Shown here piece after piece: positions 1-64,000 of a DNA stretch of 64,000 bases. The notes beneath the pieces were generated by a model. That model was not told the origin of the DNA. It did not search any database and saw only the letters and a program-made list of their open reading frames with translations. Position numbers and translations under genes: made by a program. Source of the stretch: Halococcus salifodinae DSM 8989 (GTDB taxonomy: Archaea > Halobacteriota > Halobacteria > Halobacteriales > Halococcaceae); the NCBI RefSeq assembly GCF_000336935.1, contig NZ_AOME01000051.1, positions 1-64,000 on the forward strand. Reading direction: 5' to 3'. Numbering within the stretch: the stretch's first letter is position 1; each line of letters starts with the position of its first letter.

Positions 1-16
1 TGTGTATAAGAGACAG
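1..16 (+). other. Nextera/Tn5 mosaic-end adapter remnant
   Basis: The first 16 bases read TGTGTATAAGAGACAG, identical to the 3' 16 bases of the 19-base Tn5 mosaic end used in tagmentation libraries. They also put an in-frame TAA (7-9) into the dtdA reading frame. This is untrimmed library sequence at a contig end, not native DNA. Confidence 0.95.
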
Positions 17-18
17 AC

Positions 19-357
19 ACCGAACAGGGCGGATCACGGCTCGCCGGCGAGGTCGCGTTCTCGACGCCTGACGATCGATGCACCGTCGTCGAGAGCTTCG
101 CCGAACTCCTCGATAGAGAGTACGAGGCCGTCGAACGCCGTGACGGCGCGCTGGTGGCGCGTGAAACGGCGTTCGACCCCGCGGCGGCACGCGACGCGGG
201 CGTGCCGGAGGGACCGGCGTTCGGCCGACTCGCCGACGGTGAGGCCGTCACGGTCGACGGCCGGACGATCGAACCCGAGGGAGTCCACGAACGGCGCGAA
301 CGGCGATTTCCGCTCGACGAGTACAATGACACACCTCGAACAGAAGGGGAAAGATAA
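19..357 (+). CDS. dtdA: D-aminoacyl-tRNA deacylase, C-terminal fragment (5' truncated)
   Basis: The frame is open from the adapter to TAA at 355-357 and gives 112 residues. The core AGVPEGPAFGRLADGEAV, followed by VDGRTIEPEGVHERR, matches the C-terminal signature of the archaeal DTD2/GEK1-type deacylase, which removes D-amino acids mischarged onto tRNA. The rest of the gene lies left of the window. The stop codon sits inside the TATA element of ftsZ1, so the two genes are packed tightly. Identification rests on the C-terminal motif only. I recall dtdA beside ftsZ1 in other haloarchaea, which fits but is memory rather than a search. Confidence 0.72.
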   Translation, partial: TEQGGSRLAGEVAFSTPDDRCTVVESFAELLDREYEAVERRDGALVARETAFDPAAARDAGVPEGPAFGRLADGEAVTVDGRTIEPEGVHERRERRFPLDEYNDTPRTEGER

Positions 358-360
358 ATA
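348..360 (+). promoter_or_regulatory. ftsZ1 leaderless promoter (TATA element)
   Basis: GGGAAAGATAAAT contains a TATA-like ATAAAT centred about 28 bases before the ftsZ1 ATG (386). That is the spacing expected when transcription starts at or next to the start codon, as in most haloarchaeal transcripts. It overlaps the dtdA stop codon. Confidence 0.55.
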
Positions 361-385
361 GCCGCCGTGCGTCATGCGGTCATAA

Positions 386-1516
386 ATGGATTCGATCATC
401 GAGGATGCCATCGACGAGACCCCGGCGAACGACGAGCGCGACGGCCGCGAGACACCAGCGGGCGAGCGCGAGAGGGGCACGATGACCAACGAAGAGCTCG
501 CGGGAGTCGTCGACGATCTCAAGACACAGATCACGGTGGTCGGCTGTGGCGGTGCGGGCTCGAACACCGTCACCCGGATGGACAAGGAGGGGATCCACGG
601 CGCGAAACTGGTCGCCGCCAACACCGACGCTCAGCACCTCGTCGAACAGGTCCAGGCCGACACCAAGATCCTGATGGGCCGCGAGCGCACCGGTGGGCGT
701 GGCGCGGGCTCAGTACCAAAAATCGGCGAGGAGGCCGCGCGTGAGACCCTGGACGACATCCGGGAGTCGATCGATGGTTCGGACATGGTCTTCGTGACGG
801 CGGGCCTCGGCGGCGGCACCGGTACCGGTGCGGCCCCGGTGGTCGCCCAGGCCGCCCAGGAGGCGGGCGCGCTCACGATCGCGATCGCCACGATCCCGTT
901 CACCGCGGAGGGCGAACGTCGGCGCTCGAACGCCGACGCCGGCCTCGAACGACTCCGTGCGGTCTCCGATACCGTGATCGTCGTCCCGAACGATCGGCTG
1001 CTCGAATACGCGCCGAACCTCCCGCTCCAGGACGCGTTCACGATCTGTGATCGCGTGCTGATGCGCTCGGTCAAGGGGATGACCGAACTCATCACGAAGC
1101 CCGGCCTGGTGAACGTCGACTTCGCCGACGTTCGCACCGTGATGGAGAACGGCGGCGTCGCGATGATCGGTCTCGGCGAGTCCGACTCGGAGAACAAGGC
1201 TCGCGACTCGATCCAGTCGGCGCTTCGCTCGCCGCTGCTGGATGTGGAGTTCAAGGGCGCGAGCTCCGCGCTGGTCAACGTGGTCGGCGGTCCCGACATG
1301 AGTATCGAGGAGGCAGAGGGTGTCGTCGAGGAGATCTACGACCGGATCGATCCCGACGCCCGGATCATCTGGGGCGCGTCGGTCGACGAGAGCTTCAGCG
1401 GTACGATGGAGACCATGATCGTGGTCACGGGCGTCGAGTCGCCCCAGATTTACGGCCAGTCCGACCTCGCCGACGAGACCGGCCGGGTCGACAACGACAT
1501 CGACTACGTGGAGTAG
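386..1516 (+). CDS. ftsZ1: Cell division protein FtsZ1
   Basis: A 376-residue tubulin-family GTPase that forms the mid-cell division ring. It has an acidic N-terminal tail (1-48), the nucleotide-binding GCGGAGSN at 53-60, the tubulin signature GGGTGTG at 142-148, and the T7-loop NVDFAD at 243-248 that completes the GTPase site of the next subunit. Length is normal for archaeal FtsZ. The FtsZ1 rather than FtsZ2 assignment comes from the nearby secE-nusG pair, the usual FtsZ1 neighbourhood. The start follows a TATA element at leaderless spacing. Confidence 0.95.
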
Positions 1517-1713
1517 TCCGCGAACGCTGCCGCGATCGCTTCGTTGGTCGGGGTACAGCACCGCTAGCCGTCGGATGGTTGACTTTTTGTTCAACACGAC
1601 CGCAAGCTCTCGCCGAGCGCCCCGTCGAAATCGATCGCTGACAGTCGGTGAAAAGCCGGCTCCGCACGGTCTCCGTCAGCAGTGTTCTCGACCGAAACCG
1701 ACGAGCAGCGTTC

Positions 1714-3102
1714 TCAGCGGTCTCGGTCGTGTCGAACTGCAAGCACGGTGGCTGCGAGCACCGCGAGCAGCGCTGCGGCGGGGCCGAATCCCGGACCATC
1801 ACTCGACGATGTCGGCGTTTCGGTCGCATTCGCGCCGCTGGCGTTCGCCGTATCCGTCGTGGTCGTCGGCTGGTGAGTCGTCGTCGATGCGCGTGTCGTC
1901 TCGATCGTCGTTTCCGGTGGTGTTGTCGTGGTTGCCGTGGCGGTTGCGGTCGTCGTCTGCGTGGCGGTCGGCGTTTGCGTCGACGTTGCGGTGGGTGTTG
2001 GTGTCGGTGTCGCGGTCGGAGTTGGTGTTGGTGTCGGCGTTGCAGTCGGGGTTGGCGTCGGTGTCGCAGTAGGTGTCGGCGTCGATGTTTCGGTCGGCGT
2101 CGCGCTCGCCGTCGCGCTTCCTTCCGTCCCGAAGATCGCGATCGTCGCGGGCTGGGGGACGCCATCCGCGGAGACGGTGTTCGCCTCCGGATCGGCTGCC
2201 GAACCGTCGAGCTTCGACCACGCGTTGCCGTTGTCATCGCTACTCCAGAGTGCGAGTGAGGACTCGCTCACGCCGCTCGCGTCGTCGTCTGTGTACTGGA
2301 CCGAGAGCGAGAGCGACCCCGTATCACCGTAAACGGTCGTCCGAATGGTCGTCCCGACGGGTTGCTGGTCGGACGGGGCGTTATCGGGGACACCGAGCGC
2401 GCGCACGCCGACGTTCGTCCCCGAGAGATCGACCGTCACCGGCCCCATGTCGAGGTTCGTCACCGTGGTGTCCGAATCGCTGCCCGGCGTGAACTTGTCC
2501 GAGTAGAAATCCCAGAGGGAGTTGTTCATCGCAGTGTTGTCCGCGAACCGATTGCCGGTGCTGGCGCGCTGGACGTGCAGACCGTATTTGTTGTCGTTTG
2601 CCGTGTTCTCCGTGATCGTGTTGTCGCTCGACTGTTTGACCTGGATTCCGAGACCGTTCGTCCGGACGGTGTTCCCCCGAACGGTGGTCTGATCGGTGTC
2701 AAGTAGCGTGATACCCTCGGTCGCGCCGGTTGCGGTGATGTCCGCTATCGTCCCGTTCTCGACGTTCCGAAAGAGCACACCACGGGTGAAGCCCGCCGTC
2801 TCCACCCCCGTGACCGTGACGCCGGAGAGCGTCGACGCTCCTGCGACGGCGACGCCGACGCCCGAATCACCACCCGTGATCCGGTGGCCGTCGCCATCGA
2901 GAGTAACGTCGCTCGCCACAATCTGGATACATTCGTCGCCGTCGGCCGAGAGATCCGTCGTGAGTGTGTACGTTCCCGATGTATCGATCGTGGCACACGA
3001 GTCGATTCCGGTGGTCGATTGTGCGCCAGCGACCCCGATCGGAGCCGTGACGGCACCGAGAACCACGACGAGAACGCCGACAGCCACTCGTAACGTTACC
3101 AT
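1714..3102 (-). CDS. PGF-CTERM surface protein with NosD-type beta-helix
   Basis: 462 residues. A hydrophobic signal peptide (about 1-27, ending near AGAQ) is followed by a right-handed parallel beta-helix with repeated G-N-x-N-x-I-x-x-N style turns (about 50-210). A beta domain follows, then a long Thr-Pro/Ala-Thr linker (about 330-415), probably O-glycosylated. The C-terminus is DGPGFG, a hydrophobic segment and RHDRDR, the PGF-CTERM signal processed by archaeosortase A, so the mature protein should be lipid-anchored outside the cell. NosD/CASH-type helices usually bind or process carbohydrate; the ligand is unknown. It is a clear paralogue of the protein at 7299-8459 and sits antisense between ftsZ1 and secE. 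Confidence 0.85.
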   Translation of the reverse strand: MVTLRVAVGVLVVVLGAVTAPIGVAGAQSTTGIDSCATIDTSGTYTLTTDLSADGDECIQIVASDVTLDGDGHRITGGDSGVGVAVAGASTLSGVTVTGVETAGFTRGVLFRNVENGTIADITATGATEGITLLDTDQTTVRGNTVRTNGLGIQVKQSSDNTITENTANDNKYGLHVQRASTGNRFADNTAMNNSLWDFYSDKFTPGSDSDTTVTNLDMGPVTVDLSGTNVGVRALGVPDNAPSDQQPVGTTIRTTVYGDTGSLSLSVQYTDDDASGVSESSLALWSSDDNGNAWSKLDGSAADPEANTVSADGVPQPATIAIFGTEGSATASATPTETSTPTPTATPTPTPTATPTPTPTPTATPTPTPTATSTQTPTATQTTTATATATTTTPPETTIETTRASTTTHQPTTTTDTANASGANATETPTSSSDGPGFGPAAALLAVLAATVLAVRHDRDR

Positions 3103-3211
3103 CGAGTTCCTCCACGGCGTCGTTGATTCATCAACTCAGATAGGTTGCTGGCGAGGCGGTATCTATCTCGTGTTCTCGGGATCGAACCACGCGGTGGTCG
3201 TTCGGTGTCAC

Positions 3212-3224
3212 AAGATAGAAATCC
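3212..3224 (+). promoter_or_regulatory. Candidate secE-nusG promoter
   Basis: ACAAGATAGAAAT lies about 28 bases before the secE ATG at 3247, the right place for a leaderless TATA element. The match to a haloarchaeal TATA consensus is only fair. Confidence 0.35.
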
Positions 3225-3246
3225 TTCCGGGGGCTATCGGCTACAA

Positions 3247-3420
3247 ATGGACATCAAGTACGACCTTTCGAGCTATACGCGAGTGTTGAAACTCGCCAGC
3301 ACCCCCGACTGGGAGGAGTTCTCACAAATCGCGCTCATCGCGGGTGCGGGGATCGTCCTCGTGGGCATCCTCGGGTTCCTGATCGCCCTCGTGATGGGCT
3401 TCGTGCCGGGAGGACTCTGA
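3247..3420 (+). CDS. secE: Protein translocase SecE/Sec61-gamma subunit
   Basis: 57 residues: an amphipathic N-terminal helix (SSYTRVLKLASTPDWEEF) and one C-terminal transmembrane helix (about 31-54) ending FVPGGL, the standard architecture of archaeal SecE. It clamps SecY in the plasma-membrane translocon. An in-frame GTG at 3145 would add 34 residues. The ATG at 3247 is chosen because it gives the family's normal length and sits at leaderless spacing from a possible TATA element. The stop is one base before the nusG start, so the two are translationally linked. Confidence 0.93.
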   Translation: MDIKYDLSSYTRVLKLASTPDWEEFSQIALIAGAGIVLVGILGFLIALVMGFVPGGL

Positions 3421-3421
3421 G

Positions 3422-3859
3422 ATGAGCGTGTACGCCGTGAAGACCACCGCGAGCCAGGAGCGTACGGTGGCGGATATGATCATGAACCGCGAAGAAAACG
3501 ACATCCACGCCGCGCTCGCGCCCGACTCGCTCACGAGCTACGTGATGGTCGAGGCCGACGACCACGCGATCCTCGAACGCGTGCTCGACGAGATCCCCCA
3601 CGCCAGAAATCTCGTGCCGGGCGAGTCCTCGATCGCGGAGGTCGAACACTTCCTCTCGCCGAAACCCGACGTCGAGGGGATCGCCGAAAGCGACATCGTC
3701 GAGCTCATCGCCGGCCCGTTCAAGGGCGAGAAGGCCCAGGTCCAGCGCATCGACGAGGGCAAAGACCAGGTGACGGTCGAACTCTACGAGGCGACCGTTC
3801 CGATCCCCGTCACGGTCCGTGGCGACCAGATCCGCGTGTTGGACTCGGAAGAACGCTGA
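3422..3859 (+). CDS. nusG: Transcription elongation factor Spt5/NusG
   Basis: 145 residues: an N-terminal NGN domain (about 1-85; YAVKTTASQERTVADMI) that binds the RNA polymerase clamp, and a C-terminal KOW domain (about 88-140) with the loop AGPFKGEKAQVQRID. Together with Spt4 it keeps elongating archaeal RNA polymerase processive. It starts one base after the secE stop; the secE-nusG pair is conserved throughout archaea. Length is typical. Confidence 0.95.
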   Translation: MSVYAVKTTASQERTVADMIMNREENDIHAALAPDSLTSYVMVEADDHAILERVLDEIPHARNLVPGESSIAEVEHFLSPKPDVEGIAESDIVELIAGPFKGEKAQVQRIDEGKDQVTVELYEATVPIPVTVRGDQIRVLDSEER

Positions 3860-3975
3860 AAGCGTTCCTCAAGCAGTCAGCGCGGCGGAGCCGCGTTGAA
3901 TATAGCGAGGAGCGATAGCTCCTCGAACACCCGAACGGCGGGTTTCACCCGTGAGAACGCGGAAGAACGTTGAAT
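3860..3975. repeat. Cluster of three short hairpins downstream of nusG
   Basis: After the nusG stop come three back-to-back palindromes: GCGGCGGAGCCGC, GAGGAGCGATAGCTCCTC and CGGCGGGTTTCACCCG. The cluster is flanked by the near-repeats GAAGAACGCTGAA (3849-3861) and GAAGAACGTTGAA (3962-3974). No T-tract follows, so a terminator is possible but unproven. Confidence 0.5.
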
Positions 3976-4017
3976 CGCCGTCCTGAACGTTCCACTATCG
4001 GGGTACGATCGTTCGAT

Positions 4018-4647
4018 TCAGTCAGCAGCGTTCGTTGCGAGAAGCGTCGCACAGCCCACGAGCGTCGATATCTGCGTCGACTCTACCGTTCCGTCCCGTC
4101 GGACGGCGACCTTGACGCCGAGGCTGTTGCAGGTGTCGACCACGAAATCGATCGTTGTTGGTTCGTCGCCACCGACACCGACACCGAGCGTGTATTCTTC
4201 GGGCTTTGCGACCCCGATCTCGGCGTAAGCGTCGGGTTCGAGCCGGAACGTCTCTTCGAAGACGGCGTTGCCACCGCGTTCCGAAACGGTGGTCCGAACC
4301 GCTCGGGACGTCCCGGCGTCGTTCCAGACGGCAATCGTTCCGGAGCCGTCGCCGGAGGAGTCGTCGCCGATGGTCGCTGTCTCCTGTGCCCGGTTCCGCG
4401 TCGAGTTGATCTGGATGAACGTCTTACTCACCTCATCCGGTTCCGTGCCCCGAGTGGAGATATCCGAAGTCGTTGCTGGCGATCGATTCGCTGTGGTTGT
4501 CGGTTCCGGCGAACCCGACGACTCCCGGGACCGCATCGTGGTGGGGTCGGCCGACCCACCATCCCCGCGAACACATCCGGCGAGGATCGCACTCAGGCCG
4601 ATCGAGAGGACCGTTCGTCGCCCGATTTTCGACGACTCGCCAACCAT
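4018..4647 (-). CDS. Haloarchaeal lipoprotein of unknown function
   Basis: 209 residues. The N-terminus carries GRRTVLSIGLSAILAGC, a signal with a twin-arginine-like pair and a lipobox (LAGC), predicting export and lipid anchoring on the outer face of the membrane. A Thr/Ser/Pro-rich linker follows (about 30-80), then a domain with alternating hydrophobic strands (about 95-205) suggesting an Ig-like beta-sandwich. I do not recognise a named family. Its beta domain resembles that of the disrupted lipoprotein at 19206-19756 (compare VWNDAGTSRAVRTTV with IENTTNAQRAVATTV), so the two are probably related. Confidence 0.7.
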   Translation of the reverse strand: MVGESSKIGRRTVLSIGLSAILAGCVRGDGGSADPTTMRSRESSGSPEPTTTANRSPATTSDISTRGTEPDEVSKTFIQINSTRNRAQETATIGDDSSGDGSGTIAVWNDAGTSRAVRTTVSERGGNAVFEETFRLEPDAYAEIGVAKPEEYTLGVGVGGDEPTTIDFVVDTCNSLGVKVAVRRDGTVESTQISTLVGCATLLATNAAD

Positions 4648-4962
4648 AGTTCAGTCTGTCGAACCATCGAAATAAGTCTTCTGACGTTCGTGCGTCGAAA
4701 GCGGCTGGGCCGCCGTGTCGATGAATACGGACCGTCGTCTTCCCTGTCCGCACCGCCGACGGGTTTTTACTCTTCGCTGTATGATGCGTAAATCGCATGA
4801 TTTTCCGGTTCGTCTGAACGGGTCCGTCCCGCGCTGTCGTTCGTTCCGATCGTCACAGCGCCGTCGACGCCGGGCCGAGCCCGCTTTCTACGCCGACTAG
4901 CGGTCAGCGACCGCAACGGGCGTGGCACGTCTCGCAGCCAATCACAGACCCTTCCACGACAC
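4648..4962. other. Intergenic region upstream of two divergent genes
   Basis: A 315-base gap between divergent starts. It should hold both promoters. A short inverted repeat (GATGCGTAAATCGCATGA, around 4785-4800) is visible. No convincing gene, RNA or dispersed repeat was seen. Confidence 0.4.
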
Positions 4963-6306
4963 ATGACGAACGACACAACTACCGACGAACCGGACGAATC
5001 GACCGACGACCGACGGAACGAACTGGCCGCCGTCGCGGACCGACTCGCCGACCGAGCGACGACGATCGAAACCACCGATCCCACGGCCGATCTCACGGAC
5101 CTAGAACCGATCGGTGACGCGCTTGCCGGCGCACGTATCGTTGGGCTCGGCGAAGCCACCCACGGAACGCGGGAGTTCTTTCGACTGAAACACCGGCTCG
5201 TCCGCGGCCTCGTCGAGCGGCAGGGTCTCCGGCTGTTCGCCATCGAGGCGAACCTGCCCGAGACGCTCGCGATGAACGACTACGTACTCCACGGCGAGGG
5301 TACACCGGAGGAAGCACTCGACGGGATGTACTTCTGGACGTGGAACACCGAATCGGTCGTCGCGCTCGCCGAGTGGCTCCGCGGGTTCAACGAGGGACGA
5401 CCGCTCGACGATCGGGTGCGCTTCCACGGTATCGACGCACAGTACACCTCGGGCGCGGTCGGACGACTTGACGCGTTCCTCGCCACGGCCGACCCCGATC
5501 TGCGCGCCGCGGTAGACGCGGATCTCGCCGCGGCAGATGACAAGGGTGAGACCACCGAGGAGCACATGAGCGCCCACGATCCAGACGCCACGGACCGACT
5601 GATAGAACGGCTCACGACTGCCTTCGACGAGCGGACCCCGGCGTACGCCGCCGCGACGAGCGAGCGGACGACCGTCCTCGCCCGCCGGTGTCTCGATACC
5701 ATCGAGCAAGCGCGGGCCCGACGGGTCGCCTACGAGAGCGAGAGTCAGGAGGCCGCAATGCGGGTCCGCGAAGCGGCGATGGCGGATAACGTCGACTGGC
5801 TCCTCGACCGCGAATCCTCCGACCGGCTGGCGCTGTGGGCCCACGACAGTCATCTCTGCCGGACGGAAAACCACGCCAAGCGGTTCGGTGCGGTGGCGTC
5901 GCTCGGGAACCGTCTCGCCGATCGGTACGGCGAGGACTACTACCCGCTCGGGTTCGACTTCCTCGGCGGCGAGTTTCGCGCTATCGGTGTTCGACTGACC
6001 GAGGACAGCGAGCGTGCCACGTGGTCACTTGACGAGCCGCCGGCCGATTCGGTGACACGTGCGTTCGCTGCGATCGGCGCGGAGCTGGCGTTTCTCGATT
6101 TCGGCACGCTCGACGCCCAGGAACGGGCGTGGTTCGACGAGCCGCGTGCCAAGCGTGAACTCGGGGCCGTCTACTACGGTTCTGACGGGCCGGCCGACGA
6201 CGCGGCGGACGGTCAGGCGACACACAACGAGTGGCGATCGCTCACCGAGGCGTTCGACGGACTCGTGTTTGTCCGCGAGACGACGGCGACACGGCCGCCG
6301 GAGTAA
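4963..6306 (+). CDS. Erythromycin esterase family protein
   Basis: 447 residues. GLGEATHGTREF (61-72) carries the Glu and His of the erythromycin-esterase/EreA-like fold, and further conserved stretches are LFAIEAN (about 91-97), MYFWTWNTESV and LALWAHDSHL. In bacteria such enzymes open the macrolide lactone by a metal-independent hydrolysis. Haloarchaea are naturally insensitive to erythromycin, so the native substrate is probably another ester and resistance should not be assumed. There is no signal peptide; an acidic Thr/Asp-rich tail opens the protein. Transcribed alone. Confidence 0.82.
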   Translation: MTNDTTTDEPDESTDDRRNELAAVADRLADRATTIETTDPTADLTDLEPIGDALAGARIVGLGEATHGTREFFRLKHRLVRGLVERQGLRLFAIEANLPETLAMNDYVLHGEGTPEEALDGMYFWTWNTESVVALAEWLRGFNEGRPLDDRVRFHGIDAQYTSGAVGRLDAFLATADPDLRAAVDADLAAADDKGETTEEHMSAHDPDATDRLIERLTTAFDERTPAYAAATSERTTVLARRCLDTIEQARARRVAYESESQEAAMRVREAAMADNVDWLLDRESSDRLALWAHDSHLCRTENHAKRFGAVASLGNRLADRYGEDYYPLGFDFLGGEFRAIGVRLTEDSERATWSLDEPPADSVTRAFAAIGAELAFLDFGTLDAQERAWFDEPRAKRELGAVYYGSDGPADDAADGQATHNEWRSLTEAFDGLVFVRETTATRPPE

Positions 6307-6498
6307 GGCCAATCGTCGCGTCACGACCTCGGTGTGGCCCGACCAGCAAGTGGAGAGCTATCGGTCGGACGCCATCGTCATCGCGTCGTCGCGGGACGGC
6401 CCACCTGATGCAATCGAACGAGCACGATTCGATGGAGTCACGACCACAGGTCGAACGAGTTAACCGCCGTCTGCGAGAACCGGAACTGTAGGTCAGCC

Positions 6499-7254
6499 GT
6501 GAGCGAGTCCCGCATCGACGTCCACGTCAAAGTCCTCGATCAGCGAGTGGTCCGCCGGGCCAAACGCTACGGTCTCGACGTCGTGGTGTACGCGCCGCAT
6601 TTCACCCGCCTGCCCGAGATTCGGGCCAGAGCCCGCGCGTTTTCCGACGACGATCTGCTGGTGGTGCCGGGTCGGGAACTGTTCACCGGGTCGTGGCGGG
6701 ATCGCCAGCACGTGCTCGCCATCGGCCTTGCCGATCCAGTACCCGACTTCCTCACGCTCGATGGAACGATGGCCGAACTCCGCCGCCAGAACGCGGCGGT
6801 GTTGGTCCCCCATCCCGAGTTCCTGAACGTGGGCCTCGACGCTGCCGCCATCGATCGCCACCGCGCGACCATCGACGCCGTCGAGATCGACAACGCAAAA
6901 TACTGGCCGCATCACGCCCGGCGGGCGCGCGAGATCGCCGATCGGTTCGCACTCCCCGCCTTCGGCTCGTCGTACGCCCACCGTCGCGGGACCGTCGGCG
7001 AGATCTGGACCGCGTTCGACGAGTCGATCGAGACCGAGGCCGACCTCGTGGCGGCGTTTACCGAAGACGCGCCACGCCGAGTTCAGCAACGTCGTGGCGC
7101 GATCCATTGCATCCGGCGGGCAGCGGAGTTCGCCCATCTCGGCTACGAGAACTCGTGGGGGAAGTTCGATCGACTCGTCCTCCCCGGCCAAACGGCGACC
7201 CATCCGCAGCGCGAGCACTACGAAGGTCGGTTCGACGAGCTGTCCGTTTACTGA
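6499..7254 (+). CDS. PHP-domain protein with a reduced metal motif
   Basis: 251 residues starting at GTG. The order of motifs fits the PHP (polymerase and histidinol phosphatase) barrel: IDVHVKVLD at 6-14, VVYAPHFTRLPEI (about 29-41), VPGRELF, VPHPEFLN (about 97-104) and FGSSYAHR near the end. The usual first motif is D-x-H-x-H; here the second His is Lys (DVHVK), so the trinuclear metal site may be incomplete. I cannot name the substrate. It is monocistronic as far as visible. Confidence 0.65.
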   Translation: MSESRIDVHVKVLDQRVVRRAKRYGLDVVVYAPHFTRLPEIRARARAFSDDDLLVVPGRELFTGSWRDRQHVLAIGLADPVPDFLTLDGTMAELRRQNAAVLVPHPEFLNVGLDAAAIDRHRATIDAVEIDNAKYWPHHARRAREIADRFALPAFGSSYAHRRGTVGEIWTAFDESIETEADLVAAFTEDAPRRVQQRRGAIHCIRRAAEFAHLGYENSWGKFDRLVLPGQTATHPQREHYEGRFDELSVY

Positions 7255-7298
7255 TCGTCGGGATCCGAGAGCGGAGTGGGCGGCAAAAACAATACGAT

Positions 7299-8459
7299 CT
7301 AGCGGCGGCGAAGCGCGAGGACGGCGGCTCCGAGGAGGGCGGCGATGGCGGCGCTCGTCCCGAATCCGGGGCCGAACGCGCCACTGTTGTCCCCGGATTC
7401 GTTGGCGGTTCCGTTCGTTGCGGTCGTCCCGCCCGATTCGTCACTCCCACCCGTCGTCGTGGTCGGTGTGGCGATCGTCGTCTCCGTTGCTGTTGGCGTC
7501 GGCGTCGCGGTCGCCGTCGGCGTTGGTGTTGGGGTCGGGGTCTCAGTCTTGCCCAGCGGCGCGAGGACCGACGCGTTCTCCGGGGATGGGACGGTCGCCA
7601 CGACGCGGTTGCTGGTGAGGTTGACGTAGTTCACGCCGGGAACCTGCTGCCAGGTGCCGTCGTAGTTCCATAGTCGGATCGATCGCTCGGTGATGTTCGC
7701 ACTGGTAACGGTCTCGTCGGTGTAGGGGACGGCGAGTTCGAGCGAGGCGTTCGGCGCGGTGGCGACCGCACCGAGGAACTGGCCGACGTTCGTTCGGTTT
7801 TCGGTGCCGAGCGGCGGGTTGGAGACGCCCGTGAATGCGACGTCGCTCGCGGTGAACGAAACCGTCGCCGAGCGGGTCGTGAGGTTCGTCGCTTGGGTGT
7901 TCGTGGCGTTGCCTGCGGTGTAGAGGCTCCATCGGCTGTTGTTGACCGCGGTGACGCTTTCGAGCCGTGTGTCGTCCGATCCCACGAGCTGGACCCCGTT
8001 GCGGGCGTTCGCGCTCGCGTTGACGTCCTGAATGACTCCGCCGTTCACGTCGCGGTAGGCGACCCCGGACGTCCAGTCGGTCGTCGTCACGTTTCGGACG
8101 GTGACGTTCGCGGTCGTCGTGAGCGAGTTGTTGACTCGGACACCGACGCTTGCCGTCCCGTTCGTTCCGTTAGTGGCGTTCGAGGCCGCGTTCGGCCCGG
8201 CATCGATCGTGTGACCGCCGCCGTCGAAGACGACGTCGCTCGACAGGATCTGGATGCAGGTGTCGGCGGAGCTGTTCGTGACGTTTTCGGTGAGAACGTA
8301 GCTGCCGTCGTCGGCGATCGTCCGACAGGAATCGATCGGGATCGGGCCGCCCCCGGACTGGGCGCTCGCGGTGCCGACGGGTGCGACGCCGACGACACCC
8401 GCGACCGACGCCACGAGGACGAGGCAGGCGACGACCACAGCGTGTTTCGATGAACCCAT
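7299..8459 (-). CDS. PGF-CTERM surface protein with NosD-type beta-helix (second copy)
   Basis: 386 residues. Signal peptide about 1-34 (ending near SAQSGG), beta-helix segment (about 40-200, rich in N-V-T-V-R-N turns), beta domain, a Thr-Pro/Thr-Ala linker (about 305-340), and a C-terminal GPGFG followed by a hydrophobic stretch and ALRRR, the PGF-CTERM archaeosortase A signal. The opening IDSCRTIADDGSYVL and CIQILSSDVVFDGGGH mirror the first copy at 1714-3102, so these are paralogues. The ATG at 8459 is chosen over the GTG just before it. Expected location: outer face of the membrane/S-layer. Function unknown. Confidence 0.85.
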   Translation of the reverse strand: MGSSKHAVVVACLVLVASVAGVVGVAPVGTASAQSGGGPIPIDSCRTIADDGSYVLTENVTNSSADTCIQILSSDVVFDGGGHTIDAGPNAASNATNGTNGTASVGVRVNNSLTTTANVTVRNVTTTDWTSGVAYRDVNGGVIQDVNASANARNGVQLVGSDDTRLESVTAVNNSRWSLYTAGNATNTQATNLTTRSATVSFTASDVAFTGVSNPPLGTENRTNVGQFLGAVATAPNASLELAVPYTDETVTSANITERSIRLWNYDGTWQQVPGVNYVNLTSNRVVATVPSPENASVLAPLGKTETPTPTPTPTATATPTPTATETTIATPTTTTGGSDESGGTTATNGTANESGDNSGAFGPGFGTSAAIAALLGAAVLALRRR

Positions 8460-8555
8460 CACTCGTGGGGACGACTGGCGCGTAGCCCATACCAGTTCTG
8501 TTCTGTGCTGGACGATCGCGGGTCGGTGCGCCGTCGAGACACTGGCGAGCAGGCG

Positions 8556-9044
8556 TCAGAACACGCCCGCCGCGCGCAGGCCGTCGGTGAAAAGCTGTTG
8601 GGGAGCGTCGGCCGCGAGCACCGCGGCGACGGCGATCTCGACGCCGGTGATGAGGAGGACCACCACGGTTGCGTACCGGCTGCTGACTCGGACGCCGACC
8701 GGGAGATCGAACTCGGTGCTGTCGAGCGGGTACAGCAGCGCGAGTCCTCGCTTCGTCCCGAGCAGATCGAGCACGTAGTGGGTCGCCACGCCGATCCACA
8801 CCAGTTCGAGGTTGTCGAAGTAGAGCGGGTACGCGACGAACAGCCCGAGCGTCGCGAGGTTGTGGAACGTCTTCCGATGGCTCCCGAACGCGGTGTCGAT
8901 ATCGGGGACCAGCGCCCCGAGCACCACCGGGACCGCGAACCCGACGACCGCGCGCGCGGTGGCGGCGTCGCCGGCAGGATGGGCGAGATACGCGAGTCCG
9001 ACGCTCAACACGAGCGCGTTCAGGACGTGGCCCTTCTTGTTCAT
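8556..9044 (-). CDS. Membrane-bound metal-dependent hydrolase (YdjM/DUF457 family)
   Basis: 162 residues with about four hydrophobic helices. Conserved elements of the YdjM-type family are visible: HVLNALVLSVGL near the N-terminus, LGALVPDIDTAFGSHRKTFHN (about 43-63) and THYVLDLLGTKRG (about 87-99), with the His/Asp residues thought to bind metal at the membrane face. Bacterial members have been linked to phospholipid turnover or the SOS response; the role in archaea is unknown. It faces the same way as the surface-protein gene to its left but the gap is about 100 bases, so an operon is uncertain. Confidence 0.75.
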   Translation of the reverse strand: MNKKGHVLNALVLSVGLAYLAHPAGDAATARAVVGFAVPVVLGALVPDIDTAFGSHRKTFHNLATLGLFVAYPLYFDNLELVWIGVATHYVLDLLGTKRGLALLYPLDSTEFDLPVGVRVSSRYATVVVLLITGVEIAVAAVLAADAPQQLFTDGLRAAGVF

Positions 9045-9118
9045 CGTCCGGATGCCTCCTGACTCATCGTGACCGACAACTCATCCCGTTCATCGAATAC
9101 CCCGACGCCCGGCAGCGG

Positions 9119-9661
9119 TTAAGCCGTGTCGTTCGAGTTCGGGTTCCGGCGCTCATCGAGCTGTTCGAGCACCGCCCTGAGCGCGCGCTCGGCGATTTTT
9201 CGCTTGACCTCGCGGCGCGACCCCTCGAAAACATGGTGTTCGGTCGCCGCAGCCGAGTCGCCAGTTCCCCATCCGCCGGCGTAGGCGACGCCGACATGAA
9301 CTGTGCCGACGGGTTTCTCGTCGGTGCCGCCGTCGGGCCCCGCGATCCCGGTCGTGGCGACGCCCCACGTCGTGTCGGCGGTGTCGCGCGCGCCGCGTGC
9401 CATCGCGCGAGCGACCGGCGCGCTGACCGCGCCGTGGGCATCCAAATCTTCGCGCGGAACGGCGAGCAGCGCGCGCTTGGCCCGCGAGGAGTAGGTCACG
9501 AGCGAGCGATCGAAGTAGTCGCTCGATCCCGGGACGTCGGTGAGCAGCGAGCCGACCAGTCCCCCAGTACACGACTCTGCGACCGCGATCGTCGCGTCGG
9601 TCTCCCGGAGTGCGTCGCCGAGGCGCTCCTCAATCGGTGGTTCGTTCGGGTCCTGGGCCAT
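9119..9661 (-). CDS. pncC: Nicotinamide-nucleotide amidohydrolase (CinA C-terminal/PncC family)
   Basis: 180 residues, the single-domain form of CinA. Signature stretches are AVAESCTGGLVGSLLTDVPG (residues about 26-45), YSSRAKRALL and TTGIAGPDGGTDEKPVGTV. The enzyme deamidates NMN to NaMN in pyridine-nucleotide salvage. Length matches stand-alone PncC. It runs toward the membrane hydrolase at 8556-9044 with a 74-base gap. Confidence 0.88.
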   Translation of the reverse strand: MAQDPNEPPIEERLGDALRETDATIAVAESCTGGLVGSLLTDVPGSSDYFDRSLVTYSSRAKRALLAVPREDLDAHGAVSAPVARAMARGARDTADTTWGVATTGIAGPDGGTDEKPVGTVHVGVAYAGGWGTGDSAAATEHHVFEGSRREVKRKIAERALRAVLEQLDERRNPNSNDTA

Positions 9662-9720
9662 GTGCGATCAGTCGTTCCTCTCGGACAAGAGACCGGTGGT
9701 CGGGTGAGATTCAGAGGAGC

Positions 9721-9930
9721 GGTGGCGCGCGGCTGCGCCGAGCGGGACGGCTCTGTCGTCCCGCTGGCCGTGCGAACGGGCCATGCGCGGCGCTACGCGC
9801 CGCGAATTCGAGGCGGCGAAACCGCCTCGCGCCGCCCGTGAGCAGACGCCGTTTATCGGCGCGCAACTCTCGTGCGAGGGATGACTGAGTGAGTGAACGA
9901 GCGAAGGAATCGGTTGGGGTGGCGTGTGGC
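9721..9930 (+). repeat. Dispersed repeat family A, copy 1
   Basis: Left block GGTGGCGCGCGGCTGC, a variable middle of nested hairpins (for example GGCGCTACGCGCC and GAGGCGGCGAAACCGCCTC), core GGCGCGCAACTCTCGTGCGA, then GATGACTGAGTGAGTGAACG and right block GAAGGAATCGGTTGGGG. The same blocks in the same order occur at 11196, 49651 (reverse) and 53806. It lies in the 408-base gap between pncC and the aminotransferase; the rest of that gap shows no gene. Confidence 0.85.
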
Positions 9931-10069
9931 CTACGTTTCTCATTTGTGACGGGATTCGTCTGGCATGCGAGGCGACAGTAGCGTTGGAGACTGCGAGTGG
10001 TCCCTGAACACCTTGAGCGACAGAGCATCGAGGCGAAAGACCGAGTACGGGCCGGGCCAGTACACGAGT

Positions 10070-11170
10070 ATGAACTACGAGACGCCGCAGTTCTTCCGGG
10101 TGATGCAGTACGCGGCGGCCGCCGACCGCGACGTGATCGACATGGTGAGCGGCAACCCCGACTGGGAGGCCCCCGCCGGGATCGCCGAGGGACTCCACGA
10201 GTACGCCGATCTCGGTGGGACGGACTACCAGTACCCGCCGAGCGAGGGGCTGGCCGAACTCCGCAAGGAAACCGCCGCCAGGCGAAACGTCGAACCCGAG
10301 TCGGTGATCGTCACGAACGGTGCGGGCGAGGCGAACCATCTCGCGCTGGCGGCGGCGCTCGATCGCGATGCGGGCTCGGAAGTACTCCTCACCGACCCGG
10401 TCTACCCTTACTATCCCGGCAAGACGAGGCTCCTCGGCGGCGTTCCGCGATCCGTGCCGGTCGACAACGATGGCCGGCTCGATCCAGCGGCCGTCCGCGA
10501 GCGCGCCAACTCGGACACCGCCGCGATCGTCGTCAACACGCCAAACAACCCGACGGGGGCGGTCTACCCCGAAGAAACGATGACCGAACTCGTCGCGATC
10601 GCCGAGGACTGTGGCGCGGTGCTCGTGAGCGACGAGGTGTACGACCACTTCGATTTCTCGGGCGACTTTTCGAGCGCGCTCGGGGTCGACTCCGCTCACC
10701 GGGTCGTGACGAACTCCTTCTCGAAGTCGATGGCAATCACGGGGTTTCGGGTCGGATACGGAATCTTCCCGCCGGCGCTCCGGGACGCGGCGCGCACACG
10801 ACACATGCTTGCGAACGTCACCGGCACCCGTCCGGCGCAGTACGCCGTCCTCGAAGCACTGCGCTCGACCGATCGCGAGTACTACGCCGCGAACCGCGAT
10901 CGGCTCGAAAAGCGCGTCGCGACGTTCACCGACGCGCTCGACGATTCGGGAGCGGAGTACACTACTCCAGACGGTGCGTTCTACGTGATGGCGCGCTTTG
11001 CGGGGTTCCCGGGCACGATGGCGAACGCCGAGCGGCTGATCGACGAAGCCGGCGTCGCCGGGATGCCCGGTGAGACGTTCGGTGAAACTCGTGAGGATTG
11101 GTTCCGGTTCGCACTCGTCACGCCCGATGTTACGGACGCGGCTCGACGGCTGGCCGAATTCTTCGAGTGA
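10070..11170 (+). CDS. Pyridoxal-phosphate aminotransferase, class I/II
   Basis: 366 residues from ATG 10070 (an in-frame ATG at 9965 would add 35 residues lying partly in intergenic sequence). Fold-type I motifs are clear: VTNGAGEANHLAL (cofactor phosphate), VVNTPNNPTGAVYP, LVSDEVYDHF and NSFSKSMAITGFRVGYG with the Schiff-base lysine. Substrate specificity (aspartate, aromatic or branched-chain) cannot be read from the motifs. It is flanked on both sides by family A repeats. Confidence 0.9.
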   Translation: MNYETPQFFRVMQYAAAADRDVIDMVSGNPDWEAPAGIAEGLHEYADLGGTDYQYPPSEGLAELRKETAARRNVEPESVIVTNGAGEANHLALAAALDRDAGSEVLLTDPVYPYYPGKTRLLGGVPRSVPVDNDGRLDPAAVRERANSDTAAIVVNTPNNPTGAVYPEETMTELVAIAEDCGAVLVSDEVYDHFDFSGDFSSALGVDSAHRVVTNSFSKSMAITGFRVGYGIFPPALRDAARTRHMLANVTGTRPAQYAVLEALRSTDREYYAANRDRLEKRVATFTDALDDSGAEYTTPDGAFYVMARFAGFPGTMANAERLIDEAGVAGMPGETFGETREDWFRFALVTPDVTDAARRLAEFFE

Positions 11171-11195
11171 CTGTGCCGATCGAGTTTCGAGGTGC

Positions 11196-11475
11196 TGTGG
11201 CGCGCGGCTACGCGCCCGCTGCTCGCGGGCGCGCAACTCCCGTGTGAGGTCTGTGCGAGCGGTGCGACCATAGGGAGCACCTCGATGCGAATAGCGCGAG
11301 ACCTTCGGTCTCGCGAACCGTTCGAGCGGGCCTTCGGCCCGCGAGAAGACGGCGAACGAAGTGAGCCGTGAGCGGAGCGAGTGCAGGCTCGGCAGAGCGA
11401 AGCTCTGACGGTGGATGAGTGAGTGACGTGAGCGAAGCGAGCGGAACGAACGAATCGGCTGGGGAGGCACGTGGC
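11196..11475 (+). repeat. Dispersed repeat family A, copy 2 (long form)
   Basis: Starts TGTGGCGCGCGGCTACG, core GGGCGCGCAACTCCCGTGTG, then a run of perfect hairpins not present in the other copies (GCGAGACCTTCGGTCTCGC, CGGGCCTTCGGCCCG, CAGAGCGAAGCTCTG) and the right block GAATCGGCTGGGGAGG. It fills most of the 432-base gap 11171-11602; the remaining 127 bases before the SDR stop codon show nothing recognisable. Confidence 0.85.
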
Positions 11476-11602
11476 AGTCGGATTCGATCGTCGTGACTCG
11501 TGAGCGGAAGAACGTGCACGATTCCACGGCTGTCACATCCGAATCAGCGAGCCACGAACCATCACCTCCCGTTTCGCTACCCGAGAAGATGACGGTCGCT
11601 GT

Positions 11603-12427
11603 CTACACCACGCGACGGACGAGACTGTAGAGCTGGTTTCGGACGCCGGCGGGGAGGAAGCGGGCGTACTCGGCGAGGCTCGCGAGCGGTCCGACGGGAT
11701 AGCGCGCGGGCGGGTTCGGTGAGACTGCCGCATCGACGACGGCCTCGGCGACCTCGGCGGGCGAGACGGTTCCCACACCGCCCTCGACGACGGTGCGCGA
11801 ATCGTCGAGGAGATCGTAGAACGTCTCGTACGCGCCCGAGCGTTCGAGGCCGGCGAGTTCGTCTGCGGCGCGGTCCTCGAAGTCGGTGTTCACCGGTCCC
11901 GGCGCGACGACCGCGACGTCGATCCCATAATCCGCGATCTCCGTGCGGAGCGCGTCAGTCATGGCTTCGAGCGCGAACTTCGAGCCCGCGTAGACGCCCT
12001 TGGCGGGCGTAGCGAACCGGCCGGCGGTGCTAGAGACGTTCACGATGGTTCCTGTCCCCCGATCGCGCATATGTGGGAGGACGGCGCGCGTCAGTCGGTG
12101 CGGGCCGTAGACGTTGGCGTCGAACTGGTCGCGGACGAGGCCGATCGGCACGTCCTCGATCGGGCCGAACTGGCCGTAGCCAGCGTTGTTCACGAGGCAG
12201 TCGATTCGGCCGGTGTCGTCGACGATGCGATCGATCACGGCCGTCACCGCCTCGTCGTCGGTGATGTCGAGCGCTGCGGTCTCACAGCCAGACTGGGCGA
12301 GCGCCGACAGATCCTTCTCGTCGCGGGCGGTCGCGTACACCGTCCACTCCTCGTCGCGGAAGGCCTCGGCGGTCGCGCGACCGATGCCCGACGAACAGCC
12401 GGTGATCAGCACGGTCTTCGTGGTCAT
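11603..12427 (-). CDS. Short-chain dehydrogenase/reductase
   Basis: 274 residues, classical SDR. Rossmann cofactor motif TGCSSGIG (about 10-17), NNAGYGQFG (about 86-94), catalytic Ser in VNVSSTAGRFATP and YAGSK (Tyr/Lys pair, about 155-159). VYATARDE after the second strand, without a strong acidic residue, leaves NAD versus NADP open. Substrate unknown. No evident operon partner. Confidence 0.88.
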   Translation of the reverse strand: MTTKTVLITGCSSGIGRATAEAFRDEEWTVYATARDEKDLSALAQSGCETAALDITDDEAVTAVIDRIVDDTGRIDCLVNNAGYGQFGPIEDVPIGLVRDQFDANVYGPHRLTRAVLPHMRDRGTGTIVNVSSTAGRFATPAKGVYAGSKFALEAMTDALRTEIADYGIDVAVVAPGPVNTDFEDRAADELAGLERSGAYETFYDLLDDSRTVVEGGVGTVSPAEVAEAVVDAAVSPNPPARYPVGPLASLAEYARFLPAGVRNQLYSLVRRVV

Positions 12428-12508
12428 ATCATCGCACTCTCGGGCCGGGTAGTTAACTTCCGCCGTTCGTCGTCGCGATCGTGCGTCGCAGCCACGGCGT
12501 CGGAACCC

Positions 12509-13327
12509 TCAGCCACTGTGATCGCGCTTCACCTCGTCGGCATAGCTGTCGGCGAGTCGCGTCGGTTCGGGAAGCTTGTACCCATCACAGAGCCGTTCGA
12601 CGAGATCGGCGGCCGTGTCGCCGCCGACACGGTGGCCTGCACTCACATACACCGGGTTGATGTGTCGGTTTCCGGAGTCGTACTGGCGAGTCTGGAGCGC
12701 GTAGCCGATGACGGTGTCGACGTCGTCCGCTGTCTCGACGCTGTCGTTGGCCGCGATGGCGACGCGCGTTCCCTCGGGAAGGTCGTCGAGCGATCCTTGG
12801 GGCGCGCCACAGAGCAGTCCCTTGGCGACGCCGACAGCCGGCAGATCGAGCGTGACGCCCATGTGAGTCGCGAGACCGGCCTCGCGGTAGTGGATCCGAC
12901 CGCTGCCGTCGAACACCGCGAGATCCGGCTCGACGTCGAGGTTCTCGAACGCCGCGAGGATCGCGCCGGTTTCTCGGAAGGAAAGCAAACCGGGAACGTA
13001 GGGGAATTCGAGATCGACGACGGCGTGGGCGCGTTCGATCACCTCACCGCCGCGGAGGGCGACGATCGCTCCGACCGCCCGATCGTCGAGGAAGGCCTGA
13101 TCGACACCGACGACGGTCGGTGGGTCGTCGTGCGACGGGCCTGCGGCCGTTCGATCGTCGGCGATCGAATCGAGGGTATGCGTGGCGGCGGTCGTCGATA
13201 CCGCTGCCGAATCGAATCCGAAATCGTCGGCGAAGGCCGCGGCCGCGGCGATCTCCCGCTGGAGGGCCTCCATCGCCTCGCGTGAGGCCGACGGATCGGG
13301 AACGAACGCGGGGCGGACGGGTTTCAT
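12509..13327 (-). CDS. nfi: Endonuclease V
   Basis: 272 residues. VVGVDQAF carries the first catalytic Asp (family usually VDVAY) and FDGSGRIHYREAGLATHMGV followed by DLPAVGVAKGLLCG matches the D-G-x-G-x-x-H-P-R...GVAK core. The enzyme nicks DNA 3' of deaminated bases such as hypoxanthine, relevant at high temperature and sunlight in brines. The ATG at 13327 is used: it gives normal length and leaves one base between the rhomboid stop and this start, so the two are co-transcribed. A GTG-rich upstream extension to 13366 would run into the rhomboid gene. Confidence 0.88.
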   Translation of the reverse strand: MKPVRPAFVPDPSASREAMEALQREIAAAAAFADDFGFDSAAVSTTAATHTLDSIADDRTAAGPSHDDPPTVVGVDQAFLDDRAVGAIVALRGGEVIERAHAVVDLEFPYVPGLLSFRETGAILAAFENLDVEPDLAVFDGSGRIHYREAGLATHMGVTLDLPAVGVAKGLLCGAPQGSLDDLPEGTRVAIAANDSVETADDVDTVIGYALQTRQYDSGNRHINPVYVSAGHRVGGDTAADLVERLCDGYKLPEPTRLADSYADEVKRDHSG

Positions 13328-13328
13328 T

Positions 13329-14240
13329 TCAGAACGGGCCGCGCCCGCGGCCACCCATCCCGCCACCGCCGCGACCGCCGCCGAACTGGAGGCGGTTCCG
13401 TGCGTTCACCCGGCCTTTGACGTGTTGGCCGTAGGCGAGTCCGATGACGAGGCCGGCGAGGTGGGCGATATTGGCGACGCCGGGAAGGATCGGGACGCCA
13501 AGGGCTCCCGAAACCGAGACCGCGGCGTACCCCACGGTGAGCAGCCAGATCGGGACGGGGATGAAGAAGTAGAGATAGACCCGGAGATCGGGGTTCAGGA
13601 CCGTGAGCACACCGAGAATGGCGAGGGCCGCGCCGCTCGCGCCGAGCGCACCCGTGGGATCGTTCTGTACGATCCCGACCCCCATCTGAGCGAGGCCAGC
13701 GAGCACGCCGCTCCCGAGAAAGAGGAGGGCGAAATCCCGCGACCCGACGTACTCCTCGACCAGTTGGCCGAAGAAGTAGATCACGATGGCGTTGACGAGG
13801 AGGTGCCAGAGGCCGCCGTGGGCGAAGATCGACGTGAACCACGTCCAGACATATAGGGGGTGCTCCGGCGAAATCACGAACAATGCACTCCAGAGGTCTG
13901 GCCCGACATCGAACAGCGGTGCAACGATGTACTGCAGGCCGAACGTGATGAACATCAGCCCCAGGAACACGAAGGTCATGTTCCCGCGGAAAAAGCCGAG
14001 CGGCCCGCCGACGCCGGTGTCGAGGGCCCCGGAGAGCCGCCCCGACGACGACCGGCCGCCGCGGTTGTCGGCGCTATCGTCGAAGCCGCTGTCGAAGATA
14101 CCCGAGGGATCGTCCCAGTCGTCGAGCCCAGGGCAGCCGTGGTTCTCGGGGAGGCGGTGCTCGCCGCAGTAGGTGCCGCCGCAGTGCTGGCAGTGATACG
14201 GCATGTTCTCGCTCCGACCACACTGGTCGCACGTCGCCAT
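13329..14240 (-). CDS. Rhomboid intramembrane serine protease with AN1 zinc finger
   Basis: 303 residues. N-terminal AN1-type finger with all eight ligands in order: C4, C7, C17, C20, C25, H28, H34, C36. An acidic/Gly linker (about 40-90) precedes a six-helix rhomboid domain (about 95-280): HGGLWHLLVNAI (oxyanion/His region), catalytic Ser in GASGA and catalytic His in NIAHLAGLVIG. The tail is RG-rich (GGGRGGGGMGGRGRG). Rhomboids cut transmembrane substrates inside the bilayer; the AN1 finger suggests binding to ubiquitin-like SAMP or partner proteins, which is inference. It is co-transcribed with endonuclease V. Confidence 0.92.
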   Translation of the reverse strand: MATCDQCGRSENMPYHCQHCGGTYCGEHRLPENHGCPGLDDWDDPSGIFDSGFDDSADNRGGRSSSGRLSGALDTGVGGPLGFFRGNMTFVFLGLMFITFGLQYIVAPLFDVGPDLWSALFVISPEHPLYVWTWFTSIFAHGGLWHLLVNAIVIYFFGQLVEEYVGSRDFALLFLGSGVLAGLAQMGVGIVQNDPTGALGASGAALAILGVLTVLNPDLRVYLYFFIPVPIWLLTVGYAAVSVSGALGVPILPGVANIAHLAGLVIGLAYGQHVKGRVNARNRLQFGGGRGGGGMGGRGRGPF

Positions 14241-14383
14241 TTACCGTGGGTTAGTGACGCCGGCTAAAATCGGTTGGGTTCCGGAGGACGAGCGGGACTG
14301 CCGAACGGTCGTGTAGCGCCCGGACGACCGAAACGACGGAGCGCGCCCGACGAAGTGAAACCTCGGTGGCTCCGAAAGCCTCC

Positions 14384-14815
14384 ATGCAACCATACGAGCG
14401 AAAACAGCTCCTCGCGCGGGTCGAGCGCGAGGGCGCGACCGTGGGAGCGTCGATTCCCGAGACGATCGACGTTCAGGGCGATCGGCTCGCGCTCCGGGAG
14501 TTCGTTTTCGAAACGCGATCACGCGAGTCGGTGCCGGCAAGCGAGCGTGACCGAGTCGAACAGGCGAAAAAGAACCTCCGACGCGAACGCCTCCAGCGCA
14601 AGCACCTCCTCGAAGACGCCGACATCCCGCACGAAGAGGGCGAGCGGCTGGTCGAGAGCATCGTCGGCATCGACCGCGCGCTGAACGCGCTCGGCGATCT
14701 CGGAACCTCTGACATCGAGCGCGAGGCCGACGCGAACGAGGCCGCCGATCGGAAACGTTGGATGTCGTTCCTGAAACAAGCGCTCGGGAACGAGGACTCG
14801 AGCGCTCGGCGGTGA
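14384..14815 (+). CDS. Conserved haloarchaeal protein (DUF5788 type)
   Basis: 143 residues from ATG 14384 (a GTG at 14366 is less likely). Opening YERKQLLARVEREGATVGAS, then REFVFETRSR, and a long charged helical stretch with RVEQAKKNLRRERLQRKHLL and ADRKRWMSFLKQALG at the end. I recall this pattern as the haloarchaeal DUF5788 family; no function is established. Coiled-coil-like helices suggest a protein- or nucleic-acid-binding adaptor, which is only inference. Confidence 0.75.
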   Translation: MQPYERKQLLARVEREGATVGASIPETIDVQGDRLALREFVFETRSRESVPASERDRVEQAKKNLRRERLQRKHLLEDADIPHEEGERLVESIVGIDRALNALGDLGTSDIEREADANEAADRKRWMSFLKQALGNEDSSARR

Positions 14816-14875
14816 GTCTCGGAGTCACGACCGCTGATTCTCCCCACCGGCGCGATCGAACGTTTCGGGGTGTCG

Positions 14876-17800
14876 TCAGCGATCGAGCGCCACCGCGGCC
14901 GCCTCGATCGGGTGGCGCGGCCGTGATTCGTCGTCCCGGTCGCCGAGCTGGGTGCGACAGGAAGTGCCGGGTGCGACCACTCGATCGCCGTTGCTCGCAT
15001 CGACCTGATCGAAGAGGATGTTCCCGATCGCCTGTGAGAGATCGTAGTGTTCGGCCTCGTAGCCAAACGAGCCGGCCATCCCACAGCAGCCCGAATCGAG
15101 CGGATCGACGTCGTAGCCCGCCCGCCGCAGAACGCCGACCGCGTGGTGGTCCTTCGCGAGCGCCTTCTGGTTGCAGTGGCCGTGGTACGTGAGCGACGTG
15201 TCGGGCGCAGTGAAATCGATCCGATCGTCGAGTCGGAATCGGTCGAGGTGTTCGAGCACGCCGTAGGCGCTCTCGGAAACCCGCGTCGCCGCCTCGCTGT
15301 CGGGGAGCAGATCGAGATACTCGTCCTGAACCATTACGGCGTCGGAGGGTTCGACGAACGCGACCGCCCAGCCGTCCCGGACGAGCGGATCGAGCGCTTC
15401 GACGTTCGTCCGCGCGCGCTCGCCGGCGACGTCGAGCAACCCCTTCGAGTAGGCGGGCCGACCGCTCGGTGCGACGTCGTCGGGGATTTCGACGTGAACG
15501 CCGGCAGCCTCCAGCACCAGGACCGCCGCCTTCCCTGGCCGGGGATGGCTGTAGTTGGTGTATGTGTCGGGGAAGAGGAGGACCTTCGCCTCGGCCTCAG
15601 CGGGCGGGATCGCCGCACCGCCGCGCGCGTCGAACCAGTCTTCGAGAGACTCGCTCGTGAACTGGGGAAGTTCGCGCTCGCGGGCGATTCCCATCGTTTT
15701 CTCCATCGCGGCGCGCGCCCCCGGTAGCTTCGGCAGCCAGTTCGAGACAGGCGCGAACCGACTCCCGAGCGCCGCGAGCCGGTCGACGTTCGCGAACAGG
15801 CGCTCGCGGCGATCGACCCCCTCGCGCTCGTGGTACTGGTGTTTGACCTCGGTTTTGAGCTTCGCCATGTCCACACCAGTTGGACAGTCGCTTGCACAGC
15901 CCTTGCAGCCGACACAGAGGTCGAGCACCTCCTCTTGGAATCGCTCGGAGTAGAGCTCCTCCTCGGGAAGCTCTCCCGAGATCGCCGCCCGGAGGAGGTT
16001 CGCCCGGCCGCGTGTGGTCTGAATCTCCTCGTGCGAGGCGCGGTAGGTCGGACACATCGTCTCGCTGTCGGTCTGTCGGCAGGTCCCACAGCCGTTGCAG
16101 AGCTCGACGAGGTGTGAAAACCCCTCACCGTCTTCATTCCCGTCGCTTCCGGCCCCGTCATTTCCGACCTCGTCGCTTCCCCTCTCGTCGAACGCCATCG
16201 TCGTCTGCGGTTCGAGCGACGAGTATTCTGCACCGTATCGGAGGTTCTCGCGCATGTCCGCGCCGACGCCGCGCCCGTCCGCCGGCGCGTTTTTGTCGTC
16301 CTCGTCCCAGTAGACGACCGTGCCGGGGTTCATCCGGCAGTCGGGATCGGCAACGAGTTTGAGCTCCTGGAACGCCCCCCAGAGGTCGGGGCCGTACATC
16401 TTCGGGTTGAACTCGGTGCGCGCGAGACCGTCGCCGTGCTCGCCCGAGAAGGCCCCGTCGTGCTCCATGACGAGCGAGGTGACGTCTTCCGAAATCGAGT
16501 GCATCGCCTCGATGCCGTCCCCCTCTTTGAGGTTCAAGATGGGTCGGATGTGGAGGGTTCCCGAACCGGCGTGGGCGAAGTACGCCGCCGACGTGTCGTG
16601 GTCGGCGAGGATTTCCTCGAACTCGACGACGTACTCCGCGAGTTCTTCGGGCGGAACGGTGGCGTCCTCGATGAAGGGGTAGGGTTTGGGATCGCCCTCC
16701 AGACTCATCAGGAGCGGGATCGCGGCCTTCCGGAGTTTCCAGAGCTTCGATTGGTCCTCGGCCGAGTACGCTTCCAGCACGTCGAACGCCGCGCCCTGTT
16801 CCACGAAGTGGGCGTTCGTTCCCTCGATGGCGGCCTCGAAGTCCTCGCAACACTCGGAATCGAACTCCAGCATCAGCGCCGCCGCTGTGCCCTCGGGAAT
16901 CGGATCGACGTACTGGGCGAACTCGGTGGAGTCGCCCGCGAGTCGGAACACCTCGTCGTCCATCAGCTCGACCGCGCTCACGTCGAAATCGAGCGCTGCT
17001 GGCACCGCCGCCATCGCGTCGACCAGATCGGAAAAACAGTAGAGCGCGAGCGCGGTCGATTCGGGTTTCGTCACGAGACCGAGCGTCGCTTCGACCACGA
17101 CGCCGAGGGTCCCCTCCGCGCCGACGAACAGCTTCGAGAGGTTGATGACCTCCTCGCCAGCGTCGTTTTCGTACACGACTTTGTGGAGATTGTACCCCGA
17201 CACCGACCGCTTCAGGCTCGGATACCGCTCCGCGATCTCCTCGGCGTTCTCCTCGACGAGACTCCGGACTGTGCGATAGAGTGCTGCTTCGCGGTCGTCC
17301 TTCCCCACCAACGCCTCCCACTCCGGACTGTCGAGGACGACCTCGCGAGTGTGGATCAGCGAGCCGTCGGCGAGCACCACCCGAAGTTCCTCGGTGTAGG
17401 CGTCGGTGATGCCGTACCGGACCGAGTGCGCGCCCGTCGAGTTGTTTCCGATCCCGCCGCCGATCGTCGCGCGGTTCGAGGAGGCGGGGTCGGGCGCGAA
17501 CTTGAGTCCCCACTCGTCGAGGTGGGCGTCGAGGTGATCCTGGACGACGCCCGGCTGGACGGTCGCAGTTCGATCATGGGGATCGACGTTGAGGATCGAA
17601 TCCATGTGACGGCTGCAGTCGAGCACGACGCAGCCGGGACCGACCGTTTGACCCGCGAGTGACGACCCCGCGCCGCGCGGGAGCACGGGGACGTCGTGCT
17701 CGGCGGCGATCCGAACTGCCGCCCGAACGTCCTCGATATCGCGCGGGCGGACCACGCCCGCGGGTCGCGCCTGATAGATGCTGCCGTCGGTGGCGTAGAG

Positions 17801-17956
17801 CACCTGGGAGTACTCGTCGAACCCCACTTCGCCGCGCACCGCCTCGCGCAGATCGGCGGCGAGCGCACGGTGCTCGGCGACATCGGCGTGGTCGTGGCCC
17901 AGCGTGTCGACCGATGTCGAAAGATCGGCTGTATCGGAAGCCTCCTCGGCAGCCAT
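14876..17956 (-). CDS. dld: FAD/Fe-S D-lactate dehydrogenase (three-domain fusion)
   Basis: 1026 residues. N-terminal FAD-binding oxidase domain (about 55-200; VLPRGAGSSLAGQTVG and IGGGIGNNSTGAHSVRYG), FAD-oxidase C domain (about 220-490), two 4Fe-4S binding motifs LCNGCGTC (about 615) and LCVGCKGCASDCP (about 675), and C-terminal CCG domains with HGHCNQKAL (about 925) and DSGCCGMAGSFGY (about 952). This is the D-lactate/2-hydroxyacid dehydrogenase type that delivers electrons to the quinone pool at the membrane. It is single-gene, whereas L-lactate use is handled by lutC and lutBA at 31958-34737. Confidence 0.9.
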   Translation of the reverse strand: MAAEEASDTADLSTSVDTLGHDHADVAEHRALAADLREAVRGEVGFDEYSQVLYATDGSIYQARPAGVVRPRDIEDVRAAVRIAAEHDVPVLPRGAGSSLAGQTVGPGCVVLDCSRHMDSILNVDPHDRTATVQPGVVQDHLDAHLDEWGLKFAPDPASSNRATIGGGIGNNSTGAHSVRYGITDAYTEELRVVLADGSLIHTREVVLDSPEWEALVGKDDREAALYRTVRSLVEENAEEIAERYPSLKRSVSGYNLHKVVYENDAGEEVINLSKLFVGAEGTLGVVVEATLGLVTKPESTALALYCFSDLVDAMAAVPAALDFDVSAVELMDDEVFRLAGDSTEFAQYVDPIPEGTAAALMLEFDSECCEDFEAAIEGTNAHFVEQGAAFDVLEAYSAEDQSKLWKLRKAAIPLLMSLEGDPKPYPFIEDATVPPEELAEYVVEFEEILADHDTSAAYFAHAGSGTLHIRPILNLKEGDGIEAMHSISEDVTSLVMEHDGAFSGEHGDGLARTEFNPKMYGPDLWGAFQELKLVADPDCRMNPGTVVYWDEDDKNAPADGRGVGADMRENLRYGAEYSSLEPQTTMAFDERGSDEVGNDGAGSDGNEDGEGFSHLVELCNGCGTCRQTDSETMCPTYRASHEEIQTTRGRANLLRAAISGELPEEELYSERFQEEVLDLCVGCKGCASDCPTGVDMAKLKTEVKHQYHEREGVDRRERLFANVDRLAALGSRFAPVSNWLPKLPGARAAMEKTMGIARERELPQFTSESLEDWFDARGGAAIPPAEAEAKVLLFPDTYTNYSHPRPGKAAVLVLEAAGVHVEIPDDVAPSGRPAYSKGLLDVAGERARTNVEALDPLVRDGWAVAFVEPSDAVMVQDEYLDLLPDSEAATRVSESAYGVLEHLDRFRLDDRIDFTAPDTSLTYHGHCNQKALAKDHHAVGVLRRAGYDVDPLDSGCCGMAGSFGYEAEHYDLSQAIGNILFDQVDASNGDRVVAPGTSCRTQLGDRDDESRPRHPIEAAAVALDR

Positions 17957-18092
17957 ACGTATTTTTGACGGTAGATAATGTTAAACACTGGGATGGCCCC
18001 AAGGATTGCACCGATCGGGTTCGTCGTCGGCCGCAGTGCTGGCTGTCGGTCGTGACGATTGTGACGGCTTCTCCCGAACGGTGAATGTGGAC

Positions 18093-19058
18093 TTAGAGAA
18101 ACGACCCGACGAGATCGGTATCGAGCACCGCGATCACCCCGGTGAGGACGGGGACACTCGCGAGCGTCGTGGTCAGGACGGCGGCGCTGACGTACTCGGG
18201 AGCGGTGATGCCGCCCACTGAGCGGTCGCTCCCCATCTCGATCACGAGGATCAATGGGGTGATCGCCGCGGGCGCGGCACATTCGAGCACGAACACCCGT
18301 GCGACCGTCGTGTTCTCGAAACCGAGCAGGGCCGCGATGGCGAACCCGACGACCGGTGCGACCACGAGTTTGAGCGCGTTCGCGGTGCCGACGCGTGCGA
18401 CCGCCGTGCCGTAGTTCGTGTTCGCGAGCTGGATACCGACGAGCAACAACATCAGCGGGATCGCCGCGTCGCCGACGAGTTTTAGCGTACTCATCGTGGT
18501 GCCGTCGGCGGGCGGGACGACCCCGAGCCAGCGCACAAGCGCCGCGAGCACGACCGCGTAGACGAGGGGAAGTTCGAACACCCGCTTGACCGAGCCGAAC
18601 CCGCCGTCGCCGCCGGAGCGGGAGGCGAGATAGACGCCCACGGTGTAGACCACGACGCTCTGGCCGACGAGATAGACCACGGCGGTCGCGCGGCCGACCA
18701 CCCCGAACGCGAACGCCGAAAGTGGGATGCCGAAGTTGCCCGAGTTCGAAAAGGAGCTCACGAGCACGAGCGCGCTCCGGATGGGTTCGTCCTCGCCGAG
18801 CGCGCGCCCGACGATCTCCGCGGCCATCGCCATGACGAGGATGAATCCGACGACGCCCACGACGAGTTTCACGAGCGTCTCCCCACCGATGTCGGTGGTC
18901 GCGATGCTGTGAAAGACGAGCGCCGGGGCCAGCACGTAGATCGTCACGGTGTTGAGCGGGTCGACTGCGATCGAGCGCACGCGACCGAGAACGAAACCGA
19001 CTGCCGCGATCGTGACGATGGGGAGAATGGCGCTCGCGAAGATCGAGAGGAGGGACAT
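18093..19058 (-). CDS. Auxin-efflux-carrier (AEC) family transporter
   Basis: 321 residues from ATG 19058 (an in-frame upstream start at 19112 adds 18 polar residues and is less likely). About ten transmembrane helices. Hallmarks are LAPALVFHSIA in the first half, SFSNSGNFGIPLSAFAFG in the middle, and the repeat LLLVGIQLANT/PLILVIEMGSD in the second half. AEC carriers export or import carboxylates such as malate or malonate. It is next to the D-lactate dehydrogenase, so a lactate or pyruvate substrate is conceivable but unproven. Confidence 0.85.
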   Translation of the reverse strand: MSLLSIFASAILPIVTIAAVGFVLGRVRSIAVDPLNTVTIYVLAPALVFHSIATTDIGGETLVKLVVGVVGFILVMAMAAEIVGRALGEDEPIRSALVLVSSFSNSGNFGIPLSAFAFGVVGRATAVVYLVGQSVVVYTVGVYLASRSGGDGGFGSVKRVFELPLVYAVVLAALVRWLGVVPPADGTTMSTLKLVGDAAIPLMLLLVGIQLANTNYGTAVARVGTANALKLVVAPVVGFAIAALLGFENTTVARVFVLECAAPAAITPLILVIEMGSDRSVGGITAPEYVSAAVLTTTLASVPVLTGVIAVLDTDLVGSFL

Positions 19059-19205
19059 ACCGGCACCCACCGCCTGTCGGGTTACAAACGTTCCGAGGTG
19101 CGCCCGCTTCACGGAACGCCAAGAGAGCAGTTACTCTCCGCTTCGGGCCGAAAACTCGATGGACGAATCCGTGATGACGACGGTCAGTTCATCCGTATCT
19201 CGGCT

Positions 19206-19756
19206 TCAATCGTACGCGACGCTCGGATTCGCTCCGGCTTGCACCGTGATTTGATACGCGTGCGAGGAGTCCTCAACCCCGATGCATCCGTAGGATTTGA
19301 CTCCTCCTGCCTGCAGTTCGGTGGTTGCAGAGAACACTGGCGACGCCGTGAGATCACGCGGTTCGTGTGGTGCTTCCTCGGAGGGTCGAACGGTCGCGGT
19401 TTTCGGCAGCAGAGTGACCGTTGTCGCTACCGCTCGCTGTGCATTTGTGGTGTTCTCGATAGAAAGGACAACGGGACTTGCTTCGACAATCGCTGTCCCT
19501 GGAGTGCTGGCTGTCTTTCTGCATCCGGAACTCGTCCGCGTGATACGTGTGGCGGTTGGCTTTGCTGTCTCTGTCGAGGCCGGTGGCGAGACCGTTTCTG
19601 TAGTCTCTGCCATGGAACGGGTATGATGGATCTGCCAGAACCGTCCTCCGGAGCTGTCGTCGTGTCGCTTCCCGAACCAGACTGTGAGTCACCAGTACAA
19701 CCCGCAAACAGGGACAGTGTCCCTGCAATCCCGGTAAGTAGCGAACGACGCCTCAT
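19206..19756 (-). pseudogene. Lipoprotein gene broken by a frameshift
   Basis: From ATG 19756 the frame gives MRRRSLLTGIAGTLSLFAGC, a Tat/lipoprotein signal with lipobox FAGC, then a Ser/Thr/Asp linker. Near 19610-19640 the sensible sequence moves to another frame, which continues ETTETVSPPASTETAKPTAT, then a beta-strand-rich domain with VVLSIENTTNAQRAVATTV and ends QITVQAGANPSVAYD at 19206. A single-base indel reconciles the two halves. Either the gene has decayed or the assembly has an error. The domain resembles the intact lipoprotein at 4018-4647. Confidence 0.6.
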
Positions 19757-19927
19757 ACGTCTCGATTTGCCAAAATCAGCATACGCTTTGTGGGAGCGAG
19801 TTCTCATCGCGTGAGAAGAGCGCTCCTTCGAGTGGCTCGTACATTGATCTGGATCGCTCTCTTTCTCTCGCTCCCGTCCGAAAGCGGACTGCTGCTAGCC
19901 GTCACTCGCTCGCCGTTCGGTCGACGA

Positions 19928-20128
19928 TCAGGACTGCTCGCTCTCGCTGAACAGCTCCACGAGCGCGGCCGCGTGTTCGTCGCTCGGAACCTGGTCGCCG
20001 TCCTCCCACGCCGCGACCACGGTCGTCGTGGTTTCGAGAGTGGCCGCGACTTCCATCTGATGGAGACCACGGGACTGACGGCGAGCGCGGAGTTCCTGAC
20101 CGAGTGGCGGGTTATTCTGCGTTGTCAT
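19928..20128 (-). CDS. Minimal XRE-type helix-turn-helix protein
   Basis: 66 residues consisting almost only of an HTH_3 fold: GQELRARRQSRGLHQMEVAA, then a recognition-helix region TTTTVVAAWEDGDQ and VPSDEHAAALVELF. It probably binds DNA, perhaps as a dimer. Its ATG lies 17 bases inside the 3' end of the GAF gene, so the two are translationally coupled and the pair may work as a split one-component sensor. No third domain is present. Confidence 0.7.
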   Translation of the reverse strand: MTTQNNPPLGQELRARRQSRGLHQMEVAATLETTTTVVAAWEDGDQVPSDEHAAALVELFSESEQS

Positions 20129-20573
20129 GCGAGACGATCTGCTTACCGATGCTCATCAGCCCCTGACGTTCTTCGGCGGTAAACTCGTACTGTTCCGGCT
20201 TACCGACCCCAATCGTTCCTTCGAGCGTGCCATCCTCTCCGATGATCGGGGCAGCAAGCGATCCTTCCATTCCCGTCGCGCGTGCGCCGTCTTCGGCGAC
20301 GCCGGAGTCGTCCGTCTGTAGATTACAGACATCGACTGGCTCCATTCGCTCGGCCGCCAATCCAGCCATTCCTTTGCCGACCGGGATCGTCTCGATCCGA
20401 GAAAGAACGGAATCCGGAATACCGACGGAAGCGACGAGCTGTAACCCGTCTTCGTCCTTTCGATGGAGCGTGCCTGACGTACAGCCGAACTCCGCGACGA
20501 CATTTTGGAGAGCGTCCCTCGTTCCCTCGTCGGGTTTCGGCGCGATGGAAGACGGTGTCTCTTCGTCGTTCAT
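20112..20573 (-). CDS. GAF-domain sensor protein
   Basis: 153 residues from ATG 20573. A GTG at 20606 is rejected because a TATA-like TTTAAG at about 20607-20612 would place the transcription start downstream of it. The GAF fold spans about 20-145: LQNVVAEFGCTSGTLHRKDE, PVGKGMAGLAAERMEPVDVC and AAPIIGEDGTLEGTIGVGK. GAF domains bind small molecules, haem or Fe-S clusters; the two Cys residues (in EFGCTSG and VDVCNL) could be redox-sensitive. No output domain is attached; the overlapping HTH gene likely provides it. Confidence 0.8.
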   Translation of the reverse strand: MNDEETPSSIAPKPDEGTRDALQNVVAEFGCTSGTLHRKDEDGLQLVASVGIPDSVLSRIETIPVGKGMAGLAAERMEPVDVCNLQTDDSGVAEDGARATGMEGSLAAPIIGEDGTLEGTIGVGKPEQYEFTAEERQGLMSIGKQIVSHDNAE

Positions 20574-20699
20574 CGTCGTTGGTTCGTCGGTACCGGTGTC
20601 AGTCACTTAAACGTACCCGCATAGCGCGTAAGTGCGAGCAAGGACCAGAAAGGAGGGGATTCGAGACGACGCCGAATCACCCCGACGAAGCGACGACGC

Positions 20700-22280
20700 T
20701 CACTCGATCGTATCGTCGAGAGCGCACTCGATGGCGTCGTCGAGCCGTCCCGTGGCCACCAGCTCGGTCGCGATCTCGATCTCGGTGTGGAGCGGCCGGT
20801 CGTCGTCGAGCGGCGGCACGTGTTCGCGGATCGCGTCGTAGGCCGCGCCAGTCCCCGCCCCAGGATCGAGACCGTCGTCGACGAACTCCATCGCCTGTGC
20901 GCCACAGAGGAGTTCGATCCCCACAGTTGCGAGCGCGTTCTCGACGGCGGTCCGGGCGTGGTGTGCGCTTTCGGCGCTCATACTCACGTGATCCTCCTGA
21001 CCGCCGCTCACGGGCGTGTTGTCGGTCGCGGGCGACCCGAGCGATCGACTCTGGTTCACGAGCGTGGCGGCGCTGTACTGGGCGATCATGTAGCCCGAGC
21101 GGACGCCGCTTTCGGGCGTGAGGAACGGTGGGAGGTGATCCTCCTGGAGATTCGGATTGAGCAGCCGATCGGTGCGGCGCTCGGCGATCGCGGCGAGCTC
21201 CGTGAGTGCGTTCGTGAGATAATCGAGCCGGAGCGCGAGCGGCTCCCCATGAAAATTGCCGCCCGAGAGCACGCCGACCGACGCCGTGCCGCTCGCGCGT
21301 TCGTCGACCTCGCTCCCCGAAAAGACGAGCGGGTTGTCGGTCGCGCTATTCAGCTCGGTTTCGACGGCCTCGCGGAGGTGGGCGATCGCGTCGCGCACCG
21401 CGCCGTGGACCTGCGGGAGACAGCGTAACGAGTAGGCGTCCTGAACCCGATCACAGTTGCGGTGAGACTCGACGATCCCCGAGCCGGCGGTGAGTTTTCG
21501 GACGTTCCGCGCGCTCGCAGCCTGGCCGTCGTGGGGCCGCACGTCCTGAATCGCCGGATCGCAGGAGGCAGTCGTCCCCATCGAGACCTCGGTCGTGAGT
21601 GCGCCAGCGACATCTGCTCCGCGAACGGCGCGCTCGGCGTCGACGACACAGAGCGCGGCCAGCCCGACGGACAGTTGGGTGCCGTTGATGAGCGCGAGCC
21701 CCTCCTTCGCGGCGAGTGAGAGTGGTTCGAGGCCTGCCCGTGCGAGCGCCGCCTCGCCGTCGAGTCGCTCGCCGTCCACTTCTGCGGTTCCTTCACCCAA
21801 CAGGACGAGGGCTTGGTGGGCTAGTGGTGCGAGATCGCCGCTCGCGCCGAGGCTGCCCCGCGACCGGACGACCGGATGGACGCCCTCGTTGAGCATCGTC
21901 ACGAGGTGATCGATGACGACCTCGCGGATGCCCGAATACCCTTTCACCAAGGCGTTGATCCTGGTGAGCATCATCGCACGGACCGCCTCGCGATCGAGTT
22001 CGTCACCCACGCCGGAGGCGTGGCTCCGGACGAGATTGGTCTGGAGGCGCTCGCGCTCGCCCTCGGGGATGCGTTCGGTCACGAGCTGGCCGAATCCGGT
22101 GTTCAGGCCGTAGACCGCCTCGCCGCTTTCGAGAACCTCTTCAACGCGCTCACGGGACTCCCGAACGGCCTCGCGCGCGGACTCGGCGATCGTCACCTTC
22201 GCGTCGTCGCGAGCGACCGCAGCCACGCCCTCGGGTGTGAGCGACGCCCCGTCGAGAACGACTGGCTCGCGCTCACTCAT
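20700..22280 (-). CDS. hutH: Histidine ammonia-lyase
   Basis: 526 residues. GSLGASGDLAPLAH (about 140-153) contains the Ala-Ser-Gly triad that cyclises into the MIO electrophile. SLGSPATDNTPVSGGQEDHVSM further supports the family. It converts histidine to trans-urocanate and ammonia, the first step of histidine catabolism, in the cytoplasm. It is last in the hut operon, its ATG overlapping the hutI stop by 8 bases. Confidence 0.96.
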   Translation of the reverse strand: MSEREPVVLDGASLTPEGVAAVARDDAKVTIAESAREAVRESRERVEEVLESGEAVYGLNTGFGQLVTERIPEGERERLQTNLVRSHASGVGDELDREAVRAMMLTRINALVKGYSGIREVVIDHLVTMLNEGVHPVVRSRGSLGASGDLAPLAHQALVLLGEGTAEVDGERLDGEAALARAGLEPLSLAAKEGLALINGTQLSVGLAALCVVDAERAVRGADVAGALTTEVSMGTTASCDPAIQDVRPHDGQAASARNVRKLTAGSGIVESHRNCDRVQDAYSLRCLPQVHGAVRDAIAHLREAVETELNSATDNPLVFSGSEVDERASGTASVGVLSGGNFHGEPLALRLDYLTNALTELAAIAERRTDRLLNPNLQEDHLPPFLTPESGVRSGYMIAQYSAATLVNQSRSLGSPATDNTPVSGGQEDHVSMSAESAHHARTAVENALATVGIELLCGAQAMEFVDDGLDPGAGTGAAYDAIREHVPPLDDDRPLHTEIEIATELVATGRLDDAIECALDDTIE

Positions 22281-23541
22281 GATTGCCCTCCATCCCCGAG
22301 ACCGGTTCGCCGCGCTTAAGCACCGTTTCGACGGTGTTCACGCCGAAGTTGTACGGCACGTGGACGTGCGATGGTGCATCGACGATGGTCACGTCGGCGG
22401 CCATTCCCTCGCGGAGCGTGCCGACCCCGTCCGCTCCGTCCGCCCCATCCGCCTCGCCGGCACGATCGAGCGCGCGTGCGCCGCCGTGAGTGCCAGCCAG
22501 CAGTGCCTCGGCGGGCGTCATCTCCATCCCGACGCAGGCGAGTGCGATCGCGAACCCCATGCTCTGAGAGTGACAGTTCGGGTTGAAATCGGTCGCCACC
22601 GCGACCGACCCTCCCTCGTCGAGAAACGCCCGCGCGTCGGCGTAGTCCGCGCCGAGTGAGAAGGCCGTGCCGGGAAGGAGGACTGGCGTGACGCCCGCGT
22701 CGGCGAGCGCCGCACGGTCGTCGGCGTTCGCGTGGAGCAGATGGTCCGCGCTCGCCGCGTCGAGATCGGCCGCGAGCTGTGCGCCGCCGAGCCGGACGAA
22801 CTCCTCGGCGTGAACTTTGGGGGTGAGTCCGTGTTCGACGCCGGCTTCGAGCACCCGTCTCGACTGTGCGACCGAGAACACGTCTTCCTCGCAGAACACG
22901 TCACAGAACTCGGCGACCCCCTGGTCGGCGACTGCGGGGAGCTGGTCGTCGAGGACTCGCTCCGTGTACGCCTCGGCATCGCTCCCCTCGGGAACGGCGT
23001 GTGCACCCATGAACGTGGGGACCACGTCAATCGGGTGGGCATCGTCGGCCCGCCGGATGACGTCGAGCATCCGGAGTTCGGTTCCGGTGTCGAGGCCGTA
23101 GCCGGATTTGATCTCTACTGTGGTGGTGCCGTGAGCGAGCATCGTGTCAAGATGGCCGAGCAGGTTCGAGAGCAACTGCTCGTCGCTCGCCTCGCGGACG
23201 GCGCGCACGGTTCGGAGAATGCCGCCGCCTTCGGCGAGGATCTCCTGATACTCCTTCCCGCGGAGCTTCGCCGCGAACTCGTCGGAGCGATCGCCAGCGA
23301 ACAGGCCGTGGGTGTGTGAATCCACAAACCCCGGAATCACGCTCCGTCCATCGGCGTCGATCGCATGGCTGGCGTTCTCGGGCGGATGTTCCGCAACGAT
23401 CTCGTCGGTCGGACCGACAGCGGCCACGCGACCGTCGACAACGGCGAGAGCGGCGTCCTCGTATCGTTCGAGTGTGTCGTCGTCGCCAGGTCCGACGACG
23501 ATCTCGCTCGCATCGTGAATGAGCGTCGTGAGTTCAGTCAT
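22273..23541 (-). CDS. hutI: Imidazolonepropionase
   Basis: 422 residues of the amidohydrolase superfamily. [16 protein letters not shown] (about 69-84) carries the H-x-H metal ligands, followed by [15 protein letters not shown] (about 143-157), [18 protein letters not shown] and [14 protein letters not shown] with the later His/Asp ligands. It hydrolyses 4-imidazolone-5-propionate to N-formimino-L-glutamate. Eight-base overlaps with both neighbours in the operon. Confidence 0.96.
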
Positions 23542-24457
23542 CGTGTTCCTCCATGTGTCCCGTCAGAAAGTGAGCGACGGCTCGTGCGCCCGCGGCGGCA
23601 GTCCGTCCCTCGGTGTCGAGCGGCGGCGCACACTCGACGACCTCGAACCCCGCCACGCGGTCGTCGGCCGCGACACGACGGAGGCTTTCGAAGAGTTCGC
23701 GCGTCGTGATCCCGCCGGGTGTGGGTGCGCTCACGCCCGGCGCGGCTGTGGCGTCGAGCACGTCGAGGTCCAAACTGACGTAGAGCGTCTCGACGCCGGC
23801 CATCGCGTCGAGCGCGCGGTCGACCGCTCCAGCGAGATCGTCGCCGACCGCTTCGCTCGTGACGATCGCGCCGTTCTGTTCGTCGACGTACTCGGCGTAC
23901 GCCGTCGAGGTTTCGAAGTGACGCGCCCCGACGCAGGCGTAGGCGTCGAGACCCGCCTCGTGGAGCTGTCGGTACGGCGTCCCGCTGGTCGGCTCTCCGC
24001 GGACCTCACGACAGTCGAGATGAGCGTCGAAGTTGACGACGCCGAGCGACTCCGAGAGCAGCGGTGTGGCGTTCGGGTACGTGAGCGAGTTGTCGCCACC
24101 GAGGAAGACTGGAAGCGCGTCGCTGGCATGAATCTCGCGGGTGGTCTCGCGGACGGTCTCTTGGACCGAGCTAACATCGCCATCCGGAATCGTGACGTTA
24201 CCGAGGTCGCCGATCGATTCGACGGGACCTGCATCGAAGTGGTGGGTTTTGACGCCGGCGAGTGCTTCGCGGAGCGCAGCCGGTCCTTCGCGCGCGCCGC
24301 GTCGGCCGATCACCGCGCCGTCGTAGGGCTCGCCGACGAGCACCGCGTCGAACTCGACGGCGCGATCGAGCGTCGCCGGTTCGACGACGTCGCCGAACTG
24401 CTCGTCGTTCGGGTCTGACGACGGCCCCGACCACGCCGGCGGCTCGTGCAGGCTCAT
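23534..24457 (-). CDS. hutG: Formimidoylglutamase (arginase superfamily)
   Basis: 307 residues. The di-manganese motifs of ureohydrolases are present: [10 protein letters not shown] (about 118-127), [10 protein letters not shown] (about 140-149) and [14 protein letters not shown] (about 226-239). In this operon the substrate is formiminoglutamate, giving glutamate and formamide. Haloarchaea therefore use the short hut route rather than a formimidoyl-THF route. The ATG overlaps the hutU stop by four bases (ATGA). Confidence 0.94.
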
Positions 24458-26247
24458 TGTCGATCCCGTATCGGCACCGCCACGTCCGACTGGTCGGCCT
24501 CGTCGATGGCATCTTCGTAGCCCGCGTCGGCGTGGCGGATCACCCCCATACCGGGATCGGTCGTAAAGACGCGTCGAGCTTTCTCGGCAGCCAGTTCGGA
24601 GCCGTCGAGCACGACGTGGTTGTTGGCGTGGAGCGCGTTGCCGATGCCGACGCCGCCGCCGTCGTGGACGCTCACGATGTCCGCGCCCGCCGCGCAGTTC
24701 AGCAGCGCGTTCAGGATCGGCCAGTCGGCGACTGCGTCGGTGCCGTCCTTCATCGCCTCGGTCTCGCGGTGTGGGCTAGCGACGCTGCCGGCGTCGAGGT
24801 GATCGCGGGTGACGACAATCGGCGCGCTGATCTCACCGTCGGCGACCAACTCGTTGATCCGGAGTGCGAACCGCGCGCGCTCGGTGAGGCCGTCGGCGTC
24901 GTCCTCGGCGTGGTAGCCGAGCCAACAGACCCGCGACGGGAGGCCCTGGAAGGACACCTGCTCCTGGGCGAGGTCGATCCAACGGGCGAGCGACTCCTTT
25001 TCGGGGAACAGTTCGGTCACCGCCTCGTCGGTACGGTGGATGTCGGCGGGATCGCCCGAGAGCGCCGCCCAGCGGAACGGCCCGCGGCCGCGGCAGAACA
25101 TCGGCCGGATGTAGGCGGGAACGAACCCCGGGAAGTCGAACGCCTGGCGATCCTCCGGATCGCTGCCCGACAGCGGCCACATGCCGCTGTCGACATCCTC
25201 ACGCCCGCGGTGATCCTCGACCTGCCCGCGGAGGTTGTTGCCGTACTCGAAGGCGACCGCGCCGCGATCCTGGAGTTCGAGGATGGCGTCGACGTGGCGC
25301 TCCATCGTGTCGAGGCTCTCTTCGACGTAGCGCTCTGGATTCTTCTCTCGGAGCTCGTCGGCTTCGTCGACCGTGTAGCCGCTCGGGTAATACCCCTCCA
25401 GCTCGTCGTGGGCGCTGGTCTGGTCGGTCACGACGTCGGGGACGAAGTCCCGGTCATCCATCGCTTCGAGCATGTCCGCGACGTTCATCTCGACCGCGAC
25501 GCTGTACGGCTCGCCGGCTTCGGCTGCCGCCTCGGCGGCGGCGAGCGCCTCGTCGAGGCTCTCGGCGCGCTCCATCAGGTAGTCCGTCTCCAGTCGGCGC
25601 TCGATCCGATGGGTGTCGACTTCGGCGGCGATACAGACACCCCGATTCATCGTGACTGCGAGCGGCTGTGCGCCGCTCATCCCTCCCAGACCGCCGGTGG
25701 CGACGATCTTGCCTTCGAGGTCGTCGTCATATTCTTGACGACCGAGTTCGGCGAGAGTCTCGTAGGTTCCCTGGATGATCCCCTGCGTGCCGATGTACGC
25801 CCACGAGCCGGCAGTCATCTGGCCGTACATGATCTTGCCCTCGGCTTCGAGTTCGTGGAAGTGCTCCCAGTCGTCCCACTTCCCTACAAGATTCGAGTTC
25901 GCGATGAGGACGCGGGGCGCGCGCTCGTGGGTCGGGAACCGGCCGACTGGTTTGCCCGACTGGACGAGGAGGGTTTCCTCGTCGCCGAGATCACGCAACT
26001 CGGCGAGGATGGTGTCGTAGGCGTCCCAGCTGCGGGCCGCCCGTCCGGTCCCGCCGTACACCACGAGGTCCTCGGGCTTTTCGGCGACCTCAGGATCGAG
26101 ATTGTTGTTGAGCATCCGGAGAGCGGCCTCCTGTCGCCAGCCTTCACATTCGATCTCGGTGCCCGTCGGCGCGCCCTGGTACTCGCGCCACTCGTTGGAC
26201 GGTTCGCCGATTCCGGACTCGGTCGCGGCGGACTCCTGTTCGCTCAT
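24454..26247 (-). CDS. hutU: Urocanate hydratase
   Basis: 597 residues from ATG 26247 (a TTG immediately upstream is disregarded). NAD-binding [19 protein letters not shown] and the conserved [30 protein letters not shown]-like and [17 protein letters not shown] segments identify the enzyme, which uses tightly bound NAD+ as an electrophile to hydrate urocanate. Length is slightly above bacterial HutU (about 555) because of an acidic N-terminal tail. It is the first gene of the operon; the promoter should lie in 26250-26310. Confidence 0.96.
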
Positions 26248-26722
26248 CAATGGACGTACGTGAGTGATTCACCAGACTGTTTCCCCTCCATAAGGAGAAT
26301 AATTCATATGATCGGATCGTCACTGCTCGTTCGCGTTCACGACCGCCGATGGAATCGTGGCTTCGGCGCGGTGCTGTCCGGCCACTGTGCGGTGTAACGG
26401 ATAAACACCACGCCACGTGGCGATTGATCATCCTTGATCGTGTCGGTGGGAAGAAGCACTATGGATACGGCTACCGAACGGGGACCGTTCGGCCACGAGC
26501 ACCGATTCGCTCTGCGACGGGCACTGGCGGTCGGGAAACGACTCCCGTTCGTGAGGCCGTCGTGGTCTCGCGCCATCGATCCGAGACCGACGGCGGAACC
26601 GACTCGGTGTCGAACCAGCGGGCACACATGTCGGAGTGGTAGCGAATGACTGACGAGAACGACCGACTGCGACGCGTTTCGAAGCCGTTTAACCGGATTG
26701 TGGCTGACGTGGAGGTGAACGG
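26248..26722. other. 475-base divergent intergenic region (hutU / nhaC-type)
   Basis: It holds AT-rich sequence before hutU (around 26280-26310), a perfect 12-base palindrome CGCCACGTGGCG at 26411-26422, and GC-rich sequence with weak overlapping reading frames (26434-26649) that do not resemble a known protein and may be decayed. A TTTAAC element at about 26688 precedes the transporter gene. Confidence 0.4.
26711..26717 (+). promoter_or_regulatory. Strong Shine-Dalgarno site before the NhaC-type gene
   Basis: GGAGGTG ends five bases before ATG 26723, a near-perfect complement to the archaeal 16S rRNA 3' end. Most other starts in the window look leaderless, so this fixes the start and suggests a leadered transcript. 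Confidence 0.6.
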
Positions 26723-28201
26723 ATGGTAGCGTTCGAACCGCGGCTGTTCGAGGAGATCGCTCCCGAGGAACGACCGTCGCTCGCGGCGGCGCTCGTTCCC
26801 GTCGGAGCGATGATCGTCTTTCTCAGCGTCGGCATCGTCGTCTTCGGACTTGACCCGCAGTTCCCGCTGTTCTGGGGGATCGCCTTCACCGGGCTGTTCG
26901 CTCGGCTGCATCTCGGGTTTTCGTGGGACGAACTGTACGACGGCATCACCGACAGCATCCTGATGGGGATGCGGGTGATTCTCATCATGTTCGTCGTCTA
27001 CGCGCTGATCGCGACGTGGGTGCAGGCGGGCACCATTCCGGGACTGATGTACTACGGCCTGGAGCTACTCACGCCGTCGATCTTCCTGCCGTTGACCGCC
27101 GTTCTCGCGGCGATCGTCTCGTTTGCGGTCGGTTCGTCGTGGACCACGGCCGGTACGCTCGGCGTTGCGTTCATCGGGATCGGCTCCGGACTCGGCATTC
27201 CCGCTCCGATGACCGCCGGGGCCATTCTCACGGGCGCGTACACGGGCGACAAGCAGTCGCCGCTGTCGGATACGACGAACCTCGCGGCCGCCGTGACGAA
27301 CACCGACCTCTACGACCACATCAACGCGATGCGCGCCGGCACGCTCCTCGCGTTCGGGATCTCGGTCGTTCTCTACGTGTTCCTCGGCCTGAGCGCGTCC
27401 GGGAACATTCCAGTCGGACGCGTCGGCGCGATCCAGAGCGCGATCCAGGGGTCGTACGTCGTGACACCGCTCGTCTTCCTCCCGCTGGTCGTCACCTTCG
27501 GCCTCGCGATCTACGGCGTCCCGGCACTCCCCTCGCTCGGGGCGGGCGTCTTCGCGGGCGCTCTCACGTCGGTGTTCGTTCAGAGGACCGAGTTCGCCGC
27601 CGCGTGGTCGGCCGCCCAGTCCGGGACCGCCCCCGAAACGGGGATGGAACTCGTGAACGGTCTGCTCGAAAGCGGCGGGCTGCTCGGTGGCGCGTGGATC
27701 GTCACGATCGCGCTCGCCGCGCTCTCACTCGGCGGGATGCTCGAACGAACGGGGATCCTCGCCGTCCTCGCCCACCACCTCGGCCGGCTGAGTCGCGGCG
27801 TGGCGAGTCTCACCGGTGTGACGGCGATCTCGGCCGTCTCGATGAACATGCTCGCCGCAGAGCAGTACATCAGCATCGTCGTGCCGGGGATGACCCTCAG
27901 AAACCTCTACAGCGAACAGGGTCTGAAGAGCAAGAACCTCTCGCGCGCCGTCGAGGCCGCCGGGACGACGACGGCCGCCCTCATCCCGTGGGGCAGCGGC
28001 GGCCTCTTCATGGCCGGCACTCTCGGGGTTCCGACGCTGACGTACGCCCCCTACTACTTCTTCGGGTTCCTCTCGCCGCTCGTCCTCCTGCTCATGGGTG
28101 TCACCGGCTGGGGGATCGAGTACCAGGAGGGAGCGCACGGCGACGGCGACGACGCCACATCGACAGGCGGTGGGGCGACGGCTCCCGCTGGCGAGGACTG
28201 A
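26723..28201 (+). CDS. NhaC-family Na+/H+ antiporter-like transporter
   Basis: 492 residues with about twelve transmembrane helices. VSFAVGSSWTTAGTLGVAFI, GAYTGDKQSPLSDTTNLAAA (residues about 171-190) and SVSMNMLAAEQYISIVVPGM are typical NhaC signatures. The family exchanges Na+ for H+ and sometimes carries amino-acid-like solutes. Its position divergent from hutU makes it a candidate Na+-coupled histidine or urocanate transporter, but that is inference from context. The C-terminal tail is acidic and Gly/Thr-rich. Confidence 0.87.
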   Translation: MVAFEPRLFEEIAPEERPSLAAALVPVGAMIVFLSVGIVVFGLDPQFPLFWGIAFTGLFARLHLGFSWDELYDGITDSILMGMRVILIMFVVYALIATWVQAGTIPGLMYYGLELLTPSIFLPLTAVLAAIVSFAVGSSWTTAGTLGVAFIGIGSGLGIPAPMTAGAILTGAYTGDKQSPLSDTTNLAAAVTNTDLYDHINAMRAGTLLAFGISVVLYVFLGLSASGNIPVGRVGAIQSAIQGSYVVTPLVFLPLVVTFGLAIYGVPALPSLGAGVFAGALTSVFVQRTEFAAAWSAAQSGTAPETGMELVNGLLESGGLLGGAWIVTIALAALSLGGMLERTGILAVLAHHLGRLSRGVASLTGVTAISAVSMNMLAAEQYISIVVPGMTLRNLYSEQGLKSKNLSRAVEAAGTTTAALIPWGSGGLFMAGTLGVPTLTYAPYYFFGFLSPLVLLLMGVTGWGIEYQEGAHGDGDDATSTGGGATAPAGED

Positions 28202-28250
28202 CGCTGCGGCGCGGTTCGACACCAGAATCGCTCTCGCTCGTGTGAAGCAG

Positions 28251-28260
28251 TATTTACGAT
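28251..28260 (+). promoter_or_regulatory. Leaderless promoter of the HTH_10 regulator
   Basis: TATTTACGAT lies about 28 bases before ATG 28282, matching the TATA spacing for a leaderless start. Confidence 0.5.
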
Positions 28261-28281
28261 AGCGTGGCCGTGTTCCGAGAT

Positions 28282-28935
28282 ATGTACGAGGCCACCTTCC
28301 GGATCGAGGGCGATGGGGCCTACGCCGCCGCGACCGCTGGCACCGACGCCGCGGTCGAACTGTGGTGTAACGACCACTGTGATCTCCTCTATGTCACGAA
28401 GGACGCGACCGACGAGATCCTCGCACACGTCCGCGAGCGCGTCGGCGTGCAAGACCTCCTCCGACGGCCGGACGAGCTGATGATCGTCACCGGCGAGTGT
28501 CTCAAACGACGCGAGGGCGATCTGATCGAGTCGTATCTCGCCCGCCACGACTGCCTCCTGCTGCCGCCGCTGCGCTACGCCGGCGGCGCGAAATCCTGCC
28601 GGGTGCTCGCGCTCGATCCGGCCAACCTCACGGCGTGCTACCGCGACCTCATCGACGACGGGTTTTCCGTCTCGGTCGAGCAAAAGCGCGAGATCGAGAC
28701 GGTCACCCACGACGCGCCCCTGCTCACGCTCGATGGGGTCCTCCCCGATCTCTCGGCGCGCCAGCGCGAGACGTTCGAGGTCGCCTACGACCGCGGGTAC
28801 TACGAGATCCCCCGGGAAGTCACGACCACCGAGATCGCCGACGCAGTCGGGGTCGAGCGACGGACCGCTGAGGAACACCTCCGACGGGCGGAGAACAAGC
28901 TGGTCGCAGCGCTGATCGAGTACGTTCGGGCTTAG
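28282..28935 (+). CDS. HTH_10 (bacterio-opsin activator type) regulator
   Basis: 217 residues from ATG 28282, chosen because it lies at leaderless distance from a TATA element. The C-terminal 55 residues form the HTH_10 domain: LSARQRETFEVAYDRGYYEIPREVTT-type helix, then IADAVGVERRTAEEHLRRAE and NKLVAAL. The N-terminal 150 residues (YEATFRIEGDGAY opening) form the mixed alpha/beta sensing region found in haloarchaeal relatives. It lies between the transporter and the convergent YjiH-type gene of the hut locus and is a plausible local regulator of histidine catabolism. Confidence 0.85.
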   Translation: MYEATFRIEGDGAYAAATAGTDAAVELWCNDHCDLLYVTKDATDEILAHVRERVGVQDLLRRPDELMIVTGECLKRREGDLIESYLARHDCLLLPPLRYAGGAKSCRVLALDPANLTACYRDLIDDGFSVSVEQKREIETVTHDAPLLTLDGVLPDLSARQRETFEVAYDRGYYEIPREVTTTEIADAVGVERRTAEEHLRRAENKLVAALIEYVRA

Positions 28936-30362
28936 AGCAGTCCGAGCGCGGCGACGAGGTGGGTCATCCCAGCGATCAGCGGCACGAGGATGACCGTGCG
29001 CATGACGAACAGCGTCACGAGGTCGCGGAACCGAACCGGAACATCGCTGAACATGTCCATCGTCATCGGGCCGACGCTGGAGAAGAAGATGAGTTGGGAG
29101 ACAGCGAGCACGGCGATGAAGAACCGAGCCATCGGCGCGGCATCCTGAATCAGCAGGACCGGAACGTACATCTCGGTGATCCCCACGATGGTCGCCGGCG
29201 CGACGGTCTCGGCGTTCGGCAGCCCGAGCAGTTCGATCACGGGCACGAGCGGCGCACCGAGGATATCGAACGTCGGGGTGTACGCCGAGAGGAGCACCGC
29301 CGCAAGACCGACCGCGAGGATCGTCCCGAGAATGAGGCTCGTGAGCTTCAGCCCGTCGACGAACCCGCGCCACGCCGCCTGCGCGAACGTCTCGCCCTCC
29401 TTTGCTTTCCCGACCGCCTCGCTCAGCGCGAACCGGAGATACTCCGGCGGAGAGCCGACGAACGGAACCTCGGGATCGGGTTCGGCAATGTATTCTTCCG
29501 GAACGGTGCTGATCGGCGGCACCCGGACGAGGATCGCGGCGCAGATCACGACACACACGAAGTACGCGAGGAAGATGACCGGGAACAGTGCGAGCATGTC
29601 GAGCGTGGCGGCGACAACGCCGACGAACCCGATGCTCACCGTCGAGAAGCAGGTCGAGATGATGAACACTTCCCGCTTGTTGTAGCCGCCGCGATCGAAG
29701 ACGTTCCGGGTGACGTAGAGGCCCACCGAGTACGACCCGACCCACGACGCGAGGCTGTCGAGCGCCGCTCTTCCAGGGAGTTTGAACAGCGGGTTCATCA
29801 CCGGCCTCGCGAGCGTGCCGACGAACTCCAGCCCGCCGAGCTCGACGAAGATCGTGATGAAGATCGCGCCGATCGGGATGATGACGCCGACGCTGTAGAT
29901 CAGCGTTCCCCACATGAAACCGCCCGTCGCCGGAGTGTGGAGCCAGTCGGGGCCGAGCTTGAAGAACATCACCGGCGCGAGCACCGCGCCGAGCACCCGG
30001 AGTGCCCAGAACGCGACCGAACTCTCGAAGTACGACAGGTCGGCGTCGAGCGATAGCGCATTCCGAGCGTCGAGTTCGGCGGCGGTCGTCAGCACGCCAC
30101 CGGCGACGATGATCGCCAGCGCGTACACCCCGACGGCGTCCGGAAACGAGGTGGTGATCGTGCTGACGACGATGTCGAACGGGACGGTGATCTCGCCCTG
30201 CCACGGCACCGGGACGAGGAAGAAGACCGCGCCGACGGCGAACGCGACGACGAACTTCGCTATCGGTCCAGTCTCGAACTCGTTGAGGTCGATCTCGTCG
30301 ATGTCGCGGGCCGACGGTGCGCCGTCGATGGCCCATGTCTGATCCTGTGATTCGGTACTCAT
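28932..30362 (-). CDS. YjiH-type membrane protein with gate (nucleoside-recognition) domains
   Basis: 476 residues from ATG 30362; the open frame upstream is non-coding in character and is excluded. About ten to eleven hydrophobic helices include GAVFFLVPVPW at the start and two gate-domain modules (around 90-250 and 330-470), for example SWVGSYSVGLYVTRNVFDRGGYNKRE and VGITEMYVPVLLIQDAAPMARFF. YjiH-family proteins lack a proven function; in haloarchaea I recall them beside hut genes, so a histidine or urocanate transporter is a reasonable guess. The stop overlaps the convergent regulator's end by four bases. Confidence 0.8.
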   Translation of the reverse strand: MSTESQDQTWAIDGAPSARDIDEIDLNEFETGPIAKFVVAFAVGAVFFLVPVPWQGEITVPFDIVVSTITTSFPDAVGVYALAIIVAGGVLTTAAELDARNALSLDADLSYFESSVAFWALRVLGAVLAPVMFFKLGPDWLHTPATGGFMWGTLIYSVGVIIPIGAIFITIFVELGGLEFVGTLARPVMNPLFKLPGRAALDSLASWVGSYSVGLYVTRNVFDRGGYNKREVFIISTCFSTVSIGFVGVVAATLDMLALFPVIFLAYFVCVVICAAILVRVPPISTVPEEYIAEPDPEVPFVGSPPEYLRFALSEAVGKAKEGETFAQAAWRGFVDGLKLTSLILGTILAVGLAAVLLSAYTPTFDILGAPLVPVIELLGLPNAETVAPATIVGITEMYVPVLLIQDAAPMARFFIAVLAVSQLIFFSSVGPMTMDMFSDVPVRFRDLVTLFVMRTVILVPLIAGMTHLVAALGLL

Positions 30363-30413
30363 AGACACAGAAAAGGAGCAGGGACACGTGACTCTACACC
30401 CACCACTTGCGGT

Positions 30414-30427
30414 ATCGTTTATACGAT
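30414..30427 (-). promoter_or_regulatory. TATA element inside an inverted repeat, YjiH-type gene
   Basis: ATCGTTTATACGAT: the arms ATCGT and ACGAT flank a TATA-like core read on the minus strand (GTATAAACG). It is about 55-60 bases before the start codon, so a short leader is implied. A protein bound to the palindrome would occlude TBP. Confidence 0.45.
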
Positions 30428-30453
30428 GATGGCCACAGCGGCGAGAACCGAGG

Positions 30454-30792
30454 TCAGTACACCGGTGGTGCGTAGACGTTGACCGTCCGAAGTTCCCTCT
30501 CGGCGTCGGTATCGTCGCTGTCACCTGCGCTGGTGTCGTTGCGTATCTCGTGAGTCTCGCCAGCCTCGATGCAAACGAGTGTTCCCGGTTCGAGACGGTG
30601 TTCTTCACCGCCGACGACGGCGGTCCCGGTTCCGTCGGCGACGTAGCACCACTGGTCGGCATCGGGGTGGCGATTCTCGGGACCGCCCGTGGACTGGCCC
30701 GGCGAGAGCACCATCGTTGCGGCCTGGGACCGATCGGTGCCGGCGACTATCTCGAAAAAGCCGTCGGCGTCGTCGGTCTCGACGATCTTCAT
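30454..30792 (-). CDS. Small cupin-domain protein
   Basis: 112 residues from ATG 30792. A single cupin barrel: RHPDADQWCYVADGTGTAVV (motif 1), HRLEPGTLVCIEAGETHEI (motif 2, with the usual G-x-x-x-x-P-x-G-x-x-H pattern). Metal ligands are reduced in motif 1 (one His). The substrate is unknown. Its ATG overlaps the stop of the upstream reductase (TAATG), so the two are co-transcribed and probably act in one pathway. Confidence 0.8.
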   Translation of the reverse strand: MKIVETDDADGFFEIVAGTDRSQAATMVLSPGQSTGGPENRHPDADQWCYVADGTGTAVVGGEEHRLEPGTLVCIEAGETHEIRNDTSAGDSDDTDAERELRTVNVYAPPVY

Positions 30793-31817
30793 TATTCGCT
30801 CGGCTCGGCGACCTTCACGACCTGCTTGCCGATGTTGTCGCCCTCGAACAGTCCGAGAAAGGCGTCGGGAGCGTTTTCGAACCCCTCGACGATCGATTCT
30901 CGGTGCTCGATGTCGCCGTTCGTCACCCACTCACGGAGTCGGTCGTTCGCGTGCTCGAATCTGGTCGCGTAGTCACCGACGAGAAAGCCCTCGACGCGGG
31001 CGCGCGGCGCGATGAGCTGTGGGAGTTTGCGCGGCCCGGTCGGAACGCCCTCGTCGTTGTAGAGCGCGATCTGGCCGCAGATCGCCACCCGCGCGTCGAC
31101 GTTCAACTGGGAGAACACCGCGTCCGAGATCGGGCCGCCGACGTTGTCGAAGTAAGCGTCGATGCCGTTCGGTGCGGCGTCGGCGAGCGCTGCGCGATAG
31201 TTCTCGGTCGTTTTGTAGTTGATCCCGGCGTCGAACCCGAGGTCGTCTTCGAGGTAGTCCACTTTCTCGTCGCTGCCCGCGAATCCGACGACGCGCGCGC
31301 CGGCGAGGCTTGCGATCTGGCCGACGGTCGAGCCGACTGCGCCCGCCGCCCCGGAGATCGCTACCGTGTCGCCGGGGTCAGGTTCGAGCACGTCGAGCGT
31401 GCCGAAGTACGCCGTCCGGCCGGGCATCCCGAGCACGCCGAGGTAGGCAGGCAGCGAAAGGTTTTGGAGCGAGGGATCGACGGGCGTGAGGTCATCGCCG
31501 TCGAGGAGGGAATGCTCGCTCCAGAACCCCTCGCCGAAGACGAACTCGCCGACGGACCACGCGTCATGCTCGGATTCGACGACTTCGCCGACGACGTGGC
31601 CCCCCATTCGATCGCCGACGTCCCACGGATCGGCGTACGAGTCACGGTCGCGCATCCGGCCGCGCATGTACGGGTCGACCGAGAGGTAGCACGTGCGGAC
31701 GAGCACCTCGCCGTGGCGTGGCTCCGGAACGTCGCCTTTTTCGAGTTCGAACGTGTCGCGATCGGGTTTCCCGTCGGGCCGCTTGCCCAGAACGAACTGG
31801 CGGCTGGTGTCTGTCAC
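30792..31817 (-). CDS. NADP-dependent medium-chain oxidoreductase (PTGR/LTB4DH type)
   Basis: 341 residues from GTG 31817; the upstream open frame overlaps the divergent lutC promoter and is excluded. Groes-like N-terminal domain (about 5-120; CYLSVDPYMRGRM), Rossmann domain with ISGAAGAVGSTVGQIA (about 155-170) and GFAGSDEKVDYL, DAYFDNVGG (about 235-243). The family lacks zinc and reduces alpha,beta-unsaturated carbonyls using NADPH. It is coupled to the cupin gene. Confidence 0.87.
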   Translation of the reverse strand: MTDTSRQFVLGKRPDGKPDRDTFELEKGDVPEPRHGEVLVRTCYLSVDPYMRGRMRDRDSYADPWDVGDRMGGHVVGEVVESEHDAWSVGEFVFGEGFWSEHSLLDGDDLTPVDPSLQNLSLPAYLGVLGMPGRTAYFGTLDVLEPDPGDTVAISGAAGAVGSTVGQIASLAGARVVGFAGSDEKVDYLEDDLGFDAGINYKTTENYRAALADAAPNGIDAYFDNVGGPISDAVFSQLNVDARVAICGQIALYNDEGVPTGPRKLPQLIAPRARVEGFLVGDYATRFEHANDRLREWVTNGDIEHRESIVEGFENAPDAFLGLFEGDNIGKQVVKVAEPSE

Positions 31818-31957
31818 AGCCGGTTCGTCGGCCCGTGATCGGACGAATCTTCGGGTATCGGCAGTCGCTCGATGAAACGGACACCGGCCCGAATCGTGCC
31901 GACCCGCCCGGCGTTCGGGGCAAAAGACGAATACCTCGGTGGATCGATCGTGATGGT

Positions 31958-32464
31958 ATGGCAACCGAGACGGTCGCGACGTTCGAGTCATCGCTCGACG
32001 AGCTGGGGGTCGGGATGACGCGCACCGACCCGGAGGGGTTCGACGACGCGCTCGCGGCGATCATCGACGAGCCGGCGGTCGGCGTGCCGCTCCGGATCGA
32101 CGGCGTTTCGCTCGACGACGTGCCAGTCACCGTTGATCCGACGACCGCTCAACTCGAATCGGCGCGGACGGGCGTGACGCCGGTCGGGACGGCGGTCGCG
32201 ACCTACGGCACGCTCGCGATCGAGTCCTCGGCGGCGGGTGACGAGCCGGTGAGTCTCTTTCCCGAGTGCCACGTCGCGGTCGTGCGCGAGGTGGACGTCG
32301 TGTGGGGACTCGACGAGGCGTTCGCACGGCTCGACGAGGAGTTCGACGCCGGCCGCGACAGCGTGGTGTTCGCGACGGGCGCAAGCGCGACCGCCGACAT
32401 GGGCGAGATGGTCGAGGGCGTCCACGGCCCGACCGCGGTTCACGTCGTGGTGATCGAGTCGTGA
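31958..32464 (+). CDS. lutC: Lactate utilisation protein C (LUD domain)
   Basis: 168 residues from ATG 31958. The LUD-domain fold is visible: VTPVGTAVATYGTLAIESS and LFPECHVAVVREVDVV, with DSVVFATGASATADMGEMV and a C-terminal GPTAVHVVVIES-like strand (family usually EGPRxxHVVLV). With LutA and LutB it forms the iron-sulfur L-lactate dehydrogenase that feeds electrons to quinone. The stop overlaps the GTG of the next gene (GTGA), so they form one operon. Confidence 0.88.
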   Translation: MATETVATFESSLDELGVGMTRTDPEGFDDALAAIIDEPAVGVPLRIDGVSLDDVPVTVDPTTAQLESARTGVTPVGTAVATYGTLAIESSAAGDEPVSLFPECHVAVVREVDVVWGLDEAFARLDEEFDAGRDSVVFATGASATADMGEMVEGVHGPTAVHVVVIES

Positions 32465-34737
32465 GCGCCGAAACGCGCCGAGAGAAGGCGGCACAGATCC
32501 GCCAGCTTCTCGACACCGAAGGCGAGAACGTCCACGCGGACGCGACACACATCAACGAGGCGCGCTACGACGCCACCGAGTCGTTCGGAGAGTACGAGGA
32601 CCTCCGAACGGAGGCCCGCGAGATCAAGGAGGATGCGATCGAGCGACTGCCCGAGCTGATCGGTCGGGTCACCGACGCCGTCGAGGCGAACGGCGGACAG
32701 GTCTATCTCGCCGACGACGCCGCGGACGCGAACCAGTATATCGAGGAGGTGGTCGGCGACGCCGACTCGCTCGTGAAATCGAAGTCGATGACGACCGAGG
32801 AGATCGACGTCAACGACTCCCTCGAAGCGGCGGGCGTCGACGTTCACGAGACCGACCTCGGCGAGTGGGTGCTCCAGGTCGCCGACGAGTCGCCCTCGCA
32901 CATCGTCGGGCCGGCGATGCACAAGTCACGCGAGGAGATCGCCGCACTGTTCAACGAGCGGTTCGATCCCGACGAGCCGTTCGAGACCGCCGAGGAGCTC
33001 ACCGCGTTCGCGCGGGACTGGCTCGGCGAGCGCATCCAGGACGCCGATGTGGGAATGACCGGCGCGAACTTCGTGCTCGCGGAGTCGGGCTCGATCACGC
33101 TCGTGACCAACGAGGGCAACGCCCGGAAGTGTGCGGTCGCACCCGACACCCACGTCGCGGTCGCGGGCGTCGAGAAGCTCATCCCCTCGATCCGGGAGCT
33201 CCAACCGTTCGTCGAACTGATCGCGCGTGCGGCCACCGGCCAGTCGATCGCCCAGTACGTCACGACGCTCTCGCCGCCCGTCGAAACGCCGACGCTCGAC
33301 TTCGACGATCCCGACACGCCGCTGAGCGAGGCCGGGATCGGGGGCGGGAACGGTGGTGGCGGTAGCGACGACAACGACGACCGTGAGTTCCACCTCGTGC
33401 TGCTCGACAACGGCCGGTCGGCGATGCGCGAGGACGACCAACTCCGCGAAACGCTCTACTGCATCCGGTGTGGCGCGTGCGCGAACTCGTGTGCCAACTT
33501 CCAGCACGTCGGCGGCCACGCCTTCGGCGGCGAGACCTACACTGGGGGGATTGCGACCGGCTGGGAGGCTGGGGTCCATAGTCAAGACAGCGCCGCCGAG
33601 TTCAACGACCTCTGTACCGGCTGCTCGCGCTGTGTGAACGCCTGCCCCGTGAAGATCGACATCCCGTGGATCAACGAGGTGGTGCGCGATCGGATCAATC
33701 GCGGGGTGGGTGACGCCAGCGATGCGAGCGACACCCCCGAGTTCGACTTCCTCGTCGAGGGGTTGACGCCCGACGAGGAGCCTGGTGGACTCACTCCCCG
33801 AAAGCGCTTCTTCGGGAACTTCTCGACGCTCGCGAAGCTCGGGAGCGCCACCGCACCAGTGTCGAACTGGCTCGCGGGCACGGGGCCGAGCCGCGCGGTG
33901 CTGGAACGGTTCCTCGGGATCGATCGCCGACGTGACCTCCCGAAATTCGAGCGCGAAACCCTCGTCGAGTGGTTCGACGCGCGGGGCGGGTCGCGCGTTT
34001 CGGCGGCCGACGCGGACCGCGAGGCGGTGCTGTACCCCGACGTCTACACCAACCACGTCCACACCGAGCGTGGGAAGGCCGCCGTCCGAGTGCTGGAGGC
34101 GCTCGGCGTCGCGGTGCGCGTCCCGGAAGTCGCGTCGAGCGGGCGCGCACCGCTCTCCCAGGGGATGCTCGCCACCGCCGAGCGCCACGCCCACGACGCC
34201 TACGCCGATCTCGCCGAACACATCGATGCGGACCGCGACGTGGTGGTGATCGAACCCTCCGATCTCGCGATGTTCGCCGGCGAGTACGAGAAGTTCCTGC
34301 CAGAGAAATCGGCCGAGCGGCTGGCCGAGAGCAGTTACGAGGTGATCGAGTACGCCTACGGCCTGCTCGAAAACGGGGCCGAGCGCGCGGCGCTGCGGCC
34401 AGGCGACGGCGAGCGAGTTGCCTACCACAGCCACTGCCAGCAGCGCACCCTCGGACTCGAAGCCCACAGCGTGGCCGTGCTTGAAGACTGTGGCTACGAC
34501 GTGCTCACCTCCGAAACCGAGTGCTGCGGGATGGCGGGCTCCTTTGGGTACAAACAGGAATACTACGAACTGAGCAGGGATGTCGGCAGCGACCTCGAAG
34601 CCCAGTTCACGACCGACGACGCGCGCGACCGCACAGTCGTCGCGAGCGGCACGTCGTGCTGTGAGCAGTTGGATGCGCTGCTGGAGCGCCCGAGTCGACA
34701 TCCGGTGCAGCTCCTCGATCCGACGCGAGACAGGTAG
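32461..34737 (+). CDS. lutB/lutA: LutB-LutA fusion, L-lactate dehydrogenase iron-sulfur subunit
   Basis: 758 residues from GTG 32461. N-terminal LUD domain (about 60-300; GMTGANFVLAESGSITLVTN), a Gly/Asn/Asp linker, two 4Fe-4S motifs LYCIRCGACANSC (about 332) and LCTGCSRCVNACPVK (about 383), then LutA-like CCG domains with HSHCQQRTLG (about 655) and ETECCGMAGSFGY (about 686). In bacteria LutA and LutB are separate proteins; here one chain supplies both. It oxidises L-lactate to pyruvate together with LutC at the membrane. Confidence 0.9.
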   Translation: MSAETRREKAAQIRQLLDTEGENVHADATHINEARYDATESFGEYEDLRTEAREIKEDAIERLPELIGRVTDAVEANGGQVYLADDAADANQYIEEVVGDADSLVKSKSMTTEEIDVNDSLEAAGVDVHETDLGEWVLQVADESPSHIVGPAMHKSREEIAALFNERFDPDEPFETAEELTAFARDWLGERIQDADVGMTGANFVLAESGSITLVTNEGNARKCAVAPDTHVAVAGVEKLIPSIRELQPFVELIARAATGQSIAQYVTTLSPPVETPTLDFDDPDTPLSEAGIGGGNGGGGSDDNDDREFHLVLLDNGRSAMREDDQLRETLYCIRCGACANSCANFQHVGGHAFGGETYTGGIATGWEAGVHSQDSAAEFNDLCTGCSRCVNACPVKIDIPWINEVVRDRINRGVGDASDASDTPEFDFLVEGLTPDEEPGGLTPRKRFFGNFSTLAKLGSATAPVSNWLAGTGPSRAVLERFLGIDRRRDLPKFERETLVEWFDARGGSRVSAADADREAVLYPDVYTNHVHTERGKAAVRVLEALGVAVRVPEVASSGRAPLSQGMLATAERHAHDAYADLAEHIDADRDVVVIEPSDLAMFAGEYEKFLPEKSAERLAESSYEVIEYAYGLLENGAERAALRPGDGERVAYHSHCQQRTLGLEAHSVAVLEDCGYDVLTSETECCGMAGSFGYKQEYYELSRDVGSDLEAQFTTDDARDRTVVASGTSCCEQLDALLERPSRHPVQLLDPTRDR

Positions 34738-34756
34738 CTCGTCCGTTCGGGCCGCC

Positions 34757-35728
34757 TTACTCGCCAGCGCGCGCCGCGTCGATCCGTTCGTGGTGGTCGC
34801 TCGACAGCGAGATCTCGACCGCGCCGAGGTTCTCGTCGAGCTGGTCGACCGTGCGCGCGCCCACGATCGGGACACAGGTGAACTGCTCGCGCTCGATCAG
34901 CCATCGGAGCGCGACCTGGGCGGGCGTCGCGTCGATCTCGTCCGCGACTTCCCGCACGGCGTCGAGGACGTCCCAGCCGCGCTCGGAGACGTAGTAGTCG
35001 TCGAAGAACTCGTCGAAGCTCCCGCGGGAGCCGTCGGGCGATTTCACGCTGTCACCGTCACGCTCGTACTTGCCGGTGAGGAAACCACCCGCGAGCGGCG
35101 AGTACGGACAGACTGCGAGTTCCTGGTCGGCGCAAACTTCGAGGTAGTCGCTCACGTCCTCGTAGTAGGCGGCGTGGTAGAGCGGCTGAGTCACCTCGAA
35201 GCGTTCGAGATCTTCGACGTCGGATTTCCAGAGCGCCTTCGTGAGCTTCCAGGCGGCCATCGTGGACGCACCGAGGTGGTTGACCTTCCCCTCGCGGACG
35301 AGATCGTTCAGCGTGCGGAGGGTCTCCTCGACCGGCGTGTCGTCGTCGAAGCGGTGGATGTAGTAGAGATCGAGGTAGTCGGTTCCGAGCCGATCGAGGG
35401 TGCCCTCGATCTCGGCGCGGATGTTCTTCCGGCCGAGGTTTTCCGAAAAGCGACTCTCCTGGCTCCAGTACACCTTCGAGGCGAGGACGTACTCCTCACG
35501 AGATCGGTCGTCGAGCCACTCGCCGATCCAGCGTTCGGAGTCGCCGTCGCCGTAGCCATTGGCAGTGTCGATGAAGTTGATTCCGCGGTCGGCCGCGGCG
35601 TCGAGGAGCTCGTGAGCCTCCTCACGGTCGGTTTCGAGCACGTCGCCGGTCTGCTTGCCGAACCGCCACGTCCCGAGACAGAGCTTCGAGACCTTCGTTC
35701 CGGTGGAACCGAGGGAAGTGTATTCCAT
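34757..35728 (-). CDS. Aldo/keto reductase
   Basis: 323 residues, TIM-barrel AKR. The catalytic tetrad is visible in DTANGYGDG (Asp, Tyr), VLASKVYW (Lys) and YYIHRFDDDT (His); VCPYSPLAGGFLTGKY and the C-terminal VPIVGARTVDQLDENL match the NADPH-binding region. The substrate is unknown. It is convergent with the lut operon. Confidence 0.9.
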   Translation of the reverse strand: MEYTSLGSTGTKVSKLCLGTWRFGKQTGDVLETDREEAHELLDAAADRGINFIDTANGYGDGDSERWIGEWLDDRSREEYVLASKVYWSQESRFSENLGRKNIRAEIEGTLDRLGTDYLDLYYIHRFDDDTPVEETLRTLNDLVREGKVNHLGASTMAAWKLTKALWKSDVEDLERFEVTQPLYHAAYYEDVSDYLEVCADQELAVCPYSPLAGGFLTGKYERDGDSVKSPDGSRGSFDEFFDDYYVSERGWDVLDAVREVADEIDATPAQVALRWLIEREQFTCVPIVGARTVDQLDENLGAVEISLSSDHHERIDAARAGE

Positions 35729-35830
35729 GGCCGGTGGTCGGGGGTATTACACAAAGTCGTTCGGGATGCGGTGGTTCGGACGATCCGGGACCGGCGATTC
35801 AACGCCGCCGTGACATGCGGAGAGCGATCG

Positions 35831-36007
35831 CTACGCGTCGTCGAGGAGGTCGTCGAGTTCGTCCTCGTCGAGCAGCCCGACGAGGCTTTCACCCTCTTCG
35901 TAGCGCTCGTACTCATCGTCGCTCAGCCGGTCGCGGATCTCCTCGTCGGTGAGCTTGCCTTCGAGTTCCGAATCGAGGTCGTCGGGGTCGTACCCGGGAA
36001 CAGGCAT
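35831..36007 (-). CDS. Small very acidic protein, 58 residues
   Basis: Read on the minus strand from ATG 36007 to TAG 35831-35833: MPVPGYDPDDLDSELEG at the N-terminus, KLTDEEIRDRLSDDEYERYE in the middle, GLLDEDELDDLLDDA at the end. More than a third of residues are Asp or Glu, with a helical heptad feel. Coding is supported by acidic composition and strong third-position G/C bias. No family is recognised with confidence. It lies 102 bases upstream of, and in the same direction as, the aldo/keto reductase, so co-transcription is possible. Confidence 0.6.
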   Translation of the reverse strand: MPVPGYDPDDLDSELEGKLTDEEIRDRLSDDEYERYEEGESLVGLLDEDELDDLLDDA

Positions 36008-36250
36008 ACCGGTCGTTCGTCCTACTGGGTGATATACTGTCGGGCAGCGACGGTCGCCTCGTCGTGTCGGTCACGGGTGGGTTCTCGAAGCAGGCGCTTC
36101 GGAGGACGGTCGGTGGAGCGTCAGGCTTCACGACCACCTGACGGAACATCTCTCCGCTGCACCCCGCATCTCCAGTAAACGGCCCGCTAATGCGTTCTTC
36201 GTCGGATGGACTGTCCGGAGCCGCTTTTTGGCCCGCCGAAAAACCGAAAC

Positions 36251-36262
36251 GGCTTTATTGTT
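36251..36262 (+). promoter_or_regulatory. TATA region of the iron-uptake cluster
   Basis: CGGCTTTATTGT is about 27 bases before ATG 36282. With the operator that follows directly it defines a leaderless, iron-regulated promoter. Confidence 0.5.
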
Positions 36263-36263
36263 T

Positions 36264-36277
36264 TAGGCAGGCCTAAT
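36264..36277. promoter_or_regulatory. Iron box, perfect DtxR/SirR-type palindrome
   Basis: TTAGGCAGGCCTAA is a perfect inverted repeat (TTAGGC-AG-GCCTAA), matching the TTAGG-N4-CCTAA pattern of DtxR/IdeR/SirR-family metal repressors, including the haloarchaeal type. It sits between the TATA element and ATG 36282, where a bound repressor would block initiation when iron is plentiful. Confidence 0.82.
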
Positions 36278-36281
36278 TCAC

Positions 36282-37475
36282 ATGACGGACGACTCCGCAG
36301 CCCACGAGGAACCGACGAGGCGGGAGTACGTGAAGTACGGCAGTGCGATCGTCGGTGGGGCGCTGCTCGCCGGCTGTACCGGCGAGGGCAGTTCTGGCGG
36401 AGCGAACGATTCGAACGGCTCGAACGACTCCGCCGGCGGAAACACGACGGCGGGTGGGGGCGAGAGCTCGTACTCGGTGGCGATGGCCCCGAGGGGTGAA
36501 GTCGCGTTCGAGTCGGTGCCGGAGACGTGGGTCGCGAACAACGGGAGCTGGGCGGACATGGGGATCGCGCTCGGCCAGGAGCCGCCGAAGGGTCTCTGGC
36601 GACCCAATCGGTATCACACGCACGTCTACGACGAGATTCCCGGCGTGAGTGTCGACAAGAGCACCATCGACAAGCTGTGGGGAAAATCGCTGAACAAGGA
36701 GCTGTTCTACGAACTCGACGCCGACGTCCACGTGTTCGATCCGGTGTTCGTACTGAGCCGCTCGAAGTGGAAGCAGGCCGATCTCGACGAAGTCGACGAG
36801 AACATCGGACCGGTGTTCGGGAACAGCATCTACTCACAGGCGTTCCAGTGGCACGATCATCAGTACTACACCCTCTACGAGGCGTTCGAGAAGCTCGCGC
36901 ACGTCTTCGGACAGGAGCAGCGATATCGGAAGTTCGAGCGGCTGCACGACGAGTTCATCGGCCGGGTACAACAACGACTGCCGCCGGAGTCCGAACGACC
37001 CTCGGTCGCGATCCTCCTCATCACGTCCGACCAGCCGGAGGAGTTCTACCCGTATCCCGTCAACGAGGGCACGTCGTACAAGCAGTGGCGTGACCTCGGG
37101 GCGAGGAGTGCGCTCACCGAGGCCGGGATCGAGGACTTCTACGTGTCCGGCAGCACGATCGATTACGAGGCTCTCGCGGAGGCCGATCCGGACGTGCTCC
37201 TGATGTGGGACGGCAGCGGCCGGTTCGAGCGGCAGTCCCGCGAGGAGTTCCAGAACGGCCTCGTGTCGTTCATGCAGGGCCACGACGTGGCGAGCCAGCT
37301 GACGGCGGTGAACAACGACGACGTGTACCGCGGAGCCGGAATATACCAGGGGCCGATCGTCAACCTCGCGTGGACCGAACGCGGCGCGTGGCAGCTGTAC
37401 CCCGACGAGTTCGACCGGGACGAACAGCTGTTCGACCGCCAGCGCGTCGCGGACATCATCAACGGGGACGGCTGA
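36282..37475 (+). CDS. Iron-siderophore ABC transporter substrate-binding lipoprotein
   Basis: 397 residues. TRREYVKYGSAIVGGALLAGC (12-32) is a twin-arginine signal with a lipobox, so the protein should be exported folded and lipid-anchored. A Gly/Ser/Asn spacer leads to two lobes of a class III binding fold (about 60-390): VAMAPRGEVAFESVPETWV, LNKELFYELDADVHVFDPVF, VAILLITSDQPEEFYP and EALAEADPDVLLMW. Such proteins hand ferric siderophores to a BtuCD-type permease. The gene begins behind an iron box, but no permease or ATPase gene follows in the cluster. Confidence 0.88.
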   Translation: MTDDSAAHEEPTRREYVKYGSAIVGGALLAGCTGEGSSGGANDSNGSNDSAGGNTTAGGGESSYSVAMAPRGEVAFESVPETWVANNGSWADMGIALGQEPPKGLWRPNRYHTHVYDEIPGVSVDKSTIDKLWGKSLNKELFYELDADVHVFDPVFVLSRSKWKQADLDEVDENIGPVFGNSIYSQAFQWHDHQYYTLYEAFEKLAHVFGQEQRYRKFERLHDEFIGRVQQRLPPESERPSVAILLITSDQPEEFYPYPVNEGTSYKQWRDLGARSALTEAGIEDFYVSGSTIDYEALAEADPDVLLMWDGSGRFERQSREEFQNGLVSFMQGHDVASQLTAVNNDDVYRGAGIYQGPIVNLAWTERGAWQLYPDEFDRDEQLFDRQRVADIINGDG

Positions 37476-37477
37476 TC

Positions 37478-37726
37478 GTGACCGACGAGACTCCGTCGAC
37501 CGTCCGGCGGACGGATTCGACCCCGGACGGCATCGCCGGATTGCCAGCGGTCGAGTACCACGAGTGGTCCGACGAGCGCCTGATCGACTGCTACCGGCGC
37601 AACAGCGTCCTCCTCCGTGAGTACGGCGCAGACGAGCGGACGATACGAACCCTCTGTGCCGTCGAGGAACACCTGCGTGCTCGTGATATCGATCCGGACC
37701 GGATCGTCGGGGAGGTGAAGGGATGA
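37478..37726 (+). CDS. Small uncharacterised protein of the iron-regulated cluster
   Basis: 82 residues from GTG 37478, two bases after the previous stop and overlapping the next ATG by four bases, so translation is coupled on both sides. Sequence features: EYHEWSDERLIDCYRRNSVL and TIRTLCAVEEHLRARDID, helical, with two Cys. No family recognised. The tight packing implies a role with the lipoprotein and flavoprotein. Confidence 0.72.
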   Translation: MTDETPSTVRRTDSTPDGIAGLPAVEYHEWSDERLIDCYRRNSVLLREYGADERTIRTLCAVEEHLRARDIDPDRIVGEVKG

Positions 37727-38634
37727 GTCCGGACCGAGAGACCGACGACGTCGACGTGGCTATCGTCGGCGGTGGTCCGACGGGCTGTTCGGCGGGCGTG
37801 TTCACCGCCCGATACGGTCTCGACACCGTGATCTTCGACCGCGGCCGCTCGTCGATCCACCGGTGTGCGTATCTGGAGAACTACCCCGGCTTCCCCGCCG
37901 GGATCGACATCGAGACGTTCACCGCGCTGCTCCACGACCACGCCACGACGGCCGGCTGCGAGATCGTCCCGGATCTCGTCGAATCGGTCGAGCGTCGTGA
38001 CGACGCTGGGTTCGTGATCGAAACCCAGGAAGATCGCCGAGTTACTGCCGACCGGATCGTCGCCGCGACACGCTACGGTGGGGAGTATCTCCAGTCGCTC
38101 GGCGACGATGCAATGTTCGCGACCCACGAACACGACGGCGAGGCGTACGAGCGGTTCGATCGGTCCTACGCCGACGTCGATGGCCGGACGCCGATCGATG
38201 GCTGTTACGTCGCATCGCCGTCGGACGAAGCGGACCGCCAGGCCATCATCGCGGCCGGACGCGGCGCGCGCACCGGGCACGCCCTCATCGCGGACGTCCG
38301 CCGGGGTCGTGGCTATCCCGATCCCATCGCCAAGCAGTACGACTGGGTTCGCAAGGAGGACGAACTGACGGACGAGTGGCGTGACCGCGAGCGCTGGGCC
38401 GAGTGGTTCGACGACCGCCTGCCCGACGATCACGACTGCTCGACGGCCCGGTTGGACGAGCTGTGCGAGCGCGAGATCGATCGTCGTCTCGATCAGTACC
38501 TCAGCGACGAGGAGATCGCCACCCGGACCCGGCGTGGACAGTCCCGACTGCTCGAACACGTCGACGACGAGCGGGTTCTCGAACGGGCGCGCGAGATCGA
38601 GGCCGAGCGCCGGGCCGTCGAGACGGAGCACTGA
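37723..38634 (+). CDS. FAD-dependent NAD(P)H oxidoreductase (thioredoxin-reductase-like)
   Basis: 303 residues. FAD dinucleotide fold VAIVGGGPTGCSAGVFTARYG (about 12-32) followed by LENYPGFPAGIDI, a thioredoxin-reductase-type segment, and GCYVASPSDEADRQAIIAAG, the second FAD contact. There is no CxxC redox pair and no separate NADPH Rossmann motif. The C-terminal third is acidic and helical. In an iron-regulated cluster it may reduce ferric siderophore to release iron in the cytoplasm (inference). Confidence 0.82.
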   Translation: MSPDRETDDVDVAIVGGGPTGCSAGVFTARYGLDTVIFDRGRSSIHRCAYLENYPGFPAGIDIETFTALLHDHATTAGCEIVPDLVESVERRDDAGFVIETQEDRRVTADRIVAATRYGGEYLQSLGDDAMFATHEHDGEAYERFDRSYADVDGRTPIDGCYVASPSDEADRQAIIAAGRGARTGHALIADVRRGRGYPDPIAKQYDWVRKEDELTDEWRDRERWAEWFDDRLPDDHDCSTARLDELCEREIDRRLDQYLSDEEIATRTRRGQSRLLEHVDDERVLERAREIEAERRAVETEH

Positions 38635-38672
38635 ACGACCGACCTCGACCGACGCGACAGGACTCATCACAC

Positions 38673-39026
38673 ATGACCGGACCAACGCTTCACACCATCC
38701 ACACCACCCTCGACGCGCTGGCGGTCGATGGCGGCCGATACTGTGTCGTATGCGCTCGCACCGGCGAGCACCCGGTGCCGGTTGCCGGGCTACGGTTCGA
38801 CGACCGAGCCACGGCGGCCCGGGCGGCCCGCGTCGCCCGGCGCTACCGCGCTCGGCTGCGACGGTACGATCCACGCGTCGCCGTCCACGACCTCATCGTT
38901 TGCGAGGACATCGCCGGAGTTCGTGGCCGGGCCGACCACGGAGGGGCCGAGTGGCACCGTCGGTTCTGGGCAGTCGCCGACCGCGAACTGGCTCGTCTCC
39001 GGGCGACCGCGGAGGGCGATCGATGA
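38673..39026 (+). CDS. Uncharacterised protein with a paired-Cys motif, iron cluster
   Basis: 117 residues from ATG 38673. LAVDGGRYCVVCARTGEHPV (17-36) contains a C-x-x-C pair that could bind metal; the rest is Arg/Ala-rich (ATAARAARVARRYRARLRRY) with AVHDLIVCED. I vaguely recall a haloarchaeal DUF of this type next to such flavoproteins but cannot name it safely. It ends overlapping the next ATG by four bases. Confidence 0.7.
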   Translation: MTGPTLHTIHTTLDALAVDGGRYCVVCARTGEHPVPVAGLRFDDRATAARAARVARRYRARLRRYDPRVAVHDLIVCEDIAGVRGRADHGGAEWHRRFWAVADRELARLRATAEGDR

Positions 39027-39832
39027 CCGTCGAAACACACGTCGAGGCGGCGCTCGACCGCGTTCGTGACGAACGGGCCGTCGTGACGGAAAAGCAGACG
39101 GCCTACGGGCAGTTCGTCCGCGAGATCGAGCAGCTGTCGGTCGACACGCCATCCAGTACACAGGCCACTCGACAGACGACGGCCGGGTCGATCGCCACGA
39201 TGCAGGCGGGCGGGGCGGGCGGAGTGGGTGGGTCGGACCGCTGTGAGGAGGTCAGAGAGGAGTTCGCCGCGACCGTCCGCCCGCACAGCACTGCGGACGT
39301 CGACGACGGCGAGACGCTGCTCGAAGCGATCGCCGCCGAGCTGTCCGAGCAGGTCGCGATGGCACTCGCGCCGCGAAACGCGACGGTGGGGTTCACCGCG
39401 GGCCTCAAGAACGGCGTGCTGTCCGAGATCACACAGCGACGGTCCGAACTGCGGGCGATGGCGGGGGCGCTCGATCGTGAAGCCGAATCGCTCGACGAGG
39501 CGAAGGGGGTTCTCGACGACGTGCTCGGGTGGATCGTCGAGGCCAACGAGACGCCGCTCACCGAGCTCGGTTTCGACGAGCTTCGGTCGCGCCACGATCG
39601 GCTTGCGGAGTTCCGGGATCGGTGTGATGGTCTCGCGCGCGACCGGCAGTCGGTGCTTCGTGCAACCACCACCGGCGACGGTGAAGCCGGTATTGCCCAC
39701 CAGGAGCTCGTGGCGTGTCTCTACGACGCGTTTCCGGTGGCGTATCCGATTCTTTCGACCGTGGCTCGGGTCATCGAGGTCTGCGATCGGTGCCAGCAGG
39801 CGATCCGGACGCATCTCGTCCGGCGAGTGTAG
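39023..39832 (+). CDS. Uncharacterised haloarchaeal helical protein (DUF7260-like)
   Basis: 269 residues, predominantly helical. TVETHVEAALDRVRDERAVV at the start, a Gly/Ala loop near 65 (MQAGGAGGVGGSDRC), LSEQVAMALAPRNATVGFT, long charged helices (AMAGALDREAESLDEAKGVL) and LVACLYDAFPVAYPILSTVA near the end. This pattern matches the haloarchaeal family I remember as DUF7260. No signal peptide. It is the fifth and last gene of the iron-box cluster. Confidence 0.7.
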   Translation: MTVETHVEAALDRVRDERAVVTEKQTAYGQFVREIEQLSVDTPSSTQATRQTTAGSIATMQAGGAGGVGGSDRCEEVREEFAATVRPHSTADVDDGETLLEAIAAELSEQVAMALAPRNATVGFTAGLKNGVLSEITQRRSELRAMAGALDREAESLDEAKGVLDDVLGWIVEANETPLTELGFDELRSRHDRLAEFRDRCDGLARDRQSVLRATTTGDGEAGIAHQELVACLYDAFPVAYPILSTVARVIEVCDRCQQAIRTHLVRRV

Positions 39833-39979
39833 CCCGCTCGGAAGGGGAATGTGGGGCTGACTCGGGGCGGGAGACGTCGAAGCGTGATCGTGACGGCCAT
39901 ACGCCGTGCCAGGGTTCCCGCAGCGATCCACGGCGAGTCCGTACTTTCTTATCGTCCGCCCGACCCGTATGGAACAGCA

Positions 39980-42900
39980 ATGAGTCAGGCGACGCTTCCG
40001 GGTCGGTATCGCAACTCGAACCTCTTTTCGGGCTACTATCTCGACGAGCGTGTCTTCGGGCTGGACGAGTGGGACTGCGACGAGGAAGCCGAGCAGGCGT
40101 TCGAGGAGCTACAGGCGCTCTACGAGGCGGAGCAGGGCACGCTCGAAAGCTACGACGAGGACCCGCTCCGGCAACACTGGATCGACGAAGTGCTCTCGAT
40201 TTTGGGGTACGAATCACTTCCGGAGACACCGATCCTCGACGCACGCGGATCGGTCGATCGGGCGCTGTACGACGCCGCCGACGACCGCCGTGCCGCCGCG
40301 GCGATGAAGAGCGACGGGGAGTACGCCGGGATCTATGGACAATCGCTGTCGGTGCTCGAAGCCAAGCAGTGGGACGCCGATTTCACCGCACGCTTCGGCG
40401 AGGCGCGGTCCTATCGGGACGCCTCCCACCAGATCAAATACTACCTCGAACACACGCCCGAGTCGGTCTCGTGGGGCATCCTGACGAACGGGAAGAAATG
40501 GCGGCTCTACGGGACGAAGGACTACGAGACCGAGACCTACTACGAGGTCGATCTGGTCGACCTGCTCGAATCGGGGAGCGTCGAGGTGTTCAAGTATTTC
40601 TACGTGTTCTTCCGGCCGGCCGCGTTTCGGGAATCGGCGGGGACGACGTTCCTCGACAGGGTGTGGTCCGAAAGCGAGACCGCCGCACAGGAGCTGGGCG
40701 AGGACCTCCAGGACAACGTGTTCACGGCGCTGCGGGTGCTCGGCGAGGGCTTTGTCGAGACGAACGATCTGGAGATCGACCCCGCCGAGGAGGAGCGGCT
40801 CGGCGAGCTGAAGGAGCACTCGCTGGTGTTGCTGTATCGGTTGATGTTCGTGCTCTACGCGGAATCGCGCGGACTCATCGATCCGGACGATCCGCACGCC
40901 GCCGAGGAGTACGAGGAGAACTTCAGTCTCGACGCGCTCCGGCGCGAGGTCATCGACGAGGTGGGCGAGCGCGCCGACGAAGGGGAGTTCGAGCGGGAGT
41001 TCTCGTCGTTTTCGACCGGGCTGTGGAGCCGTCTTGAGGACCTCTTCGCGCTCGTGGATTCGGGCAACGACGATCTGGGGATTCCGGCGTACAACGGGGG
41101 GCTGTTCGACGAGGAGAGTCACGAGTTCCTCGCCGAAAACGAGGTGTCGGACCGGCATCTCGCGGAGGTCGTGTATCGGCTGTCGACGACCGAGACCGAC
41201 GAGGGCCACGTCGCCGCGGACTACGCCGATCTGGATACCAGACATTTGGGAACGATCTACGAGGGGCTGCTCGAACACGAGTTCGCCGTCGCGCCCGAGG
41301 CGCAGGCGGCCGTATCCGGGGATGGTGGACAGGTCTGGAAGCCCGCCGACGAGGTGAGCGTTGCCGAGGCGGTCGAAACGGTCGAGGCGGGCGAGCTCTA
41401 CGTGGTGAACGACGACGGCGAGCGCAAGGCCACGGGTGCGTACTACACGCCCGACTACGTGGTGACGTACATCGTCGAGGAGACCGTCGGGCCGCTGCTT
41501 TCCGAAATCGAGGACGATCTCGATCACTTGGAGCCGGGCACGCAGGAGTACGTGATCGCGTTCTGGGAGCGCGTGACCGATCTCAAGGTGCTGGACCCGG
41601 CGATGGGAAGCGGGCATTTCCTGACGAAGGCCACAGGATACCTCGCCGACGCGGTGATGGAGCGCGTTCGGGAGTTGGAATCGGGGTCGCTGTTCGACGA
41701 GGAGCTGGTCCGGCGCACGATCTCGCGGGAGTGTATCTACGGCGTGGACGTCAACGGGATGGCCGTCGAGCTGGCGAAGCTCTCGATGTGGCTCGAAACG
41801 CTCGCCGCCGACCAGCCGCTGGCCTTCCTCGATCACCACCTCAAATCCGGGAACTCCTTGGTGGGGTCGGACATCACCGAGGTGCTCGCCGAGGACGGCG
41901 ACGCCGATGCGATCACGGACGACGCGGAGGGGATGGTCCAGTCGAGCCTGTTCGATTACTTCGATCAGGTGCGCCGGCAGGCGCTCGATCACGTGATGGA
42001 CCGCATGGGCGAGCTGCTCGCCATCGACAACGAGACCCTGGACGACGTGCACTCGATGGAGGCACTCTACGACGACATCCGCGAGGACCCGCTGTACGAG
42101 CATCTCCAGGCGATGGCGACGGTCCACACGGCCGGTGAGTTCGGACTCGACGTGCCCGACGACGCCATCGAGCGCATGGCCCGCGCCATCGAGGACGACG
42201 AAGCGTGGGCCGAGATCGAGGCGACCGACTGGTTCCCTGCGGCCCGCGCGATGGCCGGCGAGGAGGGCTTTTTCCACTGGGAGCTCGAATTCCCCGCGGT
42301 CTTCTTCGACAGCGACGGCGAGCGACTGGCGAGTGCGGGTTTCGATGCCGTGGTCGGCAATCCGCCGTACGGTGATATTTTGTCTACTTCCGCGAAAAGA
42401 TACTGTCGAAGCCAAAATCTCGGATTCGAGAGTGAAAGAGCCGATGTGTTTACTGCCTTTGTTTCGCTTCCAGAAGCCATCCTACAACGTGATGGGCGAC
42501 TTGGCTACATCATCCCTAATACGCCGCTTCGTGGTAAGCAGTACGAGAAATTCAGAGAGACCAATTCACAACGGTATTCCATCAACACAATAGCTGATTT
42601 TGATAGAAATCAGATATTCTCGGTGGAAGTTTACACAATGATACTTCTGTGTGAAAATGAAACCCAAGACGAAGATTATGTTTCTAATTATGTCAATGTA
42701 TCTGGTGGGATGGGCAAATCAGAAACTATTCCGTTCGAACTGACGCCAGCAGCAACTGATATCTGGGTCCCATCGAATCCGCTTGCGAGTAAAATCAAAC
42801 AAAATGATGATACGGTGCGGCTCGGTGATGGAACAATTTGCACTTGCCATGATGCTGGTATCGACTACAAAGTCAGCGGTCAAGGATGGGACAATCGTGG

Positions 42901-44119
42901 TGAAGGAGTTAAAATATCTGATTTGATATTATATGAAGGGAATCCAGAATCGGAGGATGATCTCCGATATGTTGGTGGTGGGGAAATTCGTCAATATCTC
43001 ATCAGTCCAGAAAACAAGTGGCTACGCCATAACTACGAATCGTTTGTTGAGGGCGACATTGTAATTCAGGTGTATCCAGAGTATAATGAGTCAAGTCAAA
43101 AGATCGTCACGAGACAAACTGCGGATGATATTATTGCTGCGCTCGATACAGACCAACTTTACACCGCCAAATCCGTACACACAACACTTCTTCAAAACAA
43201 CTCATACGATATTCGATATATACTGGCAGTTTTGAATAGCAATTTGTCGAATTACGTGTACGAATCAATGTCTGGTGAAGAAGGAAGGACATTTGCACAG
43301 GTTCGGATTCACGAACTTCGTTCACTTCCGATTCGGACTATCGATTTCAAGAAGAATGAAGAACAGCCATCGATGGCAGAACTCAAACAAGAGTACGAGT
43401 CTGAAATCTTGAGTGATGGATCCGACTTCAAGTTATCCAAGATTGATAATAACGAGATATTCCATGACAGACTCGTGATTCTGTCGAAGGAAATCGAAGA
43501 CAAAAAGCGTAGCCGAAACAACCTCAATCTCGACCTCCTCGATTACCTCGGCAGCTACGAGGATGGCCCGACCCTCGGAGAGCGCTATCAGCCGGCGAGC
43601 GGGCTGTCGGAGTCGGTGCTGACCGACACCGAGGCCGACAGCGAGTTCGAGAAACTCCGGGTGACGGGCGCGCAGATCGAGCAGGATGGCGACCGCCTGC
43701 GGGTGCTGGCGGAGCCGTACGTGAAGCCTACCGATCCCGACGAATACGAGACGAACAGTCGGGGCTACGCCACGCTCGATCCCGTGCCGGCGATGGAGTT
43801 CGTTGGGCTGAGTGAGCCAGAGGCCGACCTCATCGCGGCGTTCGTGCCCCACGCGGTCGACGCGGCCGACGGCTTCGCGGGCTATCGGGACAACGCGACC
43901 GCGACGATTTCGCCGCTCGATAGATTGGAGGGGCTGACGCTGCCGACGCTTGCGGATGTCGAGGGTGGCATCGAGCGCTATATGGACGCCCGCGAGCGCG
44001 CCGCGGAACTGGACGAACAGATCGAGCGCACCGACGAGTTGATCGACGAGATCGTCTATGAGTTGTATGGGCTGACTGACGACGAGATCGAGATCGTGGA
44101 GGAAGCGGTCGGGGAGTGA
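39980..44119 (+). CDS. Single-chain type IIG/IIL restriction-modification enzyme
   Basis: 1379 residues from ATG 39980. N-terminal PD-(D/E)xK nuclease region with LSVLEAKQWD (EAK at 127-129), a helical connector, then an N6-adenine methyltransferase with motif I DPAMGSGHFL (about 538-547) and motif IV NPPYGD (about 793-798). A specificity region (about 797-1174) is followed by a C-terminal helical part. This is the Eco57I/MmeI-like arrangement in which one chain both methylates and cuts. Base composition changes sharply at the specificity region: a 60-base sample at 42901 has 20 G+C versus 40 at 41641. No BREX partners (pglZ, brxC) are nearby. Confidence 0.9.
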   Translation: MSQATLPGRYRNSNLFSGYYLDERVFGLDEWDCDEEAEQAFEELQALYEAEQGTLESYDEDPLRQHWIDEVLSILGYESLPETPILDARGSVDRALYDAADDRRAAAAMKSDGEYAGIYGQSLSVLEAKQWDADFTARFGEARSYRDASHQIKYYLEHTPESVSWGILTNGKKWRLYGTKDYETETYYEVDLVDLLESGSVEVFKYFYVFFRPAAFRESAGTTFLDRVWSESETAAQELGEDLQDNVFTALRVLGEGFVETNDLEIDPAEEERLGELKEHSLVLLYRLMFVLYAESRGLIDPDDPHAAEEYEENFSLDALRREVIDEVGERADEGEFEREFSSFSTGLWSRLEDLFALVDSGNDDLGIPAYNGGLFDEESHEFLAENEVSDRHLAEVVYRLSTTETDEGHVAADYADLDTRHLGTIYEGLLEHEFAVAPEAQAAVSGDGGQVWKPADEVSVAEAVETVEAGELYVVNDDGERKATGAYYTPDYVVTYIVEETVGPLLSEIEDDLDHLEPGTQEYVIAFWERVTDLKVLDPAMGSGHFLTKATGYLADAVMERVRELESGSLFDEELVRRTISRECIYGVDVNGMAVELAKLSMWLETLAADQPLAFLDHHLKSGNSLVGSDITEVLAEDGDADAITDDAEGMVQSSLFDYFDQVRRQALDHVMDRMGELLAIDNETLDDVHSMEALYDDIREDPLYEHLQAMATVHTAGEFGLDVPDDAIERMARAIEDDEAWAEIEATDWFPAARAMAGEEGFFHWELEFPAVFFDSDGERLASAGFDAVVGNPPYGDILSTSAKRYCRSQNLGFESERADVFTAFVSLPEAILQRDGRLGYIIPNTPLRGKQYEKFRETNSQRYSINTIADFDRNQIFSVEVYTMILLCENETQDEDYVSNYVNVSGGMGKSETIPFELTPAATDIWVPSNPLASKIKQNDDTVRLGDGTICTCHDAGIDYKVSGQGWDNRGEGVKISDLILYEGNPESEDDLRYVGGGEIRQYLISPENKWLRHNYESFVEGDIVIQVYPEYNESSQKIVTRQTADDIIAALDTDQLYTAKSVHTTLLQNNSYDIRYILAVLNSNLSNYVYESMSGEEGRTFAQVRIHELRSLPIRTIDFKKNEEQPSMAELKQEYESEILSDGSDFKLSKIDNNEIFHDRLVILSKEIEDKKRSRNNLNLDLLDYLGSYEDGPTLGERYQPASGLSESVLTDTEADSEFEKLRVTGAQIEQDGDRLRVLAEPYVKPTDPDEYETNSRGYATLDPVPAMEFVGLSEPEADLIAAFVPHAVDAADGFAGYRDNATATISPLDRLEGLTLPTLADVEGGIERYMDARERAAELDEQIERTDELIDEIVYELYGLTDDEIEIVEEAVGE
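42371..43505 (+). other. AT-rich, apparently exchanged target-recognition domain
   Basis: The segment starts directly after the NPPYGD motif and ends near KKRSRNNLNLDLLDYLG. Codon third positions switch from mostly G/C to mixed A/T and back, while the reading frame stays open. Within it are ADFDRNQIFSVEVYTMILL and RTFAQVRIHELRSLPIRTID, typical of type IIG/IIL recognition domains. It is best read as import of a new DNA-specificity module by recombination in the conserved flanks. Confidence 0.75.
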
Positions 44120-44350
44120 GCGCGGTTGCGGTGCGGTGGCGGAGTGGTTGGGCTAGTTGTCCTACCGCGAGAGAGCGGAGCGAACGAGCGGGCCGAGGAA
44201 TCCCCCGAGTGTAGCGAGGGGGTGACGTTGGCTTTTGATCCACATTTTGCTAGCGAGGCGCTACGCGCCTCGGACCATTCGCGCGGCTCCGCCGCGCGAA
44301 GACAGCGAAGGAGCGCGAAGCGCGACTGAGTGCAGCAAAAGGTGGGTTTC
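44120..44350 (+). repeat. Dispersed repeat family B, variant copy 3
   Basis: Order of blocks: GCGGTTGCGGTGCGG, CCTACCGCGAGAGAGCGG, GCTTTTGATCCACATTTTGC, hairpins (GCGAGGCGCTACGCGCCTCG, CGCGCGGCTCCGCCGCGCG), then GCAGCAAAAGGTGGGTTT ending over the stop codon of the Nudix gene. The layout parallels copy 2 at 51600-51882 with diverged central words. Confidence 0.65.
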
Positions 44351-44954
44351 ACACCGGAAAGTCGGCGTCGGGATCGACCACGCGATCCGGCTCGTCGGGC
44401 ACGCGCCAGTCGGTCGCGAGCTCCAGAAGCTGGGCGAGGATGCGCCCGGTCGCACCCCACACGACGAAATCGTCGACCCGGAAGAAGTGGAGTCGAATCT
44501 CGCCGTAGTGGGGGTGATCGCGGCGCTCCGAGTCGTAGTTCGCCGGGTCGGTGAGCGCCGCCACCGATAACACTGCTACCTCGGCGACCTCGCGCTCGTC
44601 GGGGACGTACTCGCGGTCAGGAACACGGGCGACGAACGGCCGGACCGCGTACTCGGTCACGGTCCGGATGTCGTCGATCCGGCCGATCACTTCGGCAGTC
44701 TCCGGATCGAGTCCGATTTCTTCGTTCGCTTCCCGAAGCGCGGTCGCGGTGAGGTCCTCGTCGCTGGGTTCGCGGCCGCCGCCGGGGAAGCTCATCTGGC
44801 CCGGATGCTCGCCGAGGTGGTCGGCGCGCTTGGTAAAGAGAAGGTGCGGACCGTCCTTGCGGGTGATGACTGGCGCGAGCACGGCCGCCTCCCGCTGCTC
44901 GTCGGTAACCGCCGTGGCCGAATACTGAGCCACCCGCGCGAGATCCATGCCCAT
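44349..44954 (-). CDS. Nudix hydrolase, CoA-pyrophosphatase type
   Basis: 201 residues; ATG 44954 or 44948 could start it. The Nudix box is FPGGGREPSDEDLTATALRE continuing ANEEIGL (about 56-82), preceded by GQMSFPGG, the UPF0035/NudL-like feature of CoA pyrophosphatases. It would hydrolyse CoA or related nucleoside diphosphates. It ends inside a family B repeat. Confidence 0.88.
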   Translation of the reverse strand: MGMDLARVAQYSATAVTDEQREAAVLAPVITRKDGPHLLFTKRADHLGEHPGQMSFPGGGREPSDEDLTATALREANEEIGLDPETAEVIGRIDDIRTVTEYAVRPFVARVPDREYVPDEREVAEVAVLSVAALTDPANYDSERRDHPHYGEIRLHFFRVDDFVVWGATGRILAQLLELATDWRVPDEPDRVVDPDADFPV

Positions 44955-44972
44955 CGAACGTGCCGCCGGGGC

Positions 44973-45530
44973 TTAATTCGTCCGCTCGTCGATCTCGGGC
45001 GCGTGGCTCCCGGCGCGGTCGTCGGCCCCATCCATCTCCGCTGCCGCGTCGTCGAGCCGATCACGGACACCACCCAGATCGACCGGAGCCCACGCATCGA
45101 GGTCGTAGCTCACGTCCAACAGCTGGGTAATTCGCGCGTGATCGGCGTCGGCGACGGCCCGCGCCGCGTCCGCACGAAATCGCTCCTCGGCGACGGCTCC
45201 CAGAACTGTGCGGTCGACCTCGCGTGGCTCGATATCCAGGATGTGTGGGAGGTCCTCAGCCCGGTCCGGGAGCGTCGGAAACGCCGTCGGGCCGACGGCG
45301 AGAAGCGGGTCATCCGCAGTCGCTTCCGGAACCATCCCCTCGACACCGGTATCCGCAGGGTCGATCGCGACGAGACGGTAGGCCGTGATCGCGTCGTCGA
45401 TCGTCTCCGCCGACTCGAACTCGGTGCCACGCTTGAACGCGAGTTCGTCACACGCCTGGGATAGCTCCGCGCGGGTGAGCGCGCCGAACAGATCGACCAC
45501 GCCGGCGAGCTCGTCGTGGCTGAAATCCAT
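44973..45530 (-). CDS. Uncharacterised haloarchaeal protein (DUF7109-like)
   Basis: 185 residues from ATG 45530; an upstream extension to 45602 is rejected as basic and unlike the acidic body. MDFSHDELAGVVDLFGALTR opens the protein, followed by ELSQACDELAFKRG, a helical region resembling a small HTH, then PTAFPTLPDRAEDLPHILDI and a C-terminal helix. I recall this as DUF7109; function unknown. It is 18 bases upstream of the Nudix gene in the same direction, so probably co-transcribed. Confidence 0.75.
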   Translation of the reverse strand: MDFSHDELAGVVDLFGALTRAELSQACDELAFKRGTEFESAETIDDAITAYRLVAIDPADTGVEGMVPEATADDPLLAVGPTAFPTLPDRAEDLPHILDIEPREVDRTVLGAVAEERFRADAARAVADADHARITQLLDVSYDLDAWAPVDLGGVRDRLDDAAAEMDGADDRAGSHAPEIDERTN

Positions 45531-45637
45531 CGTTCGACGGTTCCGGTCGACGCCAATGGCTCTTTGGATCGCCCGCGATCGGCCGACTCGAACCGATCCC
45601 ACGGTAACGTTTTGGCAGTGGCTACTCCATCTGAGTC

Positions 45638-45823
45638 GTGACGACCGAAACCAACGACGGAGACGATGCGATCGACGGCGGACGGCTCGGGGTGGGGATC
45701 GCTATCGGTGTTGCACTCGGTGCAGCCCTCGGGACAGCGACGGGCGAGATGGGGTTGTGGCTGGGTGTCGGCGTCGCCATCGGGATCGGTGTCGGCGCGG
45801 CGCTCGAATCACGATCCGGGTAA
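45638..45823 (+). CDS. Small glycine-zipper membrane protein
   Basis: 61 residues from GTG 45638. After a short acidic start come two hydrophobic helices built on G-x-x-x-G steps (GVGIAIGVALGAALGTATG and GLWLGVGVAIGIGVGAALE). Such glycine zippers pack tightly in membranes. Function unknown; haloarchaeal genomes carry many. It diverges from the DUF7109-like gene. Confidence 0.65.
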   Translation: MTTETNDGDDAIDGGRLGVGIAIGVALGAALGTATGEMGLWLGVGVAIGIGVGAALESRSG

Positions 45824-45870
45824 CAACAGAGACCGTCTCAACCGCCAGCTGTGTCGGCAATGTGTCCGAC

Positions 45871-46962
45871 TCAGTCGACCGATTCGAGGTCCGCTTGCGC
45901 GGCTCGTCGGAAGTGCTCAGGATCGAGCGACGTGTCCGCCCACGCCGGGAGGCGCGTGTCGGCACCAGGGGAATCGATCGCTGCGGCGTACTGGGCGACC
46001 TGGTCGCGCTCGGCCACCCGGTCGTAGTCGAGCCCGTTGTGCGCGGCGTCGGCAGCGTACTGTTCGACGAGCGTTTTTGCGGCGGTTTCGTACCGCGCGG
46101 GCAGCGTCTCGTACGCCGGCTCGACACCGTGTTCTTCAATAGCACGGAACACCGCTGCGCCGACCGCACGACTCATCGCCGCAAGCCCCGCCGAGCCGCC
46201 GACGTCGCGGTGGTCGTGGACGTGGGTGCCGAGATCGACCTGGGCCGTGCCCGCGAACCCCACAGCGTCGAACGCGGCACCGAGTGTATCGATTTCGAGG
46301 CCCCACTCGCGACTCACCCGAAGCTGACGCGCGAGATCGGCCGTGAGCGCGACTTCGCCCGCGAGCGCGTACCGGAACGCGTCGAGGTATCCGAGGATCG
46401 CCGCGTCGTGGCGCTGGGCGAGTGCGCGCACCAAAGGAACGTAGAACAGCCGGAACAGCCGTCCGAACAGCTGATTTCGCTCGACACGGGCGTAGTAGCC
46501 TTTTACGAACCCGAACTCGCCGTCGAGCGGCGCGAGGAGTCGAGGGACGTGTCCCGAGGAGTACGAGGTCGCGTCTGCGTCGTGGATCACGACGTACTCG
46601 GTGTCGAGCGCAGCGACGCCGAGTGCGAGCCAGACGTCCCGGCCCTTCCCTCGCGCGCCGTCGAGACCGTGCTCGGCCAGCAGTTCCCGCACCCGCGGAC
46701 CGCCACACCAGAGCGTCTCGACCGGGTCGAACGCGCCGAGCCACGCGTCGAACGCGCCGACGTTCGCCGGTTCGGTTCGGAGGGCGACGATCACCCGCGC
46801 AGGGTCGATATCCGCGAGCGTCGAGAGCACTCGTTCGGCCGCTGGCGTCCGGTACTCGCGGTCTGTCATCGGCACGACGACGGTCGCCCGATCGGTGGGG
46901 GCATCCGGCGTGGCGTCGCCGAAGTCGTGCAGCGTCGTGATCCGTTCCTGGACGTACTCCAC
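45871..46962 (-). CDS. GT-A glycosyltransferase, glucosyl-3-phosphoglycerate synthase-like
   Basis: 363 residues from GTG 46962 (an upstream GTG at 46977 adds five residues). ATVVVPMTDREYRTPAAERV begins the nucleotide-sugar fold, VVIHDADATSYSSGHVPRLL contains the D-x-D-like metal site, and GFVKGYYARVERNQLFGRLF resembles the acceptor region of GpgS/MpgS enzymes. These make glucosyl- or mannosyl-glycerate precursors, compatible solutes in salt stress. The sugar and acceptor are not fixed by the motifs. Confidence 0.75.
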   Translation of the reverse strand: MEYVQERITTLHDFGDATPDAPTDRATVVVPMTDREYRTPAAERVLSTLADIDPARVIVALRTEPANVGAFDAWLGAFDPVETLWCGGPRVRELLAEHGLDGARGKGRDVWLALGVAALDTEYVVIHDADATSYSSGHVPRLLAPLDGEFGFVKGYYARVERNQLFGRLFRLFYVPLVRALAQRHDAAILGYLDAFRYALAGEVALTADLARQLRVSREWGLEIDTLGAAFDAVGFAGTAQVDLGTHVHDHRDVGGSAGLAAMSRAVGAAVFRAIEEHGVEPAYETLPARYETAAKTLVEQYAADAAHNGLDYDRVAERDQVAQYAAAIDSPGADTRLPAWADTSLDPEHFRRAAQADLESVD

Positions 46963-47358
46963 GATCAGCCACCCCACACGGCCGTCGTGATCGGAAATCG
47001 GTCGGTACTCTGCGGTTCAGCAAATCTGGAAACGAAGAGTGGGCGGCAGAGAACCGGGCGACGTCGCGACGAACGCGGCGGGCCGGGCGGCGGACTCCGT
47101 GACACGGCCGCTGCTACGCGAAGCCGTCAATCAAACCTTCCGAAAGCCACCGCGATCGCCGGTTCGTGGCCTCGAGCGATGTGACTTACTGTCGTAGTGA
47201 AAAGGCACGGGAGATGATGCCAGGGCAACGGACCGTATCCCGTGCGCACGGAACCAGAGGCGGTTCCATCCGTACGAATGACCCCGAGTATGGAATACTT
47301 ACCTCTTGCATCGTGTGTCAAGGTGTGAAACATGTGTCGCGCCGAGAGACGCGAACGC
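46963..47358. other. Intergenic region upstream of the glycosyltransferase
   Basis: 396 bases between the glycosyltransferase start and the 3' end of the next minus-strand gene. Reading frames here have no coherent composition. No repeat, RNA gene or clear TATA element was recognised. Confidence 0.35.
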
Positions 47359-48147
47359 TCACTCTGGTTCGGCGAGGTGTTTGGCGCGACGGGCGTCAGT
47401 CCGGTGGTCGTCGTAGACGTCGTGTGCCCACGATCGGAGCGTCTCGTCGGTGCTGTCGAGACACTCACGGAGGACGCCGCGCTCGTCGTGTGTGTTGACC
47501 AGCACGCGTTCGTCGAAGATCGCGAGACCGAAGTGGAGTTCGGCGGGATAACAGTACAACGTGAAGTTGTCGAGCGAATATCCGTCCTCGAGGTCGTTCG
47601 AATAGTGGGTCAACGAGGCGTCGAGCACCGATTCGTCGATGATCAACTCCATGTCGGTGTCGGTCGTGATGAGCGGCTGTGCGGCCTCGGTGAAGCGTGG
47701 GCTAACAACCGACGCGATGCCACGAAACGTTTCGGTCGTGGCCGTTCTGAACTGGTCAGTGAAATGGGTGGCAGCCGCGTGGGGGTCCTCTCGGGAGTTC
47801 GTCACCAGCGTGGCTTTCGAAAGCGCAGCGAGCGGGAGCGTGTCAGCGAGGTCGCCGAGTCGGTTGAGAAACATACCCCACTCGTCGATCCGGTCGATCG
47901 CCGATTCGAGCGCTTCGTAGTGGCTGAGAACGAGATCGCCGCCGATAGTGAGTCGGTACTCACCGCCCGTCTGCTCGACCCATCCCCGACTTTCGAGCCC
48001 GTCGAGCGCGCGGTGGACGGTCGAGCGCGACAGGTCACACGCCTCGGTGAGTTCGCACTGGCGATGGGGCTGCTCGCGGAGCGTTTCGAGGATCCGTACC
48101 CGGTTCGCCGAGCCGGCCAGAAACGCGACGTGCTCACGCGGTCCCAT
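47359..48147 (-). CDS. Winged-HTH regulator with FilR1-like domain
   Basis: 262 residues from ATG 48147. N-terminal winged helix (about 5-75): FLAGSANRVRILETL, CELTEACDLSRSTVHRALDG, LESRGWVEQTGGEYRLT. The remainder (about 110-255) resembles the FilR1 middle/DUF1724 region found in many euryarchaeal regulators: SPRFTEAAQPLITTDTDMEL, a hydrophobic core and FTLYCYPAELHFGLAIFDER. Ligand and targets unknown. It lies alone. Confidence 0.83.
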   Translation of the reverse strand: MGPREHVAFLAGSANRVRILETLREQPHRQCELTEACDLSRSTVHRALDGLESRGWVEQTGGEYRLTIGGDLVLSHYEALESAIDRIDEWGMFLNRLGDLADTLPLAALSKATLVTNSREDPHAAATHFTDQFRTATTETFRGIASVVSPRFTEAAQPLITTDTDMELIIDESVLDASLTHYSNDLEDGYSLDNFTLYCYPAELHFGLAIFDERVLVNTHDERGVLRECLDSTDETLRSWAHDVYDDHRTDARRAKHLAEPE

Positions 48148-48264
48148 TGGCTCGGATGTCTCCCATTGTGCGGTATATCTCTTTTGGATCAATCGGTGGA
48201 AAAATGCTCATGTCATAAACACGTTCGGCGCTGTACACTTCACGCAGACGGGGAGTTGGGTCGC

Positions 48265-49353
48265 TCACTCGAAGGTCGCGTCGAACGCGTCCGCCCCCAT
48301 CGCGTCCACGCGGCCCGAATCGACGTTCGCCACGACGTGCTCTCGACGACGCATCCCGACGAGCGCCGACGTCACACCAGGTCCCGAACGCGCGAACGTG
48401 AGCGCCTTCGCGGCCGGCGTCTCGCCATCGAGTCGGTCGGCAACGCCGGTCGGAATTTCGTCCGCGAGGCGGCCTTGAGCGAGCGGGGCACTCACGAACA
48501 CGTCGAGTCCGGCCTCGCGCGCGAACCGGAGCGCGCTCTGGGGGCCATCGGGACCGTCGTGGGCCGCGACGGTGAACGCGTCGGCCATGACGACATTGAA
48601 CGGAAGCTGCACGGCCCGGAAGTGGGTCGCGTCGTTGCCCGTCGTCCGGGCCGCAGCGCGGGCGCGCGAAACGATCTCGGGGAGCGAGAGGTGATTTGGG
48701 TCGTCAGGTGCGACACGGAACGCGTCCCACGTCGCCACGCCGTAGTGACGGAGGTCACCAGCGGCCGCGCGCTCTTCGAGTCTGGCGAACGTCGCCTCCA
48801 GATCGTCGTAGACGGTCTCGCGTGAGCGCTCGTCGAGCTGGAACTCTGGGTTGTGAACGTAGTAGCAGTCGATCGTTTCGATCCCGAGATTCGCGAGCGA
48901 GCGATCGAGCTGATCGTCGACGAACGCGGGCGCGAGACAGTGCATCCCGCGGACGAGATCGTCGGCGTCGACGATTCCGGGCTCGATGTACTCCTCACGG
49001 ATGTACTGTCCCGGGTCGTCGGGTCGTCCACCGTCGAACGGCACGAACCCGCCCTTGGTGGCGATCACCACCGCGTCGCGATCGACATCGGTCGCATCGA
49101 GCGCACGCCCGACGACCCGTTCGGAGCGCTGGTGACGGTAGTTGATCGCGGTATCGAGCACGTTGATGCCGGAGTCGAGCGCCCGCACGATCGAGTCGTG
49201 ATACGACTCGTCGACTTCATCGGTGGGATCGCCGAGGTAGGTCCCGAGGCCGATGCTGGAGACGATGCAGTCGCCGAACCGGCGGAAGTACGTCCGGCCG
49301 AATTCCTCAGTATGGCGGTCGCGGTACGCCCACGTCGCCTCGCTGGTTGCCAT
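48265..49353 (-). CDS. Aldo/keto reductase
   Basis: 362 residues from ATG 49353 (upstream frame to 49497 is repeat-derived and dropped). IGLGTYLGDPTDEVDESYH and NVLDTAINYRHQRSERVVG contain the Asp/Tyr of the tetrad, VVIATKGGFVPFDG the Lys and CYYVHNPEFQL the His. SALVGMRRREHVVANVDSGR forms the cofactor end. It is larger than the copy at 34757-35728 with an insertion around 140-165. Substrate unknown. Confidence 0.88.
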   Translation of the reverse strand: MATSEATWAYRDRHTEEFGRTYFRRFGDCIVSSIGLGTYLGDPTDEVDESYHDSIVRALDSGINVLDTAINYRHQRSERVVGRALDATDVDRDAVVIATKGGFVPFDGGRPDDPGQYIREEYIEPGIVDADDLVRGMHCLAPAFVDDQLDRSLANLGIETIDCYYVHNPEFQLDERSRETVYDDLEATFARLEERAAAGDLRHYGVATWDAFRVAPDDPNHLSLPEIVSRARAAARTTGNDATHFRAVQLPFNVVMADAFTVAAHDGPDGPQSALRFAREAGLDVFVSAPLAQGRLADEIPTGVADRLDGETPAAKALTFARSGPGVTSALVGMRRREHVVANVDSGRVDAMGADAFDATFE

Positions 49354-49505
49354 GCGAGCGATTGGCGGCTCGTGGTGATATGCTGTGGGACACGCCTCCC
49401 AACGACTCCGCCACGAAGCAGCACCAATCCGTTTCTCGGCGACGGAATTGACTCGTCCACAACAATCACGATGCAAACGAGAGACCGCGAGCCACACCCT
49501 CCCGC

Positions 49506-49602
49506 GCCCACTTTTTTACTTCTCGGGTGCGCTCGCTCCCGTCGGTCGCTCGCCCACCACTCGTCGCAAAAACCTGGACTAAAAACACCCGCTCACTCGC
49601 GG
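49506..49602 (-). repeat. Dispersed repeat family B, copy 1 (reverse)
   Basis: Read on the minus strand: CCGCGAGTGAGCGGGTG, TTTTTAGTCCAGGTTTTTGC, a short hairpin spacer and TAAAAAAGTGGG. The words match copy 2 at 51788-51882 almost exactly. It directly adjoins a family A repeat in the same gap. Confidence 0.85.
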
Positions 49603-49650
49603 TGCTCGTTCGCGGTTCAGCTACACTGACTTTCCGCTACCACATCGCAA

Positions 49651-49748
49651 CCGCCACACACCTCCCCAACCGATTCCTTCACTCCGTTCAGTCATCCCTC
49701 GCACGAGTCGTGCGCTGGAGGCGCACTCCCGCGCGCCACTGCCAGCGG
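49651..49748 (-). repeat. Dispersed repeat family A, copy 3 (reverse, short form)
   Basis: Read on the minus strand: GTGGCGCGCGGGAGTGCGCC, CTCGTGCGAGGGATGACTGA, then GAAGGAATCGGTTGGGGAGG. The central hairpins of copies 1, 2 and 4 are missing, making this the minimal form. With the family B copy it accounts for most of the 412-base gap 49354-49765. Confidence 0.85.
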
Positions 49749-49765
49749 ATTTTCGTCCGCCGCCG

Positions 49766-50656
49766 TCACTCGTTCCGGTACGCGTCGATCGCCGCCCGAT
49801 AGCCCTCGCGGTAGGTCGGGTACGTGAACTCGTAGTCCAGATCGTGGAGTTTGTCGTTCGCACAGCGCTTCGAGGTCTCTATCCGGCGGCGTGCGGCTGC
49901 GGAGAGGTCGCCGTCTTCGAGGCGCTCGGCCTTCGTTCGCTTCTCGGGGCGCGGAACGTCGCACTCGTCGGCGAGCCAGTCGGCGAAGGTGTGCTTCGAG
50001 ACGGGTTCGTCGTCGGCCACGAGCACCGTATCGTCGCGCGCGGTGTCGATTTCGAGGAGGAATCGGATCGTGCCGGCGGCGTCGTCGCGGTGGATCATGT
50101 TGAGATAGCCCGCCGTGACGGGGCCGTCGAGGTAGCGATCGAGCCGGTAGCGGTCGGGGCCGTACAGCCCCGCGAAGCGCGCGACCGTTCCCGCAATGCC
50201 GTGATCGCTGGCTTCCTCGCGGGCGATCCGCTCGGCCTCGGCGAGCACGTCGGTCTTCTCGGTCGTCGGCTCGATCGGCGTCTCCTCGTCGACCCACGCG
50301 CCGTCGTGATCGCCGTAGACGCCAGTCGAGGAGGTGTAGATCAGGCGATCAGGTGGCTGCTCGCGCGTGCCGAAGGCCTCGATCGCGGTCCGGAGACCGT
50401 CAACGTAGATCTCGCGCGCGGCCTCGGCGTCCCGACCACCCGAACTCGCCGCGAACACCACGCAATCGACGTCCGGCACGCGCGCGAGGTCGTCGGGATC
50501 GGTGATATCGGCCCGGGCGGCATCGAGGCCGGCGCGTTCGATCCGTTCGACGCCCGCTTCCGAGCGGCGCACCCCGACGACGTCGTGGTCGGGCGCGAGC
50601 TGGCGACCGAGTTCGAGACCGACGTAGCCACACCCCAGAATGGCGACACGGGTCAC
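49766..50656 (-). CDS. NAD-dependent epimerase/dehydratase (extended SDR)
   Basis: 296 residues from GTG 50656. AILGCGYVGLELGRQL (about 5-20) is the dinucleotide motif, VVFAASSGGRDAE, LIYTSSTGVYGDHDG (catalytic Ser/Tyr region), EAERIAREEA and VARFAGLYGPDRY follow. The canonical Y-x-x-x-K is replaced by E-A-E-R, as in atypical SDRs of the YeeZ type. The GTG overlaps the stop of the upstream DUF5791-containing gene (GTGA), indicating a two-gene operon. Confidence 0.83.
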   Translation of the reverse strand: MTRVAILGCGYVGLELGRQLAPDHDVVGVRRSEAGVERIERAGLDAARADITDPDDLARVPDVDCVVFAASSGGRDAEAAREIYVDGLRTAIEAFGTREQPPDRLIYTSSTGVYGDHDGAWVDEETPIEPTTEKTDVLAEAERIAREEASDHGIAGTVARFAGLYGPDRYRLDRYLDGPVTAGYLNMIHRDDAAGTIRFLLEIDTARDDTVLVADDEPVSKHTFADWLADECDVPRPEKRTKAERLEDGDLSAAARRRIETSKRCANDKLHDLDYEFTYPTYREGYRAAIDAYRNE

Positions 50657-51567
50657 GGTTTGCGTTCCTCGATGTACCCGTGAATGGTGGCGAGCTCGTC
50701 GAGATCCATCGGGAGCCGGCCCTCGATCTTCTGCTGGATCTCGCGGGCATCGAGCGCACCGTCGATCCCGGACTCGACCGCCTCGACGTCGAGGACGGCG
50801 GTCGTCATCCCCATCAGGAGGTGGTCGCGGGTTTCGAGCACGATGGCCTCCGCGTCGGGTTCGTCCTCGCTCGTCGCGAGGATCGCCGCGGCCTCTTCGA
50901 GCGTGAGATCGGGTGATTCGCCCTCGGCGAGCATCGTGACCGGCTCCCGTGGGACGCCAGCCTCGTCCGCGACGATCTCGACTCCGTATTCTTCGATGAC
51001 GTTTCGGAGGCGGTCGTCGTAGCGTTCGCGGAGTTCGTCGGGCGAGAGGCTGCCCGCGTCGTCGATATCGTGGAGCATGTCCGGGATAGCGCTCGCCGAC
51101 GTAAGTGGATTGAGTTCGGGAGCGAGGCCGGCCGTGAACGCGTCGTCGTAGCCCGCGACGCGCCCCAATCCCTCGATCAGTCCCGTTTCGGCTGCGAGCT
51201 CTGCAACGGAGCCGCTGCGGCCGGCCGCGACGCGGGCTGCACCGAGTGGATCGCGAAGCGTGCGTGCCGCCAGTGCCCGGTCGTGGTCCGCGGCGAGCGC
51301 GACGAACCGCCCGGCGGCGACCAGCAGCGCCGTTGCCCCGTCGCTGTGGACGTACGTCCCGGCCTCGATCTGCGTTCGCACGCTGGCAACGGGGCAGCCA
51401 ACGAGCGCGACGACGACGCTCGCACGACAGGCAGGGCTCGCCGCCAGACGACCCTCCTTCGGGCAGTCGGTGGCGTCGACGACGAGCCGCCGGCCTTCCA
51501 CGCGTGTCTCACAGCCGCAGTCGCCATCAAGTGCGTTTGCTGTCGGCTGACCTGACGCGTCCTGCAT
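50653..51567 (-). CDS. Composite protein: Cys-containing N-terminal domain plus DUF5791-like domain
   Basis: 304 residues. The C-terminal 141 residues, beginning at an internal Met (nt 51078), match the haloarchaeal DUF5791 pattern: DLTLEEAAAILATSEDEPDA, LLMGMTTAVLDVEAVESGI and EIQQKIEGRLPMDLDELATI. The N-terminal 160 residues (CGCETRVEGRRLVVDATDCP, SPACRASVVVALVG, VAAGRFVALAADHDRALAAR) recall the Cys-bearing segment before the motor domain of haloarchaeal type IV pilus/secretion ATPases. DUF5791 proteins usually stand alone at this length, so this looks like a fusion. Confidence 0.7.
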   Translation of the reverse strand: MQDASGQPTANALDGDCGCETRVEGRRLVVDATDCPKEGRLAASPACRASVVVALVGCPVASVRTQIEAGTYVHSDGATALLVAAGRFVALAADHDRALAARTLRDPLGAARVAAGRSGSVAELAAETGLIEGLGRVAGYDDAFTAGLAPELNPLTSASAIPDMLHDIDDAGSLSPDELRERYDDRLRNVIEEYGVEIVADEAGVPREPVTMLAEGESPDLTLEEAAAILATSEDEPDAEAIVLETRDHLLMGMTTAVLDVEAVESGIDGALDAREIQQKIEGRLPMDLDELATIHGYIEERKP

Positions 51568-51599
51568 GCCACGCGGTGGTCGCGGTTTCGGATTTGAAA

Positions 51600-51882
51600 C
51601 TTCGCCGGCAGCGGTCGGGCGGTCGCGGTGCGGTTGCGGCGGTGCGGGCCTGGCGTCCTGCGGTCGCTCCGCGACTGCAGGGCTCAGGAGAGCTTGCTCT
51701 CCTGGTGGATCGAGGGCGAGGGTGCGAGCAACGCGAGCGCCCGAGAGCTCGGGTGGTGCTGTGCGGTAGCAGGAGTGCCAGCAGTTCTACCGCGAGTGAG
51801 CGGCAGTTTTTAGTCCAGGTTTTTGGAGAGGGTTCGACCGAACGCCGCAGGCGTGAGGGAGGACCCTCTGTAAAAAAGTGGG
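51600..51882 (+). repeat. Dispersed repeat family B, copy 2 (long form)
   Basis: Blocks in order: GGTGCGGTTGCGGCGGTGCG, hairpins (GGTCGCTCCGCGACT, CAGGAGAGCTTGCTCTCCTG, CCCGAGAGCTCGGG), TTCTACCGCGAGTGAGCGGC, TTTTTAGTCCAGGTTTTTGG, a stem AGAGGGTTC/GGACCCTCT, and TAAAAAAGTGGG. It fills the 319-base gap 51568-51886 and stops four bases before the phosphodiesterase stop codon. Confidence 0.85.
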
Positions 51883-51886
51883 TGCT

Positions 51887-53233
51887 CTAGGCCAGACTCG
51901 ATCCGTCGAACTCGCTGCGGTCGTAGTCGATCTCCATCGCGTCGAGCAGCGTGGGCGCGATGTCGAACAGGTCAGTGTCGTCACCGACGTGGGCGTTCGC
52001 ATCGTCGACGAACAGGCAGGCGTTATCGAAGCTGTGCATTCCGTTGCGCGGCCCGGTGTCGAAGACGCTGTCGTGGCCCGAGAAGCCGGCTTTGAGATCG
52101 AAGCCGTGATTCGGGATGGCGACGAGATCGGGCGCGATGTCGTCGTGGGCTCCGCGGAAGGCGTCCTCCTTCTCGACGACGCGCTCACAGACCTTCCGGC
52201 CGTCGGGGCCTTCGAGGGTTTCGAGCGCTTTCTTGAGTTCGGTGCGTTTCTCCTCGTAGTCCTCTTCGGCGACCGCGCCGCGTGGCTCGCGGCCTTCGAG
52301 GTTGATGTAGAACCGGCCAGGGATGAACGCGTACGCCTCGGTGTCGTCGGAGATGTCCGCGAGGCTCTCGTGATCGTCGTCAGCGTAGTCGAGCCAGCCG
52401 TTCTGGTGGAGCCACTCGTTGAAGTGGACTTCGTGATCGAGGCTCGTGAATCCGTGGTCGGAGGCAACCGCCATCGTGACGTCCTCTGGCAGCATCTCGC
52501 GCAGGCGGCCGAGATACTCGTCGACCTTGCTGTAGAAGTCGAGGAACTCCTGCTTGTACTCGCCGTCCTCCTCGTAGTGTTTGAACAGGAAGTGGTTCAC
52601 TCGATCGGTGGTCATGAACACCCCGAACAGGAGGTCCCAGTCGTCCTGCTCCACGTACTGTGAGAAGGCCTCGAAGCGGGCGTCGAGGGTGGCGTGGGCG
52701 TCCTCGATGAACTCACTCTTGTCGTCGTCGTGACCGAGCTTCGCGTTGTTGTCGATCCGGTAGTCGAGACCGGAGAGGGTGTCTCGAAGCTCGTCGGGGT
52801 AGGCGGCCTCGTCGACGCCAGGCGAGAGGAAGCCCGAGACCATCCGCTGGACGTCGCGCTGGGGCGGGAAGGTCACGGGGACGTTCATCACGGTGGCGTC
52901 GCGGCCCTCCTCCTCGACGCGGTCCCAGACACGAGTCGCCTGGACGTCGCGCCCCATCGGAACATAGGTTTCGTACGAACCGACTTCTCGGTCCTGGAAG
53001 CCGTAGACGCCCGTCTCACCGGGGTTGACGCCGGTGGTCAGGGAGGGCCAGCACGCGCTCGATTCGGGGGGTACGATCGAATCGATCGCGCCCGAACTCC
53101 CCTCGCGGGCGAGCGTGGAGAGGTTCTCGAAGACGTCCGGGTTGTCCTCGATCAAGCTGTACGGAACCCCGTCGATACCGAAGAAGGCGACGCGCGGGGC
53201 GTCGTCGCCGCGGATGCGGTCGAACAGTCCCAT
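51887..53233 (-). CDS. Alkaline-phosphatase-superfamily phosphodiesterase
   Basis: 448 residues from ATG 53233 (upstream frame to 53281 dropped). Type I phosphodiesterase/nucleotide pyrophosphatase fold: FFGIDGVPYSLIEDNPDVF with the first metal Asp, PPESSACWPSLTTGVNPGE with the catalytic Ser, MTTDRVNHFLFKHYEED, ASDHGFTSLDHEVHFNEWL with the second-site Asp/His, and SGHDSVFDTGPRNGMHSFDN. No signal peptide, so probably cytoplasmic. The substrate is unknown; family members cut phosphodiesters or transfer phosphoglycerol. Confidence 0.87.
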   Translation of the reverse strand: MGLFDRIRGDDAPRVAFFGIDGVPYSLIEDNPDVFENLSTLAREGSSGAIDSIVPPESSACWPSLTTGVNPGETGVYGFQDREVGSYETYVPMGRDVQATRVWDRVEEEGRDATVMNVPVTFPPQRDVQRMVSGFLSPGVDEAAYPDELRDTLSGLDYRIDNNAKLGHDDDKSEFIEDAHATLDARFEAFSQYVEQDDWDLLFGVFMTTDRVNHFLFKHYEEDGEYKQEFLDFYSKVDEYLGRLREMLPEDVTMAVASDHGFTSLDHEVHFNEWLHQNGWLDYADDDHESLADISDDTEAYAFIPGRFYINLEGREPRGAVAEEDYEEKRTELKKALETLEGPDGRKVCERVVEKEDAFRGAHDDIAPDLVAIPNHGFDLKAGFSGHDSVFDTGPRNGMHSFDNACLFVDDANAHVGDDTDLFDIAPTLLDAMEIDYDRSEFDGSSLA

Positions 53234-53317
53234 GGGACGGCTACTCCCGAGGGGCACAAAGAACGTTCGTTTCGGCATCACCCCTCACGGGACGGGATCG
53301 CCGGAACACGCCGACCG

Positions 53318-53488
53318 TCAGTGCTCGCCAAGCGGCTGTCCACAGGCCGGACAGCGCGCTGTCCCGTCGTCCGTGTCGTCGACCGCGAGGTTCTCGGGGA
53401 CCACCGTGAGGTGATGCAAGCCGGCAGCGGGACGTTTTGCGGCCATCACGACCATCGCTACGACTCCCGCACCCAAAAGATTACCCAT
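53318..53488 (-). CDS. Small zinc-ribbon protein
   Basis: 56 residues from ATG 53488. A short hydrophobic N-terminal segment (LLGAGVVAMVVMAA) could anchor it, and the C-terminal RCPACGQPLGEH provides one C-x-x-C and a His. Only half a zinc ribbon is present, so a dimer or a different metal mode is needed. Family unknown. Confidence 0.5.
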   Translation of the reverse strand: MGNLLGAGVVAMVVMAAKRPAAGLHHLTVVPENLAVDDTDDGTARCPACGQPLGEH

Positions 53489-53569
53489 AATTCTAACACA
53501 TTCGCCGCGACCCCCGGCATAACCGTGAGGAATACGAGGATTTTCGTCGCCGGAACTCGTTGGCAGAGT

Positions 53570-53782
53570 ATGTTCGAACGAAACGTCGGTGGTCTCGATC
53601 GGATCGCTCGCGGCGTGCTGGGTGCGTGCCTCGTCGCGGTCGCGTTCGGTGCGTTTCGTGCTGGCCGGCGCTCGACGGCGGTCGCCGTAGCACTCGGGAG
53701 CGCCGGGCTGCTGTTCAACTTCGCTACGGCGCGCTGTGGACTGAACAAGCTGCTCGGCATCGACACCTGTCCGCGGGAGTGA
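53570..53782 (+). CDS. DUF2892 (YgaP-like) inner membrane protein
   Basis: 70 residues from ATG 53570. ERNVGGLDRIARGVLGACLV opens the typical DUF2892 pattern (N-x-G-x-x-D-x-x-x-R), two transmembrane helices follow, and FNFATARCGLNKLLGIDTCP ends it with the usual Cys pair. In YgaP this module anchors a rhodanese; here it stands alone. Confidence 0.85.
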   Translation: MFERNVGGLDRIARGVLGACLVAVAFGAFRAGRRSTAVAVALGSAGLLFNFATARCGLNKLLGIDTCPRE

Positions 53783-53805
53783 CAGCCCCGAGAACTTGAC
53801 TTCGC

Positions 53806-53980
53806 GGTGGCGCGCGGCTGCACGCCGTTCATCGGCGCGCAACTCTCGTGCGAGGTCTGCGTGAGCGAAGCGAACGCAGGCTCGTCAGAGCTTCGCTCTG
53901 ACGGTGGATGACTGAGCGACAGGCGGCACGAACGAAGTGAGAGCCGCCGAGCGAAGGAATCGGCTGGGGAGGGTGTGGCT
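53806..53980 (+). repeat. Dispersed repeat family A, copy 4
   Basis: GGTGGCGCGCGGCTGCACGC, then GGCGCGCAACTCTCGTGCGA, a hairpin GTCAGAGCTTCGCTCTGAC, GTGGATGACTGAGCGAC and GAAGGAATCGGCTGGGGAGG. It shares TCTCATTTGT just beyond its right end with copy 1. The rest of the gap to 54150 shows no gene. Confidence 0.85.
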
Positions 53981-54150
53981 CTCATTTGTATCGGATGTAG
54001 CACCACAGACATCGTCGGAGTTATCATTTCTGATTGACTTTCGACGGTGCCGCCGCAGGATTCGGACCACAGCCTTGTCTTGGGGTTCGCGTCGATCCTC
54101 GAAGATCGAATGAGTTGCCGGGTATGAACGCATTTCTCCACGAGAAACTG

Positions 54151-54339
54151 TCACGTCGAGCGGTATACATTGTACCAATAATACATTGAAGAAAGACACA
54201 ACAACATAGCGAATAGAAGCAGCGGAACGTGACCGGTTTCCGGGATCGCTGACCAAAAACGATCGATCTCTCTCGTGGTTGAGATGAGAACGCCCGCTGC
54301 TGCAAGGACCCATGCCTTGACGAAATCGCTGTTGTTCAT
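54151..54339 (-). CDS. Possible small two-helix membrane protein
   Basis: 62 residues: VKAWVLAAAGVLISTT and VPLLLFAMLLCLSSMYYWY suggest two transmembrane helices. Local base composition is lower in G+C than neighbouring genes. No family is recognised; it might be foreign or a chance reading frame. Confidence 0.45.
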   Translation of the reverse strand: MNNSDFVKAWVLAAAGVLISTTREIDRFWSAIPETGHVPLLLFAMLLCLSSMYYWYNVYRST

Positions 54340-54377
54340 ATCTCGCTATGACTCAGCAGGAGACAGGATTGTCGGTC

Positions 54378-54911
54378 TCAGCCGAACTGTTCGGCGTAGA
54401 GGTCCTGGGCGTGTTCGATCGCGTCGTAGGCCGCCTGGCGATCCTCCCAGCCCTGTGTCTCGACTTCCTTCCCTTCCTCCAAGTTCTTGTACGTCTCGAA
54501 GAACTCGTCGATCTCGTCGAGCTGTTGCTGAGGAATGTCCTCCAAGTCCTCGATGTGGTCGTAGCGGGGGTCCTCGCTCGGAACGGCGATGACCTTGTCG
54601 TCCTGTTCGCCGTCGTCGTCCATCCGCATCAGCGCCACGGGGCGGGCCTCGACGATGCAGCCGGGGAAGGTTTGATCCTCAACCAGCACCATGACGTCGA
54701 AGGGGTCCTCGTCGTCGTAGTAGCTCTGCGGGATGAACCCGTAATCCGAGGGGTAGTGGACGTTCGAGTGGAGCACGCGATCGAGGACGACGCCCGGCAC
54801 GTCCTTGTCGTACTCGTACTTGTTGCGCTCGCCCTTGAGACACTCTACGACCGCGTAGATCTCCTCGGGCGGATCGGGGCCCGTTTCGAGGTCTTCCCAG
54901 AGGTTCGTCAT
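54378..54911 (-). CDS. ppa: Inorganic pyrophosphatase (family I)
   Basis: 177 residues. DDEDPFDVMVLVED carries the D-x-D-P-x-D signature with the metal-binding aspartates; EYDKDVPGVVLDRVLHSNVH and YPSDYGFIPQSY are further active-site segments. It hydrolyses pyrophosphate to drive biosynthesis in the cytoplasm. Highly acidic, normal length. Confidence 0.96.
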   Translation of the reverse strand: MTNLWEDLETGPDPPEEIYAVVECLKGERNKYEYDKDVPGVVLDRVLHSNVHYPSDYGFIPQSYYDDEDPFDVMVLVEDQTFPGCIVEARPVALMRMDDDGEQDDKVIAVPSEDPRYDHIEDLEDIPQQQLDEIDEFFETYKNLEEGKEVETQGWEDRQAAYDAIEHAQDLYAEQFG

Positions 54912-55066
54912 CGACCGGATCTCCAGGAGGCAGCCAAAAAATATTTTCTATTCGCCCGTCAACAGTGAGTATCCCGCTGTAGAATCGGCCGAATCTTCCG
55001 GTGGTATTCGTTGGTTATGGTGGTGTCAGCCACTAAACCCACCGTATTCCCGGATGAAGTTGCAAA

Positions 55067-55076
55067 CTATTAAATA
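55067..55076 (+). promoter_or_regulatory. Leaderless promoter of the PadR-type gene
   Basis: CTATTAAATA lies about 28 bases before ATG 55100, a good haloarchaeal TATA element at leaderless spacing. It supports ATG 55100 over ATG 55082. Confidence 0.6.
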
Positions 55077-55099
55077 GACTGATGACATATCACGGTGCG

Positions 55100-55456
55100 A
55101 TGTCAGAGGCACAAGCGGCACCGGACCGAAGTATCGCACGCGACTTGACGGCTTTTCAACAAAACATCCTCGTCATCCTTTCCGACGAGCCGATGTACGG
55201 CCTGGCGATCAAGCGCCAGCTCGAAGAGTACTACGACTCGGAGGTCAACCACGGGCGACTCTACCCCAACCTCGACGACCTCGTGGAGCTGGATCTGGTC
55301 GCCAAGAGCGAACTCGACAAGCGAACCAACCAGTACGAGCTCACCGACGCGGGCTACGAGGTCGTCGTCGACAAGCTCGACTGGACGTTCTCGAAGTTCG
55401 TGACCGACGCCGGGCGCGCCGACACCGTGCGCGACCTCGTCAACGACAACGCCTGA
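55100..55456 (+). CDS. PadR-family winged-helix regulator, RosR-like
   Basis: 118 residues from ATG 55100. PadR winged helix: DLTAFQQNILVILSDEPMYG, LAIKRQLEEYYDSEVNHGRL, YPNLDDLVELDLVAKSELDK and RTNQYELTDAGYEVVVDKL. The high match to what I recall of Halobacterium RosR, the regulator of the oxidative-stress response, suggests orthology. RosR binds DNA as a dimer and lacks a redox Cys; none is present here either. Confidence 0.83.
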   Translation: MSEAQAAPDRSIARDLTAFQQNILVILSDEPMYGLAIKRQLEEYYDSEVNHGRLYPNLDDLVELDLVAKSELDKRTNQYELTDAGYEVVVDKLDWTFSKFVTDAGRADTVRDLVNDNA

Positions 55457-55510
55457 GGCGGCCATCGACGGCGATTTTTCGCGGTGCGTGACGATGCTCG
55501 CGAGCGCCGG

Positions 55511-56323
55511 CTACGGCTCCGCGGCGTCGACGACCTCGTAGCTCACGTTGCCGTCGCGGAGCTCGCCGGTGTGGGCCGACAGCTGATCCGCGACCGCGAT
55601 CAGACAGACGTCGAGTCCCTTCGTGGCAGCTTCCCGGACCGCGGTCGCCGTCCCGAACCGGATGTCGGGGTCGACGTCCGCCGCCCGCGTCGCGGCCAGC
55701 GCCTCGGTCCCTGCCGTCGCCACCAGATCGTGGTCCGCAGCGGCATCGGCGACCGTCTCTGGATCGAGCGTCGTGCTGCCACCGTCCTGGACCTGTGGCA
55801 CTGAGAACACCGTCACCGTCCCGAGGTCGTAGTCGAGGACACCCGTGAAATCCGTCACGCCGACGTCCTCGCCGGCCGCAGCGTCGGTGACGGCGATCGC
55901 GGTCGCGCTCCCCGCATCGCCCGCCGTCGCCCGGAGCACGCCGTCGCCCATCGCGAGCGAGACCGTCGATCCCTCGTCGATCGCGGTCGTGGCGAGCGCG
56001 GTGTCGACCTCGACCTCCTCGATGACGTCCTCGGAGACGTGGCTGACGAACTCCCGAAGCTCGTCGGTCCGAGTCAACAGCCAGTCGACGCCCTCCTTGG
56101 TGACCTCGTACCGCCCACGACCGTGTTTCTCGACGTAGCCCTGGTCGATCAGGTCCTTCAAGTAGTCGCTCACGGCCTGAGAGGTGACGCCGATCGCGTC
56201 GGCGACCTCGCGCTGGCTGACCGCCGGCTGGCGCTCGGCGATCCCCGTGAGAATTCGATACCGGGTGGCGTTGCGCTTGCTCCGGAGCACCCCCACGTCC
56301 CCGGCGTCGCCCGCGTTCGTCAT
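55511..56323 (-). CDS. MarR-like HTH regulator divergent from the cobalamin operon
   Basis: 270 residues from ATG 56323. N-terminal winged helix (about 8-85): LRSKRNATRYRILTGIAERQ, VSQREVADAIGVTSQAVSDY, GYVEKHGRGRYEVTKEGVDW. The C-terminal 170 residues (FVSHVSEDVIEEVEVDTALA, then alternating strands) form an alpha/beta ligand-binding region of a type I know only from haloarchaeal DUF7839-like regulators. Its divergent position and the shared 148-base intergenic region make it a good candidate for controlling cbi expression. Confidence 0.8.
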   Translation of the reverse strand: MTNAGDAGDVGVLRSKRNATRYRILTGIAERQPAVSQREVADAIGVTSQAVSDYLKDLIDQGYVEKHGRGRYEVTKEGVDWLLTRTDELREFVSHVSEDVIEEVEVDTALATTAIDEGSTVSLAMGDGVLRATAGDAGSATAIAVTDAAAGEDVGVTDFTGVLDYDLGTVTVFSVPQVQDGGSTTLDPETVADAAADHDLVATAGTEALAATRAADVDPDIRFGTATAVREAATKGLDVCLIAVADQLSAHTGELRDGNVSYEVVDAAEP

Positions 56324-56347
56324 CGTCGGTGGTGTGTACCGCGAACG

Positions 56348-56445
56348 CAAGTAGTTTTGGTGTACTCCGGGCACGATTGTATCCGAGGCGGGATTTTCGC
56401 CGTCTGAAGAAATACTACTTGCATTAAAACAACCAAAATTGTTTT
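56348..56445. promoter_or_regulatory. Candidate operators between the regulator and cbiT
   Basis: Two elements. First, AAAACAACCAAAATTGTTTT (56426-56445) has 7-base arms around a 6-base spacer. Second, GCAAGTAGT occurs in opposite orientations on either side of the gap, as GCAAGTAGTTTTGG near 56351 and, reversed, in GAAATACTACTTGC near 56409. Both lie in the only AT-rich part of this divergent region. Confidence 0.55.
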
Positions 56446-56471
56446 ACTACTCACCGGAGTTGTCTTCGGTG

Positions 56472-57047
56472 ATGTCGCGTGTAGCGCTCCCTCACGACGC
56501 GAAAGCTGGCCCGACCAAATCGGAGGTACGGGCCGTGCTGCTCGGCAAACTCGGCCTGACGCCGACGGATCACTTCGTCGAAGTCGGGTCGTGTACCGGG
56601 GCCGTCACCATCGCGGCGGCACGGCGCGCGGGCCGGATCACCGCGCTCGAACGCAAGCCCGAACGCTTGGCGGTTACGGAAAGAAACCTCGCGGCCAACG
56701 ACGTTACCGCGGACGTCGAACTCCGCGAAGCCGAAGCGCCCGATGGCCTGCCCGAAGACGCCGACGCGCTGTTTCTCGGCGGCAGCCGGAACTACGAGGC
56801 CGTACTCGATCACGCCGTCGCGACCGGCGTCGACCGGATCGTGATGAACGTCTCCCGGCTCGAAGTCGCCGGGGCAGCCACCGCGGCGTTCCGCGAGCGC
56901 GACCTCCTCGACGAAGTCGTCCAGTTCCAGGTGAGCCACGGGTACGAGCTCGCTGGCGCGACGAGTTTCGATTCCCAGAACCCGGTGTATATGCTGGTTG
57001 GCGGGGCCAGCGACGCCGACGATACCACCGATGGAGGCGCGCCATGA
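56472..57047 (+). CDS. cbiT: Cobalt-precorrin-6B C15-methyltransferase (decarboxylating)
   Basis: 191 residues from ATG 56472. SAM-binding HFVEVGSCTGAVTIAAARR (family VDIGCGTG, here with Ser-Cys), ITALERKPERLAVTERNL, ADALFLGGSRNYEAVLDHA and GDRIVMNV-like VDRIVMNVSRLEV. It methylates C15 and decarboxylates the C12 acetate in the anaerobic pathway. First gene of the operon; the next gene's ATG overlaps its stop (ATGA). Confidence 0.9.
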   Translation: MSRVALPHDAKAGPTKSEVRAVLLGKLGLTPTDHFVEVGSCTGAVTIAAARRAGRITALERKPERLAVTERNLAANDVTADVELREAEAPDGLPEDADALFLGGSRNYEAVLDHAVATGVDRIVMNVSRLEVAGAATAAFRERDLLDEVVQFQVSHGYELAGATSFDSQNPVYMLVGGASDADDTTDGGAP

Positions 57048-57922
57048 GCCTCTATGGCGTCGGTCTCGGCCCCGGCGAGGCGGATCTCGTCACGCTCCGC
57101 GGCAAGCGCGTGCTCGAAACGACCGACGTGGTCTACTCGCCCGGTCGCCTCTCGCGGTCGGTGGCGATCGAGCACGTTCCCGAAGATCGCATCGGCGATC
57201 TCGACTTCCCGATGACCCGCGACGAGGACGAACTCCGGCGAGCCTGGCGCGAGGCCGCCGCGGAGATCGCGCCGCGGGCGCGCGACGGGACGGCCGCCTT
57301 CGTCACGCTCGGCGATCCCAACGTCTACTCGACGTTCGGCCATCTCCGACGGACGCTCGCGGCGTTTCATCCGGATGTCGGGATCGAGATCGTGCCCGGC
57401 GTGAGCGCGGTCACCGCCTTCGCGACCGCGCTCGGTGTCGAGATATCGTCGGGCGCGAGCCTCGCGCTCCGTGAGGCCGCCCGCGGCGCGGCCCCGACCG
57501 GTCCCGATCGAATGGTTTTGTTCAAAGTCACCGACGCGCCAACGACCCACGAGGGACTCCGCGAGGCGGGCTACGACGTGGTGTACGGCCGCCGGCTGTT
57601 CATGGAGCAGGGCGAGACCATCGTGACCGACGATCCCGACACGATCGCCGAGCGGGACTACTACACCCTGGCCTACGCCGAGAAGCGCGACCTCGACGTC
57701 ACACCGGCGACCGCCGCGTTCGAGGCGGAGGAGTCGGCTGGCGCTCCCGAGATGGAATCGAGAACGGAAGCCAGCGACGACGAGTCGGACGAACCGAGTC
57801 GAACGGCGGCGGACGACCGGGCCGGAACGACCGACAGCGACGGAACAGAGGGCGTCGCCGTCGCGGAGTGTGCCGAGGGCGAGGGCTGTGGCGACGAGAC
57901 GCCGGAGGTCCGCTCCCGATGA
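57044..57922 (+). CDS. cbiL: Cobalt-factor II C20-methyltransferase
   Basis: 292 residues. Tetrapyrrole methylase fold (about 1-225): GVGLGPGEADLVTLRGKRVL, VTLGDPNVYSTFGHL and EIVPGVSAVTAFATALG. The last 65 residues are an acidic, Ser/Thr-rich extension ending VAECAEGEGCGDE with two Cys, not usual in CbiL. Overlaps cbiT and cbiF by four bases each. Confidence 0.92.
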   Translation: MSLYGVGLGPGEADLVTLRGKRVLETTDVVYSPGRLSRSVAIEHVPEDRIGDLDFPMTRDEDELRRAWREAAAEIAPRARDGTAAFVTLGDPNVYSTFGHLRRTLAAFHPDVGIEIVPGVSAVTAFATALGVEISSGASLALREAARGAAPTGPDRMVLFKVTDAPTTHEGLREAGYDVVYGRRLFMEQGETIVTDDPDTIAERDYYTLAYAEKRDLDVTPATAAFEAEESAGAPEMESRTEASDDESDEPSRTAADDRAGTTDSDGTEGVAVAECAEGEGCGDETPEVRSR

Positions 57923-58791
57923 CCGATCCCCAGGACGCGATCGATGCGGCGGGGGCCGTCCGCGAGACGGAGCGCGATCCGCGGATCACCGAGCGAACCG
58001 CCGGCGAGATTCAGGACGGCATCCCGTTCATCGGAGCCGGGCCGGGCGATCCCGGCCTGCTGACGGTCACCGGCCGAAAGTTGGTCGAGGCTGCCGACCT
58101 CGTTGTCCACGCGGGCTCGCTCGTTAACAGCGAACTCCTCGATGCGTACTGTGCGGACGCCGAGCAGGTGTCGAGCATCGGAAAAGATCTGGAGGAGCTG
58201 ATTCCGCTCATGCGCGACGCCCACGAGGCCGGACGAAGCGTCGTCCGGCTTCACAGCGGCGATCCCGCGATCTACGGTGCGGCCCTCGAACAGATGGACG
58301 CGCTCGAACACGAGGATGTGCCAACCTACCTCGTGCCGGGCGTCACGTCGGCGTTCGCGGCGAGCGCGACGCTCCGGACCCAGCTCACCCTGAATGGCGT
58401 GGCGAACCACGTCGCGTTCACCCGGCCGCGGGGCGAGACCCTCGATCCCGACGAGGACCACATCGGCGAGTTCGTCGAAATGGGCGACGTCACGACCTGC
58501 ATCTATCTCGGTACCCACGCGATCGCCGAGACGATGGACCGCCTGGTCGAGACGGGCCACGACCCCGACACGCCGGTGACCGTCGTCTATCACGCCTCGT
58601 GGCCCGACGAGGACATCATCGAGGGCACGATCGGGACCATCGGCGAGAAAGTCGCGGCGGCGGGCTATCGAGCCTCGGCGATGGTCGTCATCGGCGACGC
58701 GGCGACGGGAGCAGGCTACGAGCGCTCCTATCTCTACGGCGACTGGGCGAACCGGGGCGCGGATGAAAGCGAGAGCGAGGCGGACGACTGA
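57919..58791 (+). CDS. cbiF: Cobalt-precorrin-4 C11-methyltransferase
   Basis: 290 residues. IPFIGAGPGDPGLLTVTGRK (about 35-54), VRLHSGDPAIYGAALEQMD, YLVPGVTSAFAASATL and QLTLNGVANHVAFTRPRGET identify CbiF/CobM, which adds a methyl to C11. Start ATG overlaps the cbiL stop. The following 261 bases are the only sizeable gap in the operon. Confidence 0.94.
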   Translation: MTDPQDAIDAAGAVRETERDPRITERTAGEIQDGIPFIGAGPGDPGLLTVTGRKLVEAADLVVHAGSLVNSELLDAYCADAEQVSSIGKDLEELIPLMRDAHEAGRSVVRLHSGDPAIYGAALEQMDALEHEDVPTYLVPGVTSAFAASATLRTQLTLNGVANHVAFTRPRGETLDPDEDHIGEFVEMGDVTTCIYLGTHAIAETMDRLVETGHDPDTPVTVVYHASWPDEDIIEGTIGTIGEKVAAAGYRASAMVVIGDAATGAGYERSYLYGDWANRGADESESEADD

Positions 58792-59052
58792 GATGCGACG
58801 GCAACACTCCCCAAAACGTGTAGAAAGCCCCCGCGCTCTCGACTCGGGCGGCTCGCTGCGCGCCTCGGCTCACGGCTCGCGGCGACGCCGCTCGCGCAGA
58901 CCGTGGCCTCCCTTCGATCGGCCACGCGCCGCTCGCCTTCGGTGCTTGCGTCGTCGGCCGTCGTCGAGAGACCGGCCACTTTCATTCCCACCCCTGCGGC
59001 TGGTCGGCCAGCAGTCACGCGCGATGATCCACAGACAGATCAATACTGAATC
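58792..59052. repeat. 261-base hairpin-rich insertion inside the cobalamin operon
   Basis: Runs from CAAAACGTGTAGAAAGCCCC through GC-rich inverted segments (GGCTCGCTGCGCGCCTCGGC, CCGGCCACTTTCATTCCCAC) to GCAGTCACGCG. I recall similar AGAAAGCCC...CCACTTTCATTCCC modules between genes of other haloarchaea, so it is probably a third dispersed repeat type. No internal gene. Confidence 0.5.
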
Positions 59053-60066
59053 ATGAGTACCGACACCAACGACACGGATTCGAGCGAAACGAGCGAACGA
59101 GAGGAATCGAACGGATCGAGCGGCCACTGCTCCACACCGGATTCGGATGGCGAGGTGGCCGAGGAGATCGCGATCGTGAGTTTCGAGCGCAAGCTCGACA
59201 CCGCCCGCGAGATCGCGGCGGGCATCGGCGAGGCGTACGACTCGGTCGACATCATCGAGTACCACGGCGACGTCTTCGAAGAGCACTGGGGCGAGTACGA
59301 CTGTTTCGTGGGGTTGATGGCCTCGGGCATCGCGATGCGCAAGACCGCGCCGCTGCTCGACAGCAAGTGGGACGATCCCGCGATCGTGGTCGTCGACGAG
59401 GAGTTGACGTGGGCGATCCCGATCACCGGCGGCCACCACGGCGCGAACCAGGTCGCGGGCGATCTCGCGGAGTTGGGTGCCGTTCCGGCGATGACGACCG
59501 CGAGCGAAGCGGCGGGCGAGCAGGGTGTCGAGAGCAAGGCGAAGGCGCTCGACGCCCACGTCGTCAACGGCGACTCGACGGTGGCGACCAACCTCGCAGT
59601 GCTGAACGACGATCTCGGTCCTGTCGCCCGACTCGACGGCCCCCAGGCAGTCCTCGTCGGCGACGACGTCACCGTTCTCAAACGCAACGGCGACACGGGC
59701 GTCGTGCTCGGGACAGGAACTGTCTCCGGCGTGCAGAAGGAACAAGTCCTCGGCGCGTGGGAGGCTGCTCTCGACGACCTCGATCTCGGGTTGAGTTTCG
59801 ACGATGTCGACTTCGTCGCGACCGGCACCCGGAAGGAGGGCGAGGAGGGGCTCTACGTGGCCGCCCAGGAGATCGGAGCGGGAGTCGTCCTCTTCGAGAA
59901 AGAGACCTTAGAGGGGTTCGAGGGGCCCTCACCCTCCCGATCGAAGGAGCTGATCGGGTGGCCGGGGATCGCGGAAGCGTCGGCGATCGCCGGTGGCCGT
60001 GACCACGAACTCGCGCGCGAAAAAGAGCGGTTCGACGACGCCGTGACCGTGGCGGTGGGGCGCTGA
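59053..60066 (+). CDS. cbiG: Cobalt-precorrin-5A hydrolase
   Basis: 337 residues. After a 45-residue Ser/Asp/Glu-rich tail with one Cys come the CbiG N-terminal domain (FVGLMASGIAMRKTAPLLDS, VVVDEELTWAIPITGGHHGA, NQVAGDLAELGAVPAMTTAS), a central linker region and the C-terminal CbiG/CobE domain (GVQKEQVLGAWEAALDDLD, VATGTRKEGEEGLYVAAQE). It opens the lactone ring and releases acetaldehyde. One base separates it from the next gene (TGAGATG). Confidence 0.93.
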   Translation: MSTDTNDTDSSETSEREESNGSSGHCSTPDSDGEVAEEIAIVSFERKLDTAREIAAGIGEAYDSVDIIEYHGDVFEEHWGEYDCFVGLMASGIAMRKTAPLLDSKWDDPAIVVVDEELTWAIPITGGHHGANQVAGDLAELGAVPAMTTASEAAGEQGVESKAKALDAHVVNGDSTVATNLAVLNDDLGPVARLDGPQAVLVGDDVTVLKRNGDTGVVLGTGTVSGVQKEQVLGAWEAALDDLDLGLSFDDVDFVATGTRKEGEEGLYVAAQEIGAGVVLFEKETLEGFEGPSPSRSKELIGWPGIAEASAIAGGRDHELAREKERFDDAVTVAVGR

Positions 60067-60067
60067 G

Positions 60068-60961
60068 ATGGCTGCGACGAACGACGACGATCTCGGGACG
60101 CTCTCCGTCGTCGGTATCGGCCCAGGTCTTCCGCACGCGATGACTCAGCGTGCGAAAGACGTGATCGCCACCGCCGACTGCGTGATCGCCTCGAATCTCT
60201 ACCAGGCGTTCCTGCGCCGGGACGGCACGCTGCCGCCAGAGGATGCCGCGGTCGCTGCGGCCACCGACGGCGGTACTGCCGCCGGTGACGACGGGGCGAC
60301 GGTGCTCGAACGACCGAACGGGACCCGCCAGACGCTCGTCCGGTCGTCGATGGGCCAGCAGATCGAACTCGCGCGCGAGGCGTTCGAGCGGGTCCGCGAC
60401 GGCGAGGACGTCGCCCACGTCTCCGGCGGCGATCCGAACGTCTACGGTAAGAGCGACTTGCTGTTCACGATGGCCGAAGCGGAGGGGGCGACGGATATCC
60501 CGATCGAGGTCGTGCCGGGCGTGACGGCTGCGCTCGGCGGCGCGGCGAACCTCGGCGCGCCCCTCTCGAACGACTTCTGCACGATCTCGCTTTCGGACAA
60601 GTGGCGCGGGTGGGACGAGATCGCCGAGAAGCTCCGCGCAGCCGCCATCAGCGGGTTCGTGATCGTGCTGTACAACTGCTGGCGCGACTACGAGCGCGCG
60701 ATCGACGTACTCCGTGAGGAGCGGAGCGACGACGTCCCGGTGGGGATCTTCAACGACGCCGGCCGAGGCGACGCCGGCCGGAATTTGGAGGACGAGACCC
60801 ACACCATCACGACGCTCGGCGCGGCGACCGACCACGACGACGAGGTCGGCGGGATGGGGACCTCGATCCTCGTCGGCAATCACGAGACGGCGGTCTGGGA
60901 GAACGATTTCGACGAGTACCTCGTCACCCCGCGCGGCGGGCGTGACGTCGACGATTTCTGA
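60068..60961 (+). CDS. cbiH2: Precorrin-3B C17-methyltransferase paralogue (CbiH2)
   Basis: 297 residues. SVVGIGPGLPHAMTQRAKDV, HVSGGDPNVYGKSDLLFTMA, EVVPGVTAALGGAANLGAP, DFCTISLSDKWRGWDEIAEK and VIVLYNCWRDYERAIDVL match CbiH/CobJ, with substitutions (LYN-C-W for YNP) typical of the second haloarchaeal copy. A variable insertion lies at about 60-85. CbiH contracts the ring and methylates C17; why two copies are kept is not known. Confidence 0.88.
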   Translation: MAATNDDDLGTLSVVGIGPGLPHAMTQRAKDVIATADCVIASNLYQAFLRRDGTLPPEDAAVAAATDGGTAAGDDGATVLERPNGTRQTLVRSSMGQQIELAREAFERVRDGEDVAHVSGGDPNVYGKSDLLFTMAEAEGATDIPIEVVPGVTAALGGAANLGAPLSNDFCTISLSDKWRGWDEIAEKLRAAAISGFVIVLYNCWRDYERAIDVLREERSDDVPVGIFNDAGRGDAGRNLEDETHTITTLGAATDHDDEVGGMGTSILVGNHETAVWENDFDEYLVTPRGGRDVDDF

Positions 60962-60963
60962 CC

Positions 60964-61956
60964 ATGAGCACTGACGACACCACCGAGACGACCGAAACCG
61001 ACGCGAGCACAGACGCGGAAACCACCACGGCAAGCGCCGAGAGTGAGTGCGGGGCGTCGAGTTCGACGACGGAGTCCGGATGCGGCGCAGCCGATACGGA
61101 CGAATCCGCTTCGAGCTGTGGTAGTTCGAAAGGAGACACGACCGACGAGAAGGTGGGATCGACGGTCGAAGACTTCGACGCCGATCCGGGCAGACTGATC
61201 GCCGTCGGTCTCGGCCCTGGCGAACCCGAGGGAATGACGAGTCGCGCGAAAGCGGCGCTCGCCGACGCCGAGCACATCGTGGGCTACACCACCTACGTCG
61301 ATCTGCTGCCCGACGGTATCACCGAGAACGCCGACGACATCCACTCGACGCCGATGTGCGGCGAAGTCTCCCGGACCGAGGAGGCGGTCGATCGCGCGCT
61401 CGCGGGCAACGCGGTCGCCATCATCGGGAGCGGCGATCCGAACGTCTACGCGCTCGCCGGCCTCGCGCTCGAGATCCTCGAATCGAAGGGTGCGACCGCC
61501 TCGATGGTCGAGTTCGACGTCGTGCCCGGCGTGCCCGCCGCCCAGTCCTGCGCCGCGCGCGTCGGCGCACCCCTGGTGAACGACACGGTGAGCGTTTCGC
61601 TGTCGGATCACTTGACGTCGATGGACACCATCGAGTCGCGGCTCCACGCGGTCGCCGCAGAGGGGTTCACCATCGCGATCTACAACCCGTGGAGCCGCAA
61701 GCGCCGAGAGAACTTCGAGACGTGCTGTGAGATCCTGCTCGAACACCGCGATCCGTCGACGCCGGTCGGGGTCGTCCACGGTGCGAGCCGAGACGACGAG
61801 GCGGCCGAGATCGTTGAACTGAATGAGCTCGAAGAGCTCGGCGAGACAGATCTGATCGACATGACGACGACGCTCCTCGTCGGCAACGAGGAGACGTACG
61901 TCTGGGACGACCGAATGGTCACCCCACGGGGCTACGAGTCGAAGTATGACTACTGA
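60964..61956 (+). CDS. cbiH1: Precorrin-3B C17-methyltransferase (CbiH1)
   Basis: 330 residues. The first 70 are a Thr/Ser/Asp/Glu-rich tail with four Cys (ECGASSS, GCGAADT, SCGSSKG). The catalytic fold follows: AVGLGPGEPEGMTSRAKAAL, VGYTTYVDLLPDGI, IGSGDPNVYALAGLALEI, VVPGVPAAQSCAARVGAPL, SVSLSDHLTSMDTIESRL and AIYNPWSRKRRENF, all canonical CbiH. The 3' end overlaps the ferredoxin gene by 11 bases. Confidence 0.92.
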   Translation: MSTDDTTETTETDASTDAETTTASAESECGASSSTTESGCGAADTDESASSCGSSKGDTTDEKVGSTVEDFDADPGRLIAVGLGPGEPEGMTSRAKAALADAEHIVGYTTYVDLLPDGITENADDIHSTPMCGEVSRTEEAVDRALAGNAVAIIGSGDPNVYALAGLALEILESKGATASMVEFDVVPGVPAAQSCAARVGAPLVNDTVSVSLSDHLTSMDTIESRLHAVAAEGFTIAIYNPWSRKRRENFETCCEILLEHRDPSTPVGVVHGASRDDEAAEIVELNELEELGETDLIDMTTTLLVGNEETYVWDDRMVTPRGYESKYDY

Positions 61957-62233
61957 GTACGAGATCCGTCTCGACCGGGAGCGGTGTGACGGCATCTTCG
62001 CCTGTCTCGTCCGCGACGACCGTTTCGTCGAGGCCACTGATGGACTGGCGACGATCGAGGCCTCGGACGACAGCGTGGCGAGCGAGCGGACGGCGGAGAC
62101 GGCCCTCGTCGCGACGTTCGATGACGACCGCATCGACGCTGCCCGACAGGCCGCCCGTGCCTGTCCGGTCGATGCGATCAGCGTGAGCGGAACCGACGGA
62201 GGAACCGACACGACGGAGGCCGACGATGAGTGA
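61946..62233 (+). CDS. Ferredoxin-like protein of the cobalamin operon
   Basis: 95 residues. RCDGIFACLVRDDRFVEATD and AARQAARACPVDAISVSG give a C-x5-C...C-P pattern of the small single-cluster 3Fe-4S/4Fe-4S ferredoxins, with one ligand fewer than a full 4Fe-4S site. It probably supplies electrons for the Co(II) to Co(I) step or for CbiX or CbiH. It overlaps both neighbours (11 and 8 bases). Confidence 0.8.
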   Translation: MTTEYEIRLDRERCDGIFACLVRDDRFVEATDGLATIEASDDSVASERTAETALVATFDDDRIDAARQAARACPVDAISVSGTDGGTDTTEADDE

Positions 62234-62936
62234 CACCGAGGAAGGGGCGGCGACGCCGGCCCCCGCCACGGACCTGCTCGCGGCGTCGCCGGCGACGGCG
62301 TACTTCTGGGGCCGGGTCGCGGGCGACGGCGACCTCTCTCGCAACAGTGTGACCGTGCGCGCGGGCGACGACACCGCGGCCGACGCGCTGGCGGCGGTCG
62401 CGGGCGCGAACCGAACCGACCACCGGGTCGCGGCGCGCGAATCGGCCCACGACGCGTCGATCGTCCGATACGAGGACGAGTACGAACTCCAGGTGATCGG
62501 CGCGCCCGCCGAGCGCGCCAGCGCGGCACTCGGACTCCCGATCGACGGCCAGGCCGGCGGCTACCGATTCGACGCGTTCGCCGACCACCGCGCGCCGCTC
62601 GTTCGGGGGCTGCTCGAAGCCTGCGGCACCGTCTGCTTCCGGGAGTCAGCGGGGAGGGTCGGAATCTCGTTCGTCCACGACGACGAGCGCCTGCTCGAAA
62701 CGGTCCGCTCGCTCCTCGACGCCGCCGATCCACACGTTCCGACCGACGACCTCGCCAAAAGCTCCTCGGGCGGGTACTGGTTCGGGCTGGCGGACGACGC
62801 CGATGTCGCCGGATTCGCCCAGTGGGTGTACGCCGGGAGCGACGTGTCGGGACTCTACTCCGAGAATCGACGCCGGAAGCTCCGCCGGAGCGTCGAACGC
62901 GCAACCGGCGGCGACGTCGGAGAGCTCTCGGGATGA
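62226..62936 (+). CDS. Cobalamin-operon protein with LAGLIDADG-like fold
   Basis: 236 residues. Two motifs about 100 residues apart resemble the LAGLIDADG helices of homing endonucleases: YFWGRVAGDGDL (26-37) and LVRGLLEACGTVCF (125-138). The C-terminal FAQWVYAGSDVSGLYSENRR (197-216) resembles the F-x-x-W-L-Y-x-x-A closing element. In motif 1 the catalytic-position Asp is kept (D34); in motif 2 it is Cys (C133). Haloarchaeal genomes annotate the gene here simply as cobalamin biosynthesis protein. A DNA-binding or scaffold role is inferred. Confidence 0.7.
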   Translation: MSDTEEGAATPAPATDLLAASPATAYFWGRVAGDGDLSRNSVTVRAGDDTAADALAAVAGANRTDHRVAARESAHDASIVRYEDEYELQVIGAPAERASAALGLPIDGQAGGYRFDAFADHRAPLVRGLLEACGTVCFRESAGRVGISFVHDDERLLETVRSLLDAADPHVPTDDLAKSSSGGYWFGLADDADVAGFAQWVYAGSDVSGLYSENRRRKLRRSVERATGGDVGELSG

Positions 62937-64000
62937 CCGCGAGCGCGCAGGCCGCCCCCGCAGGACTCGACGACGAGGCGGTACTGCTGGTCGGTCACGG
63001 CTCCCGGCGCGAGAAGTCGAACGAGCAGGTCCGCGAGCTCGCCAGTGGGATGGAAGACCGACTGGGCGTCCCGGTCGACGTCGGCTTTCTCGAACTCGCC
63101 GCACCGTCGATCGACGAGGCGATCGCGGGGCTCGCCCCGGCGGTGTCGCGAGTTACGGTCGTCCAGCTCTCGCTGTTCGCCGCGAGCCACGTCAAAAACG
63201 ACGTACCGCTCGCCGTCGAACGTGCCCGCTCGGCACACCCCGATCTGACGCTGCACAACGGCTCGCATCTCGGCGTCCATCCCGCGATCGTCGATCTGCT
63301 CGACGATCGGGCTGCCGCGGTGGAGGATGGGTTGGAAGCGGATCGCGGGGCCGAGGAGGTCGCGGTCGTGCTCTGTGCGCGCGGGTCCAGCGATCCCGAC
63401 GCCAACGCCGACGTGCACAAGCTGGCACGGCTGCTCTACGAGGGCCGTGCGCTCGATCGGGTCGAGGCGTGTTTCGTCGGTGTCACCGAACCGCGGCTGT
63501 CGGGGGCGCTTCACGCAGTCGCCAAACACCGCCCCGACGCGATCGTCGTGCTGCCGTACATGCTCGGTGACGGCGTGCTCACCCAGCGGATCCGGGACCG
63601 TACTGCGGAGTTCGACGCCGAGTACCCCTACGTCGACGCGGCGGCCGGCGACCCGCTCGGCACCGATCCGCGGTTGCTCGACGTGCTCTGTGATCGGTGG
63701 CAGGCGGCCCGAACCGACAGCGTCGAGATGTCGTGTGACACCTGCAAGTACAAAGTCGAACTCGACGGCTACGAGGAGGACGTCGGCGGTGCGCGCGCGA
63801 TGCTTCGTGCGCTCACCCACCAGGAATCCCACGCCGACCGCGAGAGCGTCGACGACGATCCCCACGCCCACGACGCGCCCGCAAAACACGTCGCGGTCTG
63901 TACGAACCAGACCTGCGCCGCCGACGGCGCGCCCGCGGTGCTCGAACGGCTCCGACAGGCGGCCCGCGACTCCGCAGCCTGCGACGCCCGAATCACCCGC
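62933..64000 (+). CDS. cbiX: Sirohydrochlorin cobaltochelatase CbiX, ferredoxin fusion (3' truncated by window end)
   Basis: 356 residues visible; the frame is open at the window edge. N-terminal CbiX repeats: VLLVGHGSRREKSNEQVREL (about 18-37), VVQLSLFAASHVKNDVP and LHNGSHLGVHPAI, then VVLCARGSSDPDANADVH for the second half. After about 265 comes MSCDTCKYKVELDGYEED, a His/Asp-rich stretch HADRESVDDDPHAHDAPAKH and VAVCTNQTCAADGAPAVL, the start of a thioredoxin-like 2Fe-2S ferredoxin. It inserts cobalt into sirohydrochlorin. ATGA overlap with the previous gene. Confidence 0.92.
   Translation, partial: MTASAQAAPAGLDDEAVLLVGHGSRREKSNEQVRELASGMEDRLGVPVDVGFLELAAPSIDEAIAGLAPAVSRVTVVQLSLFAASHVKNDVPLAVERARSAHPDLTLHNGSHLGVHPAIVDLLDDRAAAVEDGLEADRGAEEVAVVLCARGSSDPDANADVHKLARLLYEGRALDRVEACFVGVTEPRLSGALHAVAKHRPDAIVVLPYMLGDGVLTQRIRDRTAEFDAEYPYVDAAAGDPLGTDPRLLDVLCDRWQAARTDSVEMSCDTCKYKVELDGYEEDVGGARAMLRALTHQESHADRESVDDDPHAHDAPAKHVAVCTNQTCAADGAPAVLERLRQAARDSAACDARITR

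Follow-up and report, generated by a model that had tools for sequence, protein, structure and literature searches.

LAGLIDADG proteins include homing and intein endonucleases (PF14528; I-DmoI, the TliVMA intein, I-SceI), and domesticated members such as WhiA and yeast HO are already known. WhiA, a regulator of Gram-positive bacteria that joins a LAGLIDADG-like domain to a helix-turn-helix (HTH), serves in the literature as an example of a host reusing the fold. In the papers searched, we found no domesticated LAGLIDADG protein that has a settled place in a cofactor pathway and carries a conserved set of Cys and His residues.

Four conserved genes in the cobalamin cluster of haloarchaea are without an assigned function, and cluster genes of this kind have been put forward to fill the absent CbiD and CbiJ steps (PMC8305020). 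One gene without an assigned function, HVO_B0055 of Haloferax volcanii, adjoins cbiX1 (HVO_B0054); the neighbouring HVO_B0056 likewise has no assigned function, and HVO_B0057 is cbiH2 (PMC8305020). The same paper gives no fold for HVO_B0055, and the term LAGLIDADG is absent from its main text. Two routes of cobalt supply to B12 synthesis have been described elsewhere: Bacillus CbiXL has a His-rich tail for which metal storage and delivery have been proposed, and CobW is reported to supply Co(II) through thiols (CxCC) late in the pathway (PMC7689651).

Here we describe a 236-residue protein, hereafter X, encoded in the cobalamin operon of Halococcus salifodinae DSM 8989, within the 64,000-nucleotide stretch of DNA that was analysed (the window). 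Judging by the order of locus tags, X occupies the same place as HVO_B0055 and is probably its orthologue, the likeness being one of position. The predicted two-repeat fold, the motif helices, the closing helix and the basic tail are shared with LAGLIDADG endonucleases; in contrast to these, X has not kept the catalytic acids, lies in no intron or intein, and combines a conserved Cys/His set with a fixed slot in a metabolic operon. Its difference from WhiA lies in the lack of a detected HTH, the restriction to haloarchaea and the cobalamin operon context, and in both sequence and fold it is unrelated to the CbiXL tail and to CobW. The features of the locus are as follows.

56425 to 56446, no strand assigned: 22-bp operator-like palindrome before cbiT, TAAAACAACCAAAATTGTTTTA, kept in operons with and without X
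56439 to 61956, forward strand: operon genes upstream of X, namely cbiT, cbiL, cbiF, cbiG, cbiH1 and cbiH2
61946 to 62233, forward strand: 4Fe-4S ferredoxin (Fer4_15), overlapping the start of X
62226 to 62936, forward strand: X, predicted two-repeat LAGLIDADG-fold protein and probable HVO_B0055 orthologue (open reading frame, model, fold search, orthologues)
62304 to 62330, forward strand: first LAGLIDADG helix end, FWGRVAGDG (residues 27-35), with Asp34 at the catalytic position
62448 to 62450, forward strand: codon of His75, kept in 77/77 sequences, possible metal ligand
62601 to 62627, forward strand: second LAGLIDADG helix end, VRGLLEACG (residues 126-134), with Cys133 at the position of the catalytic Asp
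62622 to 62624, forward strand: codon of Cys133, 75/77, proposed metal ligand
62634 to 62636, forward strand: codon of Cys137, 77/77, proposed metal ligand
62676 to 62678, forward strand: codon of His151, 72/77, proposed metal ligand
62814 to 62888, forward strand: closing helix FAQWVYAGSD (residues 197-206) and basic tail RRRKLRR
62933 to 64000, forward strand: CbiX cobaltochelatase with two CbiX domains, an MxCxxC motif and a C-terminal 2Fe-2S thioredoxin-like domain

The first 8 bases of X overlap the ferredoxin reading frame, and its TGA stop codon overlaps the ATG of cbiX in the ATGA at 62933-62936; the cbiX frame itself runs past the end of the window (L105:7933-9159). The operon reads cbiT-cbiL-cbiF-cbiG-cbiH1-cbiH2-ferredoxin-X-cbiX-DUF3209-beta-propeller, followed by genes for a 2Fe-2S protein, CbtAB, ChlID, CobN and CbiC, the labels of the later genes resting also on an annotated Halorubrum plasmid and on PMC8305020. 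No Rfam element, riboswitches included, was found at 55000-64000. A previous sequence-only reading of this DNA had placed the gene, both motifs, Cys133 and the FAQWVYAGSD element exactly where we find them, and had reported overlapping genes on both sides, which prove to be the ferredoxin and cbiX.

The assignment of X to the LAGLIDADG fold draws on structure prediction and on comparisons made at the level of the family. An AlphaFold model built from a 75-sequence alignment was confident (pLDDT 91.3, pTM 0.89) and consists of two alpha-beta-beta-alpha-beta-beta-alpha repeats, which include the motif helices, and a C-terminal helix. When this model was compared with the PDB using Foldseek, ranks 1-30 were all LAGLIDADG proteins, among them the TliVMA intein, I-DmoI, PI-SceI, the bI3 maturase, I-WcaI, I-SceI, I-OnuI and I-GzeII; matches were at a probability of 1.00 and 18 had E <= 0.001, at a query TM of about 0.3-0.5. 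The two motifs lie 99 residues apart, and both halves of an X profile matched, with the motif in register, a profile made from the LAGLIDADG domains of haloarchaeal intein-type proteins (residues 8-107, score 35.0; residues 115-171, score 31.5), the best score from 20 column shuffles used as a control being 19.1. Scanned singly, 34/75 orthologues matched PF14528 (LAGLIDADG_3) with a best E of 2.6e-5, in the second half of the protein wherever the position of the match was given, at up to 18.6 bits and thus below the curated cut-off of 22.5 bits. The protein of the window alone had no Pfam match, the PF14528 cut-off again not being reached, so that the resemblance in sequence becomes visible at the family level only. 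Since an NCBIfam scan of the single protein returned nothing and a profile search of PDB sequences with X gave no LAGLIDADG match, the link is drawn from family members, intein profiles and structure. By eye, the closing helix and the basic tail, in whose region R215 and K218 are invariant, resemble the ends of LAGLIDADG domains. Taken together, the model, the fold search, the intein profiles and the PF14528 matches bear out the two-repeat, saddle-type fold that had been read from the motifs, and we regard X as confirmed, on this model-based footing, as a real haloarchaeal gene for a LAGLIDADG-fold protein.

Orthologues of X were found in 147/292 Halobacteria genomes, always as one copy per genome, and a search of 295 genomes drawn from the phylum turned up X in its own order only. 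A haloarchaeal CbiG model scored above cut-off in 151 of the 292 genomes; X is present in 146 of these and in one weak case without CbiG, a co-occurrence (Fisher 3e-76) to be read descriptively, as the genomes are related. In the sampled operons X sits between the ferredoxin and cbiX, the exceptions being a two-part operon in G014 and an X that lies apart in G021. Five genomes (G001, G007, G052, G129 and G269) have the operon without X. A job in cobalamin synthesis, previously supposed from the overlapping neighbours, is thus borne out by co-occurrence and synteny, and X is very probably a non-cleaving LAGLIDADG protein that serves this pathway. One contig labelled as belonging to a bacterial Salinivenus MAG (L031) carries a haloarchaeal operon with an X of 79% identity, probably through a binning error.

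In the 77 aligned sequences, the second catalytic position of X is occupied by Cys in 75, by Ala in 1 and by Thr in 1, and the first by Asp in 44, Ser in 20, Asn in 6, Gly in 4 and Ala in 3. Of the haloarchaeal LAGLIDADG domains sampled for comparison, all that could be read have Asp or Glu there, with one exception. In active homing endonucleases each motif helix ends in an acidic residue, a pairing that X does not retain, and to judge from these substitutions DNA cleavage has probably been lost. The idea that Cys had replaced one catalytic Asp, at the probable expense of cleavage, holds across orthologues for the second acid; the first is Asp in 44/77 only. Residues A25, Y26, W28, G29, A52, H75, G128, E131, G134, C137, G146, S148, S181, F186 and Y202 are invariant, and the only Cys or His columns conserved above 90% are H75, C133, C137 and H151. 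In nucleases, the end of the second LAGLIDADG helix binds a divalent metal. Aligned by hand, His151 falls near Q42 of I-DmoI. The X proteins of G174 (L082) and G014 (L083) have an extra linker between the LAGLIDADG halves, and that of G174 carries the Thr at the Cys133 position.

What X may do for the pathway is suggested by the operons that lack it. In the 38 X-positive genomes examined, the thioredoxin-like 2Fe-2S domain forms the end of CbiX and a His-rich stretch is lacking (the maximum is 6 His per 40 residues in 37 of the 38), and in all five X-less genomes a CbiX with a His-rich tail is found (12-16 His in 40 aa). Four of the X-less operons (L106, L107, L109 and L110) are of a compact type, missing the ferredoxin, X, DUF3209 and the propeller, with the His-tailed protein as their sole CbiX. 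The fifth, in G052, has kept the ferredoxin, the Fe-S CbiX, DUF3209 and the propeller, and only X is gone: a second, His-tailed CbiX (L108:12703-13644) fills the exact slot of X between the ferredoxin and the Fe-S CbiX, its start overlapping the end of the ferredoxin gene by 4 bases. X was absent from a search of this one-contig genome. A genome-wide search for CbiX of this type gave a single copy per X-positive genome, and G052 had two. The mutual exclusion of X and the His tail amounts to about two independent events, one in a clade of four related operons, which have also lost the ferredoxin and DUF3209, and one in G052, which tempers our confidence in a cobalt mechanism.

A divergent X in G021 (34% identity) retains H75, C133 and C137 and has lost H151. 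It lies in a four-gene, one-strand run (L062:4445-7454) beside two cation-efflux (CDF) genes and a rhodanese gene, a neighbourhood seen in this single genome, whose X lacks His151. Its structure predicted from the single sequence is of low confidence (pLDDT 54) with a similar order of elements. Close by, at L062:9362-11443, a dCTP-deaminase-like gene contains an intein-like LAGLIDADG insert.

The exclusion by His-tailed CbiX, the CDF context in G021 and the precedents of CbiXL and CobW together favour metal handling as the role of X. We tentatively propose, at somewhat less than even odds, that X is a dead LAGLIDADG protein turned cobalt-handling partner of CbiX. X would descend from a homing endonuclease with two LAGLIDADG motifs, whose ability to cut DNA was lost and which joined the operon for cobalt-early cobalamin synthesis in a haloarchaeal ancestor. 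There X would handle Co(II), storing it and handing it over to CbiX, the product of its overlapping neighbour gene, which X would presumably contact. Cys133, in place of the former Asp at the end of the second helix, could form a soft Co(II) site with Cys137, His151 and, possibly, His75. Against such a site, Cys133 is absent from 2 and His151 from 5 of the 77 sequences. Slightly more speculative is the further idea that the metal-binding catalytic centre of the LAGLIDADG fold became a Cys/His cobalt site, so that X, which is unrelated to CobW, would represent a novel type of carrier bringing cobalt to a class II chelatase.

Several other roles have to be weighed against cobalt handling. The sequence-only reading had considered regulation and drawn a parallel with WhiA, and a role for X in binding DNA to regulate the cobalamin operon, as WhiA regulates its targets, can call on a LAGLIDADG fold with a basic C-terminal tail, on WhiA as a LAGLIDADG-derived precedent and on the conserved operator-like site before cbiT. 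In the window this palindrome has the form TAAAACAA-N6-TTGTTTTA, and the window's own genome contains a single copy when <= 2 mismatches are allowed. It precedes cbiT in 39/41 operon loci, none being found in L033 and L043, loci with a shorter flank; it is likely an operator. However, it is kept in 5/5 X-less operons with 2-4 mismatches of 16, where decay would be expected if X read it, and X as the binder of the site is rejected as the simplest reading. A winged-helix gene (MarR/DUF7839, 55511-56374), which lies divergently to cbiT in the window and in several related genomes, encodes a better candidate for the regulator of the palindrome. Further against regulation by X, neither the family scan nor the model revealed an HTH, the protein has an acidic pI of 4.65, a usual trait of haloarchaeal proteins, and a regulator would hardly be expected to give way to a chelatase gene, as X does in G052. 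The parallel with WhiA thus stands as far as domestication of the fold is concerned and fails for the HTH, WhiA itself being absent from the 50 PDB matches listed. We disfavour regulation and consider it distinctly improbable. The reading of X as a homing endonuclease that has stayed active, or as a selfish insertion in the operon, has the fold itself in its favour and is scarcely credible, given that one or both catalytic acids are lost, that the gene holds a constant slot in the examined operons and co-occurs with them, and that it is single-copy, free-standing and overlapping, outside any intron or intein.

A role within the pathway chemistry has also to be considered. X might bind a tetrapyrrole, either sirohydrochlorin or a cobalt-corrin intermediate, in the former DNA saddle, as a scaffold on which unstable intermediates move among CbiX, the ferredoxin and the methyltransferases, perhaps shielded from oxygen; this seems unlikely. 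A corrin-binding scaffold using the Cys was the other role raised in the sequence-only reading, and the comparative evidence points rather to cobalt supply for CbiX. Such a scaffold would fit the strict conservation across both halves of X and its near-obligatory membership in the operon. It would also suit the absence of heme-copper oxidase from 3/5 X-less genomes (3/4 of those with the compact operon), X largely tracking aerobic life. Yet G052 and G269 possess oxidases and lack X, which weakens aerobic life as a sole explanation, and the replacement of X by a His-tailed CbiX is left unexplained; we know of no LAGLIDADG protein that binds tetrapyrroles. Less probable still is that X is the missing CbiD (EC 2.1.1.195) or CbiJ (EC 1.3.1.106) enzyme. 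In support of this, candidates have been suggested among the cluster genes without an assigned function (PMC8305020), and across 292 haloarchaeal genomes we found CbiD in none and CbiJ above cut-off in none. Against it, the five X-less operons also lack both CbiD and CbiJ and have kept the remaining pathway genes found there, so that X cannot be a general replacement for either. To our knowledge, no LAGLIDADG fold binds SAM or NADPH, and the CbiH1 paralogue, present in both operon types, is a better candidate. This divergent CbiH paralogue (60068-60961 in the window) may be considered for one of the missing steps in its own right.

Cobalt handling thus remains our preferred, tentative reading. 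A fold and an origin can now be given to one gene of the haloarchaeal cobalamin cluster without an assigned function; we have argued that this gene does not encode the missing CbiD or CbiJ enzyme and offer a cobalt-supply role as a testable one. If true, X would be an unusual LAGLIDADG protein with a job away from nucleic acids, and cobalt would reach B12 chelatases by one more route in addition to CobW and His-rich tails.
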